A stretch of DNA of 34,150 bases from Candidatus Omnitrophota bacterium (lineage in GTDB: Bacteria; Omnitrophota; Gorgyraeia; Gorgyraeales; Gorgyraeaceae), in the NCBI GenBank assembly GCA_026387235.1, contig JAPLMD010000041.1:1-34150 (forward strand), in the 5' to 3' direction. Made by a program: the position numbers and the translations under genes. The notes beneath the pieces are model-generated. The model saw only the letters and a list, made by a program, of their open reading frames with translations. It ran no database searches and had not been told where the DNA came from. Of this stretch, positions 1 through 34,150 are shown piece by piece. The first letter of the stretch is position 1. The number at the start of each line of letters is the position of its first letter.

Positions 1-1
1 T

Positions 2-1378
2 TCTTTTGGCCAGGAAGAGGCAGCGGATAGCGCGGTTAAGACCGAAGCCGGTCAGGTAACAGAAACAACCCCGGGTAATATAACAATGGATTTTAAAGAC
101 GCGGATATAAACAATGTCCTGAGGATACTTTCTTACAAAAGCGGCATGAACATAGTAGCAGGCAAGGACGTCACAGGCCTTGTAACTATACGGCTTACTG
201 ACGTGCCGTGGGGAAAAGCCCTGGACGTTATATTGAGGACGTATGGTTATACGTATGAAAGAGAAGGGAATATTATACGCGTCACCACTACCGCTAATCT
301 GGAGAACGAAGAACTTATCACAGAGATTTTTTCTCTTAATTACGCGAAAGCAAAAGATGTCCCGGATTCAATAAAAGAGATGCTCAGCAATAGGGGCAAG
401 GTAAAATTTGATGATAGGACGAATATGCTGATTGTTACTGACATTGCCACAAACATTTATAAAATAAGAGGGGTTATCGAAAAATTGGACATGCAGACAA
501 AGCAGGTTGTGATAGAGACAAAGATAATAGAGACCACGCTTGGCAATGCAGATAAGTTTGGGATTGAATGGCAGACAAAGATTGTTGCAGCCGGCGCAAA
601 GATTCCCATGACAACACCGTTTAAAAGCGATCTTACGGCGACTACAGGCTACGAATATGTGCCTATACCAAAACCGCCGAAGACAGAAATTACCTATGAT
701 TCCGCCGGTAACATGGTTACGAATCCAAACATAGCGGATTTCCCTACAGCTAGCGCAGGCACGCCGAGTTTTCCATATGCGAGCGTCAGCAATTTTACAT
801 TCGGGACCCTGGATTTTTCGCAGTTCCAGGCAGTGCTGGAGGTTTTATCGTCAAGAGGGGATACTAAAATTATATCTAATCCCAAGATCGTGGTTTTAAA
901 TAATCAGGAAGCGCTTATTACCGTTGGACAGACATTAAACATACCAAAGTATGAGAGAAATATAAACACCGGGAGTATGGAGATAACAGGTTATATTGAA
1001 AAAGAACTCGGCATTTTATTAAAAGTTACGCCGCACATAAACGCAGAAGGTTATATAACGCTTGTCCTGAAGCCTGAATTAAGCTCGCTCTTAAGGTATG
1101 ACCAGCTTACAGCGCAGATCCAGACGCCTGTTTTTTCCGTGAGAAGGGCTGATACGCAGCTGATACTAAAAGACGGCCAGACAATAGCGATCGGCGGCCT
1201 TATCAGCGAAAAAGACGTGGATAAGGTTACCAAGATTCCTTTTTTGGGAGATCTGCCTATAATAGGAATTCCTTTCAGGAAGACAGAAAAGACAAAAGAG
1301 AAAACAGATCTTTTATTTTTTGTAACCGTGAATCTCGTTAAGCAGGGGTCAGCCGCTATGGATGCTGCGCCTAAATGA
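2..1378 (+). CDS. PilQ-like secretin, 5'-truncated by window edge
   Basis: Outer-membrane secretin of the type IV pilus / type II secretion family, which forms the ring-shaped pore through which a pilus or substrate passes. The frame is open from base 2, upstream of the first ATG at 86, so the true start lies outside the window and 458 residues are visible. An STN/secretin N-domain begins around base 80 (ITMDFKDADINNVLRILS). N1-like domains follow, and the C-terminal beta-barrel region carries the secretin signature (IAIGGLISEK, then VTKIPFLGDLPIIGIPFR) near 1195-1280. The family assignment is firm. PilQ rather than GspD is inferred from the STN-type N-terminus and the short C-terminus without an S-domain. 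The upstream genes are not visible, so pilM-pilP cannot be checked. It overlaps the next gene by 4 bases (ATGA). Confidence 0.9.
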   Translation, partial: SFGQEEAADSAVKTEAGQVTETTPGNITMDFKDADINNVLRILSYKSGMNIVAGKDVTGLVTIRLTDVPWGKALDVILRTYGYTYEREGNIIRVTTTANLENEELITEIFSLNYAKAKDVPDSIKEMLSNRGKVKFDDRTNMLIVTDIATNIYKIRGVIEKLDMQTKQVVIETKIIETTLGNADKFGIEWQTKIVAAGAKIPMTTPFKSDLTATTGYEYVPIPKPPKTEITYDSAGNMVTNPNIADFPTASAGTPSFPYASVSNFTFGTLDFSQFQAVLEVLSSRGDTKIISNPKIVVLNNQEALITVGQTLNIPKYERNINTGSMEITGYIEKELGILLKVTPHINAEGYITLVLKPELSSLLRYDQLTAQIQTPVFSVRRADTQLILKDGQTIAIGGLISEKDVDKVTKIPFLGDLPIIGIPFRKTEKTKEKTDLLFFVTVNLVKQGSAAMDAAPK

Positions 1379-1674
1379 AATTAGAAACAATGTTTTGTAA
1401 AAAAGGCCCGCTGAAATACATTTCCCATCTGGATATTGTCCGGCTTTTTCAGAGGGCTGTGAGAAGGGCAGAGTTAAAAGTAAGCATCAGCCAGGGCTTT
1501 ACTCCTCATTACAGGATAGGATTTTCAAATGCCCTGAAGCTCGGTGTTGAAAGCGAAGGCGAGAACGCGGTGTTTACGATGGACGGCTGGATAGACCCTG
1601 AAGAATTTAAAAACAGGATAAATGAAAAATTACCGGAGGGAGTGAAAATAATATCGTGCAAAAAGAGATTTTAA
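1375..1674 (+). CDS. Short DUF2344 (radical-SAM-linked, TIGR03936-type) protein
   Basis: 99-residue protein matching the N-terminal part of the DUF2344 family. Hallmarks are KGPLKYISHLDIVRLFQRA and FTPHYRIGFSNALKLG. In many bacteria this family is fused or adjacent to a radical SAM protein and lies just upstream of rng-rplU-rpmA-obgE, as here. Its biochemical role is unknown. The usual family length is about 200 residues, so this copy is roughly half-length. It ends cleanly in a stop inside the rng start region, with no leftover C-terminal half in another frame. No radical SAM partner is visible beside it. The start ATG overlaps the secretin stop, which implies co-translation. Confidence 0.8.
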   Translation: MKLETMFCKKGPLKYISHLDIVRLFQRAVRRAELKVSISQGFTPHYRIGFSNALKLGVESEGENAVFTMDGWIDPEEFKNRINEKLPEGVKIISCKKRF

Positions 1675-3146
1675 TAAACGTAGAGCCGCAGGAAAAAAGG
1701 GTTGCTGTAGTTGAGGGCGGTTCTCTCGAGGAATATTACATAGAAAGGCCTTCGGACGTCAGCCTTGTGGGAAATATCTACAAGGGAACTGTGAATTCTG
1801 TCATGTCAGGCATAGGCGCTGCGTTCGTTGATATAGGATTCGGCAGAAACGGATTTTTATACGTTACAGACATGATGGCGCCTATACAAGAATTTGACCT
1901 GCTGGAAACAGCGGGACAGCACCCGAGGCACATACCAAGGCCAAAGCCTTCGGATATAGATAAGCTCGTGAAAAAAGGCCAAGAGGTCCTGGTTCAGGTC
2001 GTAAAAGAGCCCATAGGCAATAAAGGCCCGCGGCTTACCACGCATATCGGCATACCCGGGAGATTCGTTGTATTGATGCCCTTTGACCAGCACATGGGCA
2101 TCTCCAAAAGGGTAACTGACCGCAATGAAAGAGAGCGGCTGCGCCAGATTCTTAAAAAGATAATGCCAGGCCTGAACATGGGGTTTATCGTGCGGACAGC
2201 AGGCGTCGGAAAAAGCGAAGCTGATTTTAAGCGCGAGATAAGATATTTGGCGGCATTGTGGCGCAACATAAAAAATCGTTCGACTAAGATCAAGGCGCCG
2301 AACCTTGTCAACGAGGAGTATTCTTTAACCTTCAGGATCCTCAGGGATATATTTACCGAGGACGTGGCCAGGGTGCTGGTTGATGACAGGGAAGAATATA
2401 AAAAACTCAGGCATTTTGCGAATAATATAATGCCTAGCATGAAAAGAAAGCTATTGCTCTACCAGGAAAAAACGCCTCTTTTTGATTCGCGCGGCATAGA
2501 GAAAGAAGTGGAAAAACTTTACAATAAAAAAATAGCGCTTAAATGCGGCGGCTATGTATTCATAGAAGAGACGGAAGGCCTTATTGCCATAGACGTGAAC
2601 AGCGGAAGCTTTAACAAGAAGCACATGGAGGAGACGGCTTTCAAGGTCAACAGCGAGGCAGCCACAGAAATCGCAAAGCAGATAAGGCTAAGGGATATAG
2701 GCGGCATAGTAATAATAGATTTTATAGACATGGCAAGAGAAAAACACAACCGCGAGATATTTGATTTACTTGTAAATTTATTCAAAAAAGACAGGGCAAA
2801 GATAAATGTGCTGAAGATGTCCGAATTCGGCATAGTGCAGATAACTAGGCAGAGAATAAGAAGGGGTGTCAAAAAAGTCTCTTACAAGGATTGTCCTTAT
2901 TGCCAGGGCAGGGGATCTGTTAAATCATCTGCTACCATGGCAATAGAGGTTTTAAGGGCTATAAAAAAGCAAATAGAAAAAGTAAGATTGAAAGAGGTCC
3001 GCTCATACGTGCATCCTGAAGTTGCTAATTATATGCTGAACGAAGATAGGTCTGCCATAGCCAAGCTTGAAACTATGCACAGGACAAGGATAGTCATAAT
3101 AGCCGAGCCTGAGATGCACATAGAGAATTTTCGCATAGAGAAGTGA
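1656..3146 (+). CDS. rng: Ribonuclease G (RNase E/G family)
   Basis: Single-strand endoribonuclease that processes rRNA and begins mRNA decay. It has 496 residues, which is RNase G length: there is no long RNase E C-terminal scaffold. The N-terminal S1 domain is split by the usual insertion (residues about 35-130). The catalytic DNase I-like part has Asp313 in GLIAIDVNSG and the IIDFIDM motif at about 355-358, the expected metal ligands. The Zn-link CPYCQGRG lies at 413-420 with Cys413 and Cys416. A GTG start at 1656 is chosen because the N-terminus QKEILINVEPQEKRVA matches the family and GGAGGG lies upstream. It overlaps the DUF2344 gene by 19 bases, and the order rng-rplU-rpmA-obgE is a common bacterial arrangement. 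Confidence 0.95.
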   Translation: MQKEILINVEPQEKRVAVVEGGSLEEYYIERPSDVSLVGNIYKGTVNSVMSGIGAAFVDIGFGRNGFLYVTDMMAPIQEFDLLETAGQHPRHIPRPKPSDIDKLVKKGQEVLVQVVKEPIGNKGPRLTTHIGIPGRFVVLMPFDQHMGISKRVTDRNERERLRQILKKIMPGLNMGFIVRTAGVGKSEADFKREIRYLAALWRNIKNRSTKIKAPNLVNEEYSLTFRILRDIFTEDVARVLVDDREEYKKLRHFANNIMPSMKRKLLLYQEKTPLFDSRGIEKEVEKLYNKKIALKCGGYVFIEETEGLIAIDVNSGSFNKKHMEETAFKVNSEAATEIAKQIRLRDIGGIVIIDFIDMAREKHNREIFDLLVNLFKKDRAKINVLKMSEFGIVQITRQRIRRGVKKVSYKDCPYCQGRGSVKSSATMAIEVLRAIKKQIEKVRLKEVRSYVHPEVANYMLNEDRSAIAKLETMHRTRIVIIAEPEMHIENFRIEK

Positions 3147-3185
3147 GATTGACATAATAAACTAAAACCAAAAGGGGGTTACAAG

Positions 3186-3503
3186 ATGTACGCTATAGTA
3201 GAGACAGGCTCAAAGCAGTACAAGGTGTCAAAAGACGATACGATAGAGATTGAAACGCTTGATCTGGGCAAAGCAAAAGAGGTAAAACTGGACAAGGTTC
3301 TTTTTATCTCGGACAAGAAGGATGCGACCATAGGGGATCCTTACATAAAAGGCGCCCACGTGGTTTGTGATATCTTAGGGGAAAAACGCGCGAAAAAGGT
3401 AATCTCTTTCAGGTACAGGCGCAGACATGCGAGTTCCAAGAAAATGATAGGCCACAGGCAGGGCTATTTAATGTTAAAGGTGAAAGAGATAGTTGTAGTA
3501 TAA
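3186..3503 (+). CDS. rplU: 50S ribosomal protein L21
   Basis: L21, 105 residues, normal length. It begins with the family hallmark MYAIVETGSKQYKV and ends with the conserved rRNA-binding stretch FRYRRRHASSKKMIGHRQ. A strong AAGGGGG ribosome-binding site lies 8-14 bases before the ATG. The 39-base gap after rng contains TTGACA at 3149 but no convincing -10 box, so a separate promoter is not claimed. The gene probably forms one unit with rng upstream and rpmA downstream. Confidence 0.97.
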   Translation: MYAIVETGSKQYKVSKDDTIEIETLDLGKAKEVKLDKVLFISDKKDATIGDPYIKGAHVVCDILGEKRAKKVISFRYRRRHASSKKMIGHRQGYLMLKVKEIVVV

Positions 3504-3507
3504 AAAA

Positions 3508-3590
3508 GGTCCCTCGTCCCGAGCCGCCAGAAAGTAAAAAATATGCGGCGAGGGGCTCGGGATCAAATTTGCTTCGCAAATTTGAGAGGA
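3508..3590 (+). promoter_or_regulatory. Structured 5' leader element, rpmA copy
   Basis: One of three near-identical leaders in the window; the others precede groES and moxR. CCCGAGCC (3518-3525) is the reverse complement of GGCTCGGG (3554-3561), and the apical stem is GCCGC/GCGGC (3523-3527 with 3545-3549). A second hairpin follows, CAAATTTGC / GCAAATTTG (3564-3572, 3576-3584) with a TTC loop. It ends immediately before the Shine-Dalgarno AGAGGA (3585-3590) of rpmA. Its stem is one A/T pair shorter than in the other two copies, with both arms shortened together. Confidence 0.65.
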
Positions 3591-3594
3591 TAAA

Positions 3595-3828
3595 ATGGCA
3601 CATACTAAAGCTCAAGGAAGTTGTAAGAACGGAAAAGATTCAAATGGTCAGAGGCGCGGCGTAAAATGTTACGGAGGCGAAGCTGTAACTGCCGGAAGTA
3701 TTATTATCAGGCAGAAAGGTACTAAGTTTTTTCCCGGCCTTGGAGTGGGCATGGGCAAGGATAATACCTTGTTTGCGCTCAAGGACGGAACCGTCAAATT
3801 TGGATATAGAAAAATTAATGTAGTGTAA
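3595..3828 (+). CDS. rpmA: 50S ribosomal protein L27
   Basis: L27, 77 residues, slightly shorter than the usual 85. It has the conserved core [30 protein letters not shown] (positions about 17-46), followed by [20 protein letters not shown]. The N-terminus [16 protein letters not shown] is the ordinary form that reaches the peptidyl-transferase centre, with no cleavable Firmicutes-type extension. Its ribosome-binding site sits directly at the foot of the leader hairpin. Confidence 0.97.
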
Positions 3829-3842
3829 TGATATTTTTAAAG

Positions 3843-3961
3843 AGATCCTTCGGATGCTCCTATTTGTCGCACCCTCAGGATAAATTCGCACTTATAACTT
3901 ACGCTACTTTCCCCTCACTTTGTTCGGGACTTTGCAGTCGCGTAAGTTATGTGCTCATTTA
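3843..3961 (-). repeat. Palindromic repeat, family A copy 1
   Basis: Read on the minus strand, this matches the element at 29777-29876. Both run from AATGAGCACAT, through a hairpin (here ATAACTTACGC at 3894-3904 with GCGTAAGTTAT at 3940-3950), then AAGTGCGAATT, ATCCTGA, ATAGGAGC and GAAGGATCT. Its hairpin loop (GACTGCAAAGTCCCGA) also matches the start of the element at 29662-29714. It ends one base before the obgE start codon and fills almost the whole rpmA-obgE gap. Confidence 0.8.
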
Positions 3962-3962
3962 G

Positions 3963-4916
3963 ATGTTTATAGACCGCGCAAGTATTTTTGTAAAGGCCGG
4001 AGACGGCGGAGACGGGTCCAATAGTTTTTGCAAAATAAAAGGCCTTAAAAGAAGGCAGGACGGCGGAGACGGCGGCAAGGGCGGAGATATAATCCTGATA
4101 GCTGACAAGAATGTCCAGACCCTGGTGGATTTTCATTTCCGCAAGCATTTCATGGCGGACAAGGGTTTAAACGGATCAGGCAACAATAGAAAAGGGGCGG
4201 CCGCAGCTGACTGCATTATAAGGCTTCCTTTGGGCACCATTGTAAAAGATCAATATGAGGACATCACGTATTGCGATTTAAAGGAAAGCGGCCAGTCGGT
4301 AATTCTTATAAAAGGCGGCTTAGGCGGCCACGGTAATTCTAAGTTCAGGCAGGCTACGCACGGAGATCCGGGCGAAGAAAAAGAAATAACCATGGAATTG
4401 AAATTGATAGCCGACGTGGGCATAATCGGCTGTCCGAACGCGGGAAAATCCAGCCTGATCTCGCGTATATCAAAGGCCAAATCAAAAGTGGCTAACTATC
4501 CGTTTACCACAAAGACGCCTATCCTGGGCGCTGTGAGGATGGATGGAGAAAGAAGCTTTGTTATTTGCGATATACCGGGCCTTATAGAAGGCGCCCATGC
4601 TGGCAGGGGACTTGGGGATGATTTTTTGCGCCACGTTGAGCGCACGAGAGTTCTTATACATATGATAGATATGGCCGGTGTGGATTGCAGGGATCCAGCA
4701 GATGATTTTAAATCCATAAACAATGAATTGAAGCTTTATAATCCGGAATTGGTGAAAAGGCCACAGGTTATCGCGGTTAATAAAATGGACATGCCTGAAG
4801 CAAAAGAAAATTTAAAAGCATTTAAGAAAAAAGTGAAGAAAACAGTTTATCCGATATCCTGTGTCACAGGCGAGGGAGTAAAAAAATTGCTGGAAGCAGT
4901 TTATGAAAAATTATAA
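3963..4916 (+). CDS. obgE: GTPase Obg, ribosome-assembly GTPase
   Basis: Obg GTPase acting in 50S subunit assembly. The glycine-rich Obg fold occupies residues 1 to about 152 (KAGDGGDGSNSF, DGGDGGKGGDI, KGGLGGHGNSKF). The G domain follows with the P-loop GCPNAGKSS at 156-164, switch II DIPGLIEGAH, and NKMD. At 317 residues it stops right after the G domain, so the C-terminal OCT domain of many Obg proteins is absent, as in several lineages. No Shine-Dalgarno sequence is evident before the ATG, because the preceding 119 bases are a palindromic repeat. Translation may rely on a weak site or on coupling. proB follows after 3 bases. Confidence 0.95.
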   Translation: MFIDRASIFVKAGDGGDGSNSFCKIKGLKRRQDGGDGGKGGDIILIADKNVQTLVDFHFRKHFMADKGLNGSGNNRKGAAAADCIIRLPLGTIVKDQYEDITYCDLKESGQSVILIKGGLGGHGNSKFRQATHGDPGEEKEITMELKLIADVGIIGCPNAGKSSLISRISKAKSKVANYPFTTKTPILGAVRMDGERSFVICDIPGLIEGAHAGRGLGDDFLRHVERTRVLIHMIDMAGVDCRDPADDFKSINNELKLYNPELVKRPQVIAVNKMDMPEAKENLKAFKKKVKKTVYPISCVTGEGVKKLLEAVYEKL

Positions 4917-4919
4917 CTT

Positions 4920-5753
4920 ATGGAACGCGAAAAGATAAAAAAAGCAAAACGAATAGTTATAAAAGTCGGCGCAAGCGTACTTACAGCAAAAGGCCTTAAA
5001 CTTGATGAAGTTTGGATAAAAAACTTTGCCAAGCAGGTAGCGGCTCTGTTCAAAGAAGGCCGCCAGGTGATAATAGTTTCTTCCGGCGCCATTGCTGCTG
5101 GCATGGGGCTACTGGGCATGAAAAAGAGGCCTAAGAGCTTGCCTGAACAGCAGGCCTGCGCAGCCTTAGGCCAAGGGCATCTCATGAAAACGTATGAAGA
5201 ATATTTTAAGAAAAATGGTTTTCATGCAGCTCAGATACTTTTAACGTGGGAAGACATAAGGGAAAAGCGCAGGTATCTCAATGCGGAAAATACCTTGCAC
5301 GTGCTTTTGAATAAAAAGGCAGTGCCCGTTATAAATGAGAACGATACGGTCTCTGTGGATGAAATAAAGTTTGGCGATAATGACAAGCTTTCAGCTTTAG
5401 TCGCGAGCCTTGTTTCAGCTGATTTATTGATTATGCTTACAGACGTAGAAGGGCTATATATAGACGACAAAAAAACCATAGCCGGCGTTGTAAAAGATAT
5501 ACACGCGGGTATTGAAAAAATGGCGTGCGGCACTGATAAAGAATGCTCTCGCGGAGGCATGAAGACAAAATTAGATGCTGCGAAGATAGCTATTAAATCA
5601 GGAATAGATTGCGTTATCGCCAACGGAAGGGAAAAGGGCATACTTTTAAAGATTGTGAGCGGAGAAAAAGTAGGGACCCTTTTTCAAGCCAATAAGAACA
5701 AGATAACAGGCAGGGATTTTTACGACAACACCATCAATAAAGTTGTTTTGTAA
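4920..5753 (+). CDS. proB: Glutamate 5-kinase
   Basis: First step of proline biosynthesis, phosphorylating L-glutamate to gamma-glutamyl phosphate with ATP in the cytoplasm. Amino-acid kinase fold with VIKVGASVLT near the N-terminus, VSSGAIAAGMGLLG, AVPVINENDTVSVDEIKFGDND, and TDVEGLY followed by GGMKTKLDAAKIA. At 277 residues it lacks the C-terminal PUA domain of the E. coli enzyme (about 367 residues), a known short form. Its last five codons and stop lie in the first unit of a tandem repeat (5737-5903), so the C-terminus may have been reshaped by the repeat. proA follows, making a proBA pair. Confidence 0.95.
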   Translation: MEREKIKKAKRIVIKVGASVLTAKGLKLDEVWIKNFAKQVAALFKEGRQVIIVSSGAIAAGMGLLGMKKRPKSLPEQQACAALGQGHLMKTYEEYFKKNGFHAAQILLTWEDIREKRRYLNAENTLHVLLNKKAVPVINENDTVSVDEIKFGDNDKLSALVASLVSADLLIMLTDVEGLYIDDKKTIAGVVKDIHAGIEKMACGTDKECSRGGMKTKLDAAKIAIKSGIDCVIANGREKGILLKIVSGEKVGTLFQANKNKITGRDFYDNTINKVVL

Positions 5754-5903
5754 CTGTTTCACATCGTGAGCGAAGTCCCGAGCGCAGTCGAGGGGCGACA
5801 AGGCCATAAACAGAGTTATTTTGTAATTATCGCGCATTGCGAGCGAAGTCCCGAGCGCAGTCGAGGGGCGACAAAGCCATAAACCGGGTAGTTTTGTAGT
5901 TCG
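5737..5903 (+). repeat. Tandem repeat across the proB stop, about 2.3 units
   Basis: Units begin at the ATAAA sequences at 5737, 5806 and 5879 (69 bp, 73 bp, then partial). The core at 5768-5801 is identical to that at 5841-5874 over 34 bases (GAGCGAAGTCCCGAGCGCAG... to ...GGGGCGACAA). Each ATAAA is followed within 20 bases by a G-T-rich stretch ending TTTTGTA. The first of these is the end of the proB coding sequence. The motif AGTCCCGAGC is shared with repeats near 29690 and, in weaker form, 3925. Confidence 0.85.
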
Positions 5904-5922
5904 AGAAATGAAATAAGAAAAT

Positions 5923-7179
5923 ATGACACTCAACGATAAAATTATTAAATTATTAAAAGGGGCAAAAGAAGCTTCTTTTGCGCTCGCCAATATCAGCGCT
6001 AAAGATAAAGACGCGGCTTTGTCTAGGATGTCTTTAGATCTTTTGAAAAATACTAAATATCTTTTGTCAGAAAATTCAAAGGACGTGGCCCTGGCAAATG
6101 AAATTGGCCTTTCAGAATCTCTTGTGGACAGGCTTACCCTTACGGAAAAACGCGTAAAGGAGATGGCGGATTCTTTAAAACAGGTGGCGTCTTTAAAAGA
6201 TCCTGTCGGGAAAATTCTCAGGCAATGGAAAAGGCCGAACGGACTTATCATAAAAAAGATTTCTGTCCCGATAGGCGTTATCGGGATTGTGTATGAATCA
6301 AGGCCGAATGTGACGAGTGATTGCGCCGGCCTTTGCCTTAAATCAGGCAACGCGTGCGTTTTGAGAGGCGGAAGCGAAGCTATAAATTCCAATCTGGCGA
6401 TTCATAGTGTGATTACGAAGAGTCTTCGAGGATTCAATATACCCGAGTCAGCCATTACAATTATTGACGTGGCTGACAGGCAGGCGGTAGATATTTTATT
6501 AAAACAGGACGGTCTCATAGATGTGGTTATTCCCAGGGGCGGAGAAAGCCTTATAAGATACGTTGCAGAAAATTCGTTGATTCCCGTGATAAAACATTAT
6601 AAAGGCGTTTGTCATTTATACGTTGATAAAGACGCTGATTTTAAAATGGCAATGGACATTATGCTTAACGCGAAAGTCCAGCGCCCCGGTGTTTGTAACG
6701 CCATAGAAAAGATGCTTGTCCATAGAGATATAGCGGCTAAATTTTTACCTCAGGCAGCCAGGGTATTGGACGATAAAGGCGTGGAGCTCAGAGGTTCGCT
6801 TGAGACGCTATCGATCCTAAAGGGCATAAAGAAAGCTACTGAGAAAGACTGGTATGAAGAATACCTGGATTTAATTTTGACAATTAAAGTAGTAAAGAAT
6901 GTTGACGAGGCAGTCAGCCATATAAATAAATACGGCTCCGGGCATTCGGACGCGATTGTGACTAAAAACAAGAAGGCCGCGGAGAAATTTTTAAAAGAGG
7001 TGGATTCCGCGTGCGTTTATCATAACGCGTCCACAAGGTTTACGGACGGATACCAGTTCGGCATGGGTGCTGAGATAGGGATAAGTACAGATAAGATTCA
7101 CGCTCGCGGCCCAATGGCCCTGGAAGAACTCTGCACTTATAAATACGTAATCCTCGGTTCCGGCCAAACGCGCTCCTAA
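5923..7179 (+). CDS. proA: Gamma-glutamyl phosphate reductase
   Basis: Second step of proline biosynthesis, reducing gamma-glutamyl phosphate with NADPH to glutamate semialdehyde. It has 418 residues, the normal length. Typical segments are PIGVIGIVYESRPNVTSD, ALCLKSGNACVLRGG-like LCLKSGNACVLRGGSEA, VIPRGGESLIRYV, and the catalytic-cysteine motif VQRPGVCNAIEK. The C-terminal GAEIGISTDKIHARGPM is family-specific. The ATG at 5923 has only a weak purine stretch upstream because the tandem repeat fills most of the gap. The step after this, proC, is not in the window. Confidence 0.96.
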   Translation: MTLNDKIIKLLKGAKEASFALANISAKDKDAALSRMSLDLLKNTKYLLSENSKDVALANEIGLSESLVDRLTLTEKRVKEMADSLKQVASLKDPVGKILRQWKRPNGLIIKKISVPIGVIGIVYESRPNVTSDCAGLCLKSGNACVLRGGSEAINSNLAIHSVITKSLRGFNIPESAITIIDVADRQAVDILLKQDGLIDVVIPRGGESLIRYVAENSLIPVIKHYKGVCHLYVDKDADFKMAMDIMLNAKVQRPGVCNAIEKMLVHRDIAAKFLPQAARVLDDKGVELRGSLETLSILKGIKKATEKDWYEEYLDLILTIKVVKNVDEAVSHINKYGSGHSDAIVTKNKKAAEKFLKEVDSACVYHNASTRFTDGYQFGMGAEIGISTDKIHARGPMALEELCTYKYVILGSGQTRS

Positions 7180-7210
7180 TTTACAAAACGAGTCATACTT
7201 GTTTTGTAAA
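7180..7210. repeat. Perfect inverted repeat between proA and lipB
   Basis: TTTACAAAAC (7180-7189) and GTTTTGTAAA (7201-7210) form a 10-bp stem with an 11-base loop just after the proA stop. No T-run follows, so it is not a standard intrinsic terminator. It may mark the end of the proBA unit, but that is inference. Confidence 0.6.
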
Positions 7211-7226
7211 ATAACGGAAAGAGATA

Positions 7227-7877
7227 TTGGAATATATTGATTTAGGATTAAGCGATTATAAAGAAGCGTATAAGGCGCAAAGTGAGGTTAGAAGCAGGGT
7301 AGCTGAAGGGGCTATTGACAATACGCTTATTGTAACTGAGCATAAAAGCGTTATAACAATAGGAAGAAAAGGCTCCCGCGAGCATCTGTTCAGGACTGTT
7401 GAATTTTTAGCCGGCCTGAGCATAGAAGTTTTGGATATTGACAGGGGCGGAGATATTACTTATCACGGTCCCGGTCAATTAATTGCTTATCCGATTTTTA
7501 AATTAGAAAACGAAGCAAGGGACATACACGGTTTTTTAAGATTTTTAGAGAAGGTAGGGATAAATTTTTTAAGTAAATATGGAGTAGAAGCCGGAACAGT
7601 GCTCGGCGCGAGAGGCATCTGGGTGAAGGGCGAAAAAATAGGCTCGATAGGCATAGGCGTGAAAAAATGGGTTACGTATCACGGCATGGCAATAAACATA
7701 AACCCGGATCTAAAGCCTTTTTCGTTTATAAAGCCCTGCGGCATTCGAGGAGTTAAAATAACTTCACTGGAAAATTTGTTGAAGAAAAAAACAGATATTG
7801 AAGACGCAAAACGCAAGCTCAGAGAGTCGTTCGAAAAGGTTCCCTTACTGGCTGAGGCAGTCTGTAAAGGAGAATAA
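7227..7877 (+). CDS. lipB: Octanoyl-[acyl carrier protein] transferase
   Basis: Transfers octanoate from acyl carrier protein to lipoyl domains, the first step of lipoate synthesis. It has 216 residues. Motifs include DRGGDITYHGPGQLIAYPIF, the catalytic lysine in KIGSIG (Lys137), YHGMAININPDL, and the catalytic cysteine in KPCGI (Cys171). The TTG start at 7227 is the only plausible one: it gives the expected N-terminus EYIDLGLSDY and has GGAAAGAG just upstream. lipA overlaps it in another frame by up to 80 bases. Confidence 0.95.
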   Translation: MEYIDLGLSDYKEAYKAQSEVRSRVAEGAIDNTLIVTEHKSVITIGRKGSREHLFRTVEFLAGLSIEVLDIDRGGDITYHGPGQLIAYPIFKLENEARDIHGFLRFLEKVGINFLSKYGVEAGTVLGARGIWVKGEKIGSIGIGVKKWVTYHGMAININPDLKPFSFIKPCGIRGVKITSLENLLKKKTDIEDAKRKLRESFEKVPLLAEAVCKGE

Positions 7878-8682
7878 AGGCTTTAACGAGACAAGAGAGC
7901 TTATTTCTAAACTAGGGCTTAATACAGTATGCAGGAGCGCCCGCTGTCCGAATATACATGATTGTTTTTCAGTTAAAAGGTGCACGTTTTTAATACTCGG
8001 CAAATCCTGCACCCGCTCTTGCGGATTCTGCGCCGTAGAAAAAAATAGATTAGAATTAAGAGCTCCAGATAAAGAAGAGCTTCTGAAGATTAAAGAAGCA
8101 GTCGAGAAGCTGGATATTAAAAATGTAGTGATTACCTCTGTTACAAGGGACGATATGGTTGACGGAGGCGCAAATTACTTCGCGGATTGCATAGATATAT
8201 TAAAAAGTATCGGCAGGGGATTAAAAATAGAAGCGCTTGTTCCTGATTTTTTTGGGAAGAAATGTTCTATTGAAAAAGTTGTATCCGCAAGGCCTGATAT
8301 CTTTTCGCATAATTTAGAAACTGTACCCAGGCTTTATGGTAAAGTGAGGCCTGGAGCAGATTATAATCGTTCCTTGGAAGTGCTCAGATACGCCAAAGAG
8401 CTGGACAACAGCATAGCCACAAAAAGCGGAATCATGGCAGGTCTAGGAGAGTTTAGGGAAGAAATTCGCAGCGTGATGAAGGATCTTAGGAAAGCAGATT
8501 GTGATATTATCACCATAGGTCAATATTTGAAACCGGATGCTGGGTGCCTGAAGGTAGAAGAATTCTTAGAACCGGCGGAGTTTAGTAAGTTTTCAGGATG
8601 GGCAAAAGAAGCAGGGTTTAAAAAGTATTATTGCGGCCCATTTGTCAGAAGTTCATATACGGAGGGGATATGGCAGAGTTGA
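7798..8682 (+). CDS. lipA: Lipoyl synthase (radical SAM)
   Basis: Inserts two sulfurs into protein-bound octanoyl groups. The auxiliary 4Fe-4S cluster ligands are Cys45, Cys50 and Cys56 (CRSARCPNIHDC). The radical SAM cluster is Cys70, Cys74 and Cys77 (CTRSCGFC). The C-terminal RSSY motif supplying the auxiliary-cluster serine is at about 284-287. The TTG at 7798 is the only reasonable start in this frame upstream of the conserved FPYWLR, and it implies an unusual 80-base overlap with lipB. There is no clear ribosome-binding site, so translational coupling to lipB is likely. The exact start is less certain than the identity. Confidence 0.95.
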   Translation: MKTQNASSESRSKRFPYWLRQSVKENKGFNETRELISKLGLNTVCRSARCPNIHDCFSVKRCTFLILGKSCTRSCGFCAVEKNRLELRAPDKEELLKIKEAVEKLDIKNVVITSVTRDDMVDGGANYFADCIDILKSIGRGLKIEALVPDFFGKKCSIEKVVSARPDIFSHNLETVPRLYGKVRPGADYNRSLEVLRYAKELDNSIATKSGIMAGLGEFREEIRSVMKDLRKADCDIITIGQYLKPDAGCLKVEEFLEPAEFSKFSGWAKEAGFKKYYCGPFVRSSYTEGIWQS

Positions 8683-8900
8683 AATTACCTGAACTAACAG
8701 AAGGGGTTGACGAGGCAGTTGTTTCTTTCTGGCATTTTAAAGAAGGAGACAGCGTCAAAGAAGGCGATGAGATAGTTGAGATGGCCACTGATAAGGCGGC
8801 GTTCAACGTGCCTTGCAAATTTTCCGGAGTTTTAAAAAAGATAGTGGCGCAAGAAGGCGATACCGTAAAAGTAGGAGAAACGCTGGCAATTGTAGAATAG
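8670..8900 (+). CDS. Stand-alone lipoyl-domain protein
   Basis: 76-residue protein consisting of a single lipoyl/biotinyl carrier domain. The start ATG at 8670 has GGAGGGG immediately upstream (8661-8667). The modified lysine should be Lys42 in EMATDKAAF, the lipoyl type (TDKA) rather than the biotin type (MKM). There is no E3-binding or acyltransferase domain, so it is not a complete E2 subunit and its end is a clean stop. It overlaps lipA by 13 bases, strongly suggesting it is a substrate of LipB/LipA. What it carries acyl or aminomethyl groups for is not shown, and no dehydrogenase gene is nearby. It is not GcvH, being too short and of the wrong motif. Confidence 0.85.
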   Translation: MAELKLPELTEGVDEAVVSFWHFKEGDSVKEGDEIVEMATDKAAFNVPCKFSGVLKKIVAQEGDTVKVGETLAIVE

Positions 8901-8925
8901 CTATAGCAAAATTTGGGAGGGGATT

Positions 8926-9411
8926 ATGAAAGAGATATTGGAAATTTTGGAAAAAGATGCAAGGACAACGCCGGAAGAAATAGCCAAGATGCTGAAAAAA
9001 AACGTAAGCGTGATAAAGAAGGCGATTAAGAAATATGAAAAAGAAGGAGTTATAGTTAAATACAAAACAGTATTAAATACGGACATATTAAAGGACAATG
9101 TGCAAAAGGTGAAGGCTCTAATAGAGGTAAGAGTTGCTCCTCAAAGAGGCCATGGCTTTGACCATATAGCTGAGAGGATATACAGGTTTCCAGAGGTCAT
9201 CAGCTGTTACCTTTTGTCGGGTTCTTATGATCTTTTGTTGGTTGTCGAAGGCAGAGATATCCAGGAAGTCAGCAGTTTTGTCTCAGAAAGACTTGCCACA
9301 ATAGACAACGTCAACAGCACTGTCACGCACTTTATCCTCAAGAGATACAAAGCAGACGGGGATATATTAAAACGTATAGAGAGGAATAACCGCATAGCAA
9401 TATCGTTTTAA
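8926..9411 (+). CDS. Lrp/AsnC-family transcriptional regulator
   Basis: 161 residues. It has an N-terminal winged helix-turn-helix (about 1-55, TTPEEIAKMLKKNVSVIKKAIKKYEKEG) and a C-terminal RAM ligand-binding domain (about 65-145, VKALIEVRVAPQRGHGFDHIAERIYRFPEVISCYLLSGSYDLLLVVEG). Regulators of this type usually sense amino acids. It is followed after 9 bases by an aminotransferase, a pairing like yugG-yugH of Bacillus, so control of that gene is a reasonable inference. The ribosome-binding region GCAAAATTTGGGAGG (8906-8920) is identical to the right arm plus Shine-Dalgarno of the groES leader, although the left arm is missing here. Confidence 0.9.
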   Translation: MKEILEILEKDARTTPEEIAKMLKKNVSVIKKAIKKYEKEGVIVKYKTVLNTDILKDNVQKVKALIEVRVAPQRGHGFDHIAERIYRFPEVISCYLLSGSYDLLLVVEGRDIQEVSSFVSERLATIDNVNSTVTHFILKRYKADGDILKRIERNNRIAISF

Positions 9412-9420
9412 AGGTGAGAT

Positions 9421-10575
9421 ATGAAAATTTCTAAACTAGTTGAAAAAATAAAGCCGTCGGGCATAAGGGAATTTTTTGACCTTGTGATAGGCATGAAGGA
9501 CGTTATTTCTCTGGGCGTAGGAGAGCCGGATTTTGTCACGCCCTGGAACATATGCGAGTCAGCGATATTCTCCTTAGAGAAAGGTTATACCTCTTATACG
9601 TCCAATAAAGGCTTGTATGAATTGAGACTTGCCATATCCAGATATCTGAATAATAAATTTTCTCTTTCTTACAGTCCTGACCGGAATATTCTTGTTACCA
9701 CCGGAGTCAGCGAAGCAGTTGACCTTGCTCTGAGGGCTATATTAAATCGCGGGGATAAGATCCTTGTTTCCGATCCTTCTTATGTATCATACGATCCAGT
9801 AAGCGAACTGGCAGGAGGGAAAGTTATACTGGTAAAGACAAATGAATCCGATAATTTTAAATTAACCCCGGAACTGATTAAAAGGCATATTTCAAAGGGT
9901 GTGAAGGCAATCGTCCTGAATTATCCTGCGAATCCGACAGGTGTTTCCTATTCAAGGAAAGAGCTTCTTGCTCTTTCTAAGATTTTTATAGACAATGATT
10001 TGATTGTAATAAGCGACGAGATATATGACGAGCTTACTTATGATTTTCCGCATACGCCTCTGGCGACGCTGCCTGGCATGAAACAGAGGACAATATATCT
10101 GAATGGTTTTTCAAAGGCATTTGCAATGACAGGTTGGCGCGTGGGTTATGCGTGCGGCCCGGAAGAAATAATAAGCGCAATGACGAAGATTCATCAATAT
10201 ACGATGTTGTGTTCGCCTATAATGGGCCAGTTAGGCGCGATAGAAGCGCTCAGGGGTTCTGCCAAATCCGTGCTTGAGATGAAAAGAGAATATAAAAGGC
10301 GCAGAGAGTTTATCGTATCAAAACTTAACGAGATAGGGCTTTGCTGCGCTATGCCCGAGGGAACTTTTTACGTTTTCCCGTCAATTAAAAAGACAGGCAT
10401 GAATTCCGCGGATTTCGCGAAGAAATTGCTGTATAAAGAAAAGGTTGCGGTCGTGCCCGGCACCGCGTTTGGTTCGCAGGGAGAAGGCCATATAAGAATA
10501 GCTTATGCTTCCAGCATGGATAATCTTAAAGAGGCAACTCAGCGCATAGAGCATTTTTTAAAAAATAATGCATAG
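9421..10575 (+). CDS. Class I/II pyridoxal-phosphate aminotransferase
   Basis: 384 residues, aspartate-aminotransferase fold type I. It has the substrate-binding loop SLGVGEPDFVTP, VLNYPANPTG, VISDEIYDELTYD and the PLP lysine Lys232 in GFSKAFAMTGWRVGYA. It closely resembles the PatA/YugH group of aromatic or branched-chain/N-acetyl-LL-diaminopimelate-type aminotransferases, but the exact amino acid cannot be read from sequence. The upstream Lrp-type regulator suggests amino-acid-responsive control. The last 8 bases overlap the next gene. Confidence 0.9.
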   Translation: MKISKLVEKIKPSGIREFFDLVIGMKDVISLGVGEPDFVTPWNICESAIFSLEKGYTSYTSNKGLYELRLAISRYLNNKFSLSYSPDRNILVTTGVSEAVDLALRAILNRGDKILVSDPSYVSYDPVSELAGGKVILVKTNESDNFKLTPELIKRHISKGVKAIVLNYPANPTGVSYSRKELLALSKIFIDNDLIVISDEIYDELTYDFPHTPLATLPGMKQRTIYLNGFSKAFAMTGWRVGYACGPEEIISAMTKIHQYTMLCSPIMGQLGAIEALRGSAKSVLEMKREYKRRREFIVSKLNEIGLCCAMPEGTFYVFPSIKKTGMNSADFAKKLLYKEKVAVVPGTAFGSQGEGHIRIAYASSMDNLKEATQRIEHFLKNNA

Positions 10576-11695
10576 CCAGAAAAAAGTTCTTTTGATGTAC
10601 ATAACTTCAAATTCAGGGCATTACAGGGCCAGCCTTGCGATTGAAAACGCGTTAAAGACGCTTTCCCCGGGCATAATCACCATGAATATAAATGGTTTTG
10701 CCTACACCAATCCTTTCTTTGAAAAGCTGATCAACAGAACCTATATGAGCGTCATAAGGAATAAGCCAGAAGTGTGGGAGTATCTTTATGACAATCCAAA
10801 GGTGCTTAAAAGCGTGCAGGGCCTGAGGAATGCTATTCACAGGTCCAACTCTAAAAAATTAAAAGTTCTGATTCAGGACGAGTTTAAGCCAGACGCTGTT
10901 GTTTGCACCCAGGCGTTTCCGTGCGGAATGGTGGCTGATTACAAGAAGTACCTGGGCCTGGACCTTCCGCTTTTCGGCGTATTGACCGATCACGCGCCGC
11001 ATTCATACTGGATATTTGATAATGTAGATTATTACATAGTTCCGTCGGAGGTAAGCAGAAATCATTTCATGAGAAACGGAGTGAGCGATGCGAAGATAAG
11101 AGTTTTCGGCATACCAATCGACTTGAAATTCAGCAAAAACCACGGGGAAGAAGACGTGTATAAAAGATTGGGCGCGGATAGCCGCAAGCGGACTATCCTT
11201 ATAATGGGTGGAAGCCAGGGCCTGGGCCCTGTTGAAAAGATGCTGGACTCATTGGAGCGCGTGGCTTTTGATTTTCAGATCACGGTGGTCTGCGGTATTA
11301 ATAAAAGGCTTTATGAGACATTATCCAAAAGGGCAAAAAGATACAAGAAAAAGATGCTGGTATTCGGCCTGACAGAAAACATTGAAGAATTAATGGAGGC
11401 CTCGGACATTATAATTACCAAGCCGGGCGGATTGACAACTTCTGAGGCGCTGGCAAAAAATCTACCCATGATTATAATTCATCCCATACCCGGGCAGGAA
11501 ACAAAGAATACGGATTTTCTTTTGCAGCAGGGCGTCGCGTTAAGGGCGGAAGACGGCGACGATGTTGCGGTCCTGGTGCAGGAATTATTTTCAAATAGCG
11601 TGAAATTGGACGAGATGCGTAAAAAGGCGGATTTAATAAAAAAACCGAACTCAGCAATGGACATCGCGCAGCTTATTTTACAGGCGATCGCATAA
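10568..11695 (+). CDS. MGDG-synthase-like glycosyltransferase (GT28-type)
   Basis: 375 residues, GT-B fold. The N-terminal part matches monogalactosyldiacylglycerol synthase / processive diacylglycerol glucosyltransferases (TSNSGHYRASLAIENAL, then FGVLTDHAPHSYW). The C-terminal half has the sugar-nucleotide site (ITKPGGLTTSEALAKNLPMI, HPIPGQETKNTDFL). It probably transfers a sugar from UDP-sugar to a diacylglycerol-type lipid at the inner face of the membrane. It overlaps the aminotransferase gene by 8 bases and is followed after 6 bases by an acyltransferase, so a membrane-lipid role is supported by context. The donor and acceptor are not determined. Confidence 0.85.
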   Translation: MHSQKKVLLMYITSNSGHYRASLAIENALKTLSPGIITMNINGFAYTNPFFEKLINRTYMSVIRNKPEVWEYLYDNPKVLKSVQGLRNAIHRSNSKKLKVLIQDEFKPDAVVCTQAFPCGMVADYKKYLGLDLPLFGVLTDHAPHSYWIFDNVDYYIVPSEVSRNHFMRNGVSDAKIRVFGIPIDLKFSKNHGEEDVYKRLGADSRKRTILIMGGSQGLGPVEKMLDSLERVAFDFQITVVCGINKRLYETLSKRAKRYKKKMLVFGLTENIEELMEASDIIITKPGGLTTSEALAKNLPMIIIHPIPGQETKNTDFLLQQGVALRAEDGDDVAVLVQELFSNSVKLDEMRKKADLIKKPNSAMDIAQLILQAIA

Positions 11696-11701
11696 TACAA
11701 A

Positions 11702-12583
11702 ATGTTTTTTTATATTTTATACAGAATAGGTTATTTTTTGGCGAATGTTTTGTCTCTGGAGCTTGCCTACAGCCTTGCTAAAAGAGTTACCGACGTCCAG
11801 TATTTTTTTTCAAAAAAAGACAGGGAAACAGTCGCGCAAAATCTCAGCATTATAACGAAAAAGGATATCAATGAGTGCAGAAAGCTTGCCAGGCGGGTAT
11901 TCAGGAATTTTGGGCTGTATCTGGTGGATTTTTTCAGGATGTCAAATCTGAGCGTTGAGGATATAGAAAAAAGAATAAAGATAGAGGGCATTGAAAATAT
12001 AGACGAAGTTTTAAAGCAAAATAAAGGCGGGATTATCCTGACGTGCCATATCGGAAACTGGGAGATGGGAGGCGTTGTTATGGCCATGCTTGGATACGAC
12101 ATAAGCGCCGTCGTCCTGAATCATAAGCACAAAAATATAAATGATTTTTTCATAAAACAACGCGAAGAAAAAGGCATGAAGGTGATACCGATAGATCATA
12201 GCATGAAACGCTGCGTATCAGCCTTGCGGAAAAAAGGCCTGCTGGCGATTGCGGGCGACAGGGATTTTACAAATAACGGGATAGTTATGGATTTTTTTGG
12301 CATGCCTGCAAGCATTCCAAAAGGCCCGGCTATGTTTGCCTTGAAAACAAATTCGCCTATTATCCCTGGGGTGCTAGTGAGGCAGGACTCTTTTAACTAT
12401 AAACTTATATTTGATACTCCGATAGAACTAAAGGAAACCTCTGGAATGGATAAGGATGAAATCATAAAAGAGATCTCTAAAAAATTTGTTTCTATCATGG
12501 AGAAAACTATAAGCGCATATCCTGATCAGTGGCTTATATTCAGAAAGTTTTGGGAGGCGCCTGTTGACGCGTTAGTGCTATGA
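11702..12583 (+). CDS. LpxL/HtrB-like lysophospholipid or lipid A acyltransferase
   Basis: 293 residues, with an N-terminal membrane-associated segment (FFYILYRIGYFLANVLSLEL). The acyltransferase HX4E motif is CHIGNWE with His116 and Glu121. GDRDF and GPAMFALKTNSPIIPG follow, typical of the LpxL/LpxM family. It probably adds a secondary acyl chain to lipid A or a glycolipid precursor. No clear ribosome-binding site precedes the ATG, and the gap to the glycosyltransferase is only 6 bases, so translation may be coupled. It overlaps the following GT2 gene by 4 bases. Confidence 0.88.
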   Translation: MFFYILYRIGYFLANVLSLELAYSLAKRVTDVQYFFSKKDRETVAQNLSIITKKDINECRKLARRVFRNFGLYLVDFFRMSNLSVEDIEKRIKIEGIENIDEVLKQNKGGIILTCHIGNWEMGGVVMAMLGYDISAVVLNHKHKNINDFFIKQREEKGMKVIPIDHSMKRCVSALRKKGLLAIAGDRDFTNNGIVMDFFGMPASIPKGPAMFALKTNSPIIPGVLVRQDSFNYKLIFDTPIELKETSGMDKDEIIKEISKKFVSIMEKTISAYPDQWLIFRKFWEAPVDALVL

Positions 12584-13254
12584 GCGAGAATGATATTTTT
12601 ATAGTAATTCCTGCATATAACGAAGCGAAGACCATAGGGTCTATTGTCAGCGCACTGGACAAAAGAGGTTTCAGGATTATTGTTGTTGACGACGGCTCAA
12701 AGGATAGTACCATAGTGGAAGCCAATAAGTTTGGGGCAGAGATTATAGCGTACACAAAGAATGTAGGCAAAGGCCGATGTATACGCGAAGGCTTTGAATA
12801 CGCTTTGGAGAACGGCTGCGAAGCTGCCATTACGATGGATGGAGACGGTCAGCATAGCTTGGATGATATCGATAAATTTATCGATGAGTATAAAAAATCA
12901 GGAGCCGATCTGATTTTAGGGAACAGGCTTCACAATTCCAAGAAGATGCCTTTTATAAGACGATGCACCAATTTTATCATGTCCTTCATAATATCTCTTA
13001 TTATAACAGAGAAAATTGATGATTCCCAATGCGGCTACAGGCTTGTCTCCAGGAAAGGCATAGAGAAAATGCAGCTGACTACAGTGAAATACGAGATCGA
13101 ATCAGAGATGATCATGGAAGCCAAGCGCAAGGGTTTAAAGATGTCCGCCGTGAACATAGATTCCATATACGAAGGTGAAGCCAGCCAGATAAACCCATTT
13201 TTAGATACTTTCAGATTCTTAAAATTTATCGTCAATGAATATACGCGAAAATGA
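12580..13254 (+). CDS. GT2 family glycosyltransferase (DPM1/polyprenyl-phosphate type)
   Basis: 224 residues, GT-A fold. FIVIPAYNEAKTIGSIV and IIVVDDGSKDST bind the nucleotide, and the metal-binding motif is in TMDGDGQHSLDDID. SQCGYRLVSRKG near residue 150 is typical of dolichol/undecaprenyl-phosphate mannosyl- or glucosyltransferases. It lacks C-terminal membrane spans, so it is the soluble DPM1-like form apart from a possible amphipathic stretch near 130-145. It may load a sugar on undecaprenyl phosphate for envelope glycan synthesis, but the specific product is unknown. It overlaps both neighbours by 4 bases. Confidence 0.87.
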   Translation: MSENDIFIVIPAYNEAKTIGSIVSALDKRGFRIIVVDDGSKDSTIVEANKFGAEIIAYTKNVGKGRCIREGFEYALENGCEAAITMDGDGQHSLDDIDKFIDEYKKSGADLILGNRLHNSKKMPFIRRCTNFIMSFIISLIITEKIDDSQCGYRLVSRKGIEKMQLTTVKYEIESEMIMEAKRKGLKMSAVNIDSIYEGEASQINPFLDTFRFLKFIVNEYTRK

Positions 13255-13802
13255 TACATATCTATACAGGTAACGGAAAAGGCAAGACAACTTCAGCGTT
13301 TGGCCTTGCGATGCGAGCGAGCGGCCAGGGGCTAAAGGTTATTATATTCCAATTCCTGAAACCAAAATCGCTTGTAACAGGAGAGGAAATTACAGTTAGA
13401 AAAATAAAAAATATTAATTTGATGAAGTATGAAGAGGTTCATCCAATGTTTATGGGAAAGAAGAATATTGTTCGAGCGAGTCCGAAGGCCGAGTCGAGAA
13501 CTAAAGAAAAAATAAAAAAATCTATCGGGAAAACTATGGTAGATGTAAAGAGAGCTATTTTTAGCGGCAAGTATAATATGGTTATACTGGACGAAATAAT
13601 AAATGTTTTAGATCAGGGATTTGCCGGAAAAAAAGAATTTTTGGAGCTGATTAAAAAGGCTCCTGAGGATGTAGAGCTTGTGTTTACAGGCAGGGGAGAC
13701 ATATCTGATATCGAGCAATTCGCGGATTACATAACAATAATGATAGACAAGAAGCATCCTTTCAAGCAGCGCGTTAACGCCCGCCGCGGCATAGAGTATT
13801 AA
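13251..13802 (+). CDS. cobA: Cob(I)yrinic acid a,c-diamide adenosyltransferase
   Basis: Corrinoid adenosyltransferase of the CobA/BtuR/CobO type, adding the upper 5'-deoxyadenosyl ligand from ATP. It has 183 residues. The P-loop is GNGKGKTT at 7-14, with MVILDEI near 108-114 and the C-terminal VFTGRG and ARRGIEY motifs. It sits outside the riboswitch-controlled B12 operon, as the last gene of the lipid/glycan run, and overlaps the GT2 gene by 4 bases. Residues about 73-84 (IVRASPKAESRT) are encoded by a palindrome-rich stretch resembling the genome's repeats (see 13470-13502) and look like an in-frame insertion between HPMFMGKKN and KEKIKKSIGKT. Confidence 0.92.
   Translation: MIHIYTGNGKGKTTSAFGLAMRASGQGLKVIIFQFLKPKSLVTGEEITVRKIKNINLMKYEEVHPMFMGKKNIVRASPKAESRTKEKIKKSIGKTMVDVKRAIFSGKYNMVILDEIINVLDQGFAGKKEFLELIKKAPEDVELVFTGRGDISDIEQFADYITIMIDKKHPFKQRVNARRGIEY
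13470..13502. repeat. Possible repeat-derived insertion inside cobA
   Basis: GTTCGAGCGAGTCCGAAGGC... to ...GAGTCGAGAAC. The ends GTTC and GAAC are inverted, and GAGCGA-GTCC-GAGTCGAG parallels the core of the tandem repeat at 5768-5801 (GAGCGAAGTCCCGAGCGCAG). It keeps the reading frame. The match is imperfect, so the repeat relationship is inferred. Confidence 0.45.
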
Positions 13803-13817
13803 GATTATAAAAAAAGA

Positions 13818-13846
13818 TTGACACGCCCTGATTATTGGTGTATAAA
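13818..13846 (+). promoter_or_regulatory. Sigma-70-type promoter of the B12 operon
   Basis: TTGACA (13818-13823), a 17-base spacer, then TATAAA (13841-13846). Transcription would start near 13853, about 25 bases before the cobalamin riboswitch. Confidence 0.75.
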
Positions 13847-13877
13847 AAAATAAGAATTGAATAAATAATATTATATT

Positions 13878-14090
13878 GTATAAGGGAAGCTGATGTGAAT
13901 TCAGCGCAGCCCCGCTGCTGTAATAGGAGCGAAATCTGCGATAAGCCATTGTTCTCGATTCTTTGGGATGAGAAGGCGCAGAGAGTAGGATGCCTTGCCT
14001 CGCATCGAAAAGTTAATATAGGGATGCTCGGCATTGGGTCAAGTTTGTTTGAAAAAACGCCTATAAGCCAGAAAACCTTACGATATATTA
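13878..14090 (+). ncRNA. Cobalamin (AdoCbl) riboswitch
   Basis: Cis-acting leader RNA sensing a cobalamin. The conserved core is seen as AAGGGAAGCTGATGTGAATT (from 13882), CAGCGCAGCCCCGCTGCTGT (13902-13921), and the B12-box-like AAGCCAGAAAACCT near 14067-14080. The stretch 13935-14060 is longer than in minimal versions and holds a peripheral hairpin region. The stem ends overlap the usual peripheral P1/P2 positions. It is followed by an intrinsic terminator and then cobC, so bound cobalamin should switch off the whole downstream operon by premature termination. The 13803-14195 gap contains only this, the promoter and the terminator. Exact edges are approximate. Confidence 0.88.
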
Positions 14091-14145
14091 AGATGTTTAT
14101 TTTCGCTGCGCAGGGCAGCAAAGGGCCAAGTAAAACAGGGTGCAG

Positions 14146-14179
14146 CCCTTGATGCGATTTTTCGCGTCAAGGGTTTTTT
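14146..14179 (+). terminator. Intrinsic terminator (riboswitch expression platform)
   Basis: CCCTTGATGCGA pairs with TCGCGTCAAGGG across a TTTT loop and is followed by TTTTTTG. Its placement between the riboswitch and cobC makes it the likely attenuator. The preceding GGGCCAAG/GGGTGCAGCCC stretch (14124-14148) may form the competing antiterminator. Confidence 0.82.
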
Positions 14180-14195
14180 GTTTTAGGACAAGTTT

Positions 14196-14858
14196 ATGAC
14201 AAGATTGATTCTTATAAGGCACGGCGAAACACTCTGGAACGCCAAAAAAAGATACTGCGGTTCTATAAATATAGGCCTCAGCGCTAAAGGGAAAAAACAG
14301 GCAGGGAGGCTTAGGGGAAGATTAAGCGGCATGAATATTCATAAAATTTATACCAGCGACAGAAGACGGGCAATCCAGACGGCAAAGATAATCTTTCAGG
14401 ATGCAAAGATTAACAAAATACCGGATTTAAAAGAAATGAATTTTGGAATATTTGAAGGGTTGACTTACCGGGAAATCATGAAAAAATACCCAAAGATTTA
14501 TAGCGCATGGCTGAAAAGGCCTTTTTGTGTAGTTATACCCAAGTCCGAAAGCTTAATCAGTTTTAGAAAAAGAGTTACAAGGGCATTAAAGAAGATTATT
14601 TTTATTAATAAAAATAAAACCATCGCTGTAGTCTGCCACGGCGGGCCTATCAGCGCTTTTGTCGCCGCAATTTTAAAAACAAATGATTTTTGGAAATATA
14701 TCCCTCATTCGGCAAGTATTGGTATCGTTGAATATAAGAATGGAAGTTTAAAGATTAAAGCGCTGAATGATACAACCCATTTGAATCGAGGTGCCCGGTG
14801 TCAAAAATTACCTTTATTTTGGGCGGGGCAAGAAGCGGGAAAAGTACGTATGCTTTGA
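14196..14858 (+). CDS. cobC: Alpha-ribazole phosphatase / histidine phosphatase
   Basis: Removes the phosphate of alpha-ribazole 5'-phosphate or adenosylcobalamin 5'-phosphate, the last step of nucleotide loop assembly. Histidine-phosphatase superfamily, 220 residues. The catalytic RHGE is at 8-11 (His9), YTSDRRRAIQTA supplies arginines, and the second histidine is His148 in VVCHGGPISAF. Sequence alone would also allow a phosphoglycerate-mutase-like phosphatase. Its position as the first gene after the B12 riboswitch supports CobC. The C-terminus overlaps cobU by 61 bases. Confidence 0.88.
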   Translation: MTRLILIRHGETLWNAKKRYCGSINIGLSAKGKKQAGRLRGRLSGMNIHKIYTSDRRRAIQTAKIIFQDAKINKIPDLKEMNFGIFEGLTYREIMKKYPKIYSAWLKRPFCVVIPKSESLISFRKRVTRALKKIIFINKNKTIAVVCHGGPISAFVAAILKTNDFWKYIPHSASIGIVEYKNGSLKIKALNDTTHLNRGARCQKLPLFWAGQEAGKVRML

Positions 14859-15322
14859 GCCTGGCAAAGAAATACAGGAAAGTTGCTTTTGTCGCAACCT
14901 GCCAGCCGCTGGATAAAGAAATGCAGGAGCGCATCCGGCTGCATAAAGAGGCAAGGCCAGGACACTGGAAGACTTTTGAGGAACCTAAAGATATAGGGGT
15001 TTTATCAGGGAAGATTGGCAATGAGTTTGACTGCATTATTATTGACTGCCTGACACTTTTGGTTTCAAATCTTATTTTGGACGGTTATAAAGAGGAAGGG
15101 ATTCTCAAAAAAATCGACGCCATGCTGGTTAATCTTAGAAAGAAAAAAGCAAAAGTAGTCATGGTTTCAAATGAGGTAGGCCTGGGATTGGTTCCTGCGA
15201 ATAAATTAGGCAGGGATTTCCGGGATGTGGCCGGTAAAGTAAATCAGATAATAGCCAAAGAAGCCGACGAGGTGTTGTTTATTATTTCAGGCGTGCCGAT
15301 GAAAATCAAAGGAGGAAAATAA
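14798..15322 (+). CDS. cobU: Adenosylcobinamide kinase / guanylyltransferase
   Basis: Bifunctional enzyme that phosphorylates adenosylcobinamide and attaches GMP to give AdoCbi-GDP. It has 174 residues. The P-loop GGARSGKS is at 9-16. VATCQPLDKEMQERIRLHK includes the histidine region used for guanylylation. DCLTLLVSNL and VSNEVGLGLVP are family hallmarks. The GTG start at 14798 is chosen for the N-terminus SKITFILGGARSGKS and the GAGG 6 bases upstream. It lies inside the last 61 bases of cobC and abuts cobT directly. Confidence 0.95.
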   Translation: MSKITFILGGARSGKSTYALSLAKKYRKVAFVATCQPLDKEMQERIRLHKEARPGHWKTFEEPKDIGVLSGKIGNEFDCIIIDCLTLLVSNLILDGYKEEGILKKIDAMLVNLRKKKAKVVMVSNEVGLGLVPANKLGRDFRDVAGKVNQIIAKEADEVLFIISGVPMKIKGGK

Positions 15323-16381
15323 GTGGATAGGATAAGAAAGGTAGTCGCAAATATTTCCGAAATAGACCCTGTTATCATAAAGAAGACGCAAGAGAGGTTA
15401 GATAATTTAACTAAACCTCTGGGGAGTTTAGGCAGGCTTGAGGAGCTGGCCAGAAAGATATGCGGGATTACAGGTAAGGAAAATCCTTCATTGCGCAACA
15501 AAGTTATTTTTACCCTTGCTTCAGACCATGGCGTTACTGAAGAAGGTGTCAGCGCCTACCCCAAGGAAGTTACTGCCCAGATGGTTTATAATTTTCTTTC
15601 AGGCGGTGCAGGCATAAATGTGCTGGCAAATCATGTCGGCGCGAGAGTAGTGGTTGTGGATATAGGTGTTGCTTCTGATCTTAAGCCTGATCCGCGGCTT
15701 GTGGTTAAAAAAATAAATTACGGGACAAAAAATATGGCAAAAGGGCCGGCAATGACCAGGGATGAAGCGATTAAGGCAATCTGCGCCGGGATTGAAATAT
15801 TTGAAGATGAATTTAAGGCAGGGATTGATATTGCGGGAACAGGCGATATGGGAATAGGAAACACCACTGCTTCCAGCGCGATAACCGCGGTTTTTACAAA
15901 AAAACCAATTGAAGAAATAACAGGAAGAGGGACAGGCTTGGATGATAAAGGCTTGAAAAATAAAATAGATATTATCAGAAAGTCAATCTCTCTGAACAAG
16001 CCGGATTCTTCTGACCCCATTGATGTTCTATCCAAAGTAGGCGGATTTGAAATTGCAGGGCTTGCGGGAATAATTCTCGCTGCCGCTTCAAAAAGGGTTC
16101 CTGTGGTTCTTGACGGCTTTATATCAGGGGCCGCGGCATTGGCTGCTTTCCACATTGAGCCAAAGGTAAAAGATTATATGATTGCGGCGCATTGTTCGGT
16201 AGAAAGCGGGCATAAGGTTATTTTAGAGCATATCGGATTAAAGCCACTTTTTGATTTGGATTTAAGGCTTGGAGAAGGGACAGGCGGTGCTTTAGGTATA
16301 GGATTAGCTGATGCTGCAATCAAGATTCTGACAGAGATGGCTACTTTTAAGAGCGCAAATGTTTCGGAGAAGAAAAAATGA
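15323..16381 (+). CDS. cobT: Nicotinate-nucleotide-dimethylbenzimidazole phosphoribosyltransferase
   Basis: Activates the lower-ligand base to its alpha-ribotide phosphate using nicotinate mononucleotide. It has 352 residues, the standard length. The conserved N-terminal DNLTKPLGSLGRLEELA matches the family, as do GGAGINVLA and GDMGIGNTTASSA. The catalytic glutamate is Glu318 in RLGEGTGGALG, equivalent to Glu317 of the Salmonella enzyme. A GTG start directly follows the cobU stop, with AGGAGG upstream. Which base is used cannot be told; no benzimidazole-synthesis genes are in the window. Confidence 0.96.
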   Translation: MDRIRKVVANISEIDPVIIKKTQERLDNLTKPLGSLGRLEELARKICGITGKENPSLRNKVIFTLASDHGVTEEGVSAYPKEVTAQMVYNFLSGGAGINVLANHVGARVVVVDIGVASDLKPDPRLVVKKINYGTKNMAKGPAMTRDEAIKAICAGIEIFEDEFKAGIDIAGTGDMGIGNTTASSAITAVFTKKPIEEITGRGTGLDDKGLKNKIDIIRKSISLNKPDSSDPIDVLSKVGGFEIAGLAGIILAAASKRVPVVLDGFISGAAALAAFHIEPKVKDYMIAAHCSVESGHKVILEHIGLKPLFDLDLRLGEGTGGALGIGLADAAIKILTEMATFKSANVSEKKK

Positions 16382-17109
16382 GCAGTTTTTTATTAGCTCT
16401 CCAGTTTTTGACTATTGTGCCGTTAAAGATAAAAGAGGTAAGTGAGAAAAAAATAGCCGGCGCAATGATATATTTTCCGTTTGTCGGGCTGCTTCTTGGG
16501 TTAGCTTTATCAGGAATAAATACGCTATTGTTGATTTTGAATCTTTCTCCGCTGGCAGTGAATATAATTTTAGCGGTTACCTTGGCTTGTCTTACCGGCG
16601 GGATGCACTTAGACGGACTTTCTGATACCAGTGACGCTTTTTTAAGCGGAAAATCCAGGGATGAAATGCTGGCAATCATGCGTGATCCCCACATAGGAGC
16701 AATGGGTGTTATAAGTATTATCAGCATACTACTCTTAAAAGTCGGTTTGCTTGGCGCTGTGGCTGCGCCGTTAAAGACAACTGCATTACTTCTTGCATGC
16801 GTTTTAAGCAGGTGGTCTAGTGTATTGGCAATGTTTTTATTTTCTTATGCCCGGAAGGACGGGAAAGCAAAAGCATTTATACATGGAATGAATTTAAAGA
16901 TTTTCGTATTTTCTCTCATTATGGTTCTTGTATTTGCGTTTACCATCTGGCAGCTGAAAGGGTTACTTACGTTATTAATCGTGGCTGGCTGCGCTTATTT
17001 AGGCGGTAAATTTGTCAGTAGAAAAATTGGAGGCATAACCGGCGATACCCTTGGGGCGGCTATTGAATTAACAGAACTGATTACCTTATTCATAGTTTGT
17101 ATTGGCTAG
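16378..17109 (+). CDS. cobS: Adenosylcobinamide-GDP ribazoletransferase (cobalamin synthase)
   Basis: Integral membrane enzyme joining AdoCbi-GDP and alpha-ribazole phosphate. It has 243 residues with about six hydrophobic spans. The Asp-rich motif GGMHLDGLSDTSDAFLSGKS (about residues 75-95) and the following MLAIMRDPHIGAMG are family-defining. It overlaps cobT by 4 bases (ATGA). It acts with CbiB at the membrane, both being encoded in this operon. Confidence 0.95.
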   Translation: MSSFLLALQFLTIVPLKIKEVSEKKIAGAMIYFPFVGLLLGLALSGINTLLLILNLSPLAVNIILAVTLACLTGGMHLDGLSDTSDAFLSGKSRDEMLAIMRDPHIGAMGVISIISILLLKVGLLGAVAAPLKTTALLLACVLSRWSSVLAMFLFSYARKDGKAKAFIHGMNLKIFVFSLIMVLVFAFTIWQLKGLLTLLIVAGCAYLGGKFVSRKIGGITGDTLGAAIELTELITLFIVCIG

Positions 17110-17131
17110 AAATGAGAGGCAAGGAGTGGTA

Positions 17132-18208
17132 ATGGGATTGCATGGAGGAAATCTTAAAGAGGCGCAGGAGAGGTACTTGTTAAAGAAGGAAGAGATCATT
17201 GATTTCAGCGCCAACATCAATCCGCTGGGTTTTCCCAAAAGCGTTGGTAAAATTATTTCGTCGCATTTAGACGATATCGCGCGTTATCCTGATCCAGACT
17301 GCAAAGATTTAAAAAAGGCGCTTGCCAGCTGCCTCAATGTTTCCGCAGATAATTTATTAATCGGCAACGGGTCAATGGGCCTGATTTTTTCGCTCACCTT
17401 TGCCTTAAAGCCAAAAAGAGCCCTTATTCCTATACCTGCGTTTAGTGAATATGAGAGGGCGGTGCATTTAGCCGGCGGCAGATGCCTTTTTGTAAAAACA
17501 CGCGAAGAAAATGATTTTGCGGTAAATGTAACGGAAATAGTTAAACGCCTCGATTCTGTGGATTTATTATTTATTTGCAACCCTAACAATCCCACGGGAT
17601 TTTTATGGGACAAAGAGGCAATGCGATTTTTAGCTGATAAGTGCGAAAAGAAGGACGTTTTTCTGGTTATTGATGAGGCATTTATGGATTTTGTCGAAGA
17701 AAAGAATGCATCATCTATGGCTGCGGCCAGGCCTTACAAAAAGCATGTTTTGGTATTACGGTCGCTGACCAAATTTTTTGCCCTTGCAGGTTTAAGAATA
17801 GGATACCTGGCGGGAAACAAGAAATTATTGAGCAGGATTTTATCCTATCAGCCGCCCTGGTCGGTGAACGCCTTGGCGCAGATGACTGCCTGCGAAATTA
17901 TCAAAGACTCTGTATTTATCAAAAAAAGCCGGGCATATGTGTTAAAAGAGAGTATTTTTTTATTTAAAGAACTTCAAAAGCTTAAATTCCTGAAACCCTA
18001 TCCAGCGAACGCTAATTTTATATTCTGCAGATTAGAGAATAAAAAGATAAATGCCCGCAGGCTTTGCGATTATTGCGGCACTAAAGGAATACTTATCCGT
18101 GATTGCAGTAATTTTCGGGGATTGGATGACCGTTTTGTAAGGGTTGCGGTAAGAAGAAGAGAAGACAATCTCCGTCTTATTTCTTGCTTGGAAAGAATAT
18201 TCAAATGA
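17132..18208 (+). CDS. cobD: Threonine-phosphate decarboxylase
   Basis: PLP enzyme making (R)-1-amino-2-propanol phosphate, the linker that CbiB attaches to cobyric acid. The ATG at 17132 is preferred over the upstream TTG at 17102: AAGGAG lies 5 bases before it, and it gives the CobD-like N-terminus HGGNLKEAQERY, 358 residues. DFSANINPLGFP, CNPNNPTGFLW, VIDEAFMDFVE and the PLP lysine Lys214 in LTKFFALAGLRIGYLAG are clear. The fold is shared with histidinol-phosphate aminotransferase, but HGGN, NPLG and the operon context favour CobD. No threonine kinase (PduX) is present in the window. Confidence 0.93.
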   Translation: MGLHGGNLKEAQERYLLKKEEIIDFSANINPLGFPKSVGKIISSHLDDIARYPDPDCKDLKKALASCLNVSADNLLIGNGSMGLIFSLTFALKPKRALIPIPAFSEYERAVHLAGGRCLFVKTREENDFAVNVTEIVKRLDSVDLLFICNPNNPTGFLWDKEAMRFLADKCEKKDVFLVIDEAFMDFVEEKNASSMAAARPYKKHVLVLRSLTKFFALAGLRIGYLAGNKKLLSRILSYQPPWSVNALAQMTACEIIKDSVFIKKSRAYVLKESIFLFKELQKLKFLKPYPANANFIFCRLENKKINARRLCDYCGTKGILIRDCSNFRGLDDRFVRVAVRRREDNLRLISCLERIFK

Positions 18209-19716
18209 AAAGTTTACAAATCTGCGGGACAGGTTCCGGCGTAGGCAAGAGCGTAATAGTCAGCGCATTATGCAGGATTTTTCTGCAGGATGGCTATAAG
18301 GTCTGTCCCTTTAAAGCGCAGAATATGGCTTTGAATTCCTTTGTCACAAAAGAGGGCGGTGAAATAGGCAGGGCCCAGGCAGTCCAGGCTCAAGCCTCCA
18401 GAATAGAACCGAGCGTAGATATGAATCCTATATTGATTAAGCCAATCCAGGATACAAAAGCGCAGATAATCTTATGGGGCAGGCCTCAAGGGAATATGTC
18501 AGTAGTCGAATATGCGCGTTATAAAAAAAAGGCAAAAGTAGCCGTCGTGGAGTCTTATAAGCGCCTGGCAGGTGAATATGAACTGGTTGTTATTGAAGGC
18601 GCAGGCTCTCCTAGCGAGGTAAACTTGAAGGCGCACGATATAGTAAATATGTATATGTCTAAAATTGCCGGCGCGCCGGTAATTTTGGTAGGCGATATTG
18701 ACAAAGGCGGAGTTTTTGCTTGGATTGTGGGCACGCTCGAGTTATTGACAAAGGAAGAAAGAAAACGGATAAAAGGCATTATCATCAATAAATTCAGAGG
18801 GGATAAGAGACTGCTGAAATCAGGAATAGATTTCCTGGAGAAAAAAACAGGCATAAAAGTCTTAGCCGTTATACCTTATTTTAAGGATATAAGGATTTCT
18901 GAGGAAGATTCGGTCTCTCTTGAGAAACGAACAGCAAAAATCGAGAGCCGAAAATTAAGAACCGAATTGATAGACATAGCAGTAATTAAGCTGCCGCACA
19001 TGTCCAATTTTACGGACTTTGATGCCTTGGAAAACGAGCCGGATGTCAGGCTGCGCTATGTAACTAGTGAGCGCGAACTGAATAATCCGGATGCGCTGAT
19101 TATCCCCGGGACGAAAAGCACCATAGCGGATTTGAATTACCTGAAAAAATCCGGCCTGGCGGAAAGGATATTGTCGCTTGTCAAAGGTTGTCCCGCGTTT
19201 CATCTAATCGGAATCTGCGGCGGATACCAGATGCTGGGAGAAAAAATTTACGACCGCAAGAAAACAGAATCAGCGCAAGAGGAAGTTAAAGGCATGGGGA
19301 TTCTGTCTGTTGTTACCAGTTTTGAACAGGAAAAGATTTTATCCCAGGTGAAGGCCGTGGAAATAAACTCAGGCCTGAAGGTAACCGGTTATGAGATTCA
19401 TCATGGCAGGACGCAGATACTGAAGGAGCGTAAACCTGTTTTTAAAATTATCGAACGGCAGGGGGAGAAAACAAAAGATGTTGATGGGGTGTTTGCCGAA
19501 AATGGCAGAATCTGGGGCACGTATATCCATGGGGTATTTGATGAGGATAATTTTAGAAGAAATTTTCTGAATAAGCTGAGATTAAAGAAAGGCTGGCCGT
19601 GTTGGCTTGAGACAACGAATTTTAACCCGGATAAAGAATTTGACAAACTTGCCCGGCTTGTCAGGGAGAATATGAATATGGATTTATTGTATAAAATCGT
19701 AGGTTCTGGACTATGA
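18205..19716 (+). CDS. cobQ: Adenosylcobyric acid synthase (glutamine-hydrolysing)
   Basis: Amidates four side chains of adenosylcobyrinic acid a,c-diamide. It has 503 residues from the ATG at 18205, which overlaps the cobD stop (ATGA). It begins with the synthetase domain (ICGTGSGVGKSVIVSALC, FKAQNMALNSFVT), followed by VEGAGSPSEVNL-like VIEGAGSPSEVNL, GDIDKGGVFA and IINKFRGD. The C-terminal class I amidotransferase domain has the nucleophile Cys338 in GICGGYQMLG and His442 in YIHGVFD. It is the earliest corrinoid-pathway step in the cluster, and the ring-building genes are not here. Confidence 0.96.
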   Translation: MKSLQICGTGSGVGKSVIVSALCRIFLQDGYKVCPFKAQNMALNSFVTKEGGEIGRAQAVQAQASRIEPSVDMNPILIKPIQDTKAQIILWGRPQGNMSVVEYARYKKKAKVAVVESYKRLAGEYELVVIEGAGSPSEVNLKAHDIVNMYMSKIAGAPVILVGDIDKGGVFAWIVGTLELLTKEERKRIKGIIINKFRGDKRLLKSGIDFLEKKTGIKVLAVIPYFKDIRISEEDSVSLEKRTAKIESRKLRTELIDIAVIKLPHMSNFTDFDALENEPDVRLRYVTSERELNNPDALIIPGTKSTIADLNYLKKSGLAERILSLVKGCPAFHLIGICGGYQMLGEKIYDRKKTESAQEEVKGMGILSVVTSFEQEKILSQVKAVEINSGLKVTGYEIHHGRTQILKERKPVFKIIERQGEKTKDVDGVFAENGRIWGTYIHGVFDEDNFRRNFLNKLRLKKGWPCWLETTNFNPDKEFDKLARLVRENMNMDLLYKIVGSGL

Positions 19717-20654
19717 GTTATGAATTATTAATTATCCCTCTTGCGTATCTTCTGGATCTGGTTTTTGGCGACCCCGAGTGGCATTGGCATCCGGTAAGGC
19801 TTATCGGGAGGCTGATCGAAAAGCTGGAAAATAAATTAAACTCGGGCAGGGTGAACAAGAAATTCTGCGGGGCCATATTGGTTATCTTGGTGGTTGGGGC
19901 AACTGCTTTTTGCGTCTGGGGGGCATTAAGGTTAGCCAAATTTATCCATCCGTTTTTCTACTATGGCGCTTCTGTATTGTTTATTTATTTTTCACTTTCA
20001 ATCAAGTCCCTGGCAGTTGAGGCAGGCAGGGTTTATAAAGACCTGAAGTCCGGGGATATTCAGAAGGCAAGAGATGATCTTTCCATGATTGTAGGCAGGG
20101 ATACAAAAGGATTAGATGAGCCGGAAATAATCAGGGCATCTGTAGAAACAGTGGCAGAAAGTACCATGGACGGCATAGTTGCGCCTTTGTTCTATGCCTT
20201 TTTAGGAGGCCCTGCGCTGGCATGGGCTTATAAAGCCATAAATACTTTAGACTCTATGGTGGGATACAGAAGCGAAAGATTTATAGAATTTGGCAGGGCA
20301 TCCGCGCTGCTGGATGGGGCGATGAGTTTTATTCCCGCAAAGATAACTTGTTTTTTAATCAGCATCTCCAGCTTTTGTTATGGAAAGGACTGGCTTAACT
20401 CGCTTAAGCAGGGATCGAAATACCTCTTTCAAGGGCCAAAAATTAACAGCGAGTCAACAGAAGCGGCTATGGCAGGAGGCCTTAAGATCCGATTAGGGGG
20501 CGTAAATTTTTATAATTCAGCCCCTATATATAAACCATTTATTGGTGAGGATTTTCAGCCTTTAGCTATTGAACATATTCAAGAGAGTATTCAGATTGCA
20601 TATATATCTTCTGCGCTAATGTTAATTTTAGGGATAACGGTTCTCTATAGATGA
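19713..20654 (+). CDS. cbiB: Adenosylcobinamide-phosphate synthase
   Basis: Integral membrane enzyme attaching aminopropanol or its phosphate to adenosylcobyric acid. It has 313 residues. The N-terminal YLLDLVFGDPEWHWHPVRLIG is the CbiB hallmark. Also seen are VAESTMDGIVAPLFYAFLGGPALAWAYKAINTLDSMVGY and the C-terminal SESTEAAMAGGLKIRLGG. Several hydrophobic spans lie at about 1-20, 55-90 and 290-312. It overlaps cobQ by 4 bases. Confidence 0.95.
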   Translation: MSYELLIIPLAYLLDLVFGDPEWHWHPVRLIGRLIEKLENKLNSGRVNKKFCGAILVILVVGATAFCVWGALRLAKFIHPFFYYGASVLFIYFSLSIKSLAVEAGRVYKDLKSGDIQKARDDLSMIVGRDTKGLDEPEIIRASVETVAESTMDGIVAPLFYAFLGGPALAWAYKAINTLDSMVGYRSERFIEFGRASALLDGAMSFIPAKITCFLISISSFCYGKDWLNSLKQGSKYLFQGPKINSESTEAAMAGGLKIRLGGVNFYNSAPIYKPFIGEDFQPLAIEHIQESIQIAYISSALMLILGITVLYR

Positions 20655-20667
20655 GAGGAGGTTCTGT

Positions 20668-21321
20668 ATGAAAGTCATAGGGCTGTGGAGCGGAGGTAAA
20701 GACAGTTGTTTTGCCTGTTATAAGGCTATGGCTTCAGGTTATGAAGTTTTGGCCCTGTTTAATTTTACACAAGCGGGCGGCGAAGAGTCATTATCCCATG
20801 GCCTGCCTTCAGAAGCTATTCTTAAGCAGGCAGAGCTTACCAAGGTCCCAATTCTACAAAAGGCAATGCCTAAAGAGGTTTACCGCGATGAATTTAAGAA
20901 ATTAATCACTGAGTGGAAAAATAAAGCCGGTATCCGTGGCATTATCTTTGGCGATATATACCTGCAGGAACATAAAGACTGGATTGACAGGGTCTGCCGG
21001 GAACTAGAGGTAGAGGCAATCCTGCCTTTATGGGGCAGGGATACCAAAGAATTAATTCTGGAAATTGTCAATTCCGGTTTTAAAGCCGTAGTGGTCTCAA
21101 CCAGGGCTGATCTTTTAGGCAGGGAATGGCTGGGCCGCAAGGTAGACAAAAGATTTATTAAAGAACTAAGCCCGGAGATTGACCCTTGCGGCGAGAAGGG
21201 TGAATTTCATACCTTTGTCTATGACAGCCCTATTTTTAGAAAACCGGTAGAGTTTGTAACCGGAAAAAAGATGCTGAAAAATAACCATTGGTTTTTAGAG
21301 GTCATATTTAAAGGAAAATGA
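20668..21321 (+). CDS. DUF71/COG2102 PP-loop ATPase, B12-associated type
   Basis: 217 residues, PP-loop ATP pyrophosphatase of the family that includes diphthine-ammonia ligase. The P-loop is WSGGKDSC (7-14). The family motifs are FGDIYLQEHKDWIDRVC, AILPLWGRD and DPCGEKGEFHTFVYDSP. Bacteria do not make diphthamide. Published comparative genomics of this family proposed a B12-salvage role for bacterial members that cluster with B12 genes. Its position here, between cbiB and the transporter genes in a riboswitch-controlled operon, fits that proposal. Amidation of a corrinoid side chain is a possibility, not shown. AGGAGG precedes the ATG. Confidence 0.85.
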   Translation: MKVIGLWSGGKDSCFACYKAMASGYEVLALFNFTQAGGEESLSHGLPSEAILKQAELTKVPILQKAMPKEVYRDEFKKLITEWKNKAGIRGIIFGDIYLQEHKDWIDRVCRELEVEAILPLWGRDTKELILEIVNSGFKAVVVSTRADLLGREWLGRKVDKRFIKELSPEIDPCGEKGEFHTFVYDSPIFRKPVEFVTGKKMLKNNHWFLEVIFKGK

Positions 21322-21324
21322 ACA

Positions 21325-22059
21325 ATGGGAGCTTATCATATAACTTATAGCCCGGAACTTAAAGAGGTTTGTCTTCATTTTGATGCAGGATGTCAATTTC
21401 GCTGCCACGGATGTATTGCTAGATATCATCCCCGGGATTGCCATCTAGAAGAAAAACATAAGCAAGATGAAAACAAGAGTTTATCAATCAAAGAGGTTGT
21501 AGCCTACTTAGAACCGCTGGATTTTAAAAAAACAATTTTTTTAGGCAGGGAACCAACAATGGATCCGGATTTTTTGCCTTTAGCCAGAACTTTAAAAGAA
21601 AAATTTTCTACCCATAACATCCTTCTTACCAATGGCTATAAATACATAACTGAGAAAGCAATAAATGAAGTCTGCGTAGGTATAAAGGCTATTACAAAAG
21701 AGATTTTTAGACGTTTTACCGGCCAAGACAAACCAGAGAAAGTATTGGAGAATTTTAAAAAGCATTATAATTCCTGTATAGTTTTAAGGACAGAAAGTAT
21801 TCTTATTCCCGGTTATATTGATAAAGATGAGATAGAAAAGATAGCAGGTTTTATTGCTAGTATTGATTCGGCGATTCCTTATCGTATAGATGGTTATATC
21901 CCAACAGGCGTTTATTCTTCGGATAAAATCGATATCTTTCGCAGGCCCACTGAAGATGAAATGAGAAAAGTAAAAGAGGCCGCGCAGAAATATCTGAAAA
22001 ACGTGTCCATTCTTCATCAGGGGACGCAACTGAAATATAAAGTTAATGAAATTTATTAA
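21325..22059 (+). CDS. Uncharacterised radical SAM protein in B12 operon
   Basis: 244 residues. The radical SAM cluster motif CQFRCHGC gives Cys23, Cys27 and Cys30. FLGREPTMDPDFLPLARTL (about residues 73-91) corresponds to the glycine-rich SAM-binding GGEP motif. The overall look is of the pyruvate-formate-lyase-activase-like group, small, without an obvious auxiliary-cluster domain or a B12-binding domain. It lies 3 bases after the DUF71 gene and overlaps btuF by 14 bases, so it belongs to the B12 operon. No standard B12 step needs it. Activation of a partner, corrinoid remodelling or lower-ligand chemistry are all possible. Confidence 0.82.
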   Translation: MGAYHITYSPELKEVCLHFDAGCQFRCHGCIARYHPRDCHLEEKHKQDENKSLSIKEVVAYLEPLDFKKTIFLGREPTMDPDFLPLARTLKEKFSTHNILLTNGYKYITEKAINEVCVGIKAITKEIFRRFTGQDKPEKVLENFKKHYNSCIVLRTESILIPGYIDKDEIEKIAGFIASIDSAIPYRIDGYIPTGVYSSDKIDIFRRPTEDEMRKVKEAAQKYLKNVSILHQGTQLKYKVNEIY

Positions 22060-22909
22060 ATTAAGGTCGCTTAATATTATATTCTTCCTTGTTTTGTTAT
22101 TACAGGGAAGTGTCCTTGCCAAAGAAGATTATCCGCAAAGGATTATTTCTCTGGGGCCGGCAATAACCGAAGAACTTTTTCTTCTGGGAGCAGGCGATAG
22201 ATTGGTTGGCTGCACTGTATATTGCCAAAGGCCCGATGAGGCAAAGAAGAAGGAAAAAATCGGCACTGTAATTGAGGTTAATTTGGAAAAAATCGCGGCC
22301 CTTCGACCTGATGTTGTCTTAATGACGCCATTGACGAACTCCAAGGCAAAAGAAAAATTGAAAAATTTAGGGATAAAGGTAATTGAATTTCCCACCGCAA
22401 AAGATTTTAGCGGGATTTGTTCGTCTTTTTTGGAGTTAGGCAGGATTTTGGGCAAAGAAAAAGAAGCGGAAGAAATTGTAAAAATCGCCAGAAATAAAGT
22501 TGATTCTCTGGCACTAAAACTGCGCGGTTTATCGAAGCCAAGAGTTTTTATTCAAGTGGGAGCAAAGCCTCTGGTTACGGTAACCGAAGATTCATTTGCG
22601 AATGATTTCATTGAATTTTCCGGTGGCGTAAATATTGCTAAAGGGATAAGGTATGCCCGTTATTCGAGGGAAAAAGTTCTTGAAGCTAACCCGGAAGTGA
22701 TACTTATTGTGACCATGGGCATTAATGGAGAAAAGGAAAAGGAAGTCTGGCAAAGTTACAAAGCGTTAAAGGCCTCAAGAGACAATAGAATTTATATTCT
22801 TGATTCTTACCGGCTTTGCAGCCCTACGCCGGTAAGTTTTATTGAAACATTGGAAACAATAGCCGGCCTGTTGCACCCGGAAAAAGAATGTAAAGAGGGG
22901 GCGGAGTGA
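22046..22909 (+). CDS. btuF: Cobalamin-type periplasmic binding protein
   Basis: Substrate-binding protein of a BtuCDF corrinoid importer, helical-backbone class. It has 287 residues with a Sec signal peptide (about 1-25, NIIFFLVLLLQGSVLA) and no lipobox cysteine, so it should be soluble in the periplasm. RIISLGPAITEELFLLGAGDRLVG, IGTVIEVNLEKIAALRPDVVL and the C-terminal lobe IEFSGGVNIAKG are typical. Fe-siderophore binding proteins share the fold. The B12 assignment rests on the operon, the riboswitch and the adjacent btuC-btuD-btuB order. Confidence 0.9.
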   Translation: MKFIKLRSLNIIFFLVLLLQGSVLAKEDYPQRIISLGPAITEELFLLGAGDRLVGCTVYCQRPDEAKKKEKIGTVIEVNLEKIAALRPDVVLMTPLTNSKAKEKLKNLGIKVIEFPTAKDFSGICSSFLELGRILGKEKEAEEIVKIARNKVDSLALKLRGLSKPRVFIQVGAKPLVTVTEDSFANDFIEFSGGVNIAKGIRYARYSREKVLEANPEVILIVTMGINGEKEKEVWQSYKALKASRDNRIYILDSYRLCSPTPVSFIETLETIAGLLHPEKECKEGAE

Positions 22910-23907
22910 ATAAGAAATTAGTTAATTGGATTTTTTGGGTATTAATGCTAGGCGGGATACTTTTATGCGTGGTTATTTTTTCTTTAGCGATTGGTCCTGC
23001 GGGAATACCTATTAAGAAAATTATTCCAATACTTCTAGAGGGGAAAGGCACTGTTGAATATAATATTCTCTTTGATATCCGCCTGCCGCGCATTATTCTG
23101 GGTTTTGCCATCGGCGGTAGCCTAAGCCTGGCAGGAATAATTCTACAAGGGATGTTCCGTAACCCCCTGGTTGAGCCGTATACGCTAGGTATTTCCGGAG
23201 GAGCGGCATTAGGCGTATCCTTGAATATTATCTTTGGGTTGTATAAGATAGGCGTCCTGACATTACCTTTTTTTGGCTTTTTAGGAGCGGCGGCAGTCAT
23301 AATGCTGGTGTATTTTTTGAACATGAGAAAAGGCATAGTAAAACTCCAGGGATTACTTTTGAACGGCGTGATGATTAGTTTTATATCTTCTTCCTTAATT
23401 ATGCTTATTATGTCTTTATCGCGCAGTGAAGATCTTCATGGGATTGTATTCTGGATAATGGGATCCTTGGAGGAGCCGGATTGGGCTATTATTAAAGTAA
23501 CGGTTTCGGCGGCCATTATCCTTCTTATTATTTCCCATCTATTTTGTCTTGATCTTAATGCATTTTCCCTGGGAGAAGAAGAGGCGCTGCATCTTGGTAT
23601 ATCTATAGAGAGAACCAAGCGGTTGCTTTTCATTATCGCTTCTTTACTTACAGGTTTTAGCGTTTCTGTAGCTGGCATGATTGGGTTTGTCGGTTTGGTC
23701 GTGCCGCATTTTGTCAGGATGTTTGTGGGCAGTGATCATCGAATATCGCTGATAGCTGCATTTTTAGCCGGAGGGGCATTTTTAATCTTTTGTGATACAT
23801 TGGCCAGAACAATTATTGCTCCTCTGGAATTGCCTGTCGGGGTTATTACCGGAATATTGGGAGGCAGTCTTTTTGTCTATGCGTTGACTAAGAGAGAAGT
23901 TCATTGA
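22906..23907 (+). CDS. btuC: Corrinoid ABC transporter permease
   Basis: FecCD/BtuC permease of 333 residues with around ten hydrophobic spans. Conserved stretches are FDIRLPRIILGFAIGGSLSLAG, MFRNPLVEPYTLGISGGAALG, SVAGMIGFVGLVVPHFVR and ELPVGVITGILGGSLFVYAL. A GTG start at 22906 overlaps the btuF stop, preceded by GAGGGGGCGG. It works with BtuD as the inner-membrane pore for corrinoids delivered by BtuF. Confidence 0.93.
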   Translation: MNKKLVNWIFWVLMLGGILLCVVIFSLAIGPAGIPIKKIIPILLEGKGTVEYNILFDIRLPRIILGFAIGGSLSLAGIILQGMFRNPLVEPYTLGISGGAALGVSLNIIFGLYKIGVLTLPFFGFLGAAAVIMLVYFLNMRKGIVKLQGLLLNGVMISFISSSLIMLIMSLSRSEDLHGIVFWIMGSLEEPDWAIIKVTVSAAIILLIISHLFCLDLNAFSLGEEEALHLGISIERTKRLLFIIASLLTGFSVSVAGMIGFVGLVVPHFVRMFVGSDHRISLIAAFLAGGAFLIFCDTLARTIIAPLELPVGVITGILGGSLFVYALTKREVH

Positions 23908-23917
23908 GGAGAGATTG

Positions 23918-24721
23918 ATGCTTAAGATAAAAAATTTAACGTGCGGATACGGCACAAAGATTGTGCTTTACGATATCAGTTTTAATATAGATAGGGGTGA
24001 ATTTTTGGGAATCATCGGGCCTAACGGCTCAGGTAAAACCACGCTCCTGCGCGCTCTCTCGCGGGCCATTGCGCCAATGAAAGGAGAGATCCTTGTGGAA
24101 GGGAAGGATATCCGGACGGCGCCGCTAAAGAAGTTAGCAAAAACTATTGCTGTGGTTTCGCAAAACCCGCCTTTAAATCATATGACCGTAGAAGAATTTG
24201 TCCTTTTGGGAAGGATTCCCCATTACCAGAGATTCCAGTTTCTCGAGGCAAAGAAAGACTTGGAAATTGCCGGGCGGTCTATGGATTTAACCGGCATCTT
24301 TAAGCTTAAAGATCAGTCTTTAAGTCAAATCAGTGGAGGAGAAAGGCAGCTTGTTCTCATTGCCCGCGCGCTCGCGCAGGAACCCAGAGTACTTCTGCTG
24401 GATGAACCGACCGCGCACCTGGATATAGCCCATCAGGTAGGAATCTTGGATCTTGTAAAGAAGTTGAATAAAGAGTTTGGACTTACGGTAATTATGGTTC
24501 TGCATGACCTGAATTTAGCCAGTGAATACTGCCAGAAACTTCTGCTTATTAACAAGGGCCGAATCCATAAAATGGGGCGGTCCGATGAAGTGCTTGATTA
24601 TCAAACTATCGAGGAGGTTTATAAAACAATAGTTGTGGTTGGAAAAAATCCCTTATCTTCCAAGCCTTACATATTGCTGGTTTCTGAAGAAGAAAGGCAA
24701 AAGAGAAAAAGACCATGCTGA
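23918..24721 (+). CDS. btuD: Corrinoid ABC transporter ATPase
   Basis: ATP-binding subunit, 267 residues from the ATG at 23918, chosen over a TTG one codon earlier because GAGGAGAG ends 5 bases before it. Walker A GPNGSGKTT is at 34-42, followed by the Q-loop, the signature ISGGERQ, Walker B VLLLDEPTAHLD and the switch histidine in MVLHDLNLA. The BtuD/FecE subfamily is clear; B12 specificity comes from context. Its end overlaps the btuB start by 7 bases. Confidence 0.93.
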   Translation: MLKIKNLTCGYGTKIVLYDISFNIDRGEFLGIIGPNGSGKTTLLRALSRAIAPMKGEILVEGKDIRTAPLKKLAKTIAVVSQNPPLNHMTVEEFVLLGRIPHYQRFQFLEAKKDLEIAGRSMDLTGIFKLKDQSLSQISGGERQLVLIARALAQEPRVLLLDEPTAHLDIAHQVGILDLVKKLNKEFGLTVIMVLHDLNLASEYCQKLLLINKGRIHKMGRSDEVLDYQTIEEVYKTIVVVGKNPLSSKPYILLVSEEERQKRKRPC

Positions 24722-26727
24722 GAAAATTGATTTTAATAAGCATATTGATTGCAATGGTGGCCAAAGGGGTATTGGCTGAAGAAAAACAAGATACTGCGGA
24801 CGACAATGTTATTTTAGAGCCGATAATAGTGACGGCCTCCAGAACAGAAAGAAGGTTATCAGAGGTTTCTTCCAGCGTAAGTATTATTCCAGAAAAAGAA
24901 ATCAGAGATACAAATGCCAGGAGCGTTCCGGATCTCTTGAGGGATATAGAAGGTGTTTATACGGATGATTCTTCCGGAGTAGGAACGACAGGTAGAGTCA
25001 ATATGCGCGGTTTTTGGGGCGGCATGTCGACGCACCAGCTAGTGCTTGTTGACGGGATACCCCAGAATAAAGGCAAAGATAAGCTTGTTGATTGGGATCT
25101 TATTCCTTTGGATAATATTGAGAGCGTGGAGGTATTAAAAGGGCCTGCTTCCAGCCTCTATGGCGATAATGCTATGTCCGGAGTAATTAATATAATAACT
25201 AAGAAACCCGGGCCTGTTCCACAGGCGAGAATCTCCTCTTCTTACGGAAGCTTTAATACCCAAAATTATGAAGGGTCTATATCAGGTCGTTCCGTCAAAG
25301 GCGGAATTGCTTACAATTTAATCGCCAGCAGAAAATCAACAGATGGTTTTCGAAGGCACTGCGATTATGAAGGCAGTCATCTAAACGGAAAGTTAGATTT
25401 TTTAATAGATGAGACGCAGCGTTTAGGTTTATCTATGGATTATCATGATAGAAAAAGAGGCGCCTTGCCTTGGGCTTTAACAGAAGTTCAGATTGCACAG
25501 GATAGACGTCAAGCGCGGCCAGGCACAGAAAATGACAAAGAGGATGCGATAAAAGCTGATATAAACATAGACTATAATAAAAAAATGGATACAATAGCTC
25601 CTTCTAGCATCGCGAACACATTTTATTATAGATATGATGATAGCAAGGCTTTTTATACAAGCGGATCAACTGCCGCATCCACAAAAGAGCAGCTTGGAAA
25701 CGAAGACACATATGGCTTGCTCTTGCGCTATAATATAAATCCAGAGGTGTTCAGATTGGGCCATTTTCTTACTGCCGGGATTGATCTGGAAAGAAATAGT
25801 TTTGATTATAAAGAGTACGCCGCGCCTTATCAGTTAAGAGGGGCGCTCTCGAGCGATTATAATGTCATAAGAGACAAAGTCGGTCCGTATCTTCAGGATG
25901 AGATTAAATTATTTGAACCTCTTAGATTTATAATAGGTTATCGTTACGATTCCGTAACGCTTGATTTTAATGACACCAGGAATAACGCTAATTCAAAAAA
26001 CAAAGATATGTCCCAATTTACCCCGCATTATGGAATAGTATATACTTATCAAAAAGATTCTAATGTTTACGCAAATTACGGCCAGGCTTTCAGAACTCCT
26101 ACTATAGGTCAAATGTTTACTTACACTACTGGTGCCAATCCTGATTTAAATCCTGAAGAAGCAAAAAACTACGAGGCTGGGATGCGTCACCGTTTCAATG
26201 ATCATCTGAAGGCGAATATCAGCTTATATTGGATGGGGCTCGATAACGAGATTTGGTATGATTATGCAGCAAAGAAATATAATAATTACAGCAAGACCTC
26301 TCATAAAGGGGTAGAAACAAGCCTTGACTTTAAAATCATTGAAGGATTAACGGGATTTGTGAATTACGCTTATACAAGAGCCAAGAATGAAAATGGGACA
26401 GATGCAGGCAAATATTTGACCAACATTCCTACGCATAAAGGGAGCCTCTCGCTAAAGGGCGAGACGAAATTCGGACTGGGAGCAAGTCTTGTCGTCACGA
26501 GGATGGGTAGTTCGTACATAGATTCCGCAAACAACGATAAGTTTTCCAGTTACACTACCGTAGATACAAAAATTGCTTATGAGCATAAATGGTGGTCTGT
26601 GTTTTTGGCGGTAGACAATCTTTTGAATAAAAAATACAATTCTTATGGATATAAAAACGGCGCTGTGAAATATTTTAATCCTGCTCAGGCAAGAGCCTTT
26701 ACCAGCGGAATAAAATTAACTTTTTAG
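24715..26727 (+). CDS. btuB: TonB-dependent outer-membrane corrinoid receptor
   Basis: 670 residues. The signal peptide is about 1-21 (LILISILIAMVAKGVLA). A TonB box lies in ILEPIIVTASRTERR near 33-47. The plug domain follows with IRDTNARSVPDLLRDIEGVY, RGFWGG and VLVDGIPQNKG, up to SSLYGDNAMSGVINIITKKPG. A C-terminal 22-strand barrel follows with FRTPTIGQMF, LNPEEAKNYEAG and a terminal aromatic F (KLTF). It is the last gene of the B12 operon and overlaps btuD, so cobalamin-type ligands are the likely cargo. The sequence itself would also allow another TonB substrate. Confidence 0.9.
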   Translation: MLRKLILISILIAMVAKGVLAEEKQDTADDNVILEPIIVTASRTERRLSEVSSSVSIIPEKEIRDTNARSVPDLLRDIEGVYTDDSSGVGTTGRVNMRGFWGGMSTHQLVLVDGIPQNKGKDKLVDWDLIPLDNIESVEVLKGPASSLYGDNAMSGVINIITKKPGPVPQARISSSYGSFNTQNYEGSISGRSVKGGIAYNLIASRKSTDGFRRHCDYEGSHLNGKLDFLIDETQRLGLSMDYHDRKRGALPWALTEVQIAQDRRQARPGTENDKEDAIKADINIDYNKKMDTIAPSSIANTFYYRYDDSKAFYTSGSTAASTKEQLGNEDTYGLLLRYNINPEVFRLGHFLTAGIDLERNSFDYKEYAAPYQLRGALSSDYNVIRDKVGPYLQDEIKLFEPLRFIIGYRYDSVTLDFNDTRNNANSKNKDMSQFTPHYGIVYTYQKDSNVYANYGQAFRTPTIGQMFTYTTGANPDLNPEEAKNYEAGMRHRFNDHLKANISLYWMGLDNEIWYDYAAKKYNNYSKTSHKGVETSLDFKIIEGLTGFVNYAYTRAKNENGTDAGKYLTNIPTHKGSLSLKGETKFGLGASLVVTRMGSSYIDSANNDKFSSYTTVDTKIAYEHKWWSVFLAVDNLLNKKYNSYGYKNGAVKYFNPAQARAFTSGIKLTF

Positions 26728-26740
26728 AAGAGATGAGGGT

Positions 26741-26769
26741 TTGACAAGCAGGCGCTAACTTGTTATTAT
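26741..26769 (+). promoter_or_regulatory. Promoter of tonB, predicting a near-leaderless mRNA
   Basis: TTGACA (26741-26746), a 17-base spacer, TATTAT (26764-26769). The predicted start near 26775-26778 falls on or just before the tonB ATG at 26778. Confidence 0.75.
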
Positions 26770-26777
26770 AGATACAA

Positions 26778-27512
26778 ATGTATGAGAACAAATCGCTCCA
26801 GCTAGCAGTCCTGATTTCAATGCTTTTGCATTTTGCCATATTTTTAAGCGCTCCGTATGTGGGCATAGTGCCTAAGGAAGAACTCTTCGAGCCTATAAAA
26901 GTAACTTATTTTAAACCAGAGGAATCAAAAGAAAAAGAGCCTCCTAAAAAATCTGAAAAACTTGTAGGTCGAAGCGTTAAATCTAATCAGCTGTTTCCTC
27001 CTATATTGCCTGAATCGTTGCCTGAGGTAAGGAAAGAAGATATGCTAAATCCGCCTTTGGAACCGCAGCCTTTGACTAAGCCTGAGCAGGTTAGAAAAGA
27101 AGAGCCGACCGTTGAAACAATAGGCTCCGGCAGGAGAGGCGCTATTATACAAGGTAAAGGCAAAAAATTCGAATCGGTTGTTAATGAGGAGACAGATAGC
27201 GGCAAGAAAGCCACTTATATAGGTTATTATAGGTTGGTCAGGGAAAAGATAAGGTATTACGCCGACAGAAATTATATTAAGGAAGGAAGCGCGAGCCAGG
27301 GAGAAGTTTTTCTGTCTTTCGTGGTGACTTCTAAAGGAGAACTTCTTCATATAATGATAATGGATAATAGATCAGCAAAGGACTTGTTATTAAGGGATAT
27401 AGCCATAAACAGCGTAAGAGACGCAAGTCCGTTTCCGACATTTCCGCAGGGCATGAACCAGTACCAGATCACATTTAATGTAATAATCTCCTTTGAATTA
27501 AATAAGTCATAA
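26778..27512 (+). CDS. tonB: TonB energy-transducing protein
   Basis: 244 residues. One N-terminal membrane span lies at about 7-25 (LQLAVLISMLLHFAIFLSA). A proline/glutamate/lysine-rich periplasmic stretch (about 30-115) follows, then a C-terminal TonB domain (about 150-240, GEVFLSFVVTSKGELLHI, then SVRDASPFPTFP). It delivers proton-motive force to outer-membrane receptors, here presumably BtuB just upstream. exbB and exbD are not in the window. It has its own promoter and no ribosome-binding site. The last codons and stop lie inside a palindromic repeat (27506-27570). Confidence 0.88.
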   Translation: MYENKSLQLAVLISMLLHFAIFLSAPYVGIVPKEELFEPIKVTYFKPEESKEKEPPKKSEKLVGRSVKSNQLFPPILPESLPEVRKEDMLNPPLEPQPLTKPEQVRKEEPTVETIGSGRRGAIIQGKGKKFESVVNEETDSGKKATYIGYYRLVREKIRYYADRNYIKEGSASQGEVFLSFVVTSKGELLHIMIMDNRSAKDLLLRDIAINSVRDASPFPTFPQGMNQYQITFNVIISFELNKS

Positions 27513-27570
27513 GATCCTTCGGCCTATCGACCTCAGGATCAAGTAAAATTTACTTTGTAAATTTTACTTG
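27506..27570 (-). repeat. Palindromic repeat, family A copy at tonB stop
   Basis: Reverse complement reads ATCCTGAGG...GATAGG...GAAGGATCTTATGAC, as in 29833-29876. The hairpin is CAAGTAAAATTTAC (27540-27553) with GTAAATTTTACTTG (27557-27570), a perfect 14-bp stem with a TTT loop. The tonB stop TAA (27510-27512) lies within it, and its right arm ends in the first three bases of the groES -35 box. Confidence 0.75.
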
Positions 27571-27595
27571 ACAAAAAAGAAATTTTGAGTATCAT
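27568..27595 (+). promoter_or_regulatory. groESL promoter
   Basis: TTGACA (27568-27573) and TATCAT (27590-27595), with a 16-base spacer, located 10 bases before the CIRCE operator. The -35 box begins in the last bases of the repeat hairpin. Confidence 0.68.
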
Positions 27596-27605
27596 ATTGG
27601 GATAA

Positions 27606-27632
27606 ATAGCACTCCTCTAAACAGAGTGCTGA
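27606..27632. promoter_or_regulatory. CIRCE operator (HrcA site)
   Basis: ATAGCACTC, nine bases, GAGTGCTGA: a near-perfect match to the CIRCE inverted repeat (TTAGCACTC-N9-GAGTGCTAA). It lies just after the groES promoter, so the heat-shock repressor HrcA should block groESL. hrcA itself is not in the window. Confidence 0.92.
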
Positions 27633-27641
27633 TAAAAGTAA

Positions 27642-27712
27642 GGTCCCTTGCCACATATACTGGGGTATAAGGACGGCTCGGGATTAAATTTTGCTTCGCA
27701 AAATTTGGGAGG
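27642..27712 (+). promoter_or_regulatory. Structured 5' leader element, groES copy
   Basis: Second copy of the leader before rpmA and moxR. It shows GGTCCCT (from 27642), an apical stem TATAC/GTATA (27656-27660 with 27665-27669), GGCTCGGGAT, then AAATTTTGC (27686-27694), a TTC loop and GCAAAATTT (27698-27706). The hairpin foot touches GGGAGG (27707-27712), the Shine-Dalgarno of groES. Confidence 0.68.
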
Positions 27713-27718
27713 TGTAAT

Positions 27719-29661
<1,943 letters not shown>

Positions 29662-29663
<2 letters not shown>

Positions 29664-29714
29664 ATGAGCACATGACTTACGCGATTGCAAAGTCCCGAGC
29701 AAAGCGAAGGATCT
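29662..29714 (+). repeat. Palindromic repeat, family A partial copy at groEL stop
   Basis: AATGAGCACAT, CTTACGCGATTGCAAAGTCC, CGAGCAAAG, GAAGGATCT. The first 40 or so bases match the reverse complement of 3920-3961 with few changes. It then jumps directly to the GAAGGATCT end, so the middle of the element is missing. Confidence 0.75.
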
Positions 29715-29736
29715 CTGGTATTACAGAGTTGTTGAT

Positions 29737-29776
29737 AGTCCGCGGCGAGAAAATCGCCGCGGACTTTTTGTTTTTT
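29737..29776 (+). terminator. Intrinsic terminator of groESL
   Basis: AGTCCGCGGCGA and TCGCCGCGGACT form a perfect 12-bp GC-rich stem with a GAAAA loop, followed by TTTTTGTTTTTT. It is wedged between two copies of the family A repeat. Confidence 0.93.
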
Positions 29777-29876
29777 AATGAGCACATCACTTACGAATTT
29801 CTATGAAATTCGTAAGTGATAAGTGCGAATTAATCCTGAAGGCACAACGGATAGGAGCGCCTGAAGGATCTTATGA
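29777..29876 (+). repeat. Palindromic repeat, family A full copy
   Basis: AATGAGCACAT, then a 16-bp perfect hairpin (29786-29801 with 29805-29820, loop TAT). AAGTGCGAATTAATCCTGAA, GGATAGGAGCGCC and GAAGGATCTTATGAC follow. It matches the reverse complement of 3843-3961 in order and spacing outside the hairpin. With the partial copy, terminator, promoter and leader it accounts for the whole 29664-30003 gap. Confidence 0.82.
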
Positions 29877-29886
29877 CAATATCTTT

Positions 29887-29915
29887 TTGACAATAACTAT
29901 TTAATATGCTATATT
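29887..29915 (+). promoter_or_regulatory. Promoter of the moxR operon
   Basis: TTGACA (29887-29892), a 17-base spacer, TATATT (29910-29915). The predicted start near 29922 lies just before the leader element. Confidence 0.78.
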
Positions 29916-29925
29916 AAAATCAAAA

Positions 29926-29997
29926 AGTCCCTCGTCGCTTGATGGTAAAAACCATGGCGGACTCGGGATCAAATTTTGTTTCACAAAATTTGGGAGG
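29926..29997 (+). promoter_or_regulatory. Structured 5' leader element, moxR copy
   Basis: Third copy of the leader. AGTCCCTCGTC is followed by the apical stem ATGGT/ACCAT (29942-29946 with 29951-29955), GGACTCGGGAT, and the hairpin CAAATTTTGT (29970-29979) / ACAAAATTTG (29983-29992) with a TTC loop. The loop-closing pair is T-A here and C-G in the other two copies. It abuts GGGAGG (29992-29997). Confidence 0.68.
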
Positions 29998-30003
29998 AAA
30001 CTA

Positions 30004-30942
30004 ATGGCGGATCTTCATGAAATCCTTCAAAAACTTATTAATAATATTTCGAAGGTCATAGTCGGCAAACGCGAGGTTATCGAGCTTGTAGTCGTAGGCC
30101 TTATCAGTAACGGCCATGTGCTTCTGGAAGACGTGCCTGGCCTTGGCAAGACAATGCTTTCCAGAGCGCTCGCAAAATCCATAACCGGCAAATTTAAAAG
30201 AATCCAGTTTACGCCTGACCTTTTGCCTTCAGACATTACAGGAGTTTCTATCTATAATCAGAAAACAGGGGAATTTGAATTTAATGAAGGCCCGATATTC
30301 GCAAACATCGTGCTTGCCGATGAAATAAACCGCACCACGCCCAGAACTCAGTCGGCCCTTCTTGAAGCTATGCAGGAATTTAGGGTGACTAGTGATGGTA
30401 TCATGAGAGAGCTTCCTATCCCGTTTTTTGTAATAGCCACTGAAAATCCAATAGAATTTCATGGGACATATCCTCTGCCGGAGTCGCAAATAGACAGGTT
30501 TTTGATGCAGCTTCCCGTAGGTTATCCTTCTACCCAGGAAGAGGTTAATATATTGACGAGAAATTTCAAGGATTCTCCTATAGAAACCCTGCAGAGCGTG
30601 ATCAGTATAGCGGATATAATTGAGGTCCAGAAAGCAGTAGCATCTGTTCACATAGACCAGAAGGTAGTGGATTACATAGTCCAGATAGTTTCTGCCTCAA
30701 GGAGCATGCCGGGCGATATAAAACTTGGAGCAAGTCCAAGGGCGTCTTTGGCGCTTATGCGCACATCCAGGGCCCTGGCGTTTCTTGATAAAAGGGATTA
30801 TGTAATACCTGACGATGTGAAAAATCTCGCTTATCCTGTCCTTAAACACAGACTTGTTTTACAGCCGCGTTCCATAGTGCGCGGCCTGACCGCAAAAGAT
30901 ACGGTGAATCATATATTGAAAAAGGTTCCTGTGCCGGTTTAG
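30004..30942 (+). CDS. MoxR-family AAA+ ATPase
   Basis: 312 residues. Walker A is DVPGLGKT with Gly46 to Thr50, Walker B VLADEINRTTPRTQSALLEAMQE, sensor 1 ATENPIEFHGTYPLPESQIDRF, and a C-terminal lid with DVKNLAYPVLKHRLVL. MoxR ATPases act as chaperone-like partners of VWA or DUF58 proteins. Here a DUF58 gene follows after 3 bases and a TgpA-like membrane protein after that, the common moxR-DUF58-tgpA arrangement. The substrate is unknown. Confidence 0.95.
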   Translation: MADLHEILQKLINNISKVIVGKREVIELVVVGLISNGHVLLEDVPGLGKTMLSRALAKSITGKFKRIQFTPDLLPSDITGVSIYNQKTGEFEFNEGPIFANIVLADEINRTTPRTQSALLEAMQEFRVTSDGIMRELPIPFFVIATENPIEFHGTYPLPESQIDRFLMQLPVGYPSTQEEVNILTRNFKDSPIETLQSVISIADIIEVQKAVASVHIDQKVVDYIVQIVSASRSMPGDIKLGASPRASLALMRTSRALAFLDKRDYVIPDDVKNLAYPVLKHRLVLQPRSIVRGLTAKDTVNHILKKVPVPV

Positions 30943-30945
30943 CAT

Positions 30946-32175
30946 ATGCTGACTTCCAGAGGCGTTTCCCTTCTTTTAGCTGTAATCATCCTTCTAGCCA
31001 TTGCATGGAATACTGACATAACAATGGTGTACATATTTTTTGTTATAACATTTGTTATGTTTATCCTGGCCTATTTTCATATGCGTTTAAATATGCCGAA
31101 TATAGAAATACAGCGCACTACTCAGGAGACTGCATATGAAGACGAGATGCTTAATGTAAAAATTAAGATCCGCAATAATCTTTCACGAGGCGCATCTTTT
31201 TTTGAAATACTGGATTATTTTCCTGCAGCTGAACCGGGGAAAGAAAAGACCTCTTTATTCATGCTTGAGATTAAAGCCAAAGAGGAAATTAATTTTAGTT
31301 ATTCAATTGGCTGTTACAGGAGAGGCGTATGGAAAATCGGGCCTGTTGAAATTATTTCGCAGGATGCGCTTGGATTTTTCAGGATGAAAAAGACGCTTAA
31401 TGTAATATCGAACGTCCTTGTTTATCCCGCGCTTTTCAGGGTGTTTGCGTTTCCTCCTCTTGCCAGCGGTTCTGTGTCGTGGATGGGTGTTGAGACCGCG
31501 AAAATAAGCGGGGACAGTCATGAATTTTTCGGGGTCAGGGAATATCAGCGTGGAGACGCTATAAGCCGTATACACTGGCCTTCTACTGCGAGGCATAATA
31601 AATTGATAGTAAAGCAATTTGAGCGCAATGCGATCCAGGAAGCAACGATAGTCCTTGACCTTAAAAAAGGCAACGATATAGGGGCCGGAAAAGAAACAAC
31701 TCTTGAGTACGCTGTAAAAATAGCGGGATCCATTGCCAGGTTTCTCATGGATAACGGGGCGTTTGTGCAGTTGATAGGATATACAAAAGAGGCGATGGTG
31801 GTGCCTTTTGGAAAAGGCGAGTCTCATGCATTTAAAATACTCGAATACCTGGCAGGCGCGCGCTCTGAAGGGACTTATGATTTAAGCCAAACGCTCGAAG
31901 AAGCAAGTTTTATCACGCCCTATAGGTCTACTCTTATTGCCATAATGCTAGATAATGACATGGATGCTCTTTCAAGCCTTGTACAATTCAAGATAAAAGG
32001 CATTAAACTTATAGTGGTTGTGCTTGCCAGTTCAACGTTCGGCCATACGGAAGAAAGCGAATATCTTGACGCTGAAGGCGCGAAGAAATTTGATGAGGCC
32101 CTTGCTGGGCTGGAGGCGCATATTTATAAGGTTTCCAAAGGCGATGATCTGGAGAAAATATTTGAGATGGTTTAA
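30946..32175 (+). CDS. DUF58-domain membrane protein
   Basis: 409 residues. It has two N-terminal membrane spans (about 5-40), a beta-rich region, then the DUF58 core FGVREYQRGDAISRIHWPSTARHNKLIVKQFE (about 190-225). A vWA-like C-terminal part follows (TIVLDLKKG, LIAIMLDNDMDALSSLVQFKIKGIKLIVVVL). DUF58 proteins are typically encoded beside MoxR ATPases. The exact role is unknown, with envelope or peptidoglycan-related functions proposed for some. Only 2 bases separate it from the next gene. Confidence 0.9.
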   Translation: MLTSRGVSLLLAVIILLAIAWNTDITMVYIFFVITFVMFILAYFHMRLNMPNIEIQRTTQETAYEDEMLNVKIKIRNNLSRGASFFEILDYFPAAEPGKEKTSLFMLEIKAKEEINFSYSIGCYRRGVWKIGPVEIISQDALGFFRMKKTLNVISNVLVYPALFRVFAFPPLASGSVSWMGVETAKISGDSHEFFGVREYQRGDAISRIHWPSTARHNKLIVKQFERNAIQEATIVLDLKKGNDIGAGKETTLEYAVKIAGSIARFLMDNGAFVQLIGYTKEAMVVPFGKGESHAFKILEYLAGARSEGTYDLSQTLEEASFITPYRSTLIAIMLDNDMDALSSLVQFKIKGIKLIVVVLASSTFGHTEESEYLDAEGAKKFDEALAGLEAHIYKVSKGDDLEKIFEMV

Positions 32176-32177
32176 TC

Positions 32178-33803
32178 ATGAATAGAGACGCGCTATATTT
32201 TCATTTTGCAAATCTGGGGCTAGCAATCATAGGGGTTTTAAGTATTCAGAAAATAGTGGGCCCTATAATCGCGGCGTTCTTGATTTTAGGAAGCATTGCA
32301 GGGTTTCTGTTCAGCTGGTATATTAGAAATTCCAGACCGCCGCATATAGATACCTTTATAGGGATGCTTTCACTTGCCAGCGTAGTGGTTGTTCTAAGCA
32401 GATTATATGAAACAGAGATAAATTTTGAAAATCTGCTGAGGATTTTTTCAACCGCTCTCGCGTGGCTTAGCCTCTTCCAGGCGTTCGGGCTTAAAACGCA
32501 AAAAAACTACAGCCTGATCCAGTTTATCTCCGCGGCTCTTTTGATTTCTTCGGTCGGTCTGACACTAGAACAGGAAACTACCTATGTTTTATACCTGGTT
32601 GTTTTTTTATTTGTATTGATTTTCGCGATGAGACTGGATCTGGTATGTGAAAAACAAAACCGCGGCTCTATAATAATAGGAGACAGGGATGAAGTAATGA
32701 GTCTATGGCATCAGATAAAGGTTGGCGCAATCGTGTTTTCCATCGTCCTGATGCTGTCGGCAATTATATATCCTGCGGTTCCGAGATTCAACAACCTTTC
32801 TTTGAGCTGGATACCATCCACGCTTATTGGTTTTCCTGAAAAGGTGCCGCTTTTAAAATTGCTGCAGTCTGCCGATATGACCATAAAAGACGTTAAAGTC
32901 AAAAAAGAGCAGATAGTGGATGATGACACTAAAAAGAAAGAAATCGGAGGAGGTAGGATTAAAAGAAAAGACTCTGAAAACAGGAAGAAAGAAGAGCCGG
33001 AAGACAAGAAAAAAGAGACGACGGAAAGATTCAATGCAAGCGATTTCAAGAAAGATATAGATGCTTTCAAAATAGAATCTCTTGCGATAAAGATAAATAG
33101 AAGCGAATTGCCGATTGATCAGCAGGCCGTGCTTAACGCGGAAATTAAGCTGACTGATGGTTCCGTGATTCAGGCCACAAAACTTGTTGACTGGAAGGTT
33201 ACCGGCACGGCAACAGTTTCTATAGATAAAGACGGGAAATTAACGCCTGAAGAAGAAGGTTCTGTTCTGATATCGGCAACTTACATGGGGACATTCAGCA
33301 ATGACGTGAAAGTAAAGATAACGCAGCCTGCTAAGCCAAAGAAGAAAAAAGGATTTTTATTTTATTTTATTGTTTTATTATTGTGGCTTCTAGCGCTGAT
33401 TCTTGCGGTTTTTTCAATCAGGGTTTTTATAAAGTCGCAGAAATTAGCCGATATGTTCAGAAATAACCCAAAAGAATTTATAAAAGAGGTGTATGTCGCA
33501 TTGTGCAAAGCTTTTAAGATTTACGGCATCCCGAAGTTTAACTACGTTGCTTACAGGGAATACTATAATTTTACAAAAGAGTTTATTTCTGAGAAGCCTG
33601 AGCCTATGCAGGCATTGACGGAAGAATTTTTAGAAGCGCGTTTTTCAAGCCATGAAATTTCCGCGCGGCATTCGCACCAAGCTATCCAATTATTCCATGA
33701 TGTAAAATATGTTATCCTGGAAAAAAAAGAACGAAACATCTTCTGGAAAAATATTCTGTTCAGGCTTTACGTTTTAGATATCCTGTTGATTCCTAGACAA
33801 TAA
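32178..33803 (+). CDS. TgpA-like membrane protein lacking a transglutaminase domain
   Basis: 541 residues. Six or seven membrane spans fill about 1-205, as in TgpA (DUF3488) proteins. A short conserved-looking stretch RFNNLSLSWIP follows. Then, where TgpA has a transglutaminase domain, there is a Lys/Glu-rich linker (about 240-294) and a beta-rich segment (about 300-385, VLNAEIKLTDGSVIQATKLV, WKVTGTATVSIDKDGKLTPE) resembling a Big_2 Ig-like domain. Another span lies at about 392-415 and a DUF4129-like cytosolic tail at about 425-505. No cysteine exists in residues 205-385, so no transglutaminase triad is possible. The domain names are by eye and the operon context supports the TgpA relationship. 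Confidence 0.78.
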   Translation: MNRDALYFHFANLGLAIIGVLSIQKIVGPIIAAFLILGSIAGFLFSWYIRNSRPPHIDTFIGMLSLASVVVVLSRLYETEINFENLLRIFSTALAWLSLFQAFGLKTQKNYSLIQFISAALLISSVGLTLEQETTYVLYLVVFLFVLIFAMRLDLVCEKQNRGSIIIGDRDEVMSLWHQIKVGAIVFSIVLMLSAIIYPAVPRFNNLSLSWIPSTLIGFPEKVPLLKLLQSADMTIKDVKVKKEQIVDDDTKKKEIGGGRIKRKDSENRKKEEPEDKKKETTERFNASDFKKDIDAFKIESLAIKINRSELPIDQQAVLNAEIKLTDGSVIQATKLVDWKVTGTATVSIDKDGKLTPEEEGSVLISATYMGTFSNDVKVKITQPAKPKKKKGFLFYFIVLLLWLLALILAVFSIRVFIKSQKLADMFRNNPKEFIKEVYVALCKAFKIYGIPKFNYVAYREYYNFTKEFISEKPEPMQALTEEFLEARFSSHEISARHSHQAIQLFHDVKYVILEKKERNIFWKNILFRLYVLDILLIPRQ

Positions 33804-33907
33804 ATAATAGCGCTTCTAGTTTAGATAGGAGATAACTTTACGATACTGTAATGTTTTTAATGTTAGGTTACACTTTAGCTCTGCCTAGCCCAGCAGGTTT
33901 CAAGGAC

Positions 33908-33936
33908 GCAAAATTTCCCCAGCGAGGAAATTTTGC
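33908..33936. repeat. Perfect inverted repeat with leader-like arms
   Basis: GCAAAATTTCC (33908-33918) and GGAAATTTTGC (33926-33936), an 11-bp stem with a 7-base loop. The arms reuse GCAAAATTT / AAATTTTGC of the leader hairpins, but in swapped order. Confidence 0.7.
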
Positions 33937-33985
33937 TCCGTTTTGACGCTCGCCCTTCGTCGCGGAGTTTACACTGAGCGAAGCG

Positions 33986-34068
33986 AATGTGCTCCTCAGG
34001 ACCAGGGCAATACTAGACGAAGTGAAATACCTGGCTCTCCCTGGCCAGGCTGGGGCCTGAGGCACATT
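33986..34068. other. Long structured hairpin, possible RNA or repeat
   Basis: AATGTGC-TC-CTCAGG (33986-34000) pairs with CCTGAGGCACATT (34056-34068), a 13-bp stem with a 2-base bulge. Inside are CCAGGG/CCCTGG and GGCC-rich sub-stems. No coding frame in 33804-34150 looks real, and I recognise no known RNA family. The sequence between 33804 and 33907 shows nothing. Confidence 0.5.
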
Positions 34069-34077
34069 TGAGAGGTT

Positions 34078-34106
34078 TTGGCATAATTGATTCTTTTGGA
34101 TATAGG
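34078..34106 (+). promoter_or_regulatory. Candidate promoter near window end
   Basis: TTGGCA (34078-34083), a 17-base spacer, TATAGG (34101-34106). It would drive a transcript starting near 34113 whose gene lies beyond the window. The boxes are weaker than the other promoters here. Confidence 0.4.
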
Positions 34107-34150
34107 TGCGCAAGGGATTACGGCGAAGTTTTTTATACTGTCAAGACTGC

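Follow-up and report, generated by a model that had tools for sequence, protein, structure and literature searches.

The DUF71 family of PP-loop ATPases has been split by a short motif that reads EGGExE in Dph6 and ENGEF/YH in the DUF71-B12 proteins (de Crecy-Lagard 2012, PMC3541065). For bacteria, the same work reported a strict exclusion of CbiZ by DUF71-B12 and left the role of the latter open (PMC3541065), and a term search of that paper finds no radical SAM partner named. The known cobamide remodelling enzymes CbiZ and CbiR act on imported cobamides and are encoded beside genes for B12 rebuilding or import, though importer genes adjoin only some of the CbiZ and CbiR genes (PMC7733943). 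The setting of our locus, a salvage operon with DUF71-B12 and btuFCD, is known, and the radical SAM accessory within it is new; no description of its subfamily was found in the open-access literature searched.

We analyzed a stretch of 34,150 nucleotides from a Candidatus Omnitrophota bacterium (the window), whose B12 operon includes the following features:

13860-14098, forward strand: cobalamin riboswitch (RF00174) leading the operon, 76.3 bits against a gathering score of 31.5
14144-14175, forward strand: terminator-like hairpin in the interval between riboswitch and cobC, 14 pairs followed by a T run
18184-19716, forward strand: cobQ/cbiP, cobyric acid synthase (NF001989, 627 bits, above cut-off)
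19713-20654, forward strand: cbiB, adenosylcobinamide-phosphate synthase (TIGR00380, 204 bits, above cut-off; 304 bits in another profile match)
20668-21321, forward strand: DUF71-B12 PP-loop ATPase (PF01902, 181 bits against a cut-off of 23; motif EKGEFH)
21325-22059, forward strand: radical SAM protein of 244 aa (PF04055, 50.5 bits; CxxxCxxC)
22046-22909, forward strand: btuF, corrinoid-binding protein (PF01497, 108 bits)
22906-23907, forward strand: btuC, permease (top match vitamin B12 permease BtuC, 262 bits, below the model cut-off)
23915-24721, forward strand: btuD, ATPase (top match corrinoid ABC transporter ATPase, 243 bits, below cut-off)
24715-26727, forward strand: btuB-like TonB-dependent receptor (PF00593, 183 bits), whose specificity for corrinoids would follow from its gene context

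The genes run in one direction and without a break in the order cobC-cobU-cobT-cobS-cobD-cobQ-cbiB-DUF71-radical SAM-btuF-btuC-btuD-btuB. As the first-pass annotation had described, the DUF71 and radical SAM genes lie between cbiB and btuFCDB, with a spacer of exactly 3 bases (ACA) from stop to start, and the whole unit is led by a riboswitch, given that the RF00174 match precedes the uninterrupted run from cobC to btuB. The hairpin is probably the expression platform of this riboswitch. From btuF (22046) over btuC (22906) and btuD (23915) to btuB (24715), neighboring genes overlap or are at most 8 bases apart, and this spacing, the sole basis for the view, suggests that cobC to btuB form one transcript.

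The salvage setting proposed in the initial annotation was borne out at the level of the genome. CbiC is absent from all nine genomes tested, and only a single TP-methylase is encoded in the window's genome, probably the ribosomal RNA enzyme RsmI; the missing CbiC and the single methylase together mark this bacterium as a corrinoid salvager that is apparently unable to make vitamin B12, and de novo synthesis was discarded because CbiC and the methylase set are missing. Even so, cobQ (18184-19716, cobyric acid synthase) is kept in this genome without CbiC, and a lone CbiE-like methyltransferase gene lies beside the radical SAM gene in two relatives (L020:2826-3491 and L069:10989-11657), the second of which likewise comes from a genome without CbiC. 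We also note that cobQ and an asparagine-synthase-like gene exclude each other operon by operon: the latter is found without cobQ at L009, L010, L021, L069, L078, L084 and L100, and cobQ is found without the latter in the window, L011, L070 and L118, while genome G038 has one operon of either kind, as if one amide-forming enzyme were replacing the other.

The DUF71 protein of the window carries the motif EKGEFH and thus the DUF71-B12 signature, which rules out a Dph6 identity. All DUF71 proteins of the operons studied show the pattern ExGE[FY]H, and those of three archaeal genomes, taken as a control, show the Dph6-type EGGE[YF]E. DUF71-B12 proteins are also recognized by adjacency to btu genes or cbiB, and here cbiB lies upstream in the same run and btuF one gene downstream, so that the window's protein resembles the described ones in motif, in neighbors and in its salvage setting. 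Its earlier assignment as a bacterial DUF71 of the B12 kind is therefore well founded, as far as motif and neighborhood can tell. Across the phylum, DUF71 was found in 124 of 384 genomes, and the best 30 of its loci all have B12 surroundings (30/30), most commonly in the order cobT-cobS-DUF71-btuB.

Although the window's genome has no CbiZ, the strict bacterial exclusion reported in 2012 does not hold in three bacterial genomes (G402, G403 and G404) that carry both DUF71 and CbiZ (PF01955). The two are adjacent within an operon in G402 and G403, and a CbiZ gene directly 3' of DUF71 was seen in bacterial operons at L022:3520-4257 and L024:2328-3086. Since both proteins occur together in three genomes, it is unlikely that DUF71 simply takes the place of CbiZ, and their side-by-side placement weakens the view that one merely replaces the other.

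The second protein belongs to the radical SAM superfamily, as indicated by its CxxxCxxC motif, the PF04055 match of 50.5 bits and a confident structure model whose nearest folds are radical SAM enzymes. Its cluster motif, CQFRCHGC at residues 23-30, is nearly invariant across the family. A search of the PDB with the single sequence gave no relative, and the curated activase profiles scored far below their cut-offs (YjjW 38 of 250 bits, PFLA 34 of 232, NrdG 29 of 126), as did the MoaA profile. The model, built from 17 natural homologues (pLDDT 86.6, pTM 0.85), comes closest to the PFL-activating enzyme (PDB 3c8f, TM 0.67), followed by NifB, MoaA and viperin, a set of neighbors that suggests a generic predicted fold. 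The PFL-activating enzyme shares overall fold, about equal length and the CxxxCxxC motif with our protein but only 16% identity; where it has acidic residues ahead of TNG and within LDLK, the bacterial core members of the family carry L/I and S/G, respectively (profile alignment). In addition, the glycyl-radical domain PF01228, which excludes NrdD, is absent from 15 of the 17 genomes with the radical SAM gene, including that of the window, making a PFL-type activase role unlikely; together with the scores below cut-off, this led us to reject a glycyl-radical activase.

We also considered CbpB (TIGR04163), which is likewise a radical SAM enzyme of B12 operons and is in part found in the very same ones, yet is a protein of about 458 aa with a SPASM domain and a peptide partner, whereas our protein has 244 aa, no SPASM domain and no peptide partner that we could see. 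TIGR04163 (cut-off 375 bits) gives no match to the radical SAM protein, and its best match in the window's genome, elsewhere, reaches 34 bits. With CbpB above cut-off in four of nine genomes tested and lacking from the window's, the CbpA/CbpB peptide system is ruled out as a general partner. Several relatives do combine the CbpB radical SAM/SPASM maturase with a CbpA precursor and an asparagine-synthase-like protein in their B12 operons (L009:7303-9811, L010:6229-8740, L021:2277-4932, L022:324-2855 and L069:7017-9560); the CbpA precursor of L021 has 38 aa (TIGR04164, 40 bits) and includes ...KKCKASGTGLSHYVLEKK.

Sequence-only searches and a maximum-likelihood tree defined a clade of 19 members including the window, composed of 17 core members and two outer ones (L071 and L035). 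Core members occur in Omnitrophota, Nitrospirota, Aquificota, Pseudomonadota, unplaced bacteria and two archaea, and all 17 are located inside btuF/btuC/btuD operons, though this core set is small, comes from MAGs and is partly redundant with three near-identical pairs. As these members were found regardless of their context, chance does not explain why the radical SAM gene is found among B12 genes. The subfamily thus sits in the import operons of corrinoid salvagers, near genes for nucleotide-loop rebuilding, and the concern raised initially, that it might generally be found away from B12 genes and have a known function, did not materialize. The neighborhood survey suggested in the first-pass annotation hence gave repeated pairing with btu genes, among which btuF is the most constant and directly adjoins the radical SAM gene in 14 of 17 cases, but a weaker pairing with DUF71, which is present in 11 of the 17 operons and an immediate neighbor in six. 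The outer members adjoin genes of ECF transporters, including a CbiQ-like component. Relatives beyond the clade, the majority of them from methane-oxidising archaea (ANME and others), have mostly non-B12 neighborhoods with one YcaO gene and one cbiB-like gene among them; we therefore rejected a B12 role for these relatives and confine our claim about B12 uptake to the clade, which passes the neighborhood test, whereas a family delimited too broadly would not.

Other genes were observed around these loci. A second radical SAM family, rSAM2, is separate and has a B12 clade of five entries, all in B12 operons (5/5; L009:5761-6624, L022:4254-5138, L024:3058-3915, L026:212-1069 and L046:9920-10813) and often beside a divergent btuF-like gene. 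Genes for a TrpD-like phosphoribosyltransferase and an alcohol-dehydrogenase-like protein lie between the btuF-like and radical SAM genes at L026:1849-4025 and L027:525-2653, and a Shedu (SduA_C) defence-like gene is found a few hundred bases 3' of DUF71 at L056:9542-10678.

A member of the same genus, G006, has the operon without the radical SAM gene, and its DUF71 and btuF genes overlap instead. Protein identity between the window and this congener is 83-95% for cobT, cobS, cobD, cobQ, cbiB, DUF71, btuF, btuC and btuD, with btuB and tonB as the shared genes outside this range, and the radical SAM gene is missing from all other genomes that we searched within the genus and family. With 35.4% GC (29% at third positions), the gene is also poorer in GC than its neighbors (38-44%) and its surroundings (about 42%). 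Recent gain in the window's lineage would be the simplest reading of these comparisons; as base composition alone is weak evidence, loss elsewhere is a possible alternative. The difference between the two congeners is accompanied by a swap of the receptor, given that the btuB-like gene at 24715-26727 and its counterpart at L117:3930-5858 share only 31% identity next to operon genes with 83-95%. A tie between the radical SAM gene and one type of outer-membrane receptor was considered and dropped, with the association being partial only.

We favor, at a probability of about 0.55, a reading of the radical SAM protein as an enzyme accessory to corrinoid uptake and salvage whose gene moves horizontally. 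BtuFCD would import a corrinoid, on which a 5'-deoxyadenosyl radical may then act at the nucleotide loop, linker, side chain or lower ligand, so that a form otherwise useless to the cell could feed into the cobyric acid/cobinamide route (CobQ-CobD-CbiB-CobU-CobS-CobT). The DUF71-B12 protein would provide a separate, core ATP-dependent step of salvage, whether or not the radical SAM enzyme is present. That the latter acts on the incoming corrinoid is suggested by the two unrelated importer types beside which it is found (BtuFCD, and ECF in L071 and L035), which have the imported molecule in common. A functional parallel with CbiZ and CbiR is possible by analogy, as these share the neighborhood of B12 import and rebuilding genes, though they are hydrolases and the radical SAM protein has an unrelated fold. 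More tentatively, it could be a first radical SAM step of cobamide remodelling, an oxygen-sensitive cutter or modifier of nucleotide loop, linker or side chain that serves as a mobile add-on to BtuFCD.

The first-pass annotation had instead proposed one joint remodelling step in which the DUF71 ATPase forms an amide and the radical SAM enzyme acts on a side chain or the lower ligand. Immediate adjacency in six loci and a common operon in 11 of 17 speak for such a partnership, as does an enrichment of DUF71 among the phylum's radical SAM genomes (6/8 versus 118/376; p 0.016, kinship ignored). This proposal nevertheless is not supported by the wider comparison and now seems improbable: 118 of the 124 DUF71 genomes of the phylum are without the radical SAM gene, so DUF71 occurs, and presumably works, alone; the congener keeps DUF71 in an operon without it; and of the two complete salvage operons in G038, one contains rSAM2, the radical SAM gene and the CbpA/CbpB peptide system, while the other has DUF71 and none of these. 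Furthermore, in both archaea that carry the radical SAM gene, the only DUF71 is of the Dph6 type. Three more genomes (G086, G105 and G405) have no DUF71 above cut-off but were discounted because their contigs break at the radical SAM operon. We propose that the adjacency stems from the location of the radical SAM gene at the junction of DUF71 and btuF and not from mutual need, and that this gene is probably a mobile accessory working on imported corrinoids rather than half of a joint step.

An enzyme that acts on the lower ligand base and not on the corrin, for example one that synthesizes or modifies a benzimidazole, purine or phenolic base, would suit anaerobic salvagers with CobT, CobU and CobS, which require such a base, and TrpD-like phosphoribosyltransferase genes adjoin the radical SAM gene in two Aquificota loci; we consider this doubtful, however, as the gene nearly always lies among importer genes rather than with cobT. 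The genome context fits a corrinoid substrate and a protein substrate alike, and modification of BtuF, of a further protein from the operon or of an activase target could draw on the closeness to the PFL-activating enzyme (TM 0.67), the modified-peptide pair CbpA/CbpB in the operons of some relatives and the similar pairing of rSAM2 with BtuF-like genes. We nevertheless regard a protein or peptide target as unlikely, since PF01228 is lacking in 15 of 17 genomes (with NrdD outside the search), CbpB exceeds its cut-off in a minority of the genomes tested to which the window's does not belong, and BtuF is exported. That the gene is a mere passenger without a role in B12 metabolism would agree with its AT-richness and its absence from congeners but is very hard to reconcile with its identical operon placement in unrelated phyla.

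Taken as an accessory enzyme of corrinoid uptake and salvage, the radical SAM protein bears on the sharing of B12-like cofactors among uncultured anaerobes, which is poorly known and for which a subfamily confined to importer operons offers a concrete, testable enzyme. The pair of operons with and without the gene in a single genus makes its effect on the range of corrinoids testable as well.
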